Notes under the pieces: generated by a model | What the model was told of the DNA's origin: nothing | The model's database searches: none | What the model saw: only the letters and a program-made list of their open reading frames with translations | Program-made: the position numbers and the translations under genes | Assembly: GCA_016125275.1 (NCBI GenBank) | Contig: WGMB01000017.1 | Coordinates: 124,001 to 188,000 of the forward strand | Reading direction: 5' to 3' | From: Acidobacteriota bacterium | GTDB taxonomy: Bacteria; Acidobacteriota; Terriglobia; Bryobacterales; UBA6623 | DNA length: 64,000 nt | In this document: in pieces, positions 1 through 64,000 of the stretch | How the letters are laid out: each line of letters opens with the position of its first letter | How positions within the stretch are numbered: position 1 is the stretch's first letter

Positions 1-2125
1 CATCGGAGCCTTCCACCACCATGCGGCAGACGTCCTGCTGGTGCGGCCGAAACTCGTCGAACCCGAACACCTGCTTGAGCAGCACGGGCAGCCCGTCTGG
101 CGGCGTCTGGCGGCGTTCGGCCGGCAGCGGCGACGGGACGGGCGCAGGGCCCGGCTCCGCCTCCACCGACCGGGGCTTGCCAAACAGCCCCTCGGCGCGC
201 CGTACGTCGGCGACCGTGGCATGTCGTTGCATGCGCTTGGCCGACTCCGCCAAGCCCGCGCCCAGCAGCGTCGGCTGGCGCGGAGCCACAGCGGCCGGCG
301 GCTCGCCCACGACCTCGCGGACATACGCTTCGATGCCCGTCATGAAGCTCTCGAGCGTATCGTCGCCGCGCTCGATCGCCTTGAGCCGGGCCTCCCACTC
401 GCCGGTCATCTCCGGGCTCTTGACCTTCTCGTGGACGACCTCGATCAGCCGCACTCCCTTGTCGGTGGCCGCCAGCGAGCGTTTCTGGCGCTCCACATAG
501 CCTCTGTCGATGAGCGTCTCCAGGATCGAGGCGCGAGTGGCCGGCGTCCCCAAGCCGCGCTCGCGCATCGCCTCGGAGAGCTCCTTGTCATCCAGGGCCT
601 TGCCCGCGGACTCCATCGCGGTCAGCAGCGTGGCGTCAGTAAGGCGCTTTGGCGGACGGGTCTTCTTCTTGTCGAGCGAGACGTCCACGACCTTCGCGGC
701 GAGCCCTTCGGCGAGGCCCGCCGGCAACTGCGGCTCCTCGTCCTCGTCGCGCCGACTCTGCCGAGGCGGCTCGTCGACGGCCTTCCAGCCCTGCTGCTCC
801 ACCACCGTTCCGGAGCTGTGAAAGCGGTCCACGACCTCGCTCCCCTCGCCGACCGCCGTGATGACCGTCGTCGTCGATCGGATGTGCACGGGCTGCCAAG
901 CCGTCAGCAGACGTCGGCAAATCAGGTCGTAGATCTTGCCTTCGGGCGAGTCTCGGTCGAGGCCGTGGGAGGACCGGCCGGTGGGAATGATGGCGTGGTG
1001 ATCGGTGACCTTGGCGTCGTCCACGAAGCGCTTGCCGAGCGGCTTCGCGCCGGTCTCCGGGACCAGGTCCGCACGGTACGGCTCGGCGATCGCCTCCACG
1101 ACCTGCGGCAGGCGCTTGGCGATCTCCTTGGACAGGTGACGGCTGTCCGTGCGCGGGTAGGTGATCAGCTTCTCGCGCTCATACAGCCGCTGCGCGATCT
1201 CCAGCGTCTTGCCGGCTCGAAAGCCGTACAGGCGGTTTGCCCGCCGCTGCAGCTCGGTCAGGTCGAACAGCGGCGGCGCCGGCCAGCGCTGCGTCTCGCG
1301 CTCGGCGGACTCCACTCGCGCAGGCTGGTTGCGCACGCGAGCCGCGATCGCCTCGGCCTCTTCGCCGTCGATCGGCAACCGCGACTGGCGCTTGCCGCCT
1401 TCTTCGCGGAACCAGACGCCCTTCCAACGCTTGTCGGCCTCGGCCAGAAACTCCGCCGAGACCTCGAAGTACTCCTCGGGACGGAAGTTCCGGATATCGA
1501 GCTCGCGCCCCACCAGCATCGCCAGAGTCGGCGTCTGCACCCTGCCCACGGAAAGCGAATCATCGTAATCGAGGCTGTAAGCGCGCGAGAGATTCATGCC
1601 CACCAGCCAGTCGGCCCGGCTGCGGGCGCGCGCGGCGGCTCCCAGTCGATCGAAGTCGGTCCCTGGGCGCAAGCGCTCGAAACCCTCGCGAATCGCGTCG
1701 GCGGTCAGGGACGAGATCCACAACCGATCGAAGGGCCTTTCGCACCCGGCGGCTTCGCGAATCAGACGGAAAATGAGCTCGCCCTCGCGGCCGGCGTCCG
1801 TGGCGCAGACGATGCGGCCAATCTTCGGGCTGTTGAGAATCTTGCGGACGACCTCGAACTGGTCGAGCGTCTGCTCGGACGCCACCAGCGGCCAGGAATC
1901 CGGGAACATCGGCAGGGCGTTGCGCCGCCAACGTTTCCACTCCGGATTGATCTGGTGCGGCTCGGCCAGCCCCACCAAGTGGCCCACCGCCCAGGTGACC
2001 ACCCACCCGGCGCCGTGGAGATAGCCGCGACCCTGTTGATTGGCCCCCAACACGCGCGCAATATCGCGCGCTACGGAAGGCTTTTCGGCGACGACGGCCG
2101 AGCTTTTCTCGGCTGAAACGGACAA
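1..2125 (-). CDS. topB: DNA topoisomerase III fused to RecQ helicase (3' end outside window)
   Basis: One uninterrupted reading frame runs from a TTG start at 2125 to the window edge. Residues about 10-600 are a type IA topoisomerase: Toprim motifs EKPSVARDIARVLGA and CATDAGREGELIFR, the core motif VGRVQTPTLAMLVG, and the catalytic tyrosine Y323 in LITYPRTDS. After the usual end of TopB there is an Ala/Pro-rich linker (about 605-680), and then the opening motif of RecQ helicases, VFGFDEFRPHQQDVC. I checked codon by codon that the linker stays in frame, with no stop. TopB relaxes and decatenates DNA through a transient 5'-phosphotyrosine link. RecQ unwinds DNA 3' to 5', and the two enzymes work as partners in many organisms. 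The TTG start is chosen because a stop lies seven codons upstream and no ATG or GTG falls between; a GAGAG sequence sits 3-4 bases before it. Only about 25 RecQ residues are visible, so whether the helicase is complete is unknown. Confidence 0.88.
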   Translation of the reverse strand, partial: MSVSAEKSSAVVAEKPSVARDIARVLGANQQGRGYLHGAGWVVTWAVGHLVGLAEPHQINPEWKRWRRNALPMFPDSWPLVASEQTLDQFEVVRKILNSPKIGRIVCATDAGREGELIFRLIREAAGCERPFDRLWISSLTADAIREGFERLRPGTDFDRLGAAARARSRADWLVGMNLSRAYSLDYDDSLSVGRVQTPTLAMLVGRELDIRNFRPEEYFEVSAEFLAEADKRWKGVWFREEGGKRQSRLPIDGEEAEAIAARVRNQPARVESAERETQRWPAPPLFDLTELQRRANRLYGFRAGKTLEIAQRLYEREKLITYPRTDSRHLSKEIAKRLPQVVEAIAEPYRADLVPETGAKPLGKRFVDDAKVTDHHAIIPTGRSSHGLDRDSPEGKIYDLICRRLLTAWQPVHIRSTTTVITAVGEGSEVVDRFHSSGTVVEQQGWKAVDEPPRQSRRDEDEEPQLPAGLAEGLAAKVVDVSLDKKKTRPPKRLTDATLLTAMESAGKALDDKELSEAMRERGLGTPATRASILETLIDRGYVERQKRSLAATDKGVRLIEVVHEKVKSPEMTGEWEARLKAIERGDDTLESFMTGIEAYVREVVGEPPAAVAPRQPTLLGAGLAESAKRMQRHATVADVRRAEGLFGKPRSVEAEPGPAPVPSPLPAERRQTPPDGLPVLLKQVFGFDEFRPHQQDVCRMVVEGSD

Positions 2126-2240
2126 GAGCTCTCGTCCGCTATTCTAGCTTGGTCGGCGCGTTCCGCTCCCCCCAAGGGCGGACCGCGCGTCGACTAGGAG
2201 AACCTGGGGGCGCTTCCAGGCAGCCAACGCCGGCCGCGGA

Positions 2241-2600
2241 TCAGCTCGCCTTGGCGTGCAGCGCGGAACCGCTGTAGGAGTACGGCCGATTGAAGCCCGC
2301 GGCGTATGCCGCGGCTTGGCCACCGTCTTCCAGCGTTGAATCCCATTTGGGAATGACGTTATTTTGCTTTAAACGCTCCCGCACATCGTCCGGATCACGC
2401 GCGAGCAACGAACAGCAAAACTCGAACGTAAAACCAGACTTCGTACGCCCCTGAATCCACTCCAGAGCCTCCTCCCTGTGCCGTCTCGGCCCATTGCTGG
2501 CGTCCTGCAACGCCTGGATCAAGATCGCACCCGCCAACCGCTGCAAAGCCCTGTCGGGATCGGCCTGACTTCTGCCGGATAACATCGATGCCATGAACAT
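2241..2600 (-). CDS. Small protein of unknown function (119 aa)
   Basis: I do not recognise a named family. The protein is soluble, with no signal peptide or membrane segment. Its core alternates helical blocks around ALEWIQG, FTFEFCCSLLARDPD and VRERLKQ. This resembles small bacterial proteins in which a charged helix is followed by a short WixG motif and a DP(D/E)xVRxRL end, but I can assign no function. There are three in-frame ATG codons within the first six residues. The first is taken because an AGAGG lies about ten bases upstream. It follows topB on the same strand after a gap of about 115 bases, but it is transcribed towards topB from its own upstream region, so it may be the first gene of that unit. 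Confidence 0.55.
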   Translation of the reverse strand: MFMASMLSGRSQADPDRALQRLAGAILIQALQDASNGPRRHREEALEWIQGRTKSGFTFEFCCSLLARDPDDVRERLKQNNVIPKWDSTLEDGGQAAAYAAGFNRPYSYSGSALHAKAS

Positions 2601-2720
2601 AGTTTGGGGACCTCTGACGCCTCTTATGCTCCCAGTTCAATGGAAGAAATAGAATGGAGCCTTGGTACCGAAATAGTCTAAGTCAAGGGCCTGAGACGGA
2701 AGCGGGACTATCGGAGCAAC

Positions 2721-2744
2721 GCAACTGGGGAAGGCCCTAGTTGC
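2721..2744. repeat. 10-bp hairpin upstream of ppk2
   Basis: The sequence gcaactgggg, then aagg, then ccctagttgc forms a ten-pair stem (one G-T wobble) with a four-base loop. The left arm is repeated almost exactly as gcaactcggg at 2764-2773. It lies in the 227-base gap between the divergent 119-aa gene and ppk2, about 85 bases before the ppk2 start. No T-tract follows, so an operator or a leader structure is more likely than a terminator. Confidence 0.4.
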
Positions 2745-2827
2745 CTCGGCCGTCGCAGCGCTAGCAACTCGGGCCTCTTTCGCGAAGTTTTCTTGTCGCT
2801 GTCCGTGGGTCGTGGTACCGTCCCCGC

Positions 2828-3769
2828 ATGAGCGACTCGACCAGCGGTTCCAAGGCGCGGAAGGCGGGGTCCTCCGACCTTGCCATCGTCCCTCCCCCGC
2901 CCCCGGAAGGCGACGCGAGCCAGGCCGCCGAGCCGGCTCTGACGCCCGACGATCTGGCCCTGCTGAACTCCGGCGCGGGCCTGCGCAAGCTACTCAAATC
3001 CAAGCACATCAAGGTCGGGAAGATTCTGGCGGCGCTACGCTACGAGCAGGAGTTGGAGGGTTTGCAGGTGGAGCTCGTCAAGCTCCAGCGCTCAGTGCAG
3101 GAGGAAGGCCGCCGGGTCGCCATCATCTTCGAGGGCCGGGACGCGGCGGGCAAGGGCGGCGCCATCCTGCGGTTCACGCAGCACCTGAGCCCTCGCGCCA
3201 TGCGGGTGGTGGCCCTAGCCAAACCCACTCCGGTGGAGAAGGGAGAATGGTACTTCCAGCGCTACACCCGGCACTTGCCCGATCCCGGCCAGATGGTCTT
3301 CTTCGACCGCTCCTGGTACAACCGGGCGGTCGTGGAGCCGGTCAACGGCTTCTGCACCGAGGAGCAGTACCAGACCTTCATGCGCCAAGTTCCGGAATTC
3401 GAGCACATGCTCTTCGAGGACGGCATCGAGATGATCAAGTTCTGGTTCTCGATCACCAAGAAGACTCAGCAGAAGCGGTTTCGCTCGCGGCGGCGCAATC
3501 CGCTCAAGAACTGGAAGGTGAGCCCCGTCGACGAGCGCGCCCAGGACCTGTGGGATTCTTACACCCACTACAAGGACGAGATGTTCAGCCGGACGCACAC
3601 GTCCTACAGCCCCTGGATCATCGTCGGCACCAACGACAAACACAAGGCCCGCCTGGAGGGCATCCGCTACGTGCTTTCGCGGCTGCCCTACGAAGGGAAG
3701 AGCGACGCCAAGGTCGATCTCTATCCCGACCCTAACGTCGTCTCCCGCTTCCACCGCGGCTCGATCTGA
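2828..3769 (+). CDS. ppk2: Polyphosphate kinase 2, class I type
   Basis: PPK2 transfers phosphate between polyphosphate and nucleotides; class I enzymes favour making ATP or GTP from the diphosphate. The 313-aa product has the Walker A motif EGRDAAGKGG (around residue 104), the lid/Walker B stretch FFDRSWYNRAVVEPVNGFC (around 158), and the basic block TQQKRFRSRRRNP typical of the family. The first 55 residues are low-complexity and Pro/Ala-rich and lie outside the conserved core. No clear ribosome site precedes the ATG, and the start could lie slightly downstream. Class I rather than class II or III is inferred from length and from the VEPVNGFC motif. The gene stands alone and converges on the small gene at 3785-4024. 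Confidence 0.93.
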   Translation: MSDSTSGSKARKAGSSDLAIVPPPPPEGDASQAAEPALTPDDLALLNSGAGLRKLLKSKHIKVGKILAALRYEQELEGLQVELVKLQRSVQEEGRRVAIIFEGRDAAGKGGAILRFTQHLSPRAMRVVALAKPTPVEKGEWYFQRYTRHLPDPGQMVFFDRSWYNRAVVEPVNGFCTEEQYQTFMRQVPEFEHMLFEDGIEMIKFWFSITKKTQQKRFRSRRRNPLKNWKVSPVDERAQDLWDSYTHYKDEMFSRTHTSYSPWIIVGTNDKHKARLEGIRYVLSRLPYEGKSDAKVDLYPDPNVVSRFHRGSI

Positions 3770-3784
3770 GGCGCCTCGACGCGG

Positions 3785-4024
3785 CTATCGGGCGGCGCTA
3801 CGCATCCGCCCCGCCCACAGCAGGAACGAGAGCAGCCGACGCCGCTCGCGCCAACTGAAGGCCCAGAAGGTTTCGCGTTGAATGGAGGCGGCCGGCAGAC
3901 CCCAGTAGGTTTCGATGCGCCAGCGCAAGTACGGGCTCTTCCAAGGGCTCAGCCGAGCGCCGCGTGTGGAGTCCCAAACGAACGCCGCGGCGGCGGCGAG
4001 CTCACGCAGCGGCGGCACGACCAC
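3785..4024 (-). CDS. Small conserved protein, third gene of the VWA operon (79 aa)
   Basis: The GTG start at 4024 lies two bases after the stop codon of the VWA gene at 4027-4974, so the two are probably co-translated. The protein is rich in Trp and Arg. It has an Ala-rich N-terminal helix, the stretch SPYLRWRIETYWGLPA, and a basic end ETFWAFSWRERRRLLSFLLWAGRM. From memory, similar short proteins with a YLRWRiETY core occur in acidobacterial genomes, so I treat it as a real gene, but its function is unknown. There is no signal peptide and no clear membrane span. The aromatic and basic composition would fit a peripheral membrane or nucleic-acid contact, which is speculation. Confidence 0.68.
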   Translation of the reverse strand: MVVPPLRELAAAAAFVWDSTRGARLSPWKSPYLRWRIETYWGLPAASIQRETFWAFSWRERRRLLSFLLWAGRMRSAAR

Positions 4025-4026
4025 CC

Positions 4027-4974
4027 CTATTGCGCATAGTAGCCGGGGCGATGACGCACCTTGTACTTCTTCGCCTTGCCCTTGAGCTCGATCTTGATCT
4101 CGCGAAATCCCTTCGAGTCGAGATCGGTCGGCGTGTAGGCCAGTGTGTACTGATTGCGGATGTCGTAGGCGATCTGGGTGGTCAGCGAGTGTACCTCGTC
4201 GACCGTCTCCGGGAAGTACGACGGCCCGCCCGTCGCCCGCGTGATGTAGCGGATCGCCCGGGCGGCGCGCTTGGCGGACCCCTTCTCTTCCTCGCTCAGC
4301 AGGCCGATCGAATAGATCGTGGTGGCGTTGTTCTGCTCCTGCAACTCGCGCACCAGCGTCTCCAGGTCGAGCTTCGGCTTGCTGGCGTTGTCTTCGCCGT
4401 CGGTGATGAGGAGCAGAACCCGCTTGTCGTGCTTGGCCTTCTCGTTGAGGTAGTCCAGCGACATCTGGATCGCCAGATAGAACGCCGTGCCGCCGCGCGA
4501 GTCGATGCGCTGCAAGGCGTCCTGCATGCGGTCGATGTCGTTGGTGAAGGGGCTATCGAGATAGGCGTCGTCGTTGAAGTTGACGATGAAGACCTCATCA
4601 TCGGGGTTCGACGCCTTCACGAAGTCCACGGCCGCGGCGTTGACCTTCAGCCGCTTGTCCCGCATTGAGCCGGAGTTGTCGACCAGAATGCCTACGGAAA
4701 CCGGCACGTCTTCCCGACGGAAGAGCTTGATCGGCTGCAGAACGCCGTTCTCATAGATCTCGAAGGAGTCTTCCTTGAGATCGGGGACGATGCGGTCATC
4801 CTTGTCGGCGACGGTCACATGCAGCACCACCAGCTCGGTGCCGCCCGTGAAGACGGGAACCACGCCCTCTTCCTGTCCATCAGACCCGCTCTGCGCGCGG
4901 GCTACAACTACGGTCACGCCGCCGAGGCCGAGGGCCAGAGCGCTGGACAGAAAGGCTCTTCTCGAATTCCCCAT
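4027..4974 (-). CDS. VWFA-related acidobacterial protein, Tat-exported
   Basis: Secreted protein with one von Willebrand factor A domain of the acidobacterial type (the TIGR03436 group). The ATG at 4974 gives MGNSRRAFLSSALALGLGG, a twin-arginine-like signal; a longer frame upstream lacks this logic and overlaps the preceding gene. After a short linker come a beta-rich pre-domain (ELVVLHVTVADKDDRIVPDL) and the metal site DNSGSM (D99, S101, S103), with the second acidic cluster at LLLITDGEDNASKP. The C-terminal motif YDIRNQYTLAYTPT and the RHRPGYYAQ end are typical of the group. Function in these bacteria is not established; metal-dependent protein binding at the cell surface or in the periplasm is the usual inference. 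It is the middle gene of a three-gene unit, downstream of a paralogue. Confidence 0.88.
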   Translation of the reverse strand: MGNSRRAFLSSALALGLGGVTVVVARAQSGSDGQEEGVVPVFTGGTELVVLHVTVADKDDRIVPDLKEDSFEIYENGVLQPIKLFRREDVPVSVGILVDNSGSMRDKRLKVNAAAVDFVKASNPDDEVFIVNFNDDAYLDSPFTNDIDRMQDALQRIDSRGGTAFYLAIQMSLDYLNEKAKHDKRVLLLITDGEDNASKPKLDLETLVRELQEQNNATTIYSIGLLSEEEKGSAKRAARAIRYITRATGGPSYFPETVDEVHSLTTQIAYDIRNQYTLAYTPTDLDSKGFREIKIELKGKAKKYKVRHRPGYYAQ

Positions 4975-5012
4975 TCTCCCGATTGTACGCGGCCTGAACC
5001 GTTTCCGTTGCT

Positions 5013-6077
5013 TTATCGGGAAGGAGCGTAGTACCCGTTGCGGAAATACGGGCGCAACTGCGGCATGCCGCGAATCTTCTGGATCTCCACCTTCACGCGC
5101 CGCCACTTGCCGTCGCGGTCAAGGTTGGTGGGCACGTAGCCGAGCACGTATTGGTTGCGAAGCTCGATGCCGATCTTCTCCGCCACGTCAGGAAGCTCGT
5201 TGAGGTTCTCCACCGGAAACTGCCGGCCGCCGGTCGCTTCCGTGATGTCATTGAGCAGCCCCGGTCCAGCCAATTCTTCCGGCGTCCGGCTCCTCGCCCC
5301 ATAGGGTTCGAAGATGCCGATGGCGTAGATCTGTACGTCCGACTCCCGCACCAAGCTCTTGATCTCCCGCTCGGTGTAACGGCTCGAGTTGTCGCCGCCG
5401 TCGGAGATCACCAGTAGCGCCTTGCGCTGGTTCTTGGCTTCCTTCATCTTGTTCAGGGCCAAGTAGATGGCGTCCAACAGAGCGGTGCGACCTTTGGACT
5501 CGATAAACGTGAGGCGGCTCTGGATGTCCTCCAAGCTGTCGGTGAACTCCGTCAGCATGTCGGGACGGTTGTTGAACGTTTCCAGGAAGAACTCGTCCTC
5601 GGGGTTGGCCGTCTTGAAGAACTGCGCCACGGCCTCGCGGGCCTTGCTCATCTTCTCGCCCATGCTGCCGGAGGCGTCAAAGACAATCGCAAGAGAAAGA
5701 GGCGAATCCTCAGCGCCGAACTGTACGATCTCCTGCTTGTTCTTGTCCTCGGAGATCTCGAAGTGTTCCTTGCCCAGACCGGTGACCATGCGGCCCATCG
5801 GGTCGGTCACGGTCACGTTGATCAGCACCAAGTCGACGTCCGTCTTGATGACCGACGCGCGTTGGTTCTGGCGATCCTGGGCCGAATCCTGCGGCCTGGT
5901 CTTGAGCTCGACGGTGGCGGAAGCGTCCGCGGTGGCGGCTTTGTCGGCGGGATCCTGTGGGAGATTCGCGTCGGCGGACCGAAGCGGTGCGGGCGAAAAC
6001 CAAAACAAGCAACCGAGCGTAATCGTCACTAGAGGGAGTTGCCCATGCGACATCCAACCGCTCCTGCTCTTGATCAC
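5013..6077 (-). CDS. VWFA-related acidobacterial protein, secreted (paralogue of the next gene)
   Basis: First gene of the VWA operon. The GTG start at 6077 is chosen because AAGGAGG stands just four to five bases before it; an in-frame ATG eight codons in is the alternative. A hydrophobic signal segment (LPLVTITLGCLFWFSPAP) is followed by a Gln/Asp-rich spacer, the pre-domain (VDLVLINVTVTDPMGRMV) and the VWA metal site DASGSM (D134, S136, S138), then ALLVISDGGDNSSRYT and the family end IELRNQYVLGYVPTNLDRDG. It shares this whole plan with the downstream gene, so the two probably arose by duplication and may work as a pair. The 38-base gap between them fits one transcript. Confidence 0.88.
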   Translation of the reverse strand: MIKSRSGWMSHGQLPLVTITLGCLFWFSPAPLRSADANLPQDPADKAATADASATVELKTRPQDSAQDRQNQRASVIKTDVDLVLINVTVTDPMGRMVTGLGKEHFEISEDKNKQEIVQFGAEDSPLSLAIVFDASGSMGEKMSKAREAVAQFFKTANPEDEFFLETFNNRPDMLTEFTDSLEDIQSRLTFIESKGRTALLDAIYLALNKMKEAKNQRKALLVISDGGDNSSRYTEREIKSLVRESDVQIYAIGIFEPYGARSRTPEELAGPGLLNDITEATGGRQFPVENLNELPDVAEKIGIELRNQYVLGYVPTNLDRDGKWRRVKVEIQKIRGMPQLRPYFRNGYYAPSR

Positions 6078-6134
6078 GCGCCCTCCTTGTGAGTCCCCGC
6101 GGGTCTTGTGAACTGATCTTCCCCGGATGCCCGG

Positions 6135-6188
6135 ATTCTAGCACACGCCTCCAACATGCTAGAGTTAGATGTACCTCCCCGGGGGTAC
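6135..6188. promoter_or_regulatory. Divergent control region with two dyads and a candidate -10
   Basis: The gap between the VWA operon (minus) and pyrG (plus) holds two inverted repeats: TCTAGCA/TGCTAGA at 6137-6143 and 6157-6163, and gtacctcccc/gggggtac at 6171-6188 (one mismatch). On the minus strand the first dyad contains TGCTAGAAT, which reads as an extended -10 (TGn-TAGAAT, 6135-6140) about 58 bases before the VWA GTG. I found no good -35. These look like protein-binding sites or promoter elements, but no regulator is known. Confidence 0.35.
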
Positions 6189-6355
6189 GTTCGAGGACGT
6201 GCTCGTCGACCGCTCGACTGTTTCGCAGGGCTCCCACACATCGGCAGGATTGTCTCCTCTTCTCTGAGGCGCCTCGTTGCGTCGCCCGCCGTGGTTCGCC
6301 GCGAAACTCTTCCAGAGCCAGGGCGAGCTAGTCTCTGTGCGGGTGTAGCGAAGCG

Positions 6356-8068
<1,713 letters not shown>

Positions 8069-8241
8069 CCGCCTTTCCGTTTCGGCGGGGAGCCGTCCCA
8101 ACCGGGAGCTCCCTGCTACACCTCCCTAATCGCTCTTAGGGCCTTCCCCGGAGGGCTTTCGCACCAGCGGTACTGTTACTGTGGGGCCATTGGGCAAAGG
8201 GCATCCCGCTCGAGACCCATCCCTGGAGACTCAGTCACGCT

Positions 8242-8382
8242 ATGGAGCTGTCCACTCTATTGATAGGAATCGGCGCCGCACTGGTCGCCTTCCTCGCGTT
8301 TGTAGCCGCCCCTCGTCTAATGCGGTCGTTGCTGTCCCCCGACGCGACGGCGACGCGGCCCGCCGGCCTTCGGCCCCGATAG
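8242..8382 (+). CDS. Possible single-span membrane peptide (46 aa)
   Basis: A short frame from ATG 8242 encodes one hydrophobic helix (LLIGIGAALVAFLAFVAAP) followed by a basic-to-polar tail that starts RLMRSLLS. The order of parts fits a small inner-membrane peptide. It lies between pyrG and the terminator at 8408-8437, with a GGAGA about 15 bases upstream, which is too far to be convincing. It could be chance in high-GC DNA. No family is recognised. Confidence 0.3.
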   Translation: MELSTLLIGIGAALVAFLAFVAAPRLMRSLLSPDATATRPAGLRPR

Positions 8383-8407
8383 TACCCCCTCCTCTATCGG
8401 GAACGCG

Positions 8408-8437
8408 AAACGGGACGGCCTTTCGGCCGTCCCGTTT
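8408..8437. terminator. Bidirectional intrinsic terminator between pyrG and the oxidase operon
   Basis: AAACGGGACGGCC, loop TTTC, then GGCCGTCCCGTTT: a perfect 13-pair stem flanked by A and T runs on both sides, so it can stop transcription from either strand. It lies between pyrG with its possible small downstream gene (plus) and the end of the ACIII-caa3 operon (minus, stop at 8468). Confidence 0.85.
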
Positions 8438-8467
8438 TGCATTCTCCCTGAGTTGCTCGAGTCGAGG

Positions 8468-8899
8468 CTAGTGGCCCGCCGCCGCGCCGCCCTCACCGTG
8501 CTCGGCGCCGCCGTGCTCTCCTGCGGCAGCGGCGCCGTGAGGCGTCCCGCCTTCATCCACGAACTGCGGAGCCCAACCCTGCACCGGCTGCCAATCCCGG
8601 GTGAAGTTGTCCGCCAGGGTAAACGACAGCATGATGCCCAACCATAGGAACCCCGTCGCCGCCGCCAACTGCGTGAGCCGGCTCGAGTACTTCACATGCA
8701 TGAAGTACAGCACCACCAGCGACGCCTTGAAGACCGCGATCCCAAGTGCGACGTAAATATTGAACGGTCCCAGGTCGACAAAGGCAACCGCGATCGTCAC
8801 ACCCGTCATCACCAACAACGTGATGAAGATCGCCGCGTAAACCGGGATCGGGACGATGTGGTGCCCGGTGTGATCGTTGTGTCCGTGATGCTCAGCCAT
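8468..8899 (-). CDS. ctaF: Cytochrome c oxidase subunit IV
   Basis: Small prokaryotic subunit IV of the heme-copper oxidase. It has a His-rich N-terminus (MAEHHGHNDHTGHH), three membrane helices (about residues 18-42, 48-68 and 78-98) and the conserved YFMHVKYSSRLT segment. A C-terminal tail of about 45 residues is rich in Gly, Ala, His and Glu and is unlike the short canonical subunit; it may simply be a disordered extension. Last gene of the respiratory operon. Its start is separated from the stop of subunit III by a few bases, and the operon ends at the hairpin 30 bases downstream. Confidence 0.9.
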   Translation of the reverse strand: MAEHHGHNDHTGHHIVPIPVYAAIFITLLVMTGVTIAVAFVDLGPFNIYVALGIAVFKASLVVLYFMHVKYSSRLTQLAAATGFLWLGIMLSFTLADNFTRDWQPVQGWAPQFVDEGGTPHGAAAAGEHGGAEHGEGGAAAGH

Positions 8900-9578
8900 C
8901 TATGCGTGCCGTCCTATCAGATACAGCAAGGGGTACAAGAAGATCCACACGATGTCGACGAAGTGCCAGTAAAGGCCGAACATCTCGATCGGGGAATAGT
9001 AGTCCGCGGAATAGGCGCCTTTGTTCGCTGCGGGAATCAGCCAGACCACGAGCAGCAAGGCGCCGACGATCATGTGCACCGCGTGAACGCCGGTCATCAT
9101 GAAGTACATGAAGAAGTAGAGCTGGACATTGTTCGGGTTCACCGTGTCCGCAAACTCTCCGTGGTACTCGAAGTGCGACCCGGGCACCAGATGGTGCTCG
9201 AACTTCTGCCCGTACTCCACAACCTTGACGCCCAGAAAGATCCCACCGAACAGCAGGGTGAGGATCAGGAACAGGACGATCTTCTTCCGGTCTCCGAGTT
9301 GGCCGAAGTGCACGGCCATCGCCATCGTGAACGAGCTGAAGATCAGGACGGCCGTGTTGACGCCGCCCAGCGCATAATCGAGCTCGTGGCTGCCCGCGGC
9401 CCACGCCAACGGGTACTTCGCCCGGAAGATCGTGTAGGCCATGATCAGACCGCCGAAGAACAGCACTTCGGTGATCAGGAACGCCCACATTCCGAGCGTA
9501 GCCGCCTCTTTCTGCTGCTCGGCGTCGTTGAACTGGTGGTGAACCAGCGAGTGATGATGATCAGCCGTGGCGGCGTGT

Positions 9579-9589
<11 letters not shown>
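8900..9589 (-). CDS. ctaE: Cytochrome c oxidase subunit III
   Basis: Integral membrane subunit that flanks subunit I and supports proton uptake and oxygen access. The 229-aa product shows the subunit III pattern: [21 protein letters not shown], then [31 protein letters not shown], and the end [19 protein letters not shown]. The start is TTG at 9589, inside the end of ctaD (11-base overlap). A strong AGGAGGAAG site lies eight bases before it, within codons of ctaD, so translation is coupled. His-rich residues near the N-terminus match those of subunit IV. Confidence 0.95.
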
Positions 9590-11228
<1,639 letters not shown>

Positions 11229-11248
11229 GCTTCGTTCTCCTCGTGGAA

Positions 11249-12199
11249 CTACTTAGCGTCCAATGTCTTGATGTAGGCGATCAGCTCGAGCACTTGTTCC
11301 TCGCTCAACTGGCCCTGGAAGGTCGGCATGACGGGACTGAAGCCGTCGACGACGCGATGTTTCGGGTCGAGAATCGACTCGCGCAGATAGGACTCATCAG
11401 CCACCGCACGCGAACCGTCGGCGAGGACCACCTGCGTCCCGTACAGCCCGGCCAGCGAAGGAGCCTTGCCCACGCCGCCTTCGGAGTGGCACGATTCGCA
11501 GCGCATCTGCGAGAACAGCCGCTGCCCGGCCATCACCGGCGTATCCTGAGCGCCGTTCTCCTCGGTGCGCAGCCACTCGTCGTACTCCGGCTGCGACAAC
11601 ACGACCACCTTGCCGATCATCCGCGAGTGCTCAGTGCCGCAGTACTCGGCGCAGAACAGGTGGAACTCGCCCGTCTTGTTCGCCTCGAACCAAGCCACGC
11701 TGTAGCGTCCCGGTACGGTGTCGCGCTTGATGCGGAAGGCCGGAATGTAAAAGCTGTGCAGCACGTCTTCCGAGGTCATGATCAGCCGCACCGGCTGCCC
11801 GATCGGCACATGGAGCTCGTTGATCTCACGCTTGCCTTCCGGGTGCTGGATCTTCCACATCCACTGCTTACCCACCACGTGGACGTCCATCGAGCCGGCC
11901 GGCGGCGTCGAGTACTTGAAGAAAACGTACGCGCCCCAGCCGAACAGCACCATCGTGATGACGAAGGGGATCACCGACCAAGTGATCTCCAACGGCGCCG
12001 AACCGTGGATCGGCTTCGGCACGAAGTTCTCGTCCGTTCGCCGGAACTTGATGACGAGGAAGGCCATCAACGCGAAGATCAGCAGGGTGAACACCACCGT
12101 GATCGCCACCGCGAAGAGATAGATCGCGTCGATCTCCCATGCCAGCGTCGATGCGCCTTCGGGAAAGAACGACAGTTCCTTAAAGAGCTTTTCCCACAT
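11249..12199 (-). CDS. ctaC: Cytochrome c oxidase subunit II with fused cytochrome c domain
   Basis: Electron entry subunit of the caa3 oxidase. Two membrane helices (about residues 25-52 and 73-95) are followed by the cupredoxin domain with the CuA ligands H148 (VLHSFYIP), C183, E185, C187, H191 and M194 ([13 protein letters not shown]). The C-terminal 95 residues are a class I cytochrome c: heme site CESCH (C234, C237, H238), with M291 in [10 protein letters not shown] as the probable sixth ligand. The fused heme lets electrons pass directly from ACIII or a small cytochrome c. There is no lipobox or separate signal; the first helix acts as anchor. The sco gene directly upstream supplies its CuA copper. 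Confidence 0.96.
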
Positions 12200-12223
12200 C
12201 TCGTTGTACTCTCGCCGGGCCGC

Positions 12224-13147
12224 CTAGCCGAGCGCCGCGCTCTCCTCGGCGCGTCGGCGCCGGTCCCGCAAAAGACTGAGGATCACGAAGCCGCCCAGCA
12301 ACAGCAGCGTCACGCCAGCAGTCACACGCAGGGCGTTCATGACCACGAATCCGTACTTCCCGCTCACCGGGTCGTAGTGGAAGCAGTAGAGCATCACCGC
12401 GTCCGCCAACCCGCCAATCTCGTTCTTCGAGGCTTCCATCAAGTTGAACTTCAAGTCCCGCGCGGAGTACTCCACGCCGAACTGGTATCGCGACACGCGC
12501 CCTTCCGGCGTCAGCGTCACGATGCCGCTGGCGTGCCGAAACAGGTTCCGCGCCTCGTCGAACTGAAACTTGAAGCCCACCGAGTCCGCCAAGCTCTTGA
12601 TCGCTTCCGGCTCGCCCACCAGAAACTTCCAGCCGTCTTCCAGCTTGGTGCGATCGTAGAAGCCGCCCTGGATGTACTGGCGTACGTACAGGTCCTTCTT
12701 TTCCGCCGCCAGCTCCGGCGTCTCGCGCGCGTCAAAGCTCACGGTCAGCACTTCGTAGTCCTTGCCGGCCGACAAATCCAACGCGCGCATGGCCTTGAGC
12801 AAGCCGTTCAGCTCCAGCGTGCACAGCATCGGGCAGTCGTAGTAGACCAGCGAGAGCACCACCGGCTTGTCGCCGAAGAAGTCGCCCAACCGGACGCGCT
12901 TGCCCTCCGAATCCGTGAATTCCAGATCCAGGTCGATCTGCGAATTCAGCCGCTGATCGATCGTGACGCCCTTGAGCTGTTCCGGCGAAACCGTCGCCGG
13001 ATTGATCCATTCCGGCGGCGCGCCGGACGGGTTGACGTACTGCGACTGCCCGAACAACGCCGAGGAAAGCGCCAGCAGGCTCACCGCCTGCGCAATGCGC
13101 AGGGCGAGGGACCGGACTACCTTCTTCTTGATCGTCTTCGAGCTCAT
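12224..13147 (-). CDS. sco: SCO1/SenC-type copper chaperone for CuA assembly
   Basis: Thioredoxin-fold protein that delivers copper to, or reduces, the CuA site of oxidase subunit II. The copper site is YYDCPMLCTLE (CxxxC), with the third ligand His in LFRHASGIVTL. It is longer than a minimal Sco (307 aa): there is an N-terminal signal or anchor helix and a second membrane helix near the C-terminus (VTAGVTLLLLGGFVILSLL) with a charged RRRR tail inside. The ATG at 13147 is chosen over the adjacent GTG because AGGAG lies eight bases before it. The gene lies between the ACIII genes and oxidase subunit II, as expected for a dedicated assembly factor. Confidence 0.93.
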   Translation of the reverse strand: MSSKTIKKKVVRSLALRIAQAVSLLALSSALFGQSQYVNPSGAPPEWINPATVSPEQLKGVTIDQRLNSQIDLDLEFTDSEGKRVRLGDFFGDKPVVLSLVYYDCPMLCTLELNGLLKAMRALDLSAGKDYEVLTVSFDARETPELAAEKKDLYVRQYIQGGFYDRTKLEDGWKFLVGEPEAIKSLADSVGFKFQFDEARNLFRHASGIVTLTPEGRVSRYQFGVEYSARDLKFNLMEASKNEIGGLADAVMLYCFHYDPVSGKYGFVVMNALRVTAGVTLLLLGGFVILSLLRDRRRRAEESAALG

Positions 13148-13165
13148 CACACTTTCTCCTAGAAA

Positions 13166-13576
13166 CTACTGGGCGGGTTCCGCGGCTTCAGTCGCAGCCG
13201 CCGTCTGCCGGACGGGCACGCCCTTCTCGAGAAGGACGTCAATCGCCTTCTCGATCGGGATGTGCACGACGCGGGCGTTCTCGTCCACCCAACCGTAACC
13301 GTTCAACCGCTCCGTCTCGGCCTCTTGCTCGAGGCGACGATCCAGACCCGGAACCACCTGCAACTGCGGCTCCGGTGCGGTCTCGTCCTTCACCTGCAGC
13401 GGGCTGACCGGCTGATCGAAGCTCTGCGCGCGCTGCGTGAAGAAGTCGAACAGGACCACGGTGAACCCAAACGAGGCGGCGACCGTGACGCCCATGAAGA
13501 TCAGGAACGCCACCAACGGCCCCACCTGGGCGTCGGTCTTCTCGTGAATGTGCTCCGGCGTGAACTGTTGCGCCAT
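13166..13576 (-). CDS. Small single-span membrane protein of the ACIII-oxidase operon
   Basis: 136-aa protein with one N-terminal membrane helix (VGPLVAFLIFMGVTVAASFGF) and a soluble domain that ends in the motif YGWVDENARVVHIPIEKAIDVLL. The YGWVD...(I/V)PI(D/E)xA motif is familiar from small genes within or next to ACIII and oxidase clusters of several phyla (recalled, not searched). Function is unknown; an assembly factor or accessory subunit is plausible. Its ATG overlaps the actF stop by one base (TAATG), so it is translationally coupled to actF. A longer in-frame start lies inside actF and is rejected for that reason. Confidence 0.8.
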   Translation of the reverse strand: MAQQFTPEHIHEKTDAQVGPLVAFLIFMGVTVAASFGFTVVLFDFFTQRAQSFDQPVSPLQVKDETAPEPQLQVVPGLDRRLEQEAETERLNGYGWVDENARVVHIPIEKAIDVLLEKGVPVRQTAAATEAAEPAQ

Positions 13577-14787
13577 TAGTGATGACCTCCGGTCCCTTCC
13601 AGTGCCTGCTGCAGGCGCGGATCGGTCAACGGCGTCAGGGGCCGCTCGCGCAACTGCATCGAGAAGAAGAACAGCCACAAACCGCCCACGCCCAGCCACG
13701 GCGCGATGTCGATCCAGCTCGGATGGAAGCCCGCGCCGTGCTCGCCGTGCGCCGTCAGGGTCGGCATCGTCAACCAGTACAGGTCGATGAACCGCATCAT
13801 CAGCATGAAGATCGCCACCTTCACCAGCACGTTGGCGGCGCGCTTGGTCTTCCGCGTCAGCAACACCGTGAAGGGAATCATGAAGTGGAACACGATCAAA
13901 ATCACCGAGATGATGATCCAGCCGTTATCCATGCGCAGCAGGTACCACGGCGCCTCTTCCTGCGTGTTGCCCGACCAGATGATCAGGAACTGGGAAAACG
14001 ACATGTAGGCCCACAGCATCGTGAACGCCATCAGCAGGTTGCCCAGGTCGTGGAACGTATCCGTGGTGAGCGCCTTGTTCAGCGGCGGGCAGTGCTCCAG
14101 CATCTTGGCGATGCAGATGGTGAACGCCATCGCGGCAAGCAGATCGCTGGCGGCGAACAGGAAGCCCCAGATCGTCGAGAACCAGTGCGGGTCGATCGAC
14201 ATCGCCCAATCCGTCGCCGAGAAGGTCACCGTGATCGCCATGATCAGCAGGCCCGGGCCGCTGGTCAGCCGCAGGCGCACGCCCAGGGGCTCCGGCCCTT
14301 CGGAGTCCTGCTTGTAGGACGTCGACGTCAGAATCAGCGCCATTCCGCCCCAGATTACGAAGTACAGCAGCGCCCGAATCGAAAAGAACGTCGTGTTCAG
14401 ATACCCGGCCTTTCCGGCGATGATGTGATCTTCCAACGCGCCTTCGGCCATCCACGGAAACAGGTGATCGCCGGCCAGCAAGATCGGGATGAACAGCAAG
14501 GCCATCAGCCAGATCGTCCGCGCGCCCGATTCCCATACACGACGCACCGGGAAGCCCCAGTTGCCGTCGGTCAGGTGGTGGATCATCGTCCAGCCCAGGC
14601 AACCGAGCGAGATCGCCAGCCAGTACAGATAGCCCACCAAATAGGCCTCGAAGAAGCGGGCCGAGTCAGCCATGTAGCCCGCGGCGCACAGCGCCAGGCC
14701 GATGCCGCCGAGAATCATCCCGCGCGTTTGCAGGCTGGCGACTTCCGGGGCCTGCCCCGAGTTGGCGAGTTCTTGATGGTCCGCCAT
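13576..14787 (-). CDS. actF: Alternative complex III, NrfD-like membrane subunit ActF
   Basis: Polytopic subunit of the quinol:electron acceptor oxidoreductase (ACIII), related to ActC and thought to help in quinone binding or proton transfer. The 403-aa product has about ten hydrophobic helices, with TMIHHLTDGNWGFPVRRVWESG, ATDWAMSIDPHWFSTIWG and MWAYMSFSQFLIIWSGN, which are family landmarks. The first codon follows directly on the actE stop (TAA precedes ATG in transcription order with no gap). Its own stop overlaps the next start. The end DPRLQQALEGTGGHH is polar and probably cytoplasmic. Confidence 0.94.
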   Translation of the reverse strand: MADHQELANSGQAPEVASLQTRGMILGGIGLALCAAGYMADSARFFEAYLVGYLYWLAISLGCLGWTMIHHLTDGNWGFPVRRVWESGARTIWLMALLFIPILLAGDHLFPWMAEGALEDHIIAGKAGYLNTTFFSIRALLYFVIWGGMALILTSTSYKQDSEGPEPLGVRLRLTSGPGLLIMAITVTFSATDWAMSIDPHWFSTIWGFLFAASDLLAAMAFTICIAKMLEHCPPLNKALTTDTFHDLGNLLMAFTMLWAYMSFSQFLIIWSGNTQEEAPWYLLRMDNGWIIISVILIVFHFMIPFTVLLTRKTKRAANVLVKVAIFMLMMRFIDLYWLTMPTLTAHGEHGAGFHPSWIDIAPWLGVGGLWLFFFSMQLRERPLTPLTDPRLQQALEGTGGHH

Positions 14788-15369
14788 TTACTGAATCCCC
14801 TCCGCGCGCAGCTCCGCCACCACGCCTTCCGGCAAGTCGCCCAGCGGCGTGGACTGCGAGAGCTGCAAAGCCCGAATGTAGGCCACGATCGCCCAGCGGT
14901 CCTCGGTCTGGATGCGGTCGTTGAAGCTGTACATCCGTCCGTAGCCGTTGGCGATCACGTTGTAGAAATGTCCTGGCGGCGCATTGCGCAGCCGGTCGAT
15001 GTGGTACGACGGCGGCTGCTGGAAGCCCCGGCGCACCACCGTGCCGTAGCCGTCGCCCAAACTCCCGTGGCAAGGCCGGCAGAAGATTTCGAACCGCGTG
15101 CGGCCGCGCTCGACCACTTCGCGCGTCACCGCGAACGGAAACGTCGTCGCCGGCTCGCCGTCGACATACCCCGTGTAGAGGTGCTCGTCTGCGTGCAACT
15201 CGCCGTCCGCCACGGTGCCCGGGACCGGCGGCCGCGAGGCCCGCCCGTCCTCGAAGAACGTGGACTTCTCGAGCCGCTCCAGGTACGGCCCGTCGTGCAT
15301 GTCCTGCCGGCAGCCCATCGCCGCCAGGAGCGCCAGTCCGGCCAGCGCCGCCGGGATCGTCCTATTCAT
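14788..15369 (-). CDS. actE: Alternative complex III, monoheme cytochrome c lipoprotein ActE
   Basis: Periplasmic cytochrome c subunit of ACIII that passes electrons out of the complex. The ATG at 15369 is preferred: it gives a lipoprotein signal with LALLAAMGC, modified Cys at residue 20. It overlaps the actD stop as ATGAATAG. An alternative ATG four codons earlier is possible. One heme site, CRPCH, is followed by GSLGDGYGTVV and the probable Met ligand in NGYGRMYSF. The length (193 aa) and order in the operon match ActE of other ACIII clusters. Confidence 0.94.
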   Translation of the reverse strand: MNRTIPAALAGLALLAAMGCRQDMHDGPYLERLEKSTFFEDGRASRPPVPGTVADGELHADEHLYTGYVDGEPATTFPFAVTREVVERGRTRFEIFCRPCHGSLGDGYGTVVRRGFQQPPSYHIDRLRNAPPGHFYNVIANGYGRMYSFNDRIQTEDRWAIVAYIRALQLSQSTPLGDLPEGVVAELRAEGIQ

Positions 15370-15898
15370 CCTCAACCTCATGCACCTCGCTCGAACCCAG
15401 GTCGGCGGCGAAGAATTCGCGGATCGCCGTAGGATCGAACTTCGGGTCCTTCGCTTCGATCGTCAACAGGAACTTGTCGTTCATCACTTCCGCGAACCGC
15501 GGGTAGTTGAAAATCGGGTGGTGGTGCCGGGGGAGCCCATTGAACGCCAACATGCCGAAGACGCAGGTCAACGAAGCCAACAGCACCGTCGTCTCGAACG
15601 TGATCGGAATGAACGCCGGCCAGGAGTTCAACGGCTTGCCGCCGATGTTGTACGGCATGTTGAGCACCTGCACCCAGTACTCCAGGAAGAAGCCGCCGCA
15701 CATGCCTGTCAAGCCGGCGCCGAACACGATCCAAGGCAGGATCGGCTTCTTGAACCCGATCGCCTCGCGCAATCCGTGGATCGGGAAGGGCGTGTAGGTC
15801 TCGATCTTCGTGTACCCCGCCTTGCGGGTCTTGCCGATCGCCTCGAGAAGAGCTTCGGGCGAGTCGAATTCAGCCGCCACTGCAAAGAGCTTGCTCAT
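15362..15898 (-). CDS. actD: Alternative complex III subunit ActD (DUF3341)
   Basis: Two-span membrane subunit of ACIII. The N-terminal soluble domain contains AEFDSPEALLEAIGKTRKAGYTKIETYTPFPI in sequence, a pattern typical of DUF3341. Then come two helices (ILPWIVFGAGLTGMCGGFFLEY and FETTVLLASLTCVFGMLAF), the motif NGLPRHHHPIFN, and an acidic tail. The role within the complex is structural as far as known. It lies 19 bases after actC and overlaps actE, which fixes it in the operon. Confidence 0.94.
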   Translation of the reverse strand: MSKLFAVAAEFDSPEALLEAIGKTRKAGYTKIETYTPFPIHGLREAIGFKKPILPWIVFGAGLTGMCGGFFLEYWVQVLNMPYNIGGKPLNSWPAFIPITFETTVLLASLTCVFGMLAFNGLPRHHHPIFNYPRFAEVMNDKFLLTIEAKDPKFDPTAIREFFAADLGSSEVHEVEDE

Positions 15899-15917
15899 CG
15901 ATTCGTCTCCTCGCCCC

Positions 15918-17282
15918 TTAGGCCTTCTTGCTCAGCGGAACCAAGTGCTTCACCTCGAAGATGGCGATCATCGGCACGAAGCGAAGGAACAAGAAGAAGA
16001 ACACCAGGAACTGTCCGATCGATCCGATGTAGATGATCCAGTCCCAGAACGTCGGGTAGTACATGTCCCACGACGAGGGCAGAAAGTCGCGGTGCAGGCT
16101 CGTGACGACGATCACGAAGCGCTCCAGCCACATGCCCACGTTCACGATCAGCGAGATCACGAACAGGAACGGGATATTGAAGCGCACCTTCTTGAACCAA
16201 AGCAGCTGCGGCGTCAAGCCGTTGCAGAAGATCAGCATCCAGTACATCGGAGCGTACGGCCCCGACATGCGGTTGAGGATCATGAACTGCTCGTACTCGT
16301 TCTGGCTGTACCAGCCGAAGAAGACTTCCATCATGTAGCCGTAGAACACGACCAAGCCCGTCGCCAAGGTGACTTTCGCCATGGCGTCGATGTGCCGCAT
16401 CGTGATGAAGTCTTCCAGGCCCCAGAAGTAGCGGACCGGGATTGCCAGCGTGAGCACCATCGCGAAGCCCGAATAAATCGCGCCCGCGACGAAGTACGGC
16501 GGGAACAGCGTCGCGTGCCAACCCGGAATCACCGAGACCGCGAAGTCGAACGAGACGACCGTGTGCACCGAGACCACCAGCGGCGTCGACAGACCCGCCA
16601 GCATCAGGTACGCGATCTCATAGCGCTCCCAGTGGCGAGCCGAGCCGCGCCATCCTAGGGCGAAGATGCCGTAGATCGTCTTGGCCACCTTGCCTGTCGC
16701 CCTGTCGCGCATCGTCGCCAGGTCAGGAATCAAGCCGGTGTACCAGAACAGCGCCGAAACCGTCGCGTAGGTCGAGACCGCGAACACGTCCCAAACCAGC
16801 GGCGAGCGGAACTGCGGCCACACGTTCATCGTGTTGGGGTACGGCATCAGCCAGAAGGCCAACCACGGACGCCCAACGTGTAACAGCGGGAATAAGCCGG
16901 CGCATGAAACCGCGAACAGCGTCATCGCTTCTGCGAAGCGGTTGATCGACGTGCGCCAGTCTTGTCGGAACAGCAACAAGATCGCCGAGATCAGCGTGCC
17001 GGCGTGACCGATGCCGATCCACCAAACGAAGTTGATGATCGCGAAGCCCCAGCCGACCGGGATATTCAAGCCCCAGACGCCGACGCCATTGAGAAACAGC
17101 CACAGAGCGCCGTGCCCCAGTCCGCCCATCAGGGCCAGGCCGGTCAGCAGGCCGATGTACCAAAACACAGGCGGCGCCTGTTTGCCGAGGCAGATATTCG
17201 CGATCTTATCGGTCACCGAACCATAGGTCTGGTTCGGCCCGATGACCGGTTCCGATTGCAGGGGTGAAACGTTGGTCGCCAA
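15918..17282 (-). CDS. actC: Alternative complex III, NrfD-like quinone-binding subunit ActC
   Basis: Main quinol-oxidising membrane subunit of ACIII, related to NrfD and PsrC. The 454-aa chain has about ten membrane helices with [39 protein letters not shown] and the [25 protein letters not shown] region in sequence; conserved His and Asp residues here are thought to form the quinone site. The start is TTG at 17282, with AAGGAAAG four bases before it, six bases after the actB stop. It works next to ActB and passes electrons to the ActB iron-sulfur clusters. Confidence 0.95.
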
Positions 17283-17288
17283 CTTTCC

Positions 17289-20200
17289 TTACGCCTCCGC
17301 CGCGTGGCCTTCCGAGCCAGCCGAGCTGGTTTGGGGCATTTCGGGATTTGGATTGCGCACCCGCGCCAAGTAGGTCGTGCGGGGCTGAGTATTGAGCTCG
17401 GCGAGCAAGGAGTAGTTGCGCTCGCTCTTCTTCCACTGGGTGACGCGGCTCGAATCGTCGTTGATGTCGCCGAAGACGATCGCGCCGGCCGGGCAAACTT
17501 CCTGGCAAGCGGTCACGATCTCGCCGTCGCCGATCTTGCGCTGCTCCCTGGCCGCGACGATCCGCGCTTGGCTGATGCGCTGCGTGCAGTAGGTGCACTT
17601 CTCCATCACGCCGCGAGAGCGGACGGTGACATCAGGGTTCCGGCCTAACTTCAGCGAATCGGACTCGAAGTCCGAGTACAGCAGGAAGTTGAAGCGGCGA
17701 ACCTTGTAGGGGCAGTTATTGGAACAGTACCGCGTGCCGACGCAGCGGTTGTACACCATGTCGTTGGTGCCTTCCGACGAGTGTACAGTCGCGCCCACCG
17801 GGCAGACCGGCTCGCACGGCGCGTTCTCGCACTGCATGCAATTGACCGGCTGGTGGACCGTCTCCGGATCGTCCAGATCGCCCTCGAAGTAGCGATCGAT
17901 GCGGATCCAGTGCATCTCGCGGCCCTTGGAGACCTGCTCCTTGCCGACCACCGCGATATTGTTTTCGGACTGGCAGGCCACCATGCAGGCGTTGCAGCCG
18001 ACGCAGGCGTTGAGATCGATCGCCATGCCCCAGGCGTGCCCGGTGTAGTCGTACTCAGGGTAGAACGACATCGGATTCGCTTCTTCCGAGTAGTTCACGC
18101 CCTGCGTGCGCCCCTTCTGGAATCCGAGCGGCGCTTCTTCCGCCGTCTGCGGCTTGCCGACCTTGCCGACGAACGGACCGCCTACGCCCGGCTGATGCTC
18201 GCCGTGCTCCCCACCGCCATGGTGCGCGGCCTGGGCAAACGTGGGATGCGCGGAGTACTCGGAGGCGCTGGCGATCTGGATCAGACCGCGGCCCTCCATC
18301 GAGTGATGCTCCTGCACCGAGGCCATCAACATGCTGGCCCCGCGCTTGGACAGCGTCGGCCCAGGCGAAACCCAAAGAGCCTCAGAGGTACGCAGCGGGT
18401 ACACGTCGAAACCGACGCCGGTTCCCACCTTGCCGGTGCGTTTGCGGCCGTAGCCCAGCGTCACCAGGGCGGTGTCGTCAGACTGCCCCGGCACGATCCA
18501 GACCGGCCCGCGGGTCTTGCGACCGTTCGCGCCGAGCTCGATGATCTCGCCGTTACGGACGCCCAACTGTTCCGCCGTCGCCGGGCTCAGTTGCACCACG
18601 TTGTCCCAGGTCAGCCGAGACAGCGGGCGCGGCAACTCCTGCAGCCAGCCATTGTTGTTGTAGCGACCATCCCAAGCCGAAGCGTCCGGACGGATCACCA
18701 GCTCGAGGCCCTCGCTGGTCGCCGACCGAGGGGCCGCGGAGGCCCAGCCCGCCACGACGCCCGTCGCCTTCGGCGCAGGCAGAGGGTCGGTCGTCATGCC
18801 GTCGTGCAGCGCCTTGCGCCAAACCTTCTCGAAGGCCTCGCCCGACGAGCCCCAGCGCGCCATCGTCGTCTCGCGCACGAGGTCGTAGGCCGTGCGCTCG
18901 TCGCCGAGCATCATCGCGACCATCTCGAGTTCGGACTTCGAGTCGTACAGCGGCTCGATCAAGGGCTGCTGAATGATCGTCCCGCCGTCGGCGCTACGGA
19001 CATCGCCCCAGGACTCGAGATAGTACGACTGCGGCAGATGCCAGTGGCACAGCTCGGCTGTCTCGTCGTCATGCAAGCCAAGGTGCACGCGAAAATCAAC
19101 CTTGCCCATCGCCTCGGCGAACTGCAGGTCCGCCGGCGCGGTCAGCACCGGATTCGAGCCCAGAATCACCAGCGTCGAGACCGCATCGCCGTCCATCGCC
19201 TCGACCAGTTCGCGCAGCGAGGCAAGGTGATCAACAGGCTCCACTTCCAGCCCGTCGATTGGGACGACCGTCGAGCCCAGCGAACCGAGGCGCGCATTGA
19301 TCGCTGCCGCCACGGCGTGGACGTAGGCCGGCTGCTGATCACCAGCGATGACCGCCGCCGCCGCACCGGCGCTCTCCAGATCCTTCGCCAACGGCTCGAT
19401 CCAAGCCTTCGCCTTCTCCGGCAGCTCGACCGATTCCCCGCCGTCGACGCCCAATTGCGCCGCCAGGGCCGCCGCAAAGGCCGGCACAGCCGACGCCTTC
19501 AGGCGCAGCCGGTGGTCCGCGTTGGACCCAGTGGTCGTCGTACCGGGCTCCACGACGTAGAGCCGGTTCATGCCGCCGGCCTTACCGCCCTCTTCCAGCT
19601 TGCGGCCCGCCGCGAAGTCGCGGATCATGCGAACGCTGCCGGCGCCATTGGTCGACAGGAAGTCCGCGTCGAGCGACAGGATGACCTTGGCCTTGCTCAG
19701 GTCGTAGCGCAGCGTGGTCGGCCCGCCGAATGCGGCCTGCAAACCGGCGCGGGCGCCGTCGCGACCGACTGGCTCCCACTGATGCCACTTAGCCTCCGGT
19801 AGAGCCGCCTTCAGCTTGCCCATCCAGACAGCCATGGTCGGCGAAGTCGTCGATTCGGAAAGAATCCGGAGACCAGCGCCCCGCTCCACCTCGCGCAGCG
19901 ACATCTGCCGGCGCATCTCCGTCTGGAAAGTCTTCCAGCCCGACGCGCGACCGCGATTGATCACCGACCGCGAACGGTCCGGGTCATACATCGTCAGGAT
20001 CGAAGCCTGCGCGAAGATGCTACTGGCGCCCATGCTCGCCGGGTGCCGAGGATTGCCCTCCACCTTGGTGGGCCGCCCTTCGTTCGACTCGACCAGCAGC
20101 GGTTCGCCGACGCCGCCAAACGGCATCGCCGTGGCGTACCGTGTCGGAATGCCGGGAATGCGTTCCGGCGGCTGCGCGGCGTAGGGAGCGATGTACTCTT

Positions 20201-20474
20201 TCGGCTGCCGCGTGCAACCCGTCACGCCGGCCAGCGCCAGAGAGGCGCCCATCAATTGCAGAAAGCGCCGCCGGCCGACCGGATCGGTGAACACCGAGGC
20301 CTCGGACGGAAACTCCCTCTTCAGCGTCTGCTGAAACGCCGGAGTATCGGCAACCTCTTCGAGGCTCCGCCAGTACCGCTTACCTGTATGCGACGCGAGC
20401 TTCGCGCGCAACGCCGCCAGATCCATCACGGCCTCCGGGGTTGGCGGGGTGGACGTATTTTGCGTGGAATTCAT
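17289..20474 (-). CDS. actB: Alternative complex III, iron-sulfur and molybdopterin-like subunit ActB
   Basis: Large periplasmic subunit. The N-terminal part resembles molybdopterin oxidoreductases; in characterised ACIII it holds no molybdenum cofactor. Residues about 820-1010 are a ferredoxin-like domain with four cysteine groups: CVGCNACMVAC, CMQCENAPCEPVC, CVGTRYCSNNC and CTYCTQRISQ...CQEVCPAGA. A Tat-type motif (GRRRFLQLMGASLALAG followed by a lipobox-like GC) lies about 70 residues into the chain, after a soluble leader, as is usual for ActB. The ATG at 20474 is chosen because it overlaps the actA stop as ATGA; a GTG three codons upstream is the alternative. Length 1061 aa. Confidence 0.95.
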   Translation of the reverse strand: MNSTQNTSTPPTPEAVMDLAALRAKLASHTGKRYWRSLEEVADTPAFQQTLKREFPSEASVFTDPVGRRRFLQLMGASLALAGVTGCTRQPKEYIAPYAAQPPERIPGIPTRYATAMPFGGVGEPLLVESNEGRPTKVEGNPRHPASMGASSIFAQASILTMYDPDRSRSVINRGRASGWKTFQTEMRRQMSLREVERGAGLRILSESTTSPTMAVWMGKLKAALPEAKWHQWEPVGRDGARAGLQAAFGGPTTLRYDLSKAKVILSLDADFLSTNGAGSVRMIRDFAAGRKLEEGGKAGGMNRLYVVEPGTTTTGSNADHRLRLKASAVPAFAAALAAQLGVDGGESVELPEKAKAWIEPLAKDLESAGAAAAVIAGDQQPAYVHAVAAAINARLGSLGSTVVPIDGLEVEPVDHLASLRELVEAMDGDAVSTLVILGSNPVLTAPADLQFAEAMGKVDFRVHLGLHDDETAELCHWHLPQSYYLESWGDVRSADGGTIIQQPLIEPLYDSKSELEMVAMMLGDERTAYDLVRETTMARWGSSGEAFEKVWRKALHDGMTTDPLPAPKATGVVAGWASAAPRSATSEGLELVIRPDASAWDGRYNNNGWLQELPRPLSRLTWDNVVQLSPATAEQLGVRNGEIIELGANGRKTRGPVWIVPGQSDDTALVTLGYGRKRTGKVGTGVGFDVYPLRTSEALWVSPGPTLSKRGASMLMASVQEHHSMEGRGLIQIASASEYSAHPTFAQAAHHGGGEHGEHQPGVGGPFVGKVGKPQTAEEAPLGFQKGRTQGVNYSEEANPMSFYPEYDYTGHAWGMAIDLNACVGCNACMVACQSENNIAVVGKEQVSKGREMHWIRIDRYFEGDLDDPETVHQPVNCMQCENAPCEPVCPVGATVHSSEGTNDMVYNRCVGTRYCSNNCPYKVRRFNFLLYSDFESDSLKLGRNPDVTVRSRGVMEKCTYCTQRISQARIVAAREQRKIGDGEIVTACQEVCPAGAIVFGDINDDSSRVTQWKKSERNYSLLAELNTQPRTTYLARVRNPNPEMPQTSSAGSEGHAAEA

Positions 20475-21130
20475 CGATGGCACACCGAGCAGCTCACTTT
20501 GCTTTGTACGTCGTACTCCTCGGCCAACTGGGTGGCGAGAGCCTGGCGAGCTTCAGCATCGGCCGGCGGCTGCCAATCCATGTTGGTGATCTGGTCGCGC
20601 GGCCGAAGGTTGACTTCCGGGTTCCAGTGGCAATCCATGCACCACTGCATCTGCAGCGTGTTGGCCTTCCACATCAACGGCATTTCATTGACTTGGCCGT
20701 GGCAGGTGGCGCAGCCCACGCCCTTGTTTACGTGGATCGAATGGTTGAAGTACACGTAGTCCGGCAGATCGTGCACGCGGACCCAGTCGATCGACTCGTC
20801 GGTCCGGAAGCTCTCCCGAACCGGCTCCAGCATCGGCGCCTCGTTCCAGATCTGCGAGTGGCAGGTCATGCAGGTCTTCGTCGGAGGAATCGCCGCAAAA
20901 CCGCTCACTTCCACCGAGTAGTGGCAGTGACGGCAGTCGATTCCCAATCCGGTCGTGTGGTGCTTATGGCTGAAAGGGACGGGCTGGCCGATCGGCATCC
21001 CTTGCTGGGTGTTGTATGGCGAGCGGGAGGTGATCAACAACGCGCTTAGACCGCCACCGGCCCCCAGCGCCACGATCGCCAGCGTCAGCAGCGCCAGCAT
21101 GTTCGCGCTTTTCGGAAAGAACTGCGGCAT
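20471..21130 (-). CDS. actA: Alternative complex III, pentaheme cytochrome c subunit ActA
   Basis: First gene of the respiratory operon. One N-terminal membrane helix (MLALLTLAIVALGAGGGLSAL) anchors a periplasmic domain with five c-type heme sites: CRHCH (66-70), CMTCH (87-91), CATCH (140-144), CMDCH (164-168) and CSVCH (214-218). Extra His residues around 53-58 and 130-133 can serve as distal ligands. This pentaheme plan is the ActA signature. It relays electrons within ACIII towards the monoheme subunit ActE. A GAGG lies about ten bases before the ATG, and a candidate promoter is at 21240-21269. Confidence 0.96.
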   Translation of the reverse strand: MPQFFPKSANMLALLTLAIVALGAGGGLSALLITSRSPYNTQQGMPIGQPVPFSHKHHTTGLGIDCRHCHYSVEVSGFAAIPPTKTCMTCHSQIWNEAPMLEPVRESFRTDESIDWVRVHDLPDYVYFNHSIHVNKGVGCATCHGQVNEMPLMWKANTLQMQWCMDCHWNPEVNLRPRDQITNMDWQPPADAEARQALATQLAEEYDVQSKVSCSVCHR

Positions 21131-21239
21131 CCTTCAATGACCTCGTACGTTATCGACCCTGGGCCGATCCCCTAGTCTAATCGACCCAAACACGCGTTTT
21201 CCTGCCATTCGCCAATTTTTCGCGGGAGTTTAAGTGTCC

Positions 21240-21269
21240 AGCGTAACGATGGCGAACTCTTACTGTCAA
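21240..21269 (-). promoter_or_regulatory. Candidate sigma-70 promoter of the ACIII-caa3 operon
   Basis: On the minus strand a perfect TTGACA (21269-21264) is followed after 18 bases by TACGCT (21245-21240), which keeps the T, A and final T of a -10. It would start transcription about 100 bases before actA. The rest of the 256-base gap (21131-21386) shows no convincing gene. Confidence 0.45.
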
Positions 21270-21386
21270 ACCGGATTTCTTGCGGGATGACAGTAGATCG
21301 TACGGAATGCGACCTCTCTCGGACTGCCAGAGCGTACGGCTCGCACGTACCCGCTCTCGCCAGACTAACACGCCGGGCCCCTTGAT

Positions 21387-22526
21387 TTAGTCCTGTCGCC
21401 GCAGGGCCTTTACGATTTCCATTCGCGCCGCCCGGAGCGCCGGCGGAGCAGCCGCGGCGCCGGCCAGACCGATGCCGGCGGCCAGACACGCCGGTCCGCC
21501 CCACGAGGGCAAGCCGAAGCCCTGGAGAAACGAGTACGAAGCGCCTCGCATCGCCGCCGAGGCGCCCAACGCCAGCGCAACCCCCAGCGCGCCGCCCGCA
21601 GCAGCCGTGGCCGCCGCCTCCGCCACGATCAGCGCCGCCACCAGCGGCCCGGGGAACCCCAGCGTTCGAAGCACGGCCGACTCCCGCGTGCGCTCCCGCA
21701 CGGTCATGGCGATCGAGTTGCCCGTAACCAACAGCAGTGTGAACGCCACCGCCAGCGCCACCGACAGGATGAACGTCTTCACGTCCCCGATCTGGCTGAT
21801 AAAGGCCAGGAAGAACGCCTTTTCGGTTTCGGTGCGGGTGGGCGCTGGAGCGTTGCGGAAGTGTTCGTCGATCTCCCGGGAGATCCGGCCGGCGTCCGCC
21901 GGCGAGTCGATCCGCACCGAGAAGACCATCGCCTGCCCCTTCAGCTCCTGCGGCAGGCTCTCCTGCAGGTACTCCCAGTGATAGTACGCCTCGATGTCGT
22001 CCGGGCCTTCGTAGATCGCTCGTACATGGAGCTCGAGATCGACCGGATAGCGATCGCCTTGGATGATGATCCGCTGTCCCAGCGTGAGGCCGACCCGCTG
22101 TGCCAACGAGGCGCCCACCGCCATCCCTTGCCGATCCTGTTGAAACGCTTGGAGTTGCTCCGGAGCCACGATCGACTCTGTGCGCACCCGAAAGATCTTC
22201 TGGGGCTCCACGGCCGAGAGCGGGATCTGGTGCTCCGGACGCCGGTCGATGTAGGTTCCGCCGAAGTAGTCGAAGATGCAGACCTCTTCCACGCCGTCCA
22301 CGCGGGCGATTTGGTCCTCGTAGTACTGCGGCATCGGCACGAAGTACGAAACCTTGTGCCGAACGATCAGCCGAATCCCCTGCTCCTGATAGCCCTGCCG
22401 TAGGTAGAAGGCGGCGTAGACCGACAGCAGCACCCCCAGCAGCAGCGTCGCCAACGTCACGCTCAGCGCGGTCAGAACCGTGCGACGAGGGTTGCGCAGC
22501 AAATTCTTGAGAACGAGCGCGAGCAT
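21387..22526 (-). CDS. MacB/FtsX-family ABC transporter permease
   Basis: 379-aa permease with the FtsX plan: one N-terminal helix (VLTALSVTLATLLLGVLLSVYA), a periplasmic domain of about 200 residues, then three C-terminal helices (SVALAVAFTLLLVTGNSIAMTV, an Ala-rich pair near 300-340, and the last near 350), with the inner motif RERTRESAVLRTLGF and the end RAARMEIVKALRRQD. Such proteins extract lipoproteins or envelope substrates, driven by a separate ATPase. No ATPase gene is adjacent here. The ATG at 22526 is chosen because MLALVLKNLLRNPRRT is the usual family start; no good ribosome site is visible. It lies upstream of the respiratory operon on the same strand and diverges from the next gene. 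Confidence 0.85.
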   Translation of the reverse strand: MLALVLKNLLRNPRRTVLTALSVTLATLLLGVLLSVYAAFYLRQGYQEQGIRLIVRHKVSYFVPMPQYYEDQIARVDGVEEVCIFDYFGGTYIDRRPEHQIPLSAVEPQKIFRVRTESIVAPEQLQAFQQDRQGMAVGASLAQRVGLTLGQRIIIQGDRYPVDLELHVRAIYEGPDDIEAYYHWEYLQESLPQELKGQAMVFSVRIDSPADAGRISREIDEHFRNAPAPTRTETEKAFFLAFISQIGDVKTFILSVALAVAFTLLLVTGNSIAMTVRERTRESAVLRTLGFPGPLVAALIVAEAAATAAAGGALGVALALGASAAMRGASYSFLQGFGLPSWGGPACLAAGIGLAGAAAAPPALRAARMEIVKALRRQD

Positions 22527-22668
22527 GGCGCCGGCACCATTGTATCCCCTCGTCATCCCCTTGTTGAGGGGCGGGCGTCGTCCGCAAACGGCCCCCGACG
22601 CTCGGCGTACCAGGCGCTCTCCGCGCTATCCTTGTCCAGCGGAGCCGTGTCCGCATCCGCCAAGCGCC

Positions 22669-23658
22669 TTGCGCCTCCCATCCCGGATCCGCCGAATTTT
22701 TGTCGCCGTCGCCGCCCTGTTGGCGATCCTGGGCCCGGCGCGGGCGCACGTGCTGAGCATGTCGAGCGGAGAGCTGCGCGTCGAAGGTGACCGGGCGGAG
22801 CTCGAGATTCGCATGCCCATCTACGAGGTCTCGCACCTCGAAGACCCCGCGAAGGCGCTGCTCGACAGCTTCGAGATCCACGTGGAGTCAGCGCCAGCCG
22901 TGCGCGAAAGCGGCTCCTGCGAGGAAGATCCGCAGCAAGGCGCCTTGGTCTGCAGGGCCGTGTACAAGCTGCCGAGCGTCCCGGAAGTCCTCGAGATCGA
23001 CTGCCGCCTCGCCGAAGCGACCGTCGCCAACCACGTCCACATCCTACGGGTCGTCAGCGGCGAGTTGGCCGAGCAGAAGGTCTTTGACTACGCCACGACC
23101 CGCGAATCCGTGCGCCTGGAACCCCTGACGCCGCTCCAGGAGTTTCTCCAGACGGCCGCGGCCGGCGCCAGACGCGTGCTGAGCGGGCCGGCGCAGTTGC
23201 TGTTCCTGTTGGCTTTGGCCGTCGCCGCGCGCAGCCGTCGCGAGCTCGTCGCCATCGGGGTGGGTTTCTTGGCGGCCCAGGCGCTCGCCGCCGTCGGGCT
23301 CACGCTCAGCGACTGGGATCCCCCGGCCCGCTTCGTGGAGTCGGCCGGTGCGCTGACGGTGGCCTATCTGGCCACGGAGATCCTGCTGCTGCCCCAAGCC
23401 GGCGCCCGTTGGCTCGTCGCCGCCGGCATGGGCCTGTTCCACGGCATCTACTTCGGCGTCTTTCTGCGCCACAGCGAGATGAGCGCCGCGGCCGTGCTGA
23501 GCGGGGCCTCCGCCGCGGAAGCGCTGCTGCTGACGGGATTGGGTTTGCTGGCCCTCAAGCTGGCCAAAGACTTCGGAGAGACCCTGTTCCGCAGGATCGC
23601 CGCCGGTTTGCTGCTGGCGGGCGGTCTCGGATGGTTTGCGGTCCGCTTGTTCGGTTGA
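22669..23658 (+). CDS. Degenerate HupE/UreJ_2-like membrane protein
   Basis: The protein has a signal helix (IFVAVAALLAILGPARA), a periplasmic beta-rich domain of about 130 residues with two Cys (SCEEDPQQGALVC), and about seven membrane helices. The membrane part follows the HupE/UreJ_2 pattern, usually metal-transport related: RRVLSGPAQLLFLLALAV, ESAGALTVAYLATEILLL and VAAGMGLFHGIYFGVFL. The family's conserved GxDH and later His residues are replaced (GPAQ here), and only one His remains in the FHG motif, so metal transport is doubtful. The start is uncertain: TTG 22669 directly before the signal helix is the best fit, but it has no clear ribosome site. An in-frame ATG at 22525 would overlap the divergent gene. 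Confidence 0.6.
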   Translation: MRLPSRIRRIFVAVAALLAILGPARAHVLSMSSGELRVEGDRAELEIRMPIYEVSHLEDPAKALLDSFEIHVESAPAVRESGSCEEDPQQGALVCRAVYKLPSVPEVLEIDCRLAEATVANHVHILRVVSGELAEQKVFDYATTRESVRLEPLTPLQEFLQTAAAGARRVLSGPAQLLFLLALAVAARSRRELVAIGVGFLAAQALAAVGLTLSDWDPPARFVESAGALTVAYLATEILLLPQAGARWLVAAGMGLFHGIYFGVFLRHSEMSAAAVLSGASAAEALLLTGLGLLALKLAKDFGETLFRRIAAGLLLAGGLGWFAVRLFG

Positions 23659-23740
23659 ACGGCCGACATCGCGAGAAGAGCGGGCCGCGCGGCTTGCACC
23701 CACGGCCCCCGGCCGCTATGCTCCGATCGGCCGCTTCACC

Positions 23741-25043
<1,303 letters not shown>

Positions 25044-25176
25044 CCGCGCCGCCCCTCCCGCGTTCCGACGAGCGAAACCGTCCGCAGTTCTTTCTCTTTC
25101 CGTCATTTTTCTGAAATTGGGCTCAACGGGGCCGATATGAGAAGCGCGCCCCAGATCGAAATCCAACCGAGAGCCG

Positions 25177-25611
25177 ATGCAGCCCAACCAATCAGCCCGT
25201 CTCGCAGTCGGCCCGTGGGGGGGAGACTATCGAAACCTCAAGGTCCTGATCGTCGACGACAGCTCCGTGAACCGAAGAATCGCGGGGAGCGTCCTGGAAC
25301 GTCTCGGCTGCGAGACGAACTTCGCCTACAACGGGCTCCAAGCCATCGCCGCCATGGGGGAACGACGCTTCGACTTGGTGCTGATGGACCTCCACATGCC
25401 GGAAATGGACGGCTTTGATGCCGTCCGACAGATCCGCGCCCACGAGACAGGACCAATCCGGACGGTGATCGTAGCCCTGAGCGGCGAGGATTCCGAGCGC
25501 TACATCCACGGAGAGATGCCCTTCGGCTTTGACGACGCGCTACACAAACCCCTGCGCATCGAGGACCTGCTGGAGGTCCTGGAGCGCCAACTGCGACAAT
25601 CTCATCCCTGA
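25177..25611 (+). CDS. Single-domain response regulator (receiver only)
   Basis: 144-aa receiver domain with no output domain. It shows the acidic pair in VLIVDDSSVNRR, the phosphorylation Asp in LVLMDLHMPEMDG, the switch Ser in IVALSGEDSE and the Lys in ALHKPL. The sequence is closest to receivers found at the ends of hybrid histidine kinases. It probably acts by protein contact, as a phosphate shuttle or as an inhibitor. About 20 residues precede the fold. There is no kinase gene next to it. It converges on the DUF1501 gene with 20 bases between. Confidence 0.92.
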   Translation: MQPNQSARLAVGPWGGDYRNLKVLIVDDSSVNRRIAGSVLERLGCETNFAYNGLQAIAAMGERRFDLVLMDLHMPEMDGFDAVRQIRAHETGPIRTVIVALSGEDSERYIHGEMPFGFDDALHKPLRIEDLLEVLERQLRQSHP

Positions 25612-25631
25612 CGCGCGGACGTCGCCGGCCG

Positions 25632-27017
25632 TCAACTATAGAGTTCGCCGATCTCCTGAAAGCGGTAGTAGCCCGTGCCCGCCGCCGGGTCCACGTAGAC
25701 GAAATCCCGTCCCGAAGGCGTGTGGGTGATGCGCTTGGTCCAGTCCACGCCGAGCGCGGAATAGATCGTCGTGCAGACGTCTTCCACGTAGATCGAGCGC
25801 TGGGCCGACCACTCCGTCGCGACGATCTTGGCGGCAAGATCGTCCGTCTTGCCGACCACTCGGCCGCCCTGCACGCCTCCGCCGGCGAACACGGCGTTCA
25901 TGGCCCCGGCGTAATGCTCGCGGCCCTTGGTCAGAGTCAACTCGCCCGGGGTTCGCCCAAACTCGCCCATCGCCACGATCAGCGTATGGTCGAGCTGCGT
26001 GGAGCCGTCCGGCTTCCGGATGGCCGCCAGGTCGTCGAGCAGCGCCGAGAACGCCGCGTCGAGCTGGGGACACAGCTTGCGCAGGCCCGGGTCAATGTTC
26101 GAGTGATGGTCCCAATCCTTGTGCGTCGCCATCACCAGGCGAGCGCCCGCGTCCGCCGAAACCATGTTGCGGGCGAGGATGCAGGCGTCGCCAAACGGAT
26201 TCGAACCGTAGCGCTCGCGATCCGCGTCGGACATCGTCAGAACGTCCCGCAGCTTCGGCTCCAGCATCATGCGGCGGACGCTGTCGGCGTAGGTGTCGAG
26301 CTCCTGATCGAGCTTCTGTGTCCCGGCGACGTCCAAAGCCGCGCGCCGGCCATCCAGCCGTTGTAGCAGATCCCAGCGCCGCTCGAACTGCGGCCTGTCC
26401 TCTTCAGCCAGCAGGAACGGCAGGCTCTTCTGCGAGAGATCGAGCGTCAGCGGCGCAAACTCCGCAGGCAGGCAGCCCTCCTTGAGCAGCGGTCCGTACA
26501 TCGTCTTGGCGTCGTAGTTCATGGCCACGAACGGCGGCAGAAAGTCGCCGTCCCGACGCCGGTCGCGGTACTCGTAGGCGATGACCGAGCCCATCGACGG
26601 CATCTCCGCGTTGCGCGCCGGGCTCGACTGATGGCCGGTCTGCAGGTAGAACTGCGCTCGGCTATGGACCGTGTCCCAAGCCTCCATCGAGCGGACGATG
26701 GCGAGTCGGTCCAGACGCTCGCCGAGCTTCGGCAGCAGCCCCTTGGGCCACAGGATGCCCGTCGAGGCCGTGCCGATGTCGAAATCCTCGGCAGTCCACG
26801 AGCCCACCTTGGCGTCGAAGGTGTCCATCTGCGAGGGACCGCCCCGCAAGTTCAGAAAGATGACGCTGTCGACCGAGCCACGCGGATCGGCCTTCTCCTG
26901 GGCGTGGACGTTGAGCGGCGCCAGGACCGGAGCCAGCTCATACCCAAACAGGCTCAGGGCTCCCAGGCGAAACGCATCGCGGCGGGTCAGGCGGGGGATG
27001 GAACGCGGCGTCTGCAT
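25632..27017 (-). CDS. DUF1501 protein, Tat-exported
   Basis: 461-aa protein of the DUF1501 group, which has an alkaline phosphatase/sulfatase-like fold; its biochemical role is not established. The start ATG 27017 gives a twin-arginine signal (LTRRDAFRLGALSLFG). Landmarks are FLNLRGGPSQMDTFD, VRSMEAWDTVHSRAQFYLQTGHQ, KDWDHHSNIDPGLRKLCPQLD and VAMGEFGRTP. A longer frame upstream overlaps the DUF1549 gene and is not used. The stop of the DUF1549 gene is two bases before this ATG, so the pair is co-translated, as in many acidobacteria and planctomycetes. Confidence 0.93.
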   Translation of the reverse strand: MQTPRSIPRLTRRDAFRLGALSLFGYELAPVLAPLNVHAQEKADPRGSVDSVIFLNLRGGPSQMDTFDAKVGSWTAEDFDIGTASTGILWPKGLLPKLGERLDRLAIVRSMEAWDTVHSRAQFYLQTGHQSSPARNAEMPSMGSVIAYEYRDRRRDGDFLPPFVAMNYDAKTMYGPLLKEGCLPAEFAPLTLDLSQKSLPFLLAEEDRPQFERRWDLLQRLDGRRAALDVAGTQKLDQELDTYADSVRRMMLEPKLRDVLTMSDADRERYGSNPFGDACILARNMVSADAGARLVMATHKDWDHHSNIDPGLRKLCPQLDAAFSALLDDLAAIRKPDGSTQLDHTLIVAMGEFGRTPGELTLTKGREHYAGAMNAVFAGGGVQGGRVVGKTDDLAAKIVATEWSAQRSIYVEDVCTTIYSALGVDWTKRITHTPSGRDFVYVDPAAGTGYYRFQEIGELYS

Positions 27018-27019
27018 GG

Positions 27020-28756
27020 CTAGTAGCGCAAGAACTCGAGGCTGTTGATCAGGCTCCACACCAAGTCTTCGGCGCCGGCGGCGCGGAACTCGGCGATGTG
27101 GGCGGCGGCGACCTCCCGCTCGGAGGCGCTGGGCGGCCGAGACAGCGCCGCCAGGTAGATCTCGTCCACGATCTCGGCGTTCGAGCGCGGCGGCTCCGCC
27201 TGCAGCAGTTTGTCGAGGCGGCTGTCCTTGGCGACCTTGACCCAATTGCGCACCAAGGGCGAGTTCAGCAGCAGCGCCGCCTGCGTCATGCTCGGCGCCC
27301 GGCTCGGCTCGCGCGTGTAGCGGTCGCACTGGCCGAACTCCGCCGCAGCCTCCAGCAAATCCTTGTTCTCGCTGGCGCCGCGGTCCAGGTCCATCGGCGA
27401 ATGCGTCTCGAACAGGCGGGTGACCTTCTGGTCGTCGTACCGGATCTGGATCTCCCTCGACACGCCGGTGATGTCCGCCACCGCGTCAAAGAGTTGTTCG
27501 GCGGACAGCCGTCGGAGCTTGCGCCGCGCGAAGTGCCGCTCGTAGTCCGGCTTCCAATCGGCTCCGTAGTCGGCTGAGAGCTGATAGGCCCGCGAGCTGA
27601 CGATGGTCTTGAGCAACCATCGCAGGTCATAGCCGTTCTCCACGAAAGCATCGGCCAGCTCGTCGAGCAACTCCGGGTGCGAGGGCTGAATCGTCCACGG
27701 CGCCGGCGGAGGGTTCGACGGGTCCTGGCGCTCCAGGTCAAAGTCGAAGGGGGGATCGACAATGCCCTCCCCCATCAGCTCGGCCCAAAACAGGTTCACT
27801 GTGGCGCGAGCAAACTGCGGATGGCTCGTCAGGATGCGGGCGTAAGCCTCCCGCCAGTTCTCCCCCGGCTCGGGCTGCGCGCCGCCCATCGGAAAAGTCG
27901 GCTCCAAGGACGCCTTGTAGCGCGGCGGCCGCAGCGCGCTCTTGGTCTCCAGGCTGTAGCCTTTCTCCGTGTCCCGCACGGAGAACTGCGGGCTCCGGCC
28001 GAACGTCGGCAGAATCGACGTCTTGCCGAAGAACGCCGCCTGGCGCCACAGCTCGTCACGCTTGCGGCTCGCCAGCCAGAGGTTGATCTTCTCCAGGTGT
28101 CCGCTGCCGTCGTGGCAGGAGACGCACTCGAGGTTCAACCCCAGAAACACCTTCGACGTGTTGATGACGATCTCGTCGCAGGTGTCCTCATGGTTCACCA
28201 TGTAGCCGTCGAACTCGAACACGTGCCAGCGGGCGACCATGTTCGCGGCTCCATGGGTCCAGGTGGAGACCGTCGAGGCCGTGATCATCTCCCGCACGAA
28301 CTCGTCGTACGGCGTATTGAGCACCAGCGACTTGTAGATGTAGTCGCGGAAGACGTTGATGCCTTCCTCGAGCAGTTGCCCGTTCTTGAACAGGTCGGCG
28401 AAGTAGTAGGTCCAGCGGTCCAGCAGCGGCTTCTTGAAGTCGCTCCGCAGACCCACGCGAGGCAGCGGAGGGAACAGCGCATTGATGACCGCGGCGCGCT
28501 TGTTGGGGTCCGTGCTCGCCAGAAAGGCGCGGACCTCGTCCGGCGTCGGCTGCCGGCCGCTGAGATCCAAGTAGACGCGCCGCAAGAACTCGCTATCCGA
28601 CGCGTCCGGCGCCGGCTCGATGCCGTCGGCTTCGAGCTTGCTGAAGATGTGCCGGTCGATCAGACTCTCGGCTCGTGCGGCGGACGCCAGGGCCGCGCCG
28701 AGCAGCAAGAACCCAACCGGAACGACGGCGCACCAACCCGAGCCAGTGAACTTCAC
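27020..28756 (-). CDS. DUF1549/DUF1553 protein with a cytochrome-like CxxCH site
   Basis: Secreted 578-aa protein. After a signal peptide (VPVGFLLLGAALASAARA) comes DUF1549 with RRVYLDLSGRQPTPDEV and the NTPYDEFVREMI region, then a CVSCH site around residue 220 that could bind heme, and DUF1553 with SRAYQLSADY, LRRLSAEQLFDAVADITG and LLLNSPLVRNW. The partner DUF1501 gene follows with a two-base gap. The role is unknown; the planctomycete members are often discussed in the context of carbohydrate or sulfate-ester breakdown. The start is a GTG at 28756 without a clear ribosome site, and it lies inside a perfect 17-base palindrome (28743-28759). Confidence 0.92.
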   Translation of the reverse strand: MKFTGSGWCAVVPVGFLLLGAALASAARAESLIDRHIFSKLEADGIEPAPDASDSEFLRRVYLDLSGRQPTPDEVRAFLASTDPNKRAAVINALFPPLPRVGLRSDFKKPLLDRWTYYFADLFKNGQLLEEGINVFRDYIYKSLVLNTPYDEFVREMITASTVSTWTHGAANMVARWHVFEFDGYMVNHEDTCDEIVINTSKVFLGLNLECVSCHDGSGHLEKINLWLASRKRDELWRQAAFFGKTSILPTFGRSPQFSVRDTEKGYSLETKSALRPPRYKASLEPTFPMGGAQPEPGENWREAYARILTSHPQFARATVNLFWAELMGEGIVDPPFDFDLERQDPSNPPPAPWTIQPSHPELLDELADAFVENGYDLRWLLKTIVSSRAYQLSADYGADWKPDYERHFARRKLRRLSAEQLFDAVADITGVSREIQIRYDDQKVTRLFETHSPMDLDRGASENKDLLEAAAEFGQCDRYTREPSRAPSMTQAALLLNSPLVRNWVKVAKDSRLDKLLQAEPPRSNAEIVDEIYLAALSRPPSASEREVAAAHIAEFRAAGAEDLVWSLINSLEFLRY

Positions 28757-28759
28757 TGG
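28743..28759. promoter_or_regulatory. Perfect palindrome over the start codon of the DUF1549 gene
   Basis: CCAGTGAA, one central base, TTCACTGG: 8-bp arms without mismatch. The GTG start of the DUF1549/DUF1553 gene (28756-28754) is part of one arm. It could be a repressor site or an RNA hairpin hiding the start. The assigned start could also be wrong. Confidence 0.4.
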
Positions 28760-28911
28760 TCAGAGATAGTAGCAGACCGCCAGCGGCCGCGAATCACGGC
28801 ATGGGTTTGCCCGGCAAAGAGGCCGGCAGCCCAGGCAATCCCGGCCGGGGACGCTCTCCGTCTCGAGGCCGCAGCGTCGGCGCCGTACCCGTCGAATCGA
28901 ACGATTTCAAA

Positions 28912-28928
28912 CCCGAAAACCTTTCGGG
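28912..28928 (-). terminator. Hairpin downstream of the NYN gene
   Basis: CCCGAAA, three-base loop, TTTCGGG, placed 13 bases beyond the stop of the NYN-domain gene and followed on the minus strand by TTTGAAAT. Short stem and weak T-tract. It lies in the 184-base gap to the DUF1549 gene, where I see nothing else. Confidence 0.45.
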
Positions 28929-28940
28929 ATCGATCTCCAT

Positions 28941-29753
28941 TCAGGCGTGCCGAGTGACCGCCAGGTCCTTGGCCTGCAACCCCCTGTCCGAGGAGATCAG
29001 CGTGAACTCGAAGACGTGCTCACGGCTCGGCAGCTTGTTCACGTCGATCTCTTTCGGGAACTCTGACTCGTGCGCGAAGGCGCTCGCGTAGGGCGAGTTG
29101 TCGCGCCGCGTATCGATGTTCCACAGGCCCGGCCGGATCTCTTTGAGGAACCGCAGGAACCCGAAGCTCCGATCGTGCGAATAGCTATAGCAGACGCCAC
29201 GGACCCGGGAGCCCACGTCGCCCCAGCGGCCTTCTCCGCCCAGCGGCTGCATGTTCGGGATCAGGTAGCCCGACAGGTACATGTCCGCCTCTCGGCGCAG
29301 CTCCGCCGAGACGTTGGCGAAAGCCACGACCTCCACGCGGCATCCGCGATTCTGTAGGGCGCGCACGACCTGGACAAAGTCGCCGTCGCCGGTCGCCAGC
29401 AACACGCGGTCGAGCTTCTCGGACTGCAGCAGGGCATCGACGGCCATGTCCAGATCCGCGTTCGCCTTGCCGTAGGGAGAGCCTGACTCGTCCACGTACC
29501 ATTTCACGGGTTTCTGAATGACCTTGTAGCCGAAATCCCGGAGGGCGGAATGGAAGTTGAAGGCGTTGTCCCGGTACTGCTGGTCCGTCTGGGAGCGGGC
29601 GTAGTCGAACGCTACATAGGCGTTCAATCTGACGGGATCGGCGTTCCCGCGCGCCGCAAATTCACGAAGTACGTCATAGCGCATCCCGTACCCGCCGTTG
29701 CGCGCCATGTTCTCGACATCAACATAGACCCCAACGCGAAGTTCACTGCTCAT
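28941..29753 (-). CDS. NYN (LabA/PIN-like) domain protein with C-terminal cold-shock-like domain
   Basis: 270-aa protein in two parts. Residues 1-165 are a NYN domain, a PIN-like nuclease fold: VGVYVDVENMAR, KANADLDMAVDALL and VLLATGDGDFVQVVRALQ supply the acidic residues that bind metal. Residues about 180-265 resemble a cold-shock (OB-fold) domain: RSFGFLRFLKE, ASAFAHESEFP and the end VFEFTLISSDRGLQAKDLAV. The likely action is on RNA, with the second domain binding single-stranded nucleic acid. The ATG at 29753 gives the normal NYN start; upstream codons in frame are low-quality. There is no Shine-Dalgarno signal. A dyad lies 35 bases upstream. Confidence 0.88.
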   Translation of the reverse strand: MSSELRVGVYVDVENMARNGGYGMRYDVLREFAARGNADPVRLNAYVAFDYARSQTDQQYRDNAFNFHSALRDFGYKVIQKPVKWYVDESGSPYGKANADLDMAVDALLQSEKLDRVLLATGDGDFVQVVRALQNRGCRVEVVAFANVSAELRREADMYLSGYLIPNMQPLGGEGRWGDVGSRVRGVCYSYSHDRSFGFLRFLKEIRPGLWNIDTRRDNSPYASAFAHESEFPKEIDVNKLPSREHVFEFTLISSDRGLQAKDLAVTRHA

Positions 29754-29787
29754 CTGTTTGTTTTTGTACTCTTGTTCGACCCGATTG

Positions 29788-29805
29788 CGTATCTGAATAG
29801 ATACG
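29788..29805. promoter_or_regulatory. Inverted repeat upstream of the NYN gene
   Basis: CGTATCT, four-base spacer, AGATACG: perfect 7-bp arms, 35-52 bases before the start of the NYN-cold-shock gene. Position and symmetry suit an operator. The divergent FkbM-like gene starts 90 bases away, so either gene could be controlled. Confidence 0.4.
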
Positions 29806-29897
29806 ATCCAAACTGTAACGCGCTCGCTTGTCGTTTGCAACGCCGACCGCCGGGCGGCCGTCCGAAGCGGTGATACACTGGGCTAGCCCGGTCCGTC

Positions 29898-30746
29898 ATG
29901 CGTCGGATTCTTCCAACGGTCATGTTGGCATGCGGTCTCGTCGTGTTCGGGGCGTTGGCCTCGCGCGTCGGCGGTTGGGACTGGAAACCAGTCGCCCTTT
30001 GGACCCAGTTAGCCGAAAATCCGGCCTCGTTGGGATGGTCCGCCACGCTTAGGCTGTTGCCCCCCGCTTCTTGGAGAGACGCCCTCGGCTGGCGCACCGT
30101 TGCCGAGACCTCCGCGCCCCAAGGCTCACCCTGCGCGGCGTCCTACGATACGCCAATCGGACCATTGGGCGGGGAATCCGGGCAAGTAAAAATCTTGGAA
30201 AGACGCATCCGCAACGTCTGGCTTCGCGGCGCGATGGAGGCTCCCGGCGCCTCCGTCGAGCCCGGCGACTTCGTGGTCCGAGTGGGTTCCGACGACGGCG
30301 TCTTCCTGCGCTACGCCCTGGCGAAGGGCGCAGGCAAAGCGATCCTGATCGACGAGGACCCTGGGCGCACCGCGTGCTTGGCGTGGCGGTTTCGCGACGC
30401 CATCGAAGCCGGCCGGTTGGAGGTGGTGCGCCCCTCCGATCTCGACTCGCCGGAAGCCCTCGGCGTCTTCGCCGCCCGACTCGAAGCGCGCGAGCGTTCC
30501 GCCGCTCCCACCTTGGACGAGATGCTGCCGCTGCTCGGTCTTCGCCGTGTCGACTTCCTCGCGATCGACGCTCCCGGGCGAACCCTGGCTGTGCTGGAAG
30601 GCGCCAAGGGAACCATCGAGCATTTCGCGCCGCGGTTGGCTATCCGGACCAACTCCGCAGAGGCTGACGGCGTCGAACGGGCGGTGCGCCGTCTCGGCCG
30701 GCCGTACGAAGCGGTCCGGCGCGGGGACATGCTGTTCTTTCGTTGA
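29898..30746 (+). CDS. FkbM-like methyltransferase-fold protein, membrane-anchored, motif-degenerate
   Basis: 282 aa with an N-terminal hydrophobic signal or anchor (ILPTVMLACGLVVFGALA). From about residue 100 the chain follows the FkbM methyltransferase layout: VEPGDFVVRVGSDDGVFLRYALAKGAGKAILIDEDPG in sequence, then TLDEMLPLLGLRRVDFLAIDAPG and VLEGAKGTIEHFAPRLAIRT. The AdoMet loop normally reads (D/E)xGAxxG; here Arg stands in the acidic place (VRVGSDDG). The later IDVEGxE is IDAPGRT. Such changes at both key places suggest lost or altered activity. It lies 20 bases before pgi and may be co-transcribed with it. Identity as a FkbM relative is an inference from this pattern. Confidence 0.65.
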   Translation: MRRILPTVMLACGLVVFGALASRVGGWDWKPVALWTQLAENPASLGWSATLRLLPPASWRDALGWRTVAETSAPQGSPCAASYDTPIGPLGGESGQVKILERRIRNVWLRGAMEAPGASVEPGDFVVRVGSDDGVFLRYALAKGAGKAILIDEDPGRTACLAWRFRDAIEAGRLEVVRPSDLDSPEALGVFAARLEARERSAAPTLDEMLPLLGLRRVDFLAIDAPGRTLAVLEGAKGTIEHFAPRLAIRTNSAEADGVERAVRRLGRPYEAVRRGDMLFFR

Positions 30747-30766
30747 AACCAAGGAAAACCAAGTCG

Positions 30767-32464
30767 ATGAACACTCTCGCATTGCCTGCCAACCTAGGGC
30801 CCGACTGGGATGAGTTGCTGGAGAGCTGGCGCGACGCAGCGTCGGTGCGGCGGCTCTGGGCCAAGGACCCGTCCGTCTGGACGGGCGCGGACGAAGGCCA
30901 ATGGCTGGCTTGGCTCGACATCGTGACGCCCCAGTTGGGGCAGGCCGGCGCGCTGCACGCCTTCGCCAAAGAGGTCCGCGAAGCCGGCCTCGACTCCGTC
31001 CTGCTGCTCGGGATGGGCGGTTCGAGCCTCTGCCCGGAGACGCTGAGCCTGGTCTTCGGTCTCGACTCGCTGCACGTCCTCGACTCGACGGACCCCGCCC
31101 AGCTCCTGGCTCTCGAAGAGAACCTGGACCTGACGAAGACGCTGTTCATCGTAGCGTCGAAATCGGGCTCGACGCTCGAGCCCGAGATTATGCGCAGCTA
31201 CTTCTTCGATCGCGCCGGCAAGGCGATCGGAGCCGCCCCCGGAGACCGCTTCGTTGCTATCACCGATCCGGGCTCCCATCTGGAGGAGGTCGCCCGGCGC
31301 GACGGGTACCGAAAGATCTTCTACGGAGTGCCCGCAATCGGCGGACGCTACTCGGCGCTGTCTAACTTTGGAATGGTTCCCGGCGCCGCCGCCGGCCTCG
31401 AGATCGAGAGAGTGCTGACGGCCGCCGACGAGATGGCCCGGGCCTGCCGGCGCGACGATCCCGCGAACAATCCCGGCGTTCTGCTGGGCCTAGCGCTCGG
31501 GACGCTGGCGCGCCAGGGCCGCGACAAGCTCACCTTCATCGCCTCCGACGGACTCCTGCCCTTGGGCGCTTGGCTGGAGCAGCTCATTGCGGAGTCCACC
31601 GGCAAGATCGGCAAAGCCATCATCCCGGTCGACTTGGAAACGCCCGGCCCGCCCGAGAGCTACGGCGACGACCGCGTCTTCGCCGTGCTGCAGCTCGGCG
31701 AGGACCTCCCCCATGCCGCCGAAGTCGCCGCCTTGGAGGCCGCCGGACATCCTGTGGCAAAGATCAAGTTGGCTGACGCCTTCCAGATCGGAGCGGAATT
31801 CTTCCGCTGGGAGATCGCCACGGCCGTCGCCGGCGCCGTCCTCGGCATCCACCCGTTCAACCAACCCGACGTGCAGGCGAGCAAGGACGTCGCCAAGAAG
31901 CTTACTAACGCCTACGAAGAGACCGGACGGCTGGCGTCGGAGTATCCTTTCTACTCCGACGCGGACGTGGAGCTCTACGCCGACGACTTCAACGCCGCGC
32001 TGCTGACGGCGCGGGCGGGCGGCGCGGACTCGCTGGAGAGCTTGCTGGCGGCCCATCTCGACAGCCTGCAGCCCGGGCGCTACTTCGGACTGCTGGCCTA
32101 CGTGGAGATGAGCCCGGCTCATGTAGAGACCCTGCAGCGCGCGCGCCACGCCGTTCGCGACGGCCGCCGGGCGGCGACTTGCCTCGGCTTCGGACCGCGG
32201 TTTCTGCATTCCACCGGGCAGGCCTACAAGGGCGGCCCCAACAGCGGCGTCTTTCTGCAGGTGACCTGCGACGACGCGCGCGACGCTCCGGTCCCCGGCA
32301 AGTCCTATACCTTCGGCGTCGTCAAGGCGGCCCAAGCGCGTGGCGACTTCGCGGTACTCGTCGAACGCCGGCGGCGCGCTCTGCGGGTGCACCTGAAAGG
32401 CAACGTGGCCAAAGGGCTGGAGCGGCTGGGCCAAGCGCTGGCGGCCGCGGCGCCGAAGGCTTGA
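30767..32464 (+). CDS. pgi: Glucose-6-phosphate isomerase of the transaldolase-linked type
   Basis: Interconverts glucose-6-phosphate and fructose-6-phosphate in the cytoplasm. The 565-aa chain has the SIS-domain motifs of the isomerase half of bifunctional Tal-Pgi proteins: [51 protein letters not shown] and the end [19 protein letters not shown]. The transaldolase half is absent here, and no transaldolase gene is adjacent. The ATG at 30767 is chosen over a TTG eight codons earlier; AAGGA lies about eleven bases before it. The zwf gene follows after 28 bases, so the two probably form an operon at the entry to the pentose phosphate pathway. Confidence 0.93.
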
Positions 32465-32492
32465 GCGGGATCGGTACGAACAGGAGAACTTG

Positions 32493-34010
32493 ATGTCAAA
32501 CGGAGCGGCCGGTCAACCGGCGGACCCCTGCGTGATGGTCATCTTCGGAGCGTCCGGAGATTTGACCAAGCGCAAGCTCATTCCCGCCCTGCTCAACCTG
32601 GCCAAGGACGGGCTGCTGTCGGAGCATTTCGCGGTGATCGGCGTCTCCCGCAGCGAGATGAGCCACGACGAGTTCCGCCAGAAGCTGCGCGGCGACGCCG
32701 AGGAGCTGGGCGCCTCGAGCTTCGACCAGGAGACCTGGGCTTGGCTCGAGCCCCGGCTCTACTACCTCGCCGGCGACATCGGCGACAGCGACGCCTACGG
32801 CCGGCTGCGGGCGCTGATGGAAGAGGTCAGCGACCGTCACGGCGCCAAGCGCAACTACTTCTACTACCTGGCGACCGCCCCGCGCTTCTTCGCCGAGGCC
32901 GTGGAGCAGCTCGGCGCGGCCGGCATGACGCAGGAGGATGACGACCGCTGGCGCCGCGTGATCTTCGAGAAGCCCTTCGGCACCGACCTCGACTCGGCTC
33001 GCAAGCTCAACCAGGACGTCCGCAAGGTCCTCTCCGAGCGTCAGATCTACCGGATCGACCACTACCTGGGCAAGGAGACCGTGCAGAACATCATGGTCTT
33101 CCGCTTCGCCAACGGCATCTTCGAGCCGCTTTGGAACCATCGCTACATCGACCACGTGCAGATCACCGTGGCCGAGAGCATCGGCGTGGAGGAGCGCGGC
33201 GGTTACTACGACACCTCCGGCGCCCTGCGCGACATGGTGCCGAACCACATCTTCCAGCTCATCTCACTGACCACCATGGAGCCGCCGGTCTCCTTCGACG
33301 CCGACGCCGTGCGCGACGAGCAAGCCAAGGCGCTGCGTTCCATCACGCCGATGACGCCCGAGGAAGTTCTGCAGATGACCGTTCGCGGCCAGTACGGCGA
33401 GGGCGTGGTGAACGGCGAGAACGCCATCCCCTACCGCTCGGAGAAGGGCGTTCCCGACGACTCCACCACCGAGACCTTCGTGGCCATGAAGCTGACGGTG
33501 GACAACTGGCGCTGGGCCGGCGTCCCCATCTACCTGCGGACAGGCAAGCGCCTGCCCGGTCGCGCCACCGAGATCGCCATCCAGTTCAACCGCGCGCCGT
33601 TCATGCTCTTCCGCAAGACCGACGTCGACCGGCTGCCGCCCAGCCGGCTGATTCTGCGCTTGCAGCCGGACGAGGGCATCTCCCTGAGCTTCGGCGCCAA
33701 GGTCCCTGGGCCGGTCGTCCACCTCGACGCGGTCAACATGGACTTCAAGTACAAGGACTACTTCGGCGCGACGCCCTCCACCGGGTACGAGCGGCTGCTC
33801 TACGACTGCATGCTCGGCGACGCGACGCTGTTCCAGCGCGCCGACATGACCGAATCGAGCTGGAAGATCGTGGCGCCGATCATGGACGTCTGGAAGGCGC
33901 TGCCGCCGCGCAACTTCCCGAACTACGAGTCCGGGACCTGGGGACCCAAGGCCGCCGACGAGCTCTTGACCCGCGACGGGCGCAAGTGGCTCCGCTGCGC
34001 CGCCTGCTGA
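32493..34010 (+). CDS. zwf: Glucose-6-phosphate 1-dehydrogenase
   Basis: Oxidises glucose-6-phosphate to 6-phosphogluconolactone and makes NADPH. It has the NADP-binding motif [18 protein letters not shown] at the N-terminus, the active-site stretch [13 protein letters not shown] and substrate-binding EKPFGTD, plus [12 protein letters not shown] in the C-terminal domain. 505 aa is the normal length. ATG 32493 has AGGAG six bases before it; the TTG just upstream is ignored. It is downstream of pgi in the same transcription unit. No 6-phosphogluconolactonase or gnd is seen in the window. Confidence 0.97.
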
Positions 34011-34038
34011 CGAGCGATCCGGTTCGGTCGACGAGACC

Positions 34039-35607
34039 CTACAGCTCTTGCCAGCGCGGCGCGATCTGGTCGGTCTCGTCGACCGTCATCAGCCACGTCA
34101 GGATGCGGTCCTCGAGCTCTCGCACCACGGCCTGACTGCCGGGGTCGGCGTACAGGTTGCGCCGCTCCCCGGGGTCGGCATGCATGTCGTAGAGCTCGCC
34201 CTCGCCGCCGCCGTAACGAACCAGCTTCCAACGCTCAGTGCGAATCATCTTGGCGTCCGGGTGGCGCACGCCCTTGACGCCCTTGCCTTTCCGAAACTCG
34301 AAATCGAGCGATCCGGAGGTGATCACCTCCGGAATGATGTTCTCCGAGAAGACGGCGTCGCGCGCCTCGTAGCGCCCGCCCGTGACCAGCCCGGCGAAGC
34401 TGCGCCCCTGGCAGGAGTACGGCTCCCGCAGACCGGCCAGCTCGAACAGCGTCGGCAGCAGATCGGTGGTCTCGATCATTTCCTGGTAATCCCCGGGCCG
34501 CACCTTGGCCGGATAGCGCAGCAGGAACGGCAGCCGTATGGATGACTCGAAGAAGCAGTTCTTGCCCATCAGCCCGTGCTCCAGCATCTGGTCACCGTGG
34601 TCGGTGGAGAAGACCACGATCGTGTTGTCGGCCTGACCGGACTCTTCGAGCGCGTCCAGCAGCAACCCGACCTCGCGGTCGATCTGAGCGATGGCGGCGT
34701 GGTAGCTCCGCCAGGCCCACTGCAGGCGCTCCCGGTCCACGTCGTGGACCGGCTTGCCCCGCAGAATCAAGGACGCCAGCGGCGCGGGCAAGCGCTCGAT
34801 CTCCTCGCGCGTCGTCGGCTCGGCCAGCGGAAACTCCACGTCGTCGTACAGAGAGTCGAACGGCTCCGGCGAATAGAACGGCGAGTGCGGCTGGAAGAAC
34901 GAGCTGAACAGGAAGAACGGGTGCTCGCCGGCGGCGAGCTCGCCCAGCAGGCGACGCGTCTCCAGCCCCGTCCAGGTCGTCTCGTGAAACTCGTCGGCGA
35001 TCCGGGCCTTGTAAGGGTTCTTCCCCGGCTCGGCGGGCGAAACCAGGGCTCGGTGCTGAAAAACCGCGGCGTCCGGGTCCGACGCCTTGCGCCAGCGAAC
35101 ATAGTCGCTCTGACCGTCGAGCGGCGGCACCCCGTCATGCAGCAGCACTTTCTCGAAACCGGTTTGGCGGGCGTGCTCGGCCGTCGGGGGCCAGAAGTGC
35201 AGCTTGCCCACCGAAGCCGTACGATAGCCCGCGTCACGCAAGCGCTGCTGAATCAGGACTTCGTCGGCATGCAGCGGCGTGTAGTTCACCCGGTTGCGGT
35301 GGCTGTGCGGGTAGCGGCCCGTAAACCAGGTGATGCGCGACGGCACGCACACCGGCGCCTGCACGTAGCAACGGTGGAAGTTCGCCGACTGGCCGGCCAG
35401 TCGATCCAGATTCGGCGTCCGAACCAGCTCGTTGCCGTTGGCGCCGAGCGAGTCGTAGCGCTGCTGATCGGTCATCACGAACAGGATGTTCGGACGACGC
35501 GACTGGCCCTGGAGCCGGCCGGAGGCCAGACTTGCGGCCAACCCGCCGGCGGCGGCGGACAGAAACGTACGGCGATCGAGGCCGGGGACGCGCGGCGTGT
35601 CAGGCAC
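34039..35607 (-). CDS. Sulfatase, Tat-exported
   Basis: 522-aa Cys-type sulfatase of the alkaline phosphatase superfamily. The GTG start 35607 gives a twin-arginine signal (LDRRTFLSAAAGGLAASLAS). The metal site NILFVMTDQQRYD is followed by the formylglycine motif CVPSRITWFTGRYP, whose Cys must be oxidised by a maturation enzyme not encoded here. FSTDHGDQMLEHGLMGKN is the other metal-binding part. Substrate is unknown; plant, algal or animal sulfated glycans are typical. It converges on zwf and diverges from the second sulfatase gene with 84 bases between starts. Confidence 0.94.
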   Translation of the reverse strand: MPDTPRVPGLDRRTFLSAAAGGLAASLASGRLQGQSRRPNILFVMTDQQRYDSLGANGNELVRTPNLDRLAGQSANFHRCYVQAPVCVPSRITWFTGRYPHSHRNRVNYTPLHADEVLIQQRLRDAGYRTASVGKLHFWPPTAEHARQTGFEKVLLHDGVPPLDGQSDYVRWRKASDPDAAVFQHRALVSPAEPGKNPYKARIADEFHETTWTGLETRRLLGELAAGEHPFFLFSSFFQPHSPFYSPEPFDSLYDDVEFPLAEPTTREEIERLPAPLASLILRGKPVHDVDRERLQWAWRSYHAAIAQIDREVGLLLDALEESGQADNTIVVFSTDHGDQMLEHGLMGKNCFFESSIRLPFLLRYPAKVRPGDYQEMIETTDLLPTLFELAGLREPYSCQGRSFAGLVTGGRYEARDAVFSENIIPEVITSGSLDFEFRKGKGVKGVRHPDAKMIRTERWKLVRYGGGEGELYDMHADPGERRNLYADPGSQAVVRELEDRILTWLMTVDETDQIAPRWQEL

Positions 35608-35691
35608 GCGCGGTATGGTGGCGCTTCCGAGCCGCTCAGGTCAAGACGCCGGCGGGCCACTCGCCCGAGGTTTGCTACGATTCCCTAGCTC

Positions 35692-37098
35692 ATGTTGCGA
35701 TTCCTGCTCCCTCTCGCCCTGCTGGCAGCCTCGTCGCTCGCCGCCGCTCCCAACATCGTCATCATCTACGCCGACGACCTCGGCTATGGCGACCTAGGCG
35801 TCTACGGCCACCCCAGCATCCGTACGCCGAACCTCGACCGCATGGCCGCCGAAGGCAGCCGTTGGACGAGCTTCTACGTCGCTGCCTCGGTCTGCACGCC
35901 CAGCCGAGCCGGACTGATGACCGGCCGCCACCCGCTACGCAGCGGCACGATGGGCAACCCGCGCGTCTTCGCCGAGCGCTCCCTGCGCGGCCTGCCTTTC
36001 GACGAGGTCACCATTGCGGAGATGCTCAAGCCCGCCGGGTACGCCACCGGCATGGTCGGCAAGTGGCATCTGGGCCACATGCCCGGCTATCTGCCCACCC
36101 GCCAGGGCTTTGACGAGTACTTCGGGCTGGTCTCCTCCAACGACCACAACAAGCAGTACGACACCAAGCTGGGGCGCGGTCCCGCCATGGAGGCCAAGGA
36201 CCCCTCGCTGTGGGACATCCCTCTGATGGACGGCGAGGAGGTGGTCGAGAAGCCCGCCGATCAGACCACCCTCACCCGCCGCTACACGGCCCGGGCGGTG
36301 GACTTCATCGAACGGCACGTTGACCAGCCGTTCTTCCTCTACTTCGCGCACACCTTCCCCCACACTCCCTTGTTCCGCTCCGAGGGTTTCGCCGGCCGCA
36401 GCGACCGCGGCGTCTACGGCGCCGTCGTCGAAGAGCTGGACTGGTCGGTCGGCAAGGTCCTCGACACGATTCGGAGCCACGGTCTGGCCGAGAACACGCT
36501 GGTCGTGTTCAGCTCCGACAACGGCCCTTGGCTGCCGTTCGAGCAGAACGGCGGCTCGGCAGGCCTGCTGCGTGAGGGCAAGGGCTGCACTTGGGAAGGA
36601 GGCATGCGCGTGCCCGGCATCTTCTGGCAGCCGGGCTCGGTCCGCCGCGGCGTCGTGCGCGACATCGGCTCCACGCTCGACATTCTGCCCACCGTGGCCG
36701 CGCTGACCGGAGCCAAACCGCCGGACCGCACGCTCGACGGCTACGACCTCTCCCCCGCCCTGCTGCGCGGCGAGCCCAGCCCCCGCAAAGAGATGGTCTA
36801 CTACCGCGGCGGAGAGCTCTTCGCCTACCGCGAAGGCCCCTACAAGATCCACTTCTGGACCCAGACCGGCTACACCGAGCCCAAGCCAACGCCGCACGAC
36901 CCGCCCGCCCTTTACCACCTGGAGCACGATCCGGGCGAGAAGTACGACATCTCCGCGCAACACCCGGACGTCGTCCGGCGCCTCGTCGCCGCGGCCAAGC
37001 GTTGGGACTCGCGGCTCGAACGCGGCCCCGACCAACTCAGCGAACGCGCGCCGGGCCCGGTCGGCGTGTTCACCCATCCGCCGGTGTCGAAACCGTAA
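35692..37098 (+). CDS. Arylsulfatase A-like sulfatase, secreted
   Basis: 468-aa Cys-type sulfatase with a Sec signal (LLPLALLAASSLAAA). Metal and nucleophile sites: NIVIIYADDLGYGDLG and CTPSRAGLMTGRHPLRSG, then GKWHLGH, FAHTFPHTPL and SSDNGPWL. These are closer to mammalian ARSA/GALNS-type enzymes than to the neighbouring Tat sulfatase, so the two genes are not recent duplicates. The cupin gene starts 14 bases after its stop. Confidence 0.95.
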   Translation: MLRFLLPLALLAASSLAAAPNIVIIYADDLGYGDLGVYGHPSIRTPNLDRMAAEGSRWTSFYVAASVCTPSRAGLMTGRHPLRSGTMGNPRVFAERSLRGLPFDEVTIAEMLKPAGYATGMVGKWHLGHMPGYLPTRQGFDEYFGLVSSNDHNKQYDTKLGRGPAMEAKDPSLWDIPLMDGEEVVEKPADQTTLTRRYTARAVDFIERHVDQPFFLYFAHTFPHTPLFRSEGFAGRSDRGVYGAVVEELDWSVGKVLDTIRSHGLAENTLVVFSSDNGPWLPFEQNGGSAGLLREGKGCTWEGGMRVPGIFWQPGSVRRGVVRDIGSTLDILPTVAALTGAKPPDRTLDGYDLSPALLRGEPSPRKEMVYYRGGELFAYREGPYKIHFWTQTGYTEPKPTPHDPPALYHLEHDPGEKYDISAQHPDVVRRLVAAAKRWDSRLERGPDQLSERAPGPVGVFTHPPVSKP

Positions 37099-37112
37099 GA
37101 TCGGTAGAGCAC

Positions 37113-37475
37113 ATGCCCACTCTGATCGCGCACCCTACCCGCGTCGAAGCCGCCGGGACCAAGCCCAAGCTGATCGACGAATACATCGGCCGCGTCAACT
37201 CCGAGGACTCCTCGGTCAGCGTCGCCCACATGCGCAGCCCCGGCGGCTGGGAGGAACCGGGCCAGCGCCCCGAGTTCGATGAGTTCACCATCGTCCTCAA
37301 CGGCTTGCTCCGCGTGGAGCATGAGGACGGCGCCCTGGAGGTGCAAGCCGGCCAAGCCGTCATCACCCGAGCCGGCGAGTGGATTCGCTATTCCACGCCG
37401 GAGGAAGAAGGCGCGGAGTATATCGCCGTTTGCCTTCCGGCGTTCTCGCCGGACACGGTCCACCGCGACCAATAG
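37113..37475 (+). CDS. Small cupin-domain protein
   Basis: 120-aa single cupin barrel. Motif 1 is weak (the RPEFDEFTIVLNGLLRVE region), and motif 2 is VQAGQAVITRAGEWIRYSTP. Typical metal-binding His residues of motif 1 appear to be replaced by acidic ones (EFDE), so metal binding is uncertain. The role may be sensing or binding of a small acid or sugar. It directly follows the sulfatase gene on the same strand and converges on the hydrolase gene 11 bases away. Confidence 0.8.
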   Translation: MPTLIAHPTRVEAAGTKPKLIDEYIGRVNSEDSSVSVAHMRSPGGWEEPGQRPEFDEFTIVLNGLLRVEHEDGALEVQAGQAVITRAGEWIRYSTPEEEGAEYIAVCLPAFSPDTVHRDQ

Positions 37476-37485
37476 TGTTGGCGAA

Positions 37486-38484
37486 TCAGGGGTGGCGCGC
37501 CAGCCAGTCCAACTGGCCGGCGGCGATGGCCTCGTGGCCGCCCTCGAAGATCGTCACGCGCGCCGGGCCGGCTTCGCGCCGCAGGTAGATCGCCCGGCCG
37601 AAGGCGGCGTCCTCGACTTGATCGGAAGGCTTCGGCGAGGCCAGCCGGGCCTCCGGACCCGCGCTGAGCTCCGCGATCTCCTCCTCGGTCACGGGCTCCC
37701 CGCCGACAGCCTTCGCGATCGCGTTGAAGGCCTCGAGCGAATGCCGAATCGGCACCGACCCCTCGTGCCCGTCCCGCACGCCGGCGGCGATATCCAACGG
37801 CGGCAGCTTCGGCGCGGCCTCCGCCAGCCACGTCAGCGGCGAACGCTTGCGATACTCCTCGTCCACGTCGGGCGAATCGCCCGGAGCCCCGCCCGTGCAG
37901 GCGCGCATCATCTCTCCGTAGCGCTCCTCGGCGTGCTTACCGTACCAGGCGACCAGATCGCTGATCGGGACCCAAGCGCTGGCGGCCTTCCACGGCTCGG
38001 GATGCCGGGCCGCCATCAGCAGCGTCATGTGACCGCCGCCGGAGCCGCCGGTGAGGTAGACCCTGTCGGGGTCCACAGGATATTCGCGCTGCGCCCAGGC
38101 GGCGGCGTCCAGGATGTCCTGTTGCGCCGCCTCGGAGCCGCAGGCGTCTGGGTCGTCGTTCGCTCCGCGGAAGTCCGGGAACAGGTAGATCCAACCCCTC
38201 TCGACGGTCCCTTCCTCCAACTCCTTCTGCCGCTGGGTGTAGTCGCCGCTCCAGGAGTGCAGCGAGACGACCAGCGGCCGCTTCTCGCCTTGGGGATCGA
38301 ACCCGGCGGGCAGGATCACGAAGGCCGGCTGCTGGGAGCCGTCGGCGCGCGGAATCTGCACCTCCAGGCGCTGAGCCTCCGCCGGCGGAGGAGGCGGAGG
38401 GGCTTCGGAACAGGCGACGAACGCGGCGGCGAAGGTCAACACGGCGGGAACGAGGAGGCCGGCGGGCCCAAACAGGGTGCGCAT
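37486..38484 (-). CDS. Alpha/beta hydrolase lipoprotein (esterase or peptidase-like)
   Basis: 332-aa lipoprotein: the lipobox FAAAFVAC places the modified Cys at about residue 25, followed by a Pro/Ala spacer. The hydrolase fold shows RPLVVSLHSWSGDYTQ, the nucleophile Ser in LTGGSGGGHMTLLMAARHP, an Asp region at GVRDGHEGSVPIRHSLEAFN and the His in IFEGGHEAI. This resembles PHB depolymerase-like and S9-like esterases; the substrate is unknown. The ATG at 38484 is chosen because it gives the lipoprotein signal. It is separated from the gene at 38496 by only 11 bases and may be the last gene of the MoxR unit. Confidence 0.82.
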   Translation of the reverse strand: MRTLFGPAGLLVPAVLTFAAAFVACSEAPPPPPPAEAQRLEVQIPRADGSQQPAFVILPAGFDPQGEKRPLVVSLHSWSGDYTQRQKELEEGTVERGWIYLFPDFRGANDDPDACGSEAAQQDILDAAAWAQREYPVDPDRVYLTGGSGGGHMTLLMAARHPEPWKAASAWVPISDLVAWYGKHAEERYGEMMRACTGGAPGDSPDVDEEYRKRSPLTWLAEAAPKLPPLDIAAGVRDGHEGSVPIRHSLEAFNAIAKAVGGEPVTEEEIAELSAGPEARLASPKPSDQVEDAAFGRAIYLRREAGPARVTIFEGGHEAIAAGQLDWLARHP

Positions 38485-38495
38485 CAGCAGACAGG

Positions 38496-40424
38496 CTACC
38501 AGAGATATTCGCCGGCCGAAGTCCGCCGTTCGTGACCGTCGAGCACGTGCATCACCCGCAACTTCTTGAGGGTCGGCGGCGAGAGCTGCCCCAGAGGGAT
38601 GTACACGATCTGTCGGCCGATGCGGGCCGCAATCGACTTGAAGATCGACCGCGGCGGCTTCGGCGCGGCGTAGACGATGATCTTTTCCTGGGAATAGTCC
38701 AGCGCCGCCAGCAGCAGTCGCTCGGGCTTGGACTCCGCAAACGAGTAGTCCGGGTCGCGCCACACGTCGCCCATCCGCTGCGAAGGCAGCATCAGCATCA
38801 GGCCGCCGTACTCGGCGCGGCCGATGCCCGGTCCCACCACGTTCTCGAACGGGTCGGTGGCGTAGAAGGCCATGTCGGACTCGTTCTGGCTCTCGCCCAG
38901 CCAAGTGATGGCGTAGGGATAGCGGTTGTCCCGGTCCTCGTCGAAGATCAGCACGACGGCGCCCACATCTCCCTGCACGCGCTGGTTCTCGCGGACGTAG
39001 ATTTTGCGCCCGTCATGCCAGTTGCGCAGGGTCTCCCGCAGGTCGATGCCGTCGCGCAACGAGGTCGTAAACGGCTCCACCCGCGAACGCTCCTCCGACA
39101 ACAGTCCCTTGCCCTTGCTCTTGAGATAGAAGCCGTACTCCTCGATGCGCAGGTCTTCGGGCGGATAGGAGCAGATGCCGCCGCCCTTCCACTGCTTCTT
39201 CCATTCGCCCGGCTCCGTCTCTCGCTTGCGCCCGCGCAGCCCCAGCGGGCGAGCGCGGCCCTTCTTCGAGCGGAACCGCCGGCGCAGTTGGATCCTGCGC
39301 GTATCCAGGAACATCTCCTCGCCGGAGATCTTCACGTTCATCAGATCGCTGTCGATGCGCTGATGCGGATACCAGCCGGCCGCCTCCCACAGCTCCCAGG
39401 CGAAGTTGTCGTCCACGATCGAGCGCGCCGCGACGGTCATGTCGAACAGGCTGGGCAATAGTTGGTTCTGGACCAGCGCGAGGTTGCGCGAATAGCGCGC
39501 CCACAGACGGCGCTGCCAGTGCGCGAGCGTTTCGCCGGCGTTGCGCTCGTACAACGTCTCCGCCACGCCGAACAGCCGCAGGTGGACTTGCGGTCGCCCC
39601 AAGCCCTCCTGTGCGGCCTCCCGCAGGGCTTCTTCTCGCGGATCGGTTTTGGGCCGCTCGATCAGCTCGAAGCCCACGGCGGTCTGCTGTACGCGATCGA
39701 CCCTCGGAGCCGAATCATCGAGCCCTCCCCTTCGCCGCGCCTCATAGACGGCCTGCAAGAACGGAGGGTCCGTGAGAACCTCGGCCAAACATTCCGGGTG
39801 CAGGTTCAGCAGTCGCGGCTGCTCGCGTCGAAGCTTCCGCAGCGGTTGAGCCTGCGGCCGCTCCATGGCTTCGAGCAACGCGTCGAGCAGGTTCAGGGAG
39901 ACGACTACCAGGATCTCCGCCTCCGGGTCGCAGCCTTGCATCCTCCACGCCAAGCCCTCGGCGTGGACGCGCACTTCCCGGCTCGGCTCCGGCCTCCCCA
40001 GCCGGTAGGCCTCCACGTAGCGGGCCAAGCCCAGCCGCTCGACGGCGTAGACGTCAGGGTAGATTTCGTCCAGATGCGGCCGCTCGCTGGTGTCGGGGTC
40101 CAGAAACTCGACGGTCAGGCCCAGCTCGCGCGCCGTCCGCAGCGCCTCCACGAAACAATCCGAGGGCTCGATCGGCACGTAGACCGCGCGATCGTCGCCG
40201 CGATCTCGCCAGGTCAACGCCGAAAGCTGCGGCAAGCGCTCAATCGCCCGGGAGTACAAAGGCTCGAGGGTGATGGGGAGCTCGACGGCCACCACCGAAG
40301 GCGGCTCTCGCAGAATCTCCTCCCGGACGGCGGAGGCAAACTCCATGCGTCCGGGAACCGCCGGCAGGTAGCGGATGCGTCCTCTGCGTAGCGCGCCGGC
40401 TCGTTCCGAATCGAACAGCTCCAT
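38496..40424 (-). CDS. Uncharacterised 642-aa protein coupled to MoxR ATPase (possible TraB/TIKI-like domain)
   Basis: I do not recognise a named family. The start ATG 40424 lies 11 bases after the MoxR stop. Residues about 15-175 show an alternating fold with RIRYLPAVPGRMEFASAV, PSVVAVELPITLEPLYS, FVEALRTARELGLTVEFLDPD and EILVVVSLNLLDALLEAM. This order recalls TraB/TIKI/erythromycin-esterase-like proteins and the DUF5682 proteins that accompany MoxR and VWA genes, but the expected His is not obvious. The middle is rich in aromatic and basic residues (RRRFRSKKGRARP, then GEWKKQWKGGGICSYPPEDLRIEEYG). The C-terminal part contains GAVVLIFDEDRDNRYPYAITWLGES and GLMLMLPSQRMGDVW. No signal or membrane helix: probably cytosolic. 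Function open. Confidence 0.85.
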   Translation of the reverse strand: MELFDSERAGALRRGRIRYLPAVPGRMEFASAVREEILREPPSVVAVELPITLEPLYSRAIERLPQLSALTWRDRGDDRAVYVPIEPSDCFVEALRTARELGLTVEFLDPDTSERPHLDEIYPDVYAVERLGLARYVEAYRLGRPEPSREVRVHAEGLAWRMQGCDPEAEILVVVSLNLLDALLEAMERPQAQPLRKLRREQPRLLNLHPECLAEVLTDPPFLQAVYEARRRGGLDDSAPRVDRVQQTAVGFELIERPKTDPREEALREAAQEGLGRPQVHLRLFGVAETLYERNAGETLAHWQRRLWARYSRNLALVQNQLLPSLFDMTVAARSIVDDNFAWELWEAAGWYPHQRIDSDLMNVKISGEEMFLDTRRIQLRRRFRSKKGRARPLGLRGRKRETEPGEWKKQWKGGGICSYPPEDLRIEEYGFYLKSKGKGLLSEERSRVEPFTTSLRDGIDLRETLRNWHDGRKIYVRENQRVQGDVGAVVLIFDEDRDNRYPYAITWLGESQNESDMAFYATDPFENVVGPGIGRAEYGGLMLMLPSQRMGDVWRDPDYSFAESKPERLLLAALDYSQEKIIVYAAPKPPRSIFKSIAARIGRQIVYIPLGQLSPPTLKKLRVMHVLDGHERRTSAGEYLW

Positions 40425-40435
40425 CGGCGGCGTCC

Positions 40436-41284
40436 CTAGCGCAGCGTATACCGCAGCGCCTCTCGGCCGAGCGTCTGGATCAGGGCCACTTGCAGCGCTC
40501 GCTCCCGCGGAGTCTCCCGCGAGATCTCGCACAGTTTGAGGGCGAAGCGGGCGATATTGATGCCGTCGCGCGCGGAGTAGCTCTCGTCGGCCATGTGGGC
40601 GGCCTGCAGAAAGTTCACTACGTAGTCGAGAACCTCGTCGTCGGCAAAAGGCAGGTTCTCCTCGAGAATCGCCCGCTCCTCGTCGTGGTCGGGAAAGTCC
40701 ACCAGAATCTGCGGCTGGAGGCGGGAGTGAATGTACTCCGGCAGCTCGAAGGTCGACGAGTCCTCGTTCATGGTCGCCACCATGCGGAAGTTCTCCTGCG
40801 CGTGGACCTTCACGCCGGCCACGATCGACTCCACATAGCGCCGTGCATCGAGCAGGGGCGCCAGTGAGGCCCAGCTCTTCTCGCTCATGCGGTTGCCCTC
40901 GTCCAGAATCGCCACGCCGCCGGTCAGCATGGCCGTCACCAATGGGCTCGCGACGTAGCGCAGCCGGCCCTCGCCTTCCACGACCGGCGTGATCAGCAAA
41001 TCTTCGGGACGGGTATCCATCGTCGCCTGCAGAATATAGACGTCTCGCCCGAGCTGTTTGGCCGCCGCATAGGCCAGCGTGGTCTTGCCCACCCCGGGCT
41101 TGCCCAGTAGGCGCGGCGTCATCGGCGTGTCGCGCTCGTCGATCGTCAACCAAGCCGCGTGCAACTGGCGCAGCAGCTCGTCCTGGCCGATCCAGCGAAT
41201 GGGCAATTCGTCAGGATGCGCCAGGTGGACAGTGACGCCTTCCAGGTTGACGGTGCGATCGGCATCGGAAAACACGAAGCTCAT
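40436..41284 (-). CDS. MoxR-type AAA+ ATPase
   Basis: 282-aa AAA+ ATPase, AAA_5/MoxR class, which remodels or loads metal centres into partner proteins. Walker A LGKPGVGKTT (61-68), Walker B VAILDEGNR (126-131), sensor 1 MVATMNED, and the arginine finger region YIHSRLQPQILVDFPD. It lacks the extra domains of larger family members. MoxR proteins usually pair with a VWA protein; here the partner is the 642-aa gene 11 bases downstream, with no VWA gene in the unit. The ATG is supported by an adjacent short leader; no clear promoter is seen in the 247-base gap for this strand. Confidence 0.93.
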   Translation of the reverse strand: MSFVFSDADRTVNLEGVTVHLAHPDELPIRWIGQDELLRQLHAAWLTIDERDTPMTPRLLGKPGVGKTTLAYAAAKQLGRDVYILQATMDTRPEDLLITPVVEGEGRLRYVASPLVTAMLTGGVAILDEGNRMSEKSWASLAPLLDARRYVESIVAGVKVHAQENFRMVATMNEDSSTFELPEYIHSRLQPQILVDFPDHDEERAILEENLPFADDEVLDYVVNFLQAAHMADESYSARDGINIARFALKLCEISRETPRERALQVALIQTLGREALRYTLR

Positions 41285-41406
41285 GGTCTTCCTATTCTAG
41301 GGCCCGGGACGGTTGGGCGAACGCCGCAACCCATTGGTAACCGAAGGGCCCGAAACCAAACAGTAAACATCTCAATTCAAGCAACTTACTCCAGCCCCCA
41401 CCCAGG

Positions 41407-41435
41407 TTGACACTCCTGCGGCAGGCTCCTATGAT
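41407..41435 (+). promoter_or_regulatory. Near-consensus sigma-70 promoter upstream of comF
   Basis: TTGACA (41407-41412), spacer of exactly 17 bases, TATGAT (41430-41435). Eleven of twelve bases match the consensus. The expected transcript starts near 41442 and would have a leader of about 90 bases before the comF GTG at 41532. Confidence 0.75.
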
Positions 41436-41453
41436 GATGGGTGAACGGATGAA

Positions 41454-41509
41454 GCGCCTGCGGAGACCGTCTTCGTGCAACAGGCGCGGCCGATGAGGTG
41501 AGAATTCTC
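41454..41509 (+). ncRNA. Candidate structured leader or small RNA before comF
   Basis: Just after the promoter, gcgcctg (41454-41460) and caggcgc (41481-41487) form a 7-bp stem around a 20-base loop. The perfect palindrome gagaattctc (41500-41509) then lies 23 bases before comF. I see no T-tract to mark a terminator and match no riboswitch I can recall. It may be a regulatory 5' leader, a small RNA, or just an untranslated region. Confidence 0.3.
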
Positions 41510-41531
41510 GAGTAGCGTTGCCAGCGCGACT

Positions 41532-42299
41532 GTGACCTCGAAATCGGGTGAGCTGCTCCGCAGCCTGACCCACTCGCTCACCACGGCCTTTTTTCCAGAC
41601 ACCTGCAAGATTTGTGAGCTGCCCCTGGGCGGCTGGTCGTCCGCACCGGTTTGTGCGGCCTGCTGGGACGGCGTCCGTCCGCACGCCGCGGAGAACGCCT
41701 GTACCTGCTGCGGCTTGGCGTTCGCGCGAGCGGAAGCGATCGGGCCCGAAGGGCTCTGCCCGGCCTGTGAGCTGGCGCCGCCGGCTTACGACCGAGCCCT
41801 GAGCCTAGGCCGCTACGAAGGCGAGCTTCGCAGCCTCATCCATCTGCTCAAGTACGAAGGCATGGACGCCCTTGGCAGCGAGCTGGGCCGTCGGCTGGCG
41901 GCTCTCGGTCCGCGCTTGCCGGAGGCGGATGTGGTCACCACGACGCCGCTGCACTGGCGGCGACGCTGGCAGAGGGGCTTCAACCAGTCAGCCTTGGTGG
42001 CTCGGGAAGCGGCCAGGATCTGGAAGCTGCCATTCGAGCCCGGTCTCTTGCGGCGGGTGAAGTCGACCGCGCCGCAGGCCGGCAGGACCCGCGCCGAGCG
42101 GCTCGTCAATGTGCGTGGGGCCTTTCAAGTGAAGAACAAGTCGGCGGCCTCGGGCCGCCGCATCCTTTTGGTGGACGACGTGATGACCACGGGCGCGACC
42201 CTGGACGCTTGCGCTCGAGTTTTGAAACGGGCGGGAGCCCGCAGCGTGGTGGCGGTGACGTTGGCACGCGCGGTACCCGATCGGTTGGAGGTTGGATGA
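41532..42299 (+). CDS. comF: ComF-family phosphoribosyltransferase-like protein
   Basis: ComF proteins are needed for DNA uptake in transformable bacteria and are widespread elsewhere with unclear role. The N-terminal zinc ribbon has CKIC, CAACWDG, CTCCG and CPAC pairs. The C-terminal PRTase domain has VTTTPLHWRRRWQRGFNQS and the PRPP loop RILLVDDVMTTGATLDACA. 255 aa with a GTG start; no strong ribosome site. Directly under the near-consensus promoter. The HNH gene follows after about 50 bases. Confidence 0.93.
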   Translation: MTSKSGELLRSLTHSLTTAFFPDTCKICELPLGGWSSAPVCAACWDGVRPHAAENACTCCGLAFARAEAIGPEGLCPACELAPPAYDRALSLGRYEGELRSLIHLLKYEGMDALGSELGRRLAALGPRLPEADVVTTTPLHWRRRWQRGFNQSALVAREAARIWKLPFEPGLLRRVKSTAPQAGRTRAERLVNVRGAFQVKNKSAASGRRILLVDDVMTTGATLDACARVLKRAGARSVVAVTLARAVPDRLEVG

Positions 42300-42350
42300 G
42301 AGCGTGATCCGGCGCTCGGCCGGACGGAGTGAGAGGGACTCAGGACGACC

Positions 42351-42875
42351 ATGGCAGCGAATCTCCTCAGAAACCCCGTGCTTGTGCTCAACGCAAGTTA
42401 CGAGCCGATTCATGTCTGCGCCGCGCGGCGAGCGCTGGTTTTGTTGTTCAAGGGCCTCGCGGAAGCTCACGAAAACAACCCCGAGCAACTGCGCTCGGCG
42501 ACGCGGGCGATGGCTCTACCCTCGGTGATTCGGCTGCTCGACTACCGCCGCATTCCCCGGCAGACGCGGGCGTTGTCGCGAAAGAACATCCTCATGCGCG
42601 ACCACTACCAGTGCCAGTACTGCGGCAAGAGCTGCGGCGCCGGAGACCTGACGCTCGATCACGTGCTGCCGCGCTCGCGCGGCGGCCCCAGCTCTTGGGA
42701 GAACCTCGTGGCCGCCTGCCGCCGCTGCAACAACCGCAAGGGCGACAGGCTCCCGGAAGAGGCGAACATGCTGCTCAAGCGCCGCCCCAAGCCGTTCACG
42801 CTGCACACCAACCGCAGCTTGATGCGACAGCTCGGCACGCAGCAGGCCTCCTGGCGCAAGTACCTCTTCTACTAG
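42351..42875 (+). CDS. HNH endonuclease
   Basis: 174-aa protein of the small HNH group that is common in free-living bacteria. The zinc Cys pairs CQYCGKSC and CRRCNNRK flank the catalytic LTLDHVLPRSRGG and SWENLVAAC. The N-terminal half (VLVLNASYEPIHVCAARRALVLLFKG) is the usual partner region. Probably a nickase or a host repair nuclease rather than a mobile element: no intron, phage or toxin partner is seen. Downstream of comF on the same transcript. Confidence 0.93.
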   Translation: MAANLLRNPVLVLNASYEPIHVCAARRALVLLFKGLAEAHENNPEQLRSATRAMALPSVIRLLDYRRIPRQTRALSRKNILMRDHYQCQYCGKSCGAGDLTLDHVLPRSRGGPSSWENLVAACRRCNNRKGDRLPEEANMLLKRRPKPFTLHTNRSLMRQLGTQQASWRKYLFY

Positions 42876-42986
42876 CCGGGACCTCGCAATGGATTCGGCC
42901 GAGAGGCCCCGGCGACCGCGCTCCCGGGGCCTCCGTCCTATCCGGCTGCGGTACTCTGTATGTTTCCTTGAGGAGGAACGTATCCC

Positions 42987-43355
42987 GTGTACAAAGGCAT
43001 CGAGCACACCGCCATCGCGAGCCCCGATCCCGAGGCGCTCGGCAACTGGTATGAGAAGGTTCTGGAGTTCCCCGTCGTCCACCGTTACAGCGGTAACGTC
43101 TTCGTGCGCGCGGCGGACGGAACCATGCTCGAGCTGATCCCTTCCGCCGGCGACGCCCTCGACGCCGGCCTGCGCACCCCCGGTCTGCGCCACCTGGCCG
43201 TCTCGGTGGACGACTACGAAGCCGCCATCGAGGACCTGGAGTCCAAGGGCGTCGAGATCTTCGATCACGTCCAGGCCGGCACGAATCGCTTGGCCTTCTT
43301 CCGTGATCCGGACGGCAACATCCTGCACCTGATCCATCGCGAAGTCAGCTTCTAG
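42987..43355 (+). CDS. VOC-family (glyoxalase/dioxygenase fold) protein
   Basis: 122-aa single VOC domain. It begins YKGIEHTAIASPDPEALGNWY and ends FRDPDGNILHLIHRE. H in IEHTAI, H in LRHLAV and E in MLELIP are the probable metal ligands. Enzyme type is unknown: glyoxalase, epimerase and dioxygenase share this fold. The start is GTG at 42987, with AGGAGG ten bases before it. It is separated from the HNH gene by 111 bases. Confidence 0.87.
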   Translation: MYKGIEHTAIASPDPEALGNWYEKVLEFPVVHRYSGNVFVRAADGTMLELIPSAGDALDAGLRTPGLRHLAVSVDDYEAAIEDLESKGVEIFDHVQAGTNRLAFFRDPDGNILHLIHREVSF

Positions 43356-43849
43356 CCGAACCAGCCGGCCGTCGCGGAACCCTGCACTGGGAATCTCCCT
43401 GGAGATGTCCGAGGCCGCGTACTAAGGCCCCTCAGCGATTTCCCCTATAGCGCTTAACCCCGACCAGCGGTTAGCGTTCGTAGGGAAGGAGAAGTCGCAT
43501 TGGCGCAGATCCCGGCCGCCGCCCCGGGCCATGCCAGCCGCCATGTCGCCGTCCAGGTTGGCGCGGGGCTGTTTTCTTCGATTTCGCGGATGACGACGGC
43601 CGACTCGGCGTCGTCATCGTGCCGCTTCCTCGTCCGCCGGTCCGGCGGCGAACTCTCTCCTGGCTTCCTCTTACTATTCCTTCTCCGGACGCGAGTCCTG
43701 GCCCTGCGCGATTTCATTCGGTTTATTGGCGCTATTCCCTCCCCCTCGAGCTGCGCAGCGACCGACGGACCGATCCGCCGGCGTTCAGAGCCAGACCCAC
43801 GCGGCGCCACGATGTCGCCGTGAAGGCGTGGACAACCTGAATCGGAGAC
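43356..43849. other. 494-base gap with an imperfect long hairpin
   Basis: No convincing gene. At 43443-43485 the arms cccctatagcgcttaacc and ggttagcgttcgtaggg pair imperfectly to make a long stem. A GGAAGGAGA follows, and seven to eight bases later a TTG opens a 107-aa frame (43500-43823) of poor composition that matches no family. A small stem ATCTCC/GGAGAT lies at 43393-43406. The gap precedes a GGDEF-EAL gene, but I see no cyclic-di-GMP riboswitch pattern. Confidence 0.4.
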
Positions 43850-46282
43850 TTGATTTTGGAGCTCACACAGAAAAAGGCCGAGACCAGCGCAACTATAGGG
43901 CGTCTTCCGGCCCCCCGGCCGGAGGCCCAGCGCCTGCAGCGCCAGCTCGCGCGCGTCCTAGCCGGTTTGCTGGCAGCTTACGCCGTCGGCCTGCTCGCCC
44001 TCTCCGCGCCGGCCCTCGTCCAGTACTCGATCCTCGCCGCGGTGGCGGCCCTGACCGCCGGCTGGATCTTTTGGAAGAGCCACGACCTTTCGGACAGCGT
44101 CTTCGGCGCCTTGCAGGCCAACGCCGTGCTCGCGTTGTTCCTCACCGACTATCACCTTGACGCCACGGCCGCCACAGGCTTGATCTGCCTCGCCGCGGCC
44201 ACCTTCGGCGTCTCCTCGCCCTGGATGCTGGCGCTGAGCTCCACGGCGGTGGCGGGCTGGCTGATTCGCCCGCCGCTGAGCGCCGAGGCGCCGCATGCGG
44301 CGATTCTGTGGCTTGGCCCGGGCATCACGCTGGCGGCTCTCGGAGTCCACTGGGTGATCGCCGTCAAGTGGCAGCGGCTCGATCTCGAGCGCAGGCAGCT
44401 CACCGAGGAGGTCTCCCGCCTGCAGGCCGAGCTCGAGGACACGCATCAGGCCCGCCTCCTGCGGGCTTCCGAGGCGACGCGCGTCCTGGAGAAGCGCGGT
44501 GAGACCGAAGGGCTTTGGGATTGGGACCTGCGCCAGGACCGCATGGCTTTTTCCCCCCGCTGGGCCAAGATGCTGGGTTACGCCCACGAAGAAATCGGAG
44601 ACTCTCCGGAATCCTGGTTCAACCTCATCCACCCCCACGACCTGGGCCGTACCCTCGACCGCTTGACCGATCACCTCGAGGGACGCGAGCCCACCTTCGA
44701 AGCCGAGCACCGCATTCGCAGCCGTGACGGGGGCTATTGCTGGGTCCTCAACCGCGGCCAGGCCTTGTTCGGCGAAGGCGGCAAGCCAGAGCGCATCCTG
44801 GGCTCCCAAATGCACCTGGGACGCCTGAAGAGCTTCGAATCCAAGCTGCTGCACGACGCCACCCACGACAAGCTGACCGGCCTTCCGAACAGGCACTACC
44901 TGCTCGCACGCCTGCGCGAAGAGATCTCGCGCTGTCACCGCAACCCGAACTACGGGTTCGCTGTGATGTTCATGGACCTGGACGGCTTCAAGGACATCAA
45001 CGACAGCCTCGGGCACATCGCCGGAGACCGCATGCTGAGCCTCGTAGGCCGCCGGCTCAGTGACGCCAAACGCCCCGAGGATACCGTTGCCCGCATGGGC
45101 GGCGACGAGTTCGTGGTCATCGTACGCAACGTCCTCGACGAAGCCGAAGCGCTCGTTCACGCCGGCCGCATCCAAGAGGTCCTCGGCCAGCCCTTCCAGG
45201 TCGGCGAACAGGAGTTGGTCACCGGCACGAGCATCGGCATCGCCTTGTCAGCCTCCAACCTGCACCGCGCAGAGGACCTGCTGCGCAACGCGGACATCGC
45301 CATGTACCACGCGAAGAGCACGCACAAAGGTCAGATCCAGCTCTTCGACGAGGAGATGCATGTGCGCACCCGCCGGTTGTGGAGCCTGCAGAACGACCTG
45401 CGGGGGGCTATCGAACGCGACGAGCTCAAGCTGCTCTACCAACCCTTCATCTCGCTGGACAACAACCGCATCTGCGGAGCCGAAGCGCTGATCCGCTGGG
45501 AGCGTTCGGACGGCGAGTTGGTCTCCCCCTCCGAGTTCATCCCCCTGGCCGAGGAACAGGGACTGATCGGCGCCATCGGCGAGTGGGCTCTCCGCCGGGC
45601 CTGCGAGCAGAACAAGGCTTGGCAGGACGAGGGCCTGCGCCCCATCAAGATCTCCGTCAACCTGTCCACCAAGCAGCTCAGCAATCACGAGTTCGCCTCC
45701 ACGGTCCGCCGGACCCTCACCGAGAGCGGCCTGGACCCGCGCTGGCTGCAGCTGGAGCTCACCGAGAGCGCCCTGATGGGCAGCCTGGACGCCACTCCGG
45801 CCAGCCTGTACAGCCTCTTCTGCATGGACATTCAGTTAGCGATCGACGACTTCGGCACCGGCTACTCCTCGCTGGGCTATCTGCGACGCCTGAAGTTCGA
45901 CACGCTCAAGATCGACAAGTCCTTCGTCGAGGACATCGCCTCCGATCGCCGGGCCGCAGCGCTCGCGCGTTCGATCATCTCGATGGCCCACAGCCTGCGG
46001 ATGACGTCTCTGGCCGAAGGCGTAGAGACGCCCGAACAGCTCGAGCTGTTGCGAGCCTACGGCTGCGGAACCATCCAGGGCTACCTCGCGAGCCGACCGC
46101 TCACCGCGGAGGCTCTCGCGGCGCTGCTGCGCGACGACGTCAATCTGCTGGCCGACTACGAGGCGTCCGAGAGGCCCTCAAAGCGAGGATCTTCGGCCAC
46201 CAACGAACAAGACTTGGTGCGGCGATTCGCCGACCTCGAACGGGAAGCGTTCGAAGAGGGCGCCCGGCAGCCGATGCTCTAG
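43850..46282 (+). CDS. Membrane-bound PAS-GGDEF-EAL cyclic-di-GMP enzyme
   Basis: 810-aa signalling protein. About five membrane helices (35-185) and a short coiled stretch lead to a PAS domain (about 215-325; GLWDWDLRQDRMAFSPRW, HPHDLGRTL). The GGDEF domain is intact (G417-F421, MGGDEFVVI, with DLDGFKDINDSLGH), and the EAL domain is intact (E545-L547 in GAEALIRWE, with IDDFGTGYSSLGYL and SLAEGVETPEQL). Both synthesis and breakdown of cyclic-di-GMP are thus possible, and one may be regulatory. The start is TTG at 43850 with CGGAGA before it; a second TTG two codons on is possible. Confidence 0.93.
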   Translation: MILELTQKKAETSATIGRLPAPRPEAQRLQRQLARVLAGLLAAYAVGLLALSAPALVQYSILAAVAALTAGWIFWKSHDLSDSVFGALQANAVLALFLTDYHLDATAATGLICLAAATFGVSSPWMLALSSTAVAGWLIRPPLSAEAPHAAILWLGPGITLAALGVHWVIAVKWQRLDLERRQLTEEVSRLQAELEDTHQARLLRASEATRVLEKRGETEGLWDWDLRQDRMAFSPRWAKMLGYAHEEIGDSPESWFNLIHPHDLGRTLDRLTDHLEGREPTFEAEHRIRSRDGGYCWVLNRGQALFGEGGKPERILGSQMHLGRLKSFESKLLHDATHDKLTGLPNRHYLLARLREEISRCHRNPNYGFAVMFMDLDGFKDINDSLGHIAGDRMLSLVGRRLSDAKRPEDTVARMGGDEFVVIVRNVLDEAEALVHAGRIQEVLGQPFQVGEQELVTGTSIGIALSASNLHRAEDLLRNADIAMYHAKSTHKGQIQLFDEEMHVRTRRLWSLQNDLRGAIERDELKLLYQPFISLDNNRICGAEALIRWERSDGELVSPSEFIPLAEEQGLIGAIGEWALRRACEQNKAWQDEGLRPIKISVNLSTKQLSNHEFASTVRRTLTESGLDPRWLQLELTESALMGSLDATPASLYSLFCMDIQLAIDDFGTGYSSLGYLRRLKFDTLKIDKSFVEDIASDRRAAALARSIISMAHSLRMTSLAEGVETPEQLELLRAYGCGTIQGYLASRPLTAEALAALLRDDVNLLADYEASERPSKRGSSATNEQDLVRRFADLEREAFEEGARQPML

Positions 46283-46289
46283 CAGCGTC

Positions 46290-46320
46290 CAGTGGCCAGC
46301 CTCTAGCGGGCCGGCCACTG
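46290..46320. terminator. Hairpin between two convergent genes
   Basis: CAGTGGCC at 46290-46297 and GGCCACTG at 46313-46320 form a perfect 8-bp stem, with further partial pairing in the loop. It stands between the GGDEF-EAL gene (stop 46282) and the SMC-like ATPase gene, whose stop codon (46303-46305) lies in the loop. There is no T-tract on either side, so function as a terminator is only likely. Confidence 0.45.
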
Positions 46321-47457
46321 CCACCTGGGTTTGTCCATCTGGGAGAGCCCGGCGACGCGGGTTTGCCCAAACTCCTTCTCGAGCACAATCACTCGCCCGC
46401 CTGCTTCGCCCAACGCCTCGATCAGCGGCCGAGCGTGGGAGACGACCAGCACCTGCGAACGCTCCGCGGCGCGCGCAACCAAGCGGGCCAGGGGCGCTAG
46501 CAAATCGGGGTGCAGGCTGGTCTCCGGCTCGTTGAGCACCAGCAGGGAGGGCGGACGCGGGGTCAGCAGCGCCGCCACCCACAACAGATAGCGCAAGGTT
46601 CCGTCGGAGAGCTCGGAGCCCTTCAGCGGCCGAAGCAGCCCATGCTGGCGCATCTCGGTTTCGAACCAGTCGCCGTTCCCCGCCACGCCGACCGATGAGC
46701 CGGGAAAGGCGTCCGCGACCGATTCATCCAGGGCGGCGGAGTCGCCGATCTCACGGATCGTTTCAATCGCAGCGGCCAGGTCGGAGCCGTCGTCGGCCAG
46801 AACCGGAGTCCTCGTCCCCACTTGCGGCAGCCGCGCGGGGGCGCTTGCGTCGGCTCGCATCTGATCGTAGAAGCGCCATCCGCGCAGGCGTTCGCGCAGC
46901 ATCAGGATCTCCTGCGCTCTCCGCGGATCGGTGCAGTGGGTCATCATGCTGTCAAACGTCGCGAGGTCCTGTTCGGCGACCGCCCAATCGCGGTCCTCGC
47001 GAATGCGCACCACGGATCGGGAACGGTCCGCCAGCACAGCGGACGGCCGCAACACTGGACCGCTCCAGATGACCTCGCGCTTGATCTCGGGGTCTTGGCT
47101 GAAGAAACTGCCGCGCCCCGGCTGACCCAAGTCGATGGCGTAGCCGTAATCGTCGCCGGCAAAACCGATCCGCAGGCTCACCGGGGCCTTGCGTGCCAGC
47201 CCCTGCAGGGGCTGGTCGCCGCGCAGGACCTCTCGGGAGAACGACTCCGGACCGGCCCGTAGGGTGGACGCCAATCCCCCTTCGCGGGCGAGTGACGCCA
47301 CCACGCGCCCCTGCGCTGCGTCTGCCAGCAGCCGCAGCGCCCGGTAGAGGTTCGATTTGCCGCTGCCATTCGGCCCGGTGACCACGGTGAGGGCTTCGAG
47401 CGGAAGGACGAACTCCCGCAGCGAGCGATACCCGGAGACGGCGAGCGTGCGGATCAC
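46303..47457 (-). CDS. SMC-like AAA ATPase (AAA_21 type)
   Basis: 384-aa ATPase with a split ABC/SMC-like head: Walker A VVTGPNGSGKSNLYRAL near the N-terminus, the signature KGSELSDGTLRYLLWVAALL and Walker B SLLVLNEPETSLHPDLL near the C-terminus, with H-loop VVSHAR. Between them lies a short insert rather than a long coiled coil. There is no Toprim domain and no neighbour that would make it a known defence system; it stands alone between convergent and divergent genes. Similar proteins are annotated only as predicted ATPases. The GTG 47457 gives VIRTLAVSGYRSL, the usual start of the group. Confidence 0.88.
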   Translation of the reverse strand: MIRTLAVSGYRSLREFVLPLEALTVVTGPNGSGKSNLYRALRLLADAAQGRVVASLAREGGLASTLRAGPESFSREVLRGDQPLQGLARKAPVSLRIGFAGDDYGYAIDLGQPGRGSFFSQDPEIKREVIWSGPVLRPSAVLADRSRSVVRIREDRDWAVAEQDLATFDSMMTHCTDPRRAQEILMLRERLRGWRFYDQMRADASAPARLPQVGTRTPVLADDGSDLAAAIETIREIGDSAALDESVADAFPGSSVGVAGNGDWFETEMRQHGLLRPLKGSELSDGTLRYLLWVAALLTPRPPSLLVLNEPETSLHPDLLAPLARLVARAAERSQVLVVSHARPLIEALGEAGGRVIVLEKEFGQTRVAGLSQMDKPRWQWPAR

Positions 47458-47553
47458 GCCCCAATATAACGCTGGTAAGATGGGCTTCCTGCGGGCCCGT
47501 TCGCTTCGCCGCAGGCCGGCCTCGACTCCGTCCTCCCGGTCCTTTGTACCTGC

Positions 47554-47931
47554 ATGACTTGGCGCTACTTCTGTGCGGACTTCCTGTGGAACGCCGCTCT
47601 CGGAGCCTTCCTGGGCATGCTCTGTGCATTCGTATTCATCCCGGGATGGCCGGGCGCGGCGGCGATGCTCGCCGGCATGTTCGGCGGAATGCTGCTGGCC
47701 TCGGTGGCGGGCAGCGTGGCGGGGATCTGGCTGGGCGCCTTTGAGGTCATGCTGCCTTCTATGCTCACGGGCATGGCAGCGGGGATGCTGGTGGCCATGC
47801 GAGGCGCCCATGAGGGGGTTTCCGCGGCCCAGGGCGCCGTTCTCGGCGCGGCCTGCGGAGCGGGGTCGATCCTCTACTCGACGGCGTTGAACCTCTGGCT
47901 GAGGGGGAATGTAGCGCGATGGCCTCGATAG
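47554..47931 (+). CDS. Small integral membrane protein
   Basis: 125 aa, almost all in four hydrophobic Gly/Ala/Met-rich helices: LGAFLGMLCAFVFIPGW, AAMLAGMFGGMLLASVAG, LPSMLTGMAAGMLVAMRG and the last near AVLGAACGAGSILY. No family is recognised. The many GxxxG-like patterns suggest tight helix packing or oligomers. It overlaps the next gene by 13 bases, so translation is coupled and a shared function with the methyltransferase is possible. It diverges from the ATPase gene. Confidence 0.75.
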   Translation: MTWRYFCADFLWNAALGAFLGMLCAFVFIPGWPGAAAMLAGMFGGMLLASVAGSVAGIWLGAFEVMLPSMLTGMAAGMLVAMRGAHEGVSAAQGAVLGAACGAGSILYSTALNLWLRGNVARWPR

Positions 47932-48521
47932 CCGAAAGGATCTGGGACCGGGCTTCTGGATCGTATGACAAGTACGGTCGCGGCCCGGAGAAGCGCTGGG
48001 CCGCCGCAAAGCGCGAAGTCTTCGGCGCCATGGGCCCCGGCCGCATTCTGTTCGTGGCGGTGGGGACCGGCCTCGACATCCAGTTCTTCCCGACCGGCCG
48101 AAACATCACCGCGATGGACATCAGCGAGCGGATGATCGCCAAGGCGGTCCCGCGGGCGGCTGCCTACGACGGACAGATTCGGCTGTTGCGCAGCGACGTC
48201 CAGCAGCCCAGCCTGAAACCCGGCGGCTTCGATCAGGTCTTCACCAGTTGCACCTTCTGTTCAGTGCCGGACCCGGTCGAGGGGCTGCGGGCGCTGCGCT
48301 CCTTGCTACGGCCCGGGGGCGAGCTGCGCATGTTCGAGCACACCGGCAGCGGCTGGTTCCCCTTCAACGTGATGCTGAACCTGATGACGCCGCTCAGCCG
48401 CCGCTTCGGCCCGTCCATGAACCGCAATACGACGCGCAACGTCGCGGCCGCCGGATTCGAGATCCTCAGCGTCCGCAACGTCTATCTCGATGTCTTGAAG
48501 GTGATCGTCGCCCGCGCTTAG
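47919..48521 (+). CDS. Class I SAM-dependent methyltransferase
   Basis: 200-aa methyltransferase of the UbiE/Methyltransf_11 type. The AdoMet loop is ILFVAVGTGLDIQFFP, followed by NITAMDISERMI and the post-motif FDQVFTSCTFCSVPDPVEGLRALRSLLRPGG in sequence. The residue after the acid-rich strand is slightly unusual (VAVGTG rather than DxGxG). The end with NVMLNLMTPLSRRFG recalls phospholipid or quinone methyltransferases, and the coupled membrane gene upstream would suit a lipid substrate; this is inference. It ends overlapping the stop of the convergent gene. Confidence 0.9.
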   Translation: MASIAERIWDRASGSYDKYGRGPEKRWAAAKREVFGAMGPGRILFVAVGTGLDIQFFPTGRNITAMDISERMIAKAVPRAAAYDGQIRLLRSDVQQPSLKPGGFDQVFTSCTFCSVPDPVEGLRALRSLLRPGGELRMFEHTGSGWFPFNVMLNLMTPLSRRFGPSMNRNTTRNVAAAGFEILSVRNVYLDVLKVIVARA

Positions 48522-48928
48522 CGACGCTTCTCGCCGCCGCCGGCCTTCCAGTGGCAGTAGCTGCCGATCAGCAGCAGCAGCGAACCCAGAAAGATCCAGA
48601 TGCCGAGCCGGAAGTGCTCCTCGCCGTCAAAGCGGTACGACGGGCGGAAGAAGGCGCAGATCAGAATCCCCGTCACCAACAGGCTCCACAGCACCAGCAG
48701 GGAGCGGGAGAGGCGTCCCGGCCGCAGGCCGAAGACCACGGCGATCAGGCCGCCCAGCCCCGAGTACATCAAGACCTGCGCCATGCTCTCCGGGGACGCC
48801 GGAATCAGGTCCACCTTCATCGAAGACTCGCTCAACGCACCCACCAACCCGGCTCCGAGCAACAGGAGAGCCAGACACAGATTGGCGAGCATGCTGATGT
48901 AGCCGAGCAGGCGGCCTAGGATCGACAT
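48518..48928 (-). CDS. Small membrane protein (136 aa)
   Basis: Four hydrophobic helices (residues about 8-30, 52-68, 75-95 and 108-125) and a basic end GGGEKRR. No family recognised. The ATG at 48928 is chosen because it starts the first helix; the longer frame is soluble, Gly/Arg-rich and likely untranslated. Its stop overlaps the methyltransferase stop by three bases. Confidence 0.7.
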   Translation of the reverse strand: MSILGRLLGYISMLANLCLALLLLGAGLVGALSESSMKVDLIPASPESMAQVLMYSGLGGLIAVVFGLRPGRLSRSLLVLWSLLVTGILICAFFRPSYRFDGEEHFRLGIWIFLGSLLLLIGSYCHWKAGGGEKRR

Positions 48929-49107
48929 TGCGACAGGGAACCTCGGTGCGAACGGTGACCCTCGATTGTAGCCAAACCGGCCGTCGTGCGCGAATAACGG
49001 CCAAACTGTGTGAAACTCCGCACCGAGACCGCCATGGATGCGCCGGTTCCCCGCCCTCCCGGGCGGTCCAACCCGCCCCCCATGCAGCGCTACCATCAAG
49101 AGCGGTC

Positions 49108-50766
49108 ATGCAAGTCGCCCGTTCCCCCAAGGTCTTTGACGCCGTCGTCGTCGGCAGCGGCGCCGGAGGCGGTACGGCCGTCCAGCGACTCACAGGCGCC
49201 GGTCTCGACGTGGCCCTGCTCGAAGGAGGCCCGAGCCTCAACCCGTCCACCGACTACCGCTCTCACAACTGGCCCTATGAGTTCGACGACCGCGGGCGCT
49301 CGATGAACGCCCTGCTCGGCGGCAACCAGTTGCCCGGCGAGCCGTACAGCGTGGCCGCCGGGCAGGAGTTTCAGTGGTGGCGAGCGCGCGTTCTGGGGGG
49401 CCGCACCAACAACTGGGGCCGCCACAGCTACCGCATGGCCGAATGGGATTTTCGCTGCCGAGACCGCTACGACTACGGTGACAACTGGCCTATCGCCTAC
49501 AGCGACCTCGCGCCGTACTACTCCGAGGCCGAGCGGTTGATGGGCGTTTGCGGCACGAAGGAAGGCATCCCCAGCCTCCCCGACGGCGACTTCTTGCCCC
49601 CGATGAAGCCGAAGTGCCACGAGGTCTTGCTCGGCAAAGGGGCGCGGAAGATCGGCATGCCGATGATCCCCATCCGCCGCGCCGTGCTCACCCGCAACGC
49701 TCTCGGCCGGCCCGCCTGCCATTGGTGCGGAGCCTGCAATCGAGGCTGCATGACGGGCTCGAAGTATTGCTCCATTCAGTATCAGATCGACCCGGCCCTG
49801 GCCGGGGGCAACCTCACCCTGCTGACCGATTCGATGGCCCGCGAAGTCCTCACGGACTCGTCCGGAGAGGCCATCGGAATCTCCTACATCGACACCCGCA
49901 CCGGTGAGGAGAAGCAGATCCGCGGAAAGCGCATCGTCCTGGCGGCGAGCTCCATCGAGACCGCCCGGCTCCTGCTCAACTCCCACTCGCCGCACCACCC
50001 GCAGGGCCTCGGCAACTCCTCAGGACACCTCGGCAAGCACCTCACCGACACCATCGCGGTCGAGGGCACCTTCGGCCTGCTGCCGCAACTGCTCGACCGG
50101 CCGCGCGTGAACGAGGACGGCGTCCACAGCGGCCACGTGATGATCCCCTGGTGGAAGTACGACCGCAAGAACGAGTTCGCCGGCGGCTACCACATCGAAG
50201 TCTTCGGCGGCTACGCCATGCCGCTGCTGGGGACCGCCGCGGACTTCGCCAACACCTTGCCCGGCCACGGAAAGGCGTTCAAGCGATCCGCCCGCGAGCA
50301 TTTCGGAGCTTACGTCCGCCTGGGTACGGCCGGCGAGTCCTTCGCCAACGAGAAGTCTTTCGTGGAGATCGACCCGAACGGCAAGGACCGTTGGGGCATT
50401 CCCACTGTCAAGATCCACTTCGAGTGGACCGAGAACGACTATCTGATGGCGGAAGACATCCAGACCGAGTTCCGCAACCTTATCGAAGCCGCCGGCGGCA
50501 AGGTCTATGAGCCGCCGCCCTCCGCCAAGCGCCGTCGCGGCGGAATCCAGCCCGGCGGAGCGCACATTCACGAGCTCGGCACGGCCCGCATGGGCACCCA
50601 TCGAGAGGACTCTGTGACCAACCCTTTCGGCCAGCTCTGGGATTCGCCCAACGTGTCCGTGGTCGACGGCTCGACGTTCGTCACCAATCCGGACAAAAAC
50701 CCCACACTCACCATCGCCGCCCTGTGCTTGCGGGCCTGCGACCGGATTCTCGAGGAAGGCGCCTGA
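49108..50766 (+). CDS. GMC-type FAD oxidoreductase with a CxxCxxCxxxC cluster
   Basis: 552-aa flavoprotein of the glucose-methanol-choline family. The FAD fold opens with FDAVVVGSGAGGGTAVQRL and the acidic end of the second strand in LLEGGP, with the C-terminal GAHIHELGTARMG and DGSTFVTNPDKNPTLTIAAL holding the active-site His and Asn. Four Cys are spaced CxxCxxCxxxC (C204, C207, C210, C214 in CHWCGACNRGC), with another at C221, which could bind an iron-sulfur cluster, as in some sugar dehydrogenases. No signal peptide. No small or cytochrome partner is adjacent. Substrate is probably a sugar or alcohol. It converges on pdxA2. Confidence 0.9.
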   Translation: MQVARSPKVFDAVVVGSGAGGGTAVQRLTGAGLDVALLEGGPSLNPSTDYRSHNWPYEFDDRGRSMNALLGGNQLPGEPYSVAAGQEFQWWRARVLGGRTNNWGRHSYRMAEWDFRCRDRYDYGDNWPIAYSDLAPYYSEAERLMGVCGTKEGIPSLPDGDFLPPMKPKCHEVLLGKGARKIGMPMIPIRRAVLTRNALGRPACHWCGACNRGCMTGSKYCSIQYQIDPALAGGNLTLLTDSMAREVLTDSSGEAIGISYIDTRTGEEKQIRGKRIVLAASSIETARLLLNSHSPHHPQGLGNSSGHLGKHLTDTIAVEGTFGLLPQLLDRPRVNEDGVHSGHVMIPWWKYDRKNEFAGGYHIEVFGGYAMPLLGTAADFANTLPGHGKAFKRSAREHFGAYVRLGTAGESFANEKSFVEIDPNGKDRWGIPTVKIHFEWTENDYLMAEDIQTEFRNLIEAAGGKVYEPPPSAKRRRGGIQPGGAHIHELGTARMGTHREDSVTNPFGQLWDSPNVSVVDGSTFVTNPDKNPTLTIAALCLRACDRILEEGA

Positions 50767-50770
50767 AGCC

Positions 50771-51721
50771 CTAGCCGGCCGCCTTGTTCTCGGCCATCGT
50801 CGCCGCCAGCCGCAGCGCGGCCTTCATGTTGGTGGCGTCGGCTTCGTTCTTCCCGGCGATATCGAAAGCCGTGCCGTGGTCGACGGAGGTGCGGATGATC
50901 GGCAGCCCCAGCGACACGTTCACCGTCCGCTCGAAGTCCAGCAGCTTCACCGGGATATGCCCCTGATCGTGGTACATTGCCACGACCAAGTCGTAGGAGC
51001 CGCGGGCGGCCTTCAGGAACACCGTGTCCGCCGGCACCGGGCCTTCCACGTTCATGCCCTGCTCGCGGGCGGCCTGCACCGCCGGCACGATGGTCTTCTC
51101 GTCCTCTTCGCCGAACAACCCGTGCTCGCCGGCATGCGGATTCAAGCCGCAAACGGCGATGCGGCCGTTCGGAAAACCCAGCCAACCCAGCGCTTCCGAA
51201 GCCAGCTCCAGCGTGCGCACGATCCGCTCCACTGTCGCGTCGCAGGCCTTGCGCAACGACACGTGGGTGGTGACGTGGACCACGCGCAGCCGGTCGTTCA
51301 CCAGCAGCATGCGAGAGTCCCGCGCCTGGGTGACCTCCGCGATGAACTCAGTGTGCCCGGTGAACTTCATGCCGCTCAACGTCACGGCTTCCTTGTTCAC
51401 CGGAGCCGTCGTCATCGCATCGGCCTCGCCGGCCACGCACAGCTCGGCGGCGCGACGCACGTACTCGACCGCTGCGCGCCCGCACGCTCCGGAGATCTTG
51501 CCCACCTCGAAGTCGGTGGCGCCCAGCAAACCCAGGTCCACGATCCGCGCTGCCGGCCGAGCCAGACCGTACAGCTCCAGAGCGTCTTCGATCACAGAGG
51601 CGTCGCCCACGATGGAGTAGTCCGCCAGCGCGGCGACTTCCGGATCATTGAGGGCTTTGAGTGCAACTTCCGGGCCGACCCCGGCGGGGTCTCCGAGGCT
51701 GATGGCGATGCGCGGCTTCAT
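50771..51721 (-). CDS. pdxA2: PdxA-family dehydrogenase, probably PdxA2 (4-phospho-threonate/erythronate)
   Basis: 316-aa oxidative decarboxylase of the PdxA family. Landmarks: ISLGDPAGVGPEV, the metal-binding His in FTGHTEFIAE, CGLNPHAGEHGLFG and VAMYHDQGHIPVKLL, and the substrate motif IIRTSVDHGTAFDIAG. True PdxA makes the vitamin B6 precursor. Here the gene is coupled (ATGA overlap) to a DUF1537 kinase gene, the context of PdxA2, which acts on phosphorylated four-carbon acid sugars. Reassignment is by context; sequence alone cannot decide. The ATG at 51721 is preferred to the longer frame upstream, which is antisense-like in composition. Confidence 0.88.
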   Translation of the reverse strand: MKPRIAISLGDPAGVGPEVALKALNDPEVAALADYSIVGDASVIEDALELYGLARPAARIVDLGLLGATDFEVGKISGACGRAAVEYVRRAAELCVAGEADAMTTAPVNKEAVTLSGMKFTGHTEFIAEVTQARDSRMLLVNDRLRVVHVTTHVSLRKACDATVERIVRTLELASEALGWLGFPNGRIAVCGLNPHAGEHGLFGEEDEKTIVPAVQAAREQGMNVEGPVPADTVFLKAARGSYDLVVAMYHDQGHIPVKLLDFERTVNVSLGLPIIRTSVDHGTAFDIAGKNEADATNMKAALRLAATMAENKAAG

Positions 51722-52698
51722 GATGGGCTGAGAATCTCGAGGATGCGGACCAGGGCTCGGTCGTCGCCGAACCCGCCGGACTTCGTCACGACGGTCAATC
51801 CGTCGGCGAGCCCTCCGATGATCGTACCCCAAGGGGCCCCGGCGATGACTTCCCCGCGAATCTCGATCGCCTGCGCCCCCAGCCCGTCCAGAATGCGCCG
51901 GGCCGTCGCTCCGCCCGACAGGACCAGCGCGCCGATGCGATGATGGGCCAGCGCGCCGACCAGCGGCCGCACATCCGTCTCGGCGAGGTGCATGTCCACC
52001 CGCTCGATCAGAGAGCCTTCCGGAAGCTGCTCCAACTGCGCCAGCGTCGCCGGGTGCTCGGAGCCGATCCAGAACCCCGTGGGCAGCGCCGACCACGGCG
52101 GAGGCGGATCGAAGGCCATGCGGTGATGCAAGGCGCCCAAGGCGCGGGCGAAGGCGGCGGCCAGCCCGCCCGACCCCACCGCCAGCCGGCGCGGTCTGCG
52201 CAAGATCTCCTGCGCCAGCCCGTCCAGATCCGCGTCGGTCACCGCGTCGCGCCACTCCAAGAGCTCTCCGGCAGGCGCCGCCGGACCCGGCTCGCCGTGC
52301 ACGTACAACCGGCCGTCCCGGACCACGCGGCCCTGGGACGGGAAGGCCGGGCACACGACTGCGCCCTCGAAGCCGCCCGCCTCCACCGCCGCCGCGATCT
52401 CGGCCTCTACCGGGCCGCGCAATACCGAGTCGATCTTCTTGAACACGAGCGCGACGCCGGCGTCTCTCAGCCTGGTACAGGCATCGCCCACAGCCCGCGC
52501 CGCCTCGTCCGGCGCCAACTCCCGGCTCTCGGTGGAGAGGGCGAGCAGCTCCGCGTCAGCCCCCGCCCCGCCCGCATCGAGCTCGAAGCGGGCCTGGAAG
52601 CCGGCCTTGGCGAAGGCCACCGCGGAGTCGCAGGCGCCCGAAAGGTCATCCGCCAGCAAGGCCCAGCGGGGCGTGTCGCCGAGCGCCGATCCGTCCAT
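51718..52698 (-). CDS. Four-carbon acid sugar kinase (DUF1537)
   Basis: 326-aa kinase of the DUF1537 group that phosphorylates D-threonate or D-erythronate. The N-terminal domain starts LLADDLSGACDSAVAFAKAG, with ALVFKKIDSVLRG and VVCPAFPSQGRVVRDG. The C-terminal nucleotide-binding part ends ALVLSGGATARRIL and VTKSGGFGDDRALVRIL. It is slightly shorter than typical members (around 400 aa), mainly in the middle. It is followed by pdxA2 with a four-base overlap, so both steps of the pathway are encoded together. It diverges from the MauE-thioredoxin gene with 67 bases between. Confidence 0.9.
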   Translation of the reverse strand: MDGSALGDTPRWALLADDLSGACDSAVAFAKAGFQARFELDAGGAGADAELLALSTESRELAPDEAARAVGDACTRLRDAGVALVFKKIDSVLRGPVEAEIAAAVEAGGFEGAVVCPAFPSQGRVVRDGRLYVHGEPGPAAPAGELLEWRDAVTDADLDGLAQEILRRPRRLAVGSGGLAAAFARALGALHHRMAFDPPPPWSALPTGFWIGSEHPATLAQLEQLPEGSLIERVDMHLAETDVRPLVGALAHHRIGALVLSGGATARRILDGLGAQAIEIRGEVIAGAPWGTIIGGLADGLTVVTKSGGFGDDRALVRILEILSPS

Positions 52699-52765
52699 GA
52701 CGAAAGGATATACTCAAAGGGCCTTACCAAGCGCCCCTCGGCGCGTCTGGTACTTCACAAGCGCT

Positions 52766-53665
52766 ATGGATTCGAAGCTGACGGGTTGGAAGAGCGCCGC
52801 CGGATGGACGGCCGCCCTATTGATGGCAACGCTGTGGCTGGTGGCCGGGCTTTGGAAGCTCAGCGACATCAGCAGTTTCCAGGTCAAGTTGAATCAATTG
52901 CTGGTACCCGCCGCCCTGACGCTTCCGGCGACGCTGGCCGTCGCCAGCGGCGAGCTGTTTGCAGGATTGCTCCTGCTGCGGCCGGCCTGGCGTCGCCTGG
53001 GCGGTCTGTTCTCGACGGTGTTGCTGCTGGTGTTTATGGCCTACGTCGGCATCAACTACGAACCCCTCCGCGGCGCCGACTGCTCCTGCTTCCCCTGGGT
53101 GGAGCGCGCGGTGGGTCCGCTCTTTTTTTGGGGCGACGGAGCGATGGTGGCCGTGTCTCTCATCGCCGCTGTCTTCGCGCCGAAGATGGCGCGCCTGGGG
53201 CAGCTCAAGGGGCTCATGGTCGGCGTCCTGGTCTTGGCCGGAGCCGCTCTCGGCTGGGACAAGCTCGGCCCGCAACCGGGCGGCGACGTGCCGGCCACGA
53301 TCCAAGTCGAAGGCCAGGAATATCAGCTCGACCAAGGCAAGAAGTTCATCTACTTCTTCAACCCCACTTGCCTGCACTGTCTGGACGTGGGCATGGCTCT
53401 GTCGAAGTATGAGTTCCAGGCGGACTTTCTGGGAGTCCCTACTCAAGATCCGGACTTCGCCCAGGGCTTTCTCGAAGACGCCGGTCTCGTCGGCAAGGTC
53501 AAGATCTCTCCGGACCTGGAGCTGCTCAAGAAGACCTTCGCCTTCGAGGATGTGCCCTATGCCGCTGCCGTTGAGGACGGCAAGATCCTGCACCGCTTTC
53601 CGATGATCGAGCTCGAGGAACCGGAGATGGGCGCCAAGCTCAAAGAGCTCGGCATCGTGAAATAG
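52766..53665 (+). CDS. MauE/DoxX-like membrane domain fused to thioredoxin-like domain
   Basis: 299-aa two-part protein. Residues 10-165 hold four membrane helices of the MauE/DoxX type, with a Cys pair C106-x-C108 in GADCSCFPW. Residues about 190-299 are a thioredoxin-like domain with FFNPTCLHCLDV (C202, C205). MauE-type proteins help disulfide formation in methylamine dehydrogenase maturation, and the C-x-C pair could exchange electrons with the thioredoxin Cys pair. Fusion of both on one chain suggests a self-contained redox relay, although the substrate is unknown. No methylamine genes are near. ATG 52766. Confidence 0.83.
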   Translation: MDSKLTGWKSAAGWTAALLMATLWLVAGLWKLSDISSFQVKLNQLLVPAALTLPATLAVASGELFAGLLLLRPAWRRLGGLFSTVLLLVFMAYVGINYEPLRGADCSCFPWVERAVGPLFFWGDGAMVAVSLIAAVFAPKMARLGQLKGLMVGVLVLAGAALGWDKLGPQPGGDVPATIQVEGQEYQLDQGKKFIYFFNPTCLHCLDVGMALSKYEFQADFLGVPTQDPDFAQGFLEDAGLVGKVKISPDLELLKKTFAFEDVPYAAAVEDGKILHRFPMIELEEPEMGAKLKELGIVK

Positions 53666-53672
53666 GCTCGGC

Positions 53673-54464
53673 TCAGGAGCCCGTGCTCGAGTAGTTCTTC
53701 ACGCCCTGATTCCAGGCCAGCACCGCTACGCCCACGCTGACCGCCGCCACGGCGGGTAGCCAGAGGAATGCTGTGTCGTGCTCATGGTGCCCCAGCAGCT
53801 TCGCCGAGGGATAGAAGGCCGCAAAGCCGAACGGCACGACCCAGCTCAGCAGGAATCGAATGAACGGATTGTAGATATCGAGCGGGTACCGCCCGAACGT
53901 GAGCATGTTGTAAACCGGCGGGATAATCCCCACGCGGTCCTCCACCCAGAACGAGACCGTGGTCAGCAGCAGGAAGACGCCCAGGTAGATGGCCGTCCCG
54001 CAGACGATCCCCAGCAACCCCAGGGCCAGAGCCTTCAGAGTCCACACGAAGCCCAGCCGCTCTCCGGCCCAGATCACCAAACCCAGGCCCACGGCGCCGT
54101 CGGCCAGAGCCTCCAGCCTGAACTGCTCGCTCATCACCTGGAACAGCGAGTGGACCGGCCGCAGCAGCACCCTGTCGAACTTGCCCTCGACGATGTACAC
54201 CTGGCCGAAGTAGTAGAGGTTGACGCTGACGACGTTGAACATCGCCATGGGAATCAGGCCGAAGCCGTACAGGAACAGGATCTCGTCGAAGCTCCAGCCG
54301 GCGATCTCCGGCGCCCGCCGGAACAGCAGAAAGACCAGCGCGACGCCGAAGAACGTGGCGACCAGCGTCGTCGCCACGGACACGAAGAAGTCCGCCTTGT
54401 AGGCCAGGCGGACCTTTCCGTATTGCGCAAAGTACTGCCCGAGCAGCCGAAGGTAGCGTCCCAA
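53673..54464 (-). CDS. ABC-2 type transporter permease (DUF990-like)
   Basis: 263-aa permease with six membrane helices. Landmarks: AYKADFFVSVATTLVATFFG, the loop IVEGKFDRVLLRPVHSLFQV and FGRYPLDIYNPFIRFLLSWVVPFGFAAFYP in sequence, all typical of the DUF990/ABC2_membrane_6 pair. It normally works with a second permease and an ATPase, neither of which is adjacent on this strand, although more genes may lie elsewhere. The start TTG 54464 follows the preceding stop by 26 bases and has GAGGG close to it. The longer in-frame reading into the previous gene is rejected. Confidence 0.85.
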   Translation of the reverse strand: MGRYLRLLGQYFAQYGKVRLAYKADFFVSVATTLVATFFGVALVFLLFRRAPEIAGWSFDEILFLYGFGLIPMAMFNVVSVNLYYFGQVYIVEGKFDRVLLRPVHSLFQVMSEQFRLEALADGAVGLGLVIWAGERLGFVWTLKALALGLLGIVCGTAIYLGVFLLLTTVSFWVEDRVGIIPPVYNMLTFGRYPLDIYNPFIRFLLSWVVPFGFAAFYPSAKLLGHHEHDTAFLWLPAVAAVSVGVAVLAWNQGVKNYSSTGS

Positions 54465-54490
54465 ACCCTCTATTGTAGGCCCGCCTCCGC

Positions 54491-55489
54491 CTACAGGAAG
54501 AGCAACTCCAGTAGCGGCTCGGCCGTCCGGTCCGGGGCGTTCAGGCCGATGATCCCGAACAGGAAGTTGCGGAACGTGATCTCCGGCTCCGGGTCGCCCG
54601 GCTGCCACTCGAACGAGTACGAGCGCTCCGGCGGAAGCTCCACGCCGTTGACAACCAGTCCGCTAACCTCGTCGGGCCCCTGCTGCTCCTCCCGCACGAT
54701 GTAGGCCCCGGCCGTGAGGCCGCAGAACTCCGCTTGTCCGAATACCGCGCCGGTCTCATCCGCCGTCACCCGGCTGTTGATCACCCCGTCGCTGTCCTGC
54801 ACTTCGATCAGCCAGCCCGCTCGCGGAAAGTACGGGCCGCTTGGTCCGAACTCCGAGAACTCCTTGTTCACTCGAATGCAGAACGTCGAGATCGAAGGCT
54901 GCACCTTGAAGTTGTCCGTCTTCGACTTCGAGTGAACAAAGCCGTACGAGCACCCACCGCTGCAAGCAGGAGCGACTTGGCTGGGATCGCCCTGGAACTG
55001 AGCGACCGGCGTCGCCCAAACCTTGTAGACGCCTCCGGCGTTGGGAGTATCCAGGAAGTCGGCAGTACAGGAAACGTTGGCCAGCCCCACCGTGATGGCG
55101 CCGATCTCGGAGTGGTCCAGATCCGCGCCCGTCGGATGCGGCGGTCCGCTGCCGTCGCCCACGTAGGCCACGATCACCCCTCCGGCCACGCGGAAGCGGC
55201 GGTTGGCGACGGGGTCTGTGCTCAGCAGAACGTCTCCGCTGGGATCAGTGACCTGAAAGTAGTAGTCGCCGTCGGGCAGGCCGGCGGCCTTGGCGGGCGC
55301 GTTCGGGCCAGGCCCGCCGTCCAGGTACACGTCGCACTTGGACGTGAAGTGGTTCTCGTTGACGACCGAGCCGTCCACGCGAGTGGTGAAGATGGCGCCG
55401 CTGACTTTGGCGGCGTGCAGGAGCGTCGCCTCAGGCCCCATCAGCAGGCCGAGCGATGCGAGAAGGATTGTAAGGATAGTACGACTCAT
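54491..55489 (-). CDS. Secreted protein of unknown function (332 aa)
   Basis: Signal peptide (MSRTILTILLASLGLLMG) from ATG 55489, then a beta-rich, Cys-containing protein. Parts look like adhesin or pilin repeat folds: GDYYFQVTDPSGDVLLSTDP, and AEFCGLTAGAYIVREEQQGPD near the C-terminus, the latter like SpaA/Cna-B-type domains. A Cys-rich patch lies in ACSGGCSYGF. The C-terminal tail FGIIGLNAPDRTAEPLLELLFL is hydrophobic at the end. I do not recognise a family. A surface or matrix protein is likely. It diverges from the BtuB-like receptor gene 130 bases away. Confidence 0.72.
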   Translation of the reverse strand: MSRTILTILLASLGLLMGPEATLLHAAKVSGAIFTTRVDGSVVNENHFTSKCDVYLDGGPGPNAPAKAAGLPDGDYYFQVTDPSGDVLLSTDPVANRRFRVAGGVIVAYVGDGSGPPHPTGADLDHSEIGAITVGLANVSCTADFLDTPNAGGVYKVWATPVAQFQGDPSQVAPACSGGCSYGFVHSKSKTDNFKVQPSISTFCIRVNKEFSEFGPSGPYFPRAGWLIEVQDSDGVINSRVTADETGAVFGQAEFCGLTAGAYIVREEQQGPDEVSGLVVNGVELPPERSYSFEWQPGDPEPEITFRNFLFGIIGLNAPDRTAEPLLELLFL

Positions 55490-55619
55490 GACTTTGCGAG
55501 CGAGACTCGCCCAACGAAGCTCATCGGCCAGTTTGTCCGCTCTCTGAGGAGTCACGACGCCTCCCGCGCCTCTCGCCCCCCACGAGAATCCTGAGCAACT
55601 GCATCGTTACAATCGGAGG

Positions 55620-57632
55620 ATGCAGAAAATCTTCGTGCTGGCCGCTTGGGGGCTTGCGGCCGCGGGAATCGTGTGCGCCCAGCCGCGCTGCGTACGCGTC
55701 ACGGTAACGGACCCGGCCAACCTCGCGGTCGCCGGAGCCAGGGTCTCCTCCGACGGGGGCTCGGCGGTCACCGATCAACGCGGCAGGGCCGAGCTGTGTT
55801 CGCCGGGATCGGAGGTGCGGATCTCAGCGGGCGGCTTCACGGCCGTTACCGAAACGCTCGCGCCGGACGCCGACGTGCTCGACGTGGAGCTTCACACGAT
55901 CGCTCCGACGGCCGCGACGGTGGTCGTGACGGGAGATCCCGAGCCCCGCGCGTTGTCCGAAGTGGACCGCAGCCTGGTGGTATTGAACGTGGCCGAGCGT
56001 GATACCGTCTCGTGGTCCTTCGCCGATCTGCTCAAGCAAGACTCCTCCGTGCACCTGCGCGAGCGCGGCCCGGACGGGACCCAGGCGGACCTCTCGATTC
56101 GAGGTTCCGGGTTCGACCAGGTACTCGTCTTGATCAACGGCATGCGCGTGAGCGACGCCCAGACCGGCCACCACGCCCTCGACCTGCCCCTGCCCCTCGA
56201 ATCGGTGCAGCAGGTGGAAGTCCTCCACGGCAGCGGCGCCACTCTCTACGGCTCGGACGCCATCGGCGGCACCATCAACTTCGTCACCCGCAAACCCGAA
56301 GGCAGTGAGCTGAAGCTGATGGGCGGCATCGGCGACTTCGGCTGGAACCGCACAGCCGGCTACGGCGCGATCCGGCGCGGCATCTGGACGCAGACTGCGT
56401 CCCTCGCCCGCGACTTCTCCACCGGTTTCGCCGAGGGCCGGGATTTTCGCAACGTCTCCGGGTCGACCCAGACCTACTTGGATACCTCGGTCGGTACGAC
56501 CAGCATCCTGTTTGCCGCCAACGACCGTCCGTTCGGCGCCAAGGACTTCTACGGCCCCTGGAACTCCTGGGAGAAGACCGGCACGAAGTTCCTCTCGGCC
56601 AGTCAGACGCTCGGCCGCGGCGGAAACCTCCAGCAGCGCTTCCAGTTCGCCTACCGACGCCATACCGACCACTTCATCCTGTACAAGTACGATCCGGACG
56701 TCTTCCAGAGCCAGCACATGCTCGACACCTGGCAGGGCGGCTACACGGCCACCGGCGACTGGACTTCCAAAGCTCGCTGGTCGGCCGGCGCGCAGTACGT
56801 GGCCGAGGACATCGAGAGCAACCGCCTGGGCAATCACCTTCGCCATCGGGCGTCTATCTTCGGAGTCTTGGACTTGCGTCCCACGGAGAGGCTGACGGTG
56901 TCGCTCGGCCTGCGCGAGGAAGCCTGGAGGCGCTGGCGCATCCAGACGCTGCCCACCATGTCCGCCGGCTACTGGCTCGGACGCGGCGTCAAGGTGCGGG
57001 GCCAGATCGGGGCGGCGTTCCGCATGCCCACCTATACGGACCTCTACTATTCCGACCCGGGCAACGTCGGCAACCCCAACCTGAAGCCGGAGCAGGCGTT
57101 GAACTTCGAGGGCGGCCTCGATTGGTACGCCCCGGAGGGCACGACGGTGTCGATGACCGTCTTCCGGCGGCTCGAAGACAACACGATCGACTACGTCCGC
57201 GATCCCGGCCAGACCATCTTTCAGGCCCTCAACTTCCAGAAGCTCGCCTTCACCGGGGGAGAGATCCAGGTGCGGAAGCGCTTTCGCCCCGAAGCCGAGG
57301 TGTGGGGCAACTACACCCGTCTGACGGCTTCCCGCGACCTGCCGACGGACGCAGTATCGCGCTACGTCTTCAACTTCCCCACGCACCAGGCGACCATGGG
57401 CTACCGCGGCGTGTGGGGGCCGGGCCTGCTGGTGAAGACGCAGCTCGGCGTCTACGAGCGAACCTGGCAGTCGACCAAGGCCCTGTGGGACGTCTCCATC
57501 GGCTGGAACCGCGGCAAGTATCACCCCTTCGTGCAGGCCAGCAACTTGCTCGACACGCAGCATCAGGCGTTTCAAGGTTTGGCGCAGCCGGGCCGCTGGC
57601 TCCGCGGCGGGCTGGAGTGGAACGTCTTCTAG
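55620..57632 (+). CDS. TonB-dependent receptor, BtuB-like
   Basis: 670-aa outer-membrane receptor. Signal peptide, a short N-terminal carboxypeptidase-regulatory-like domain (VTVTDPANLAVAGARVSSDGG in sequence, residues 25-95), the plug (SFADLLKQDSSVHLRERG, LSIRGSGFDQVLVLINGMRV, VEVLHGSGATLYGSDAIGG) and the barrel ending LEWNVF with a terminal Phe. The DAIGGTINFVTR pattern is close to BtuB, so vitamin B12 is one possible ligand, but no cobalamin riboswitch is seen in the 130 bases upstream. A GGAGG abuts the ATG, which is unusually close. Confidence 0.88.
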   Translation: MQKIFVLAAWGLAAAGIVCAQPRCVRVTVTDPANLAVAGARVSSDGGSAVTDQRGRAELCSPGSEVRISAGGFTAVTETLAPDADVLDVELHTIAPTAATVVVTGDPEPRALSEVDRSLVVLNVAERDTVSWSFADLLKQDSSVHLRERGPDGTQADLSIRGSGFDQVLVLINGMRVSDAQTGHHALDLPLPLESVQQVEVLHGSGATLYGSDAIGGTINFVTRKPEGSELKLMGGIGDFGWNRTAGYGAIRRGIWTQTASLARDFSTGFAEGRDFRNVSGSTQTYLDTSVGTTSILFAANDRPFGAKDFYGPWNSWEKTGTKFLSASQTLGRGGNLQQRFQFAYRRHTDHFILYKYDPDVFQSQHMLDTWQGGYTATGDWTSKARWSAGAQYVAEDIESNRLGNHLRHRASIFGVLDLRPTERLTVSLGLREEAWRRWRIQTLPTMSAGYWLGRGVKVRGQIGAAFRMPTYTDLYYSDPGNVGNPNLKPEQALNFEGGLDWYAPEGTTVSMTVFRRLEDNTIDYVRDPGQTIFQALNFQKLAFTGGEIQVRKRFRPEAEVWGNYTRLTASRDLPTDAVSRYVFNFPTHQATMGYRGVWGPGLLVKTQLGVYERTWQSTKALWDVSIGWNRGKYHPFVQASNLLDTQHQAFQGLAQPGRWLRGGLEWNVF

Positions 57633-57636
57633 CGCT

Positions 57637-58956
57637 TCAGTCCGGACTCTCGCCGGACCGTCCTTTCTTGACGGCGTACATCGAGCTGTCGGCGCTGCGG
57701 AACAACTCCTCATCGTTTTCGCCGTCCTCGGGAAAGATTGCGATCCCGATGCTGGGAATGATCTGCAGCGTCCGTCCGTGCACGTCGTAGCCGCGGCTGA
57801 GGATCTCCAGGAGCTTCCCCGCGACCATGGCGGCGTCCTCGGCGCGCGCGACATCCTCAAGCAGGACCACGAACTCATCGCCTCCCAAGCGCCCCACGGT
57901 GTCCGAAGCTCGAATCGACGCCTTCAACCGCACCGCCACCTCCCTGAGCAAGTCGTCGCCGGTGATGTGGCCAAAGGTGTCGTTGACGTCCTTGAATTTG
58001 TCCATGTCCAGCAGCAGCAAGGCCAACCGCCCCTGCCTGCGTCGCGCCCGCGCCAGAGCCCCTTGGAGCCGATCCTGGAACAGCGCGCGATTGGGCAGGT
58101 CGGTGAGCTGGTCGTGCTGCGCCAAGTACTGCAATCGGTCATGCGTCCGCTTCCGCTCCACGGCCGCGGCCACTTGCAGGGACACGAACTGCAGCAGCTC
58201 CTTATCGTCCTCGCTGTAGTAGGCGTCCGGCGCATCCGCCTGCAGGGCCAACGCACCGATCACGCCGCCCGGCGTCTCCAGGGGGACCGCCAGTCGGTTG
58301 CGGCGGTCCGGCGTGCACTCCCCGGATGGGGACGAAGGCAGGGACCTCCCGGTACGGATTACCGTCTCGACCAGCAGGCCGAGCTCCGCCGAAGGCTCCC
58401 GGTCGGCTGAGTGCCTCCGGTGGGCGCGGTAGGCAAAGGTCAGCTCATCGCTCGCCGGATTGAGTAAGGCCACAGTAAAGTCGTCCGCCGGCAACAACGA
58501 CCGCACGATGCCGTGGATGCACTGGAACAGCGCCGGCAGGTTCTCCGCTGCGTTGGCCGCTTCGGAGATGGCGTACATCGCCGTCTGCTTGGACTCAGAG
58601 CGTTTCCGTTCGGTGATGTCCCGAGCCACGGCCACGCGCAGGGCGTCCGCTTCGGACCAGCGAGCCGACCAGAGAATGTTTGCGACCGTCCCGTCCTTGC
58701 GGATGTAGCGGTTCTCGAAGTGCAGCATCCGCCGGCCGCCGACGATCTCGCTGACCGCGTCCAGCGTCTTGGCGCGGTCCTCGGGATGGACGAAGCCGAT
58801 CACCGGCTTGCCGATCATCTCCTCGGGCGCGTAGCCGAAGATGTCTCGTCCGGCGGCGCTCACGAAGACGAAACGCCCTTCGCGGCTGACCACACAGACC
58901 GCATCCAGCAGCAAGTCCATGAAGTTGCTTGGAGGTGCGTAGCTCTTCTCTTCCAT
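57637..58956 (-). CDS. PAS-GAF-GGDEF diguanylate cyclase
   Basis: 439-aa soluble signalling protein. Start ATG 58956. PAS (residues about 15-115: VVSREGRFVFVSAAGRDIFGY in sequence, FENRYIRKDGTVANI), GAF (about 130-275: ALFQCIHGIVRSLLP, RNRLAVPLETPGGVIGALALQ) and GGDEF with intact active site G358-F362 (RLGGDEFVVLL) and DMDKFKDVNDTFGH. No EAL domain. The RXXD inhibition site is not evident. It converges on the BtuB-like gene (4 bases) and lies downstream of the mannonate dehydratase-like gene on the same strand. Confidence 0.92.
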   Translation of the reverse strand: MEEKSYAPPSNFMDLLLDAVCVVSREGRFVFVSAAGRDIFGYAPEEMIGKPVIGFVHPEDRAKTLDAVSEIVGGRRMLHFENRYIRKDGTVANILWSARWSEADALRVAVARDITERKRSESKQTAMYAISEAANAAENLPALFQCIHGIVRSLLPADDFTVALLNPASDELTFAYRAHRRHSADREPSAELGLLVETVIRTGRSLPSSPSGECTPDRRNRLAVPLETPGGVIGALALQADAPDAYYSEDDKELLQFVSLQVAAAVERKRTHDRLQYLAQHDQLTDLPNRALFQDRLQGALARARRRQGRLALLLLDMDKFKDVNDTFGHITGDDLLREVAVRLKASIRASDTVGRLGGDEFVVLLEDVARAEDAAMVAGKLLEILSRGYDVHGRTLQIIPSIGIAIFPEDGENDEELFRSADSSMYAVKKGRSGESPD

Positions 58957-59039
58957 GGGCCTCTCGAACCATTTGAAGTCCCGACCCACGGGTGCGCCCC
59001 CCAACGCCGCCCGTCCGCGAATCTGCGGCAAAGCCTTGC

Positions 59040-60131
59040 TCAGGCTCTGCCCCTCTCCTCCTTGGCCATGTCGTACAACGCCCGGATGTAGCCCAGGCTG
59101 AACGCCCAACCCGTCTTGGCGTCGCCCACCATCTGCGGCACGTGATCCGCGATCAGGATACCGCGAAAATCGACGTCCACCAGCGTCCGCATCAACTGCT
59201 TCATGTCGGTATAGCCGTCGTCGACGTAAGTTTCCACGAAGTCCGGAATCGGTCCGGTCACGTTGCGGAAGTGGATCTTCCACAATTTGTCCATCTTCGA
59301 GAACTCCCGCACGGCGTCCAGCACGTTCGCGCCGGTGTGCGCGCCGCCTTCCATCCAGGTGCCGCAGCACAAGCAGGCGCCGACGTTGGGGCTGTCGGCA
59401 ATCTCGAACGCCCGCTTGTAGCCGGCCAACGTGCCGAACATGTGGCGCGGCACGCCGCCGAGCTCCGGCACGGGCGGGTCGTCAGGGTGCACGCCGATGC
59501 GCACGCCGACCTCTTCGGCAACCGGAGCGACCTTCTTGATGAAGTACGCCCAGTTGTCCCACAACTCGTCCTGAGTGAACTTGCGGCCGTGGCTCAAGGG
59601 AGCCTCGAAAACCTCGCCGGCCCAGTAGCCCTTGGCATCAGCCAGGTGGAAGGCCCGCGCCGGCGCCCCGCCCCGCGTCGTTTCGCGCTCGGAGCTCCAA
59701 ATGCCGTTGCCCATGTGGGCATAAGTCGTGTAGTGGATGCCGGCCCGTCCCAGGTTGCGGAGGTAGCGTTTGTACTCCTCGATCTTGGCGTCGCGGCCGG
59801 GCAGGCCCAGCGTCACCTCCGGCATGTTGTGCACGCTCGTGTCGCCCATGTTGGCGATCTTCAGCCCGGCGGCCTCCACGCGGTCCTTGTGCCCCTGAAA
59901 GTACTCGTACGACGTATTGCGGCCGCCGATCGAAACGTACTCCACGCCAATCTGCTTGGCGAACGTCAGATAGTCGTCGTCGTAGGTATTCGGCAGCTGC
60001 AAGGAGATCTTGATGCCGGGCCCCCAGGGAGGCGTCTTCGAAGCCGGCGCGGCCGAAGACCTCCGGGCGGCGGGAAAGGCGGCTGCGCCGGCGAGGGCGA
60101 AGCGGGCGAGATCACGGCGGGTCAGGGACAT
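59040..60131 (-). CDS. Mannonate dehydratase-like TIM-barrel protein, Tat-exported
   Basis: 363 aa. Start ATG 60131 with AGGAGG seven bases before it and a twin-arginine signal (LTRRDLARFALAGAAAF). The barrel follows UxuA: VRIGVHPDDPPVPELGG, CLCCGTWMEGG, KIHFRNVTGP, and ADHVPQMVGDAKTGWAFSLGYIRALY in sequence. UxuA removes water from D-mannonate in uronate breakdown and is normally cytoplasmic. The Tat signal makes this a periplasmic paralogue, common in acidobacteria and planctomycetes, whose substrate may differ. The His and Cys ligands of the metal site appear present, so an enzyme is likely. Confidence 0.87.
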   Translation of the reverse strand: MSLTRRDLARFALAGAAAFPAARRSSAAPASKTPPWGPGIKISLQLPNTYDDDYLTFAKQIGVEYVSIGGRNTSYEYFQGHKDRVEAAGLKIANMGDTSVHNMPEVTLGLPGRDAKIEEYKRYLRNLGRAGIHYTTYAHMGNGIWSSERETTRGGAPARAFHLADAKGYWAGEVFEAPLSHGRKFTQDELWDNWAYFIKKVAPVAEEVGVRIGVHPDDPPVPELGGVPRHMFGTLAGYKRAFEIADSPNVGACLCCGTWMEGGAHTGANVLDAVREFSKMDKLWKIHFRNVTGPIPDFVETYVDDGYTDMKQLMRTLVDVDFRGILIADHVPQMVGDAKTGWAFSLGYIRALYDMAKEERGRA

Positions 60132-60291
60132 GAACGAACCTCCTGCGAGCGTCGGCAATTATGGCACGCCGGCCCACCGCCGCTCCACACCATTGCGCCC
60201 CTGAAAGGCAAAACCCACGCGGGCCCTGAGGACCGCGCGGGCGTTGCCGAAAACAGCGGAGAGGGCCCGGCCGCGCCGAGCCCTTCCGACC

Positions 60292-63200
60292 CTAGAAGTG
60301 CAGGCGCAGCGTGTACTGCACTTCGCGGCCGTAGTTGGCCTGTCCTACCGACTGGCCGAACTGCGAGTTGGTGACCGTCACGTTCGGGTTCGGATGCATC
60401 AGCGAGTTCGTCAGGTTGTAAGCCTCCAGGCGGAGCTCCAGGCGGTAACGCTCGTTCACCTGGAAGTTCTTCGCCAGAGTCGCGTCCCAGTCCCAGTACA
60501 TGGGGCCGGTCAGCCCGGAGTACTGCCACGGGTTGGTGCGCGGCGTGTACGGCGTGGCGACCTTGAACACCGACGTATCGAACCACTGCGCCGGAGTCGG
60601 GTTGTCGATCACCGGATCGCCGGAGACGTCCAATTGTCCGAACCGCAGGAACTGCCCCGAGTTCCAGCGATAGATGTGGCTGGTGGACCAACCGCCGAGG
60701 ATGGCGTCGACCACCGGGTGGGCGTTTTGCAGGAACCGCTTGCCCTTGCCGACCGGCAACTCGTAGACGCCGCCGATGCTGATCCGCTGCCGCGGATTGT
60801 TGCTGGTGATCAGCGTCTTGTTGTCGTTGTACTGGTCGATGTCGTTGAAGTACGCATCGGTCTTCTCGTAGGCGTAGTTATAGGCGATGGTGAACGTGTA
60901 GCCCTGGCTGAAGGCGCGCTCGGCCTTGAACTGCAACGCCTGGTAGCGGTTGCGGAAACCGCTGGCGAAGTCGATGTTCAGGTCGCCGTACTGCGGGTAG
61001 GGCCGCAACAACTGCCGCACCGTCACCGTCTGCTGGTTGCGCAACTGGCCCGGGAAGGTGTCCGCCGTCATCACGCCGTAGAACGGATTGGCCACGGTCT
61101 TGTCCACGGCCGCGCCGGCGCTGTAGATGATGTTCGGATCCACCAGGTTCTGGTTCACGACCGAACCGGCGCCGCCCCAGATGCTCGGGTTGGGCGCGTT
61201 TTGACCGATGTTGACGAAGTAGGTCAGGTCCGCGACGACCCCCATCGGCAACTGCCGTTGCACGCTGAAGTTGAACCGGTCGTTGAGGCCGACCTTCATG
61301 TTCTGCTGGAACCACGCCGCCGACTGGCCCAGGTTCTCGTACCGGCCGCGGCTCTTGCCCGCCACCGGAATGAGCGAATTCACGCCCGCCGGGAACGGGT
61401 CCGACAGCGAAGCCTGCGGTACGCCCTGCTGCACGGGCAGCGGATTGCTGACCGCCGTGTAGCCGTCGGCCGGAATGTACCAGCTCGAGCCGATGGCGTT
61501 GACCATGGGCACCGCGTAGCGGGCGTAGCCGATGCGCAGCGCCATCTGGTCCGAGAGCCGGACGGCGATGCCGACGCGGGGCAGGAACAGGTTCTTCTGC
61601 GCCTTGTAGAGGTTGCGGTTGTCGGAATCGGTGAAGACCCAGGCGCCGTTGAAGGTCGGATTCGCGCCCAACGCCAACGCCTGATCGGGCAGGGTGACTC
61701 CTTGCAGCTCGCTGATCGGGCTGGACAGGTCGAGGAACCGCGACATCTTGTCGTCTCGCTCTGTCGGAGCCGTCTCGTACTCATACCGCAAGCCCAAGTT
61801 CAGCGTCACCCGCCGGCTGAGCTTGATGTCGTCCTGCACGAAGACGGCGTACTGGTCGCGAATGATGTCCTGCACCGGGTTGGAACGGGCGTAGGAGTTG
61901 TTGCCGATCACGCCGAGCAGGGAGGACGCCCAGGCGTCGCCCGACAGGTTCGTGTTCGGGTTGAGGAACGTGTTCGCCGTGTCGTTGGGCGAAAAGATGA
62001 ACTGCATCAGGTTCGGCGTCGTGCTGGCGCCCCAGGAGTGCCGGAAAGCGCCGCCGTACTTCATCTGGTGCTTGCCGAGGTACTTGGAGATCGAGCCCTG
62101 GAAGGAGGTCTTTCGCGGACGGTAGAACCAGGTGCTGCTCTTGCCGAAGGTTCCCTTGCCGGAAACGTTCATGTTCGGGTAGTAGATCGCCGGGATGTCC
62201 TGGGTGTAGCTCTTGTACCACTCGTTGCCGCCCCACAGGCGCTGCAACCCCTCCTCGCCGACCTTCGCCCACTCGGAGTTGTAGTCGTCCTCGAGGTAGC
62301 TGGTGGAGAAGCGGAAGTTCACCACCGTGGTGGCGTTCATCGTCCAAACGATGTCGGCCGCCGCGTTGACCGAGTCCATCAGGCCGCCGTTGTCCGACGG
62401 CACCGCCGGCGAGTCGGCGTAGCGCTCGTTGTCCAAGCGCGTGTTGAACATGCTGTAGCGGAAGTAGGTCTTGAGCTTGTCGGAGATGTTCCAGTCGGTG
62501 CGGCTGGAGATGTTCCAGTACTTCTGCCACCAGGGGTAGGTGAGCTTGAAGTTGTTCGCCCGGGTGATGTTGTCGCCCGCGTTGTTGGGCTGCCACACGT
62601 CGCTCATGAACATGCTGGCGGTCGGATCGATGCGCGAGCCCGGAATGGTGTTGTTCGGGAACGGGTCGCGGCTGGACGTGTTGGCCGCCGCGTTGAACTG
62701 CGTGGTGAGCGGGTCGTAGATGGTCCGCAGGCCGCCCAGCGTATTGAAGGTGTCGGAGAAGTCGCCGTTCCGCTCCAGGTCGGTCGGCAGCGTATTCACG
62801 CGCTGCCGCGGCTGGGTGTTCTTCCAGCCCTCGTAGGAGAAGAACGTAAACAGGCGATTCTTGATGATCGGGCCGCCCACGGTGCCGCCCCAAACGTGGT
62901 TGCGCACGACGTTCTCACTGCGCGTGTAACGGTTCGAGAGAGCGTTCAGCGCCGGGTTGCGCCCGAAGTAGTAAGCCGTGCCGTGGACTTCGTTGGTGCC
63001 GGACTTGATCGACAGGCTCATCGTGCCGCCCGCGCTGAAGCCGAACTCGGCGTCCACGCTGTTCTGCTCGACGGTCACTTCCTGGACCGCGTCCATCGGC
63101 GGAGCGTAGGAGCCGCGTGAGTCGACGCCGATCGGGGCGCCGTCGAGCAGCAGCTCGTTCTTGCCGCCCGTGCTGCCGCCGATATCGACGCCGGTGGACG

Positions 63201-63750
63201 ACTGCATGAAGAACGGATTGCGGTGCGCCACGTCGGAATAGCGATTCACAACGGCCGGATTCAGCAGCGTCAACGTGAACGGGTTGCGCGCCAGAACCGG
63301 CAGATCGGCCAGCATGCGGCTGGTCACGGTCTGGGCCATCGTGGTGGTGTTGAACTCCACTTGCACGGGGTTCTCTTCCACCGTGATCGATTCCGTGACG
63401 TCGCCCAGCGTCAACACGGCGTTCACCGTGATGTCGCCGCGGGTCAGCACGGTCACGTTCTCCTGCACGAAGCGGTTGAACCCAGCCGCTTCGACGATCA
63501 CTTGGTAGGAGCCCGGCTCGACGAAGTCGATACGGTAGTTGCCGTAGGCGTCGCTCTCGCGCGAGACATCAATGCCGGTGTTGATGTTGCGGAGCGTGAT
63601 CTGCGCGCCGGGGATGGCGGCGGCCGTCGGGTCCGTGATGGACCCTTGCACCCTGCCTCGATAGTCCTGAGCTCTAGTGTCAATAGGAACGACAAACAGC
63701 AGGCTGAACACAAGAAGACTCAGGGATGTCCAGTGGACATAGCGATACAT
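60292..63750 (-). CDS. Oar-like TonB-dependent receptor with carboxypeptidase-regulatory domain
   Basis: 1152-aa outer-membrane protein typical of acidobacteria. ATG 63750 has GGAG seven bases before it. A signal helix (LSLLVFSLLFVVPIDTRA) is followed by the regulatory-like domain (RVQGSITDPTAAAIPGAQITL, YGNYRIDFVEPGSYQVIVEA in sequence), a plug-like region (NELLLDGAPI, MDAVQEVTVEQNSVDAEFGF) and a long barrel that ends QYTLRLHF. It binds or imports large glycans or peptides in most models; the ligand is unknown. It stands alone. The 250 bases upstream hold no gene but show repeats (63837-63909). Confidence 0.94.
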   Translation of the reverse strand: MYRYVHWTSLSLLVFSLLFVVPIDTRAQDYRGRVQGSITDPTAAAIPGAQITLRNINTGIDVSRESDAYGNYRIDFVEPGSYQVIVEAAGFNRFVQENVTVLTRGDITVNAVLTLGDVTESITVEENPVQVEFNTTTMAQTVTSRMLADLPVLARNPFTLTLLNPAVVNRYSDVAHRNPFFMQSSTGVDIGGSTGGKNELLLDGAPIGVDSRGSYAPPMDAVQEVTVEQNSVDAEFGFSAGGTMSLSIKSGTNEVHGTAYYFGRNPALNALSNRYTRSENVVRNHVWGGTVGGPIIKNRLFTFFSYEGWKNTQPRQRVNTLPTDLERNGDFSDTFNTLGGLRTIYDPLTTQFNAAANTSSRDPFPNNTIPGSRIDPTASMFMSDVWQPNNAGDNITRANNFKLTYPWWQKYWNISSRTDWNISDKLKTYFRYSMFNTRLDNERYADSPAVPSDNGGLMDSVNAAADIVWTMNATTVVNFRFSTSYLEDDYNSEWAKVGEEGLQRLWGGNEWYKSYTQDIPAIYYPNMNVSGKGTFGKSSTWFYRPRKTSFQGSISKYLGKHQMKYGGAFRHSWGASTTPNLMQFIFSPNDTANTFLNPNTNLSGDAWASSLLGVIGNNSYARSNPVQDIIRDQYAVFVQDDIKLSRRVTLNLGLRYEYETAPTERDDKMSRFLDLSSPISELQGVTLPDQALALGANPTFNGAWVFTDSDNRNLYKAQKNLFLPRVGIAVRLSDQMALRIGYARYAVPMVNAIGSSWYIPADGYTAVSNPLPVQQGVPQASLSDPFPAGVNSLIPVAGKSRGRYENLGQSAAWFQQNMKVGLNDRFNFSVQRQLPMGVVADLTYFVNIGQNAPNPSIWGGAGSVVNQNLVDPNIIYSAGAAVDKTVANPFYGVMTADTFPGQLRNQQTVTVRQLLRPYPQYGDLNIDFASGFRNRYQALQFKAERAFSQGYTFTIAYNYAYEKTDAYFNDIDQYNDNKTLITSNNPRQRISIGGVYELPVGKGKRFLQNAHPVVDAILGGWSTSHIYRWNSGQFLRFGQLDVSGDPVIDNPTPAQWFDTSVFKVATPYTPRTNPWQYSGLTGPMYWDWDATLAKNFQVNERYRLELRLEAYNLTNSLMHPNPNVTVTNSQFGQSVGQANYGREVQYTLRLHF

Positions 63751-63836
63751 CTCTCTCTCCTTTGAACCCTTCTCGAGCACGGAAGGGAGCGCGTTTTGTT
63801 GTGATCTGACCCGATATGCGACAGCAGCTCCTAGCC

Positions 63837-63909
63837 CTGCATGCCAATTCTGCATGCGGGTTGCGAGCGTGGGCGCTAGGGTGAGCGGCGTTGATCGATC
63901 GATCCAACG
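63837..63909. promoter_or_regulatory. Repeats upstream of the Oar-like receptor
   Basis: Two direct copies of CTGCATGC (63837-63844, 63850-63857), each containing the palindrome GCATGC, are five bases apart. Further upstream, CGTTG, a GATCGATCGATC-like core and CAACG form a dyad at 63889-63909. Both lie about 85-160 bases before the start of the receptor gene, where an operator would be expected. No good -35/-10 pair was found. Confidence 0.4.
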
Positions 63910-64000
63910 CCAATTCGGCCCGCCGGGGGGCTTATCGCGGGGCCTTCAAGAGCCGTCCGACCCTGCCCCAGGGTAAATGATTTGCAGATGTAACGCAATC

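Follow-up and report, generated by a model that had tools for sequence, protein, structure and literature searches.

The left edge of the DNA that we analysed raises the question of whether topoisomerase III (TopB) and the RecQ helicase are encoded there as one polypeptide and, if so, what such a protein would do. This stretch, hereafter the window, comprises 64,000 nucleotides (G000:C8:124001-188000) of an Acidobacteriota genome of 7.55 Mb in 20 contigs, which is 97.6% complete and 1.3% contaminated. The contig sequence that we fetched matched the window exactly over their overlap. We found the fused topB-recQ gene to be a single frame of 1350 codons on the minus strand (G000:C8:122073-126125), with a TTG start and no internal stop. 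Its stop codon lies past the left edge of the window, at G000:C8:122073, and the part within the window contains the following features, all on the minus strand.

1..2125, minus strand: 5' part of the fused topB-recQ gene (P0001); TTG start at 2125..2123, 1350 aa overall

1709..2098, minus strand: Toprim domain, residues 10-139, with AEKPSVARD (E14) and CATDAGREGE (D110/E114); from Pfam PF01751 and alignment to E. coli TopoIII

341..1651, minus strand: topoisomerase IA core of the TopB type, residues 159-595; PF01131 (E 1.5e-114) and TIGR01056

1157..1159, minus strand: catalytic tyrosine Y323 in LITYPRTDSR, aligned with the LITYPRSD tyrosine of E. coli TopoIII and invariant in fusions

86..292, minus strand: Pro/Ala-rich linker, residues 612-680; in a homologue predicted to be disordered, with a pLDDT of about 30

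1..85, minus strand: start of RecQ, residue 681 onward, with FGFDEFRPHQQ at 67..35; the remainder of RecQ lies past the window edge (L003:10073-12000)

The initial annotation had claimed that the TopB frame runs through an Ala/Pro linker into FGFDEFRPHQQ without a stop, and the minus strand from 2125 to 1 confirms this reading. It had looked to the sequence beyond the left edge for Walker A and B, RQC and HRDC, and all are present. Within L003:10073-12000 we found Walker A (PTGAGKS), DEAH, TATAT, motif VI, the zinc-binding region (1092-1137), the winged helix and HRDC (1279-1343). We assigned the RQC winged helix from the predicted structure of a homologue, not from Pfam. The antisense strand of the fused gene also holds an open frame of 704 codons, so frame length alone is weak proof of a fusion. 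The proof lies in the join itself, which is conserved in dozens of genomes (see below). For the same reason, that both halves share one frame in dozens of other genomes, we rejected a chance open frame.

Each half of the protein is a full member of its family by sequence and predicted fold. Topoisomerase III is complete (residues 1-610) and is followed by the linker of about 68 residues and by a complete RecQ. The order of Pfam domains is Toprim (10-139), Topoisom_bac (159-595), DEAD (693-852), Helicase_C (893-998), RecQ_Zn_bind (1092-1137) and HRDC (1279-1343). The TopB half scored 573.6 bits against the NCBIfam model TIGR01056 (topB), above the curated cut-off of 515.75, and the RecQ half scored 398 bits against TIGR00614 (recQ_fam), above the cut-off of 219.8. 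The score against TIGR01054 (reverse gyrase) was 113.1 bits, below its cut-off of 471.7. The nearest solved structures by sequence were E. coli TopoIII (residues 12-608) and bacterial RecQ (from residue 678). The alignment to E. coli TopoIII stops at its residue 605 of 653, and the fusion has the linker in place of the C-terminal tail.

Alignment to E. coli TopoIII placed the catalytic residues Y323, E14, D110 and E114 in the TopB half. The Toprim acidic residues were invariant across 12 aligned fusions, as was a glycine that replaces the second aspartate of the E. coli DPD motif (DAG). In nine full fusions the catalytic tyrosine was likewise invariant, and the RecQ half kept Walker A (PTGAGKS), DEAHCISQWGHDFRPEY, TATAT, QEIGRAGRDG (the motif VI region) and the zinc-domain cysteines. 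Judged from these alignments, the catalytic residues are intact in both halves. The region equivalent to the decatenation loop fell short of its E. coli counterpart by a few residues and varied in length between fusions; in bacterial TopoIII this loop is the functional equivalent of Rmi1 (PMC13244152). Pfam matched the four-cysteine zinc domain (PF16124) and HRDC (PF00570), and its RQC model gave no match in the fused protein.

Structures were predicted for a homologue, L058, which is 58% identical to the protein of the window (whole-genome search). AlphaFold2 modelled the first 1150 residues as two folded modules joined by a linker (622-673) with a pLDDT of about 30; the placement of the halves comes without an inter-domain error estimate. 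Foldseek matched this model best to E. coli TopoIII, with RecQ lower in the list. The model of the C-terminal half (mean pLDDT 83.7) contained the helicase core, the zinc domain and HRDC (629-695). Between the zinc domain and HRDC it had a predicted winged helix of the RQC type with a long hairpin (511-582), and the best Foldseek matches were RecQ cores and BLM. In addition to the RQC winged helix, residues 385-440 of this half (L058:4514-6601, plus strand) are predicted to form a winged-helix-like insert at the junction of helicase core and zinc domain, a difference from the separate RecQ of E. coli and Listeria.

The initial annotation had left open whether related genomes carry the fusion, and we found it in dozens of Acidobacteriota and Myxococcota. 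Both halves lie in one frame in 10/396 sampled Acidobacteriota genomes, that of the window included, and in 23/189 sampled Myxococcota, many of the surveyed genomes being MAGs. When the phylum search was centred on a Bryobacterales genome, it recovered the same genomes as the search within the phylum of the window, which places the window in Acidobacteriota and not, as first supposed, in a planctomycete. A scan of named genomes added at least 26 one-frame fusions, mostly from Acidobacteriota (Bryobacterales, Terriglobia) and Myxococcota, among them Nannocystis, in which the fusion lies on a complete chromosome (NZ_CP114040.1). The same scan listed one fusion-bearing MAG each under the labels Planctomycetota, Competibacteraceae and Geobacter, and these may be mis-binned. 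HRDC is absent from some fusions, namely those of Nannocystis, a deltaproteobacterial MAG and G349 (L088, L067 and L053). In G376 the gene is split at contig ends inside RecQ: the TopB frame stops at RecQ residue 43 and a second contig resumes there. The fusion in G246 is probably split in the same way. We also observed TopB frames with long unexplained extensions, one without RecQ (L057:3193-6381, plus strand, 1063 aa) and one with it (L066:1504-6849, plus strand, 1782 aa). In a search for a mobile-element origin, no record with 80% query coverage was found among the 5000 best of 72,556 plasmids or in 50,697 phages. Open-access (PMC) literature yielded no earlier description of a TopB-RecQ fusion; the fusion may still be described in subscription journals or recorded as a domain architecture in a database.

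Across 32/32 tested genomes that carry a fused or shortened copy (the shortened form is described below), this copy was the sole TopB above the topB family cut-off. Three other Myxococcota (G555, G485 and G530) have a second TopB besides the fusion, at 41-43% identity. In the genome of the window, the fusion is also the sole RecQ above the family cut-off; a TopA-like frame supplies the one further type IA core. Extra RecQ proteins can accompany the fusion elsewhere, for example in Nannocystis.

We then asked how often the fusion arose. A TopB tree with 121 rows, 57 of them fused, was built by a quick method without bootstrap. In it, all fused and shortened copies, together with every split copy except one, formed one group (SH-aLRT 100, stem 0.28). 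The exception, L279, grouped with free TopBs and had been labelled split only from a contig-end cut. No free-standing TopB fell inside the fused clade of this tree, and one ancient fusion is therefore likely. Independent repeated fusions are less likely because the fused TopBs form a single clade; repeated fusion to a single RecQ lineage is possible and would need unsampled free relatives of TopB. In the RecQ tree, the fused copies and some 33 free RecQs formed one group (support 100, stem 0.73), with the free RecQs of Acidobacteriaceae (100) nested within the fused group of Bryobacterales (98). A mixture-model tree of 43 rows retained the nesting (97/89), and constraining all fused RecQs to one clade was rejected (AU p 7e-24). 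Since free-standing RecQs nest inside the fused clade, RecQ probably became separate on several occasions, shedding the TopB part. A genome with both a full fusion and a free RecQ of the released clade (G588, L062) is a plausible intermediate. Taken together, the simplest reading of the trees is that a single fusion was inherited, with some transfer from phylum to phylum, and that RecQ was set free repeatedly.

What would such a protein do? We infer its activity, substrate, coupling and in vivo role from its domains, active sites and exclusivity, and on these grounds it is probably a natural single-chain RecQ-topoisomerase III, acting as a dissolvase or decatenase. The initial annotation had proposed this function, and it remains the best explanation for a fusion that is real, complete, ancient, conserved and usually the sole TopB. 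In the proposed mechanism, the C-terminal RecQ motor would load on branched DNA or on joint molecules from late replication or recombination. By hydrolysing ATP it would unwind duplex or push junctions together, exposing the single-stranded segment required by type IA topoisomerases. On its flexible tether, the N-terminal TopB would then cut that strand via Y323, pass the other strand and reseal, so clearing precatenanes, hemicatenanes or converged double Holliday junctions. Fusion would fix a 1:1 ratio of helicase to topoisomerase and keep both locally concentrated, and this stoichiometry and proximity would be the simplest reason for its conservation. Against this function stand the fusions that lack HRDC, the three Acidobacteriaceae copies with a dead RecQ lobe (see below) and the second TopB of three Myxococcota.

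The initial annotation took joint action of RecQ and TopoIII in bacteria as given; this premise was too strong, being disputed for E. coli (PMC4125114, PMC13244152). RecQ boosts strand passage by TopoIII in vitro, and the two E. coli proteins reportedly do not interact physically, with their cooperation in vivo questioned (PMC4125114). A 2026 study of E. coli genetics names RecG, not RecQ, as the partner of TopoIII (PMC13244152). According to a review, TopoIII and a RecQ-family helicase together form the dissolvasome, which acts on double Holliday junctions and on (pre)catenanes (PMC8191776). Whether the pair forms a unit in bacteria is thus disputed, and the fusion makes the question directly testable. 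An ancient fusion that is conserved in two phyla and is usually the sole TopB argues that the pair is one machine in these lineages. An independent sign of functional linkage is the adjacency of recQ and topB in Listeria monocytogenes, where recQ precedes topB by 23 nt (L158:2980-6929, plus strand). That Listeria record is labelled a plasmid, yet has housekeeping genes such as guaB.

The fusion differs from the separate E. coli RecQ and TopoIII, and from the adjacent Listeria genes, in being one chain with TopB first. It resembles the dissolvasomes Sgs1-Top3-Rmi1 and BLM-TOP3A-RMI1-RMI2 in holding a RecQ-family helicase and a type IA topoisomerase together. Whereas the eukaryotic proteins assemble into a complex that includes RMI OB-fold subunits, the link in the fusion is covalent, and it would substitute for the physical contact of Sgs1-Top3 and BLM-TOP3A that is seemingly absent from E. 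coli RecQ-TopoIII. The fusion is thus an independent bacterial case beside Sgs1-Top3 and BLM-TOP3A, in which coupling can be tested on a single polypeptide with mutations in the linker or in either active site.

An alternative is that fusion serves co-expression only, giving equal dosage of two mostly independent enzymes, TopB at fork precatenanes and RecQ in recombination, with no catalytic coupling in cis. The linker accords with this reading, being long, variable and predicted to be disordered: across 64 frames, among them shortened and contig-cut ones, it spans 24-379 codons (median 58) and has a high content of Pro, Ala and charged residues. Such variation in length argues against a fixed mechanical coupling. 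The repeated release of RecQ points the same way, as does the failure of E. coli genetics to support RecQ-TopoIII cooperation (PMC13244152); free RecQs occur several times inside the fused clade, so coupling would be dispensable in some lineages. However, an operon layout as in Listeria would suffice for equal dosage without fusion, and the fused clade in our sample lacks free TopB, with the fused TopB usually the only one. We consider co-expression alone rather unlikely.

A stronger form of the dissolvase reading is that the covalent link couples ATP-driven movement of RecQ to strand passage by TopB in cis, yielding ATP-dependent, directional topoisomerase activity. Reverse gyrase carries its helicase module N-terminal to the topoisomerase. 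It joins an SF2 helicase-like module and a type IA topoisomerase in one chain (PMC4200833), whereas the fusion has the topoisomerase N-terminal, a TopB-type topoisomerase, and a RecQ-family helicase with zinc, winged-helix and HRDC domains. If coupling in cis were true, the activity would be one found in neither separate enzyme, and the fusion would be a counterpart of reverse gyrase with its modules in the opposite order. We regard this stronger form as doubtful.

A shortened form in Acidobacteriaceae bears on whether RecQ is needed as a motor. In three cases (G241 and G281 from the Acidobacteriota sample, and L074), TopB is followed by only about 184 RecQ residues and a stop. The remnant is a single RecA lobe in which DEAH has become EEAE and TATAT has become TREQT. 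The ratio dN/dS was 0.14-0.17 in the RecQ lobe, 0.07-0.09 in TopB and 0.5-0.6 in the linker. Judged from its motifs and these ratios, the lobe is catalytically dead yet under purifying selection, and the value of 0.14-0.17 argues against plain decay. The corresponding frames are as follows.

L043:3621-6221, L044:2964-5552 and L074:2-2626, plus strand: TopB with a putatively dead single-lobe RecQ remnant; dN/dS about 0.15

Retention of this constrained lobe would fit a RecQ that serves TopB as a DNA-binding or targeting module, with an ATPase of little importance. Every helicase motif is nevertheless retained in 9/9 aligned full fusions, and a complete, free-standing RecQ from the released clade accompanies the shortened form in both reduced genomes that we checked (G241 and G281). 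A mere targeting role is therefore very improbable.

That the fusion is an artefact, through an assembly join, a frameshift or an internal start that yields two proteins from the same frame, is hardly credible: a Shine-Dalgarno-like start lies within or near the linker in 11/64 frames and the gene is split at contig ends in several MAGs, but no start there is conserved among the 64 frames, which disfavours separate translation of RecQ, and dozens of frames across many genera, including the 57 in the TopB tree with one from the complete Nannocystis chromosome, match in order and register, so that we rejected an assembly join or frameshift.

Several genes flank the fused gene in the window. Directly upstream and on the same strand is a 119-aa frame without a Pfam match (2241-2600, minus strand), and a PPK2 (polyphosphate kinase 2) gene is divergent from the fused gene (2828-3769, plus strand). 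Beyond these, two tandem overlapping frames encode von Willebrand factor A domain proteins (4027-5106 and 5013-6077, both minus strand).
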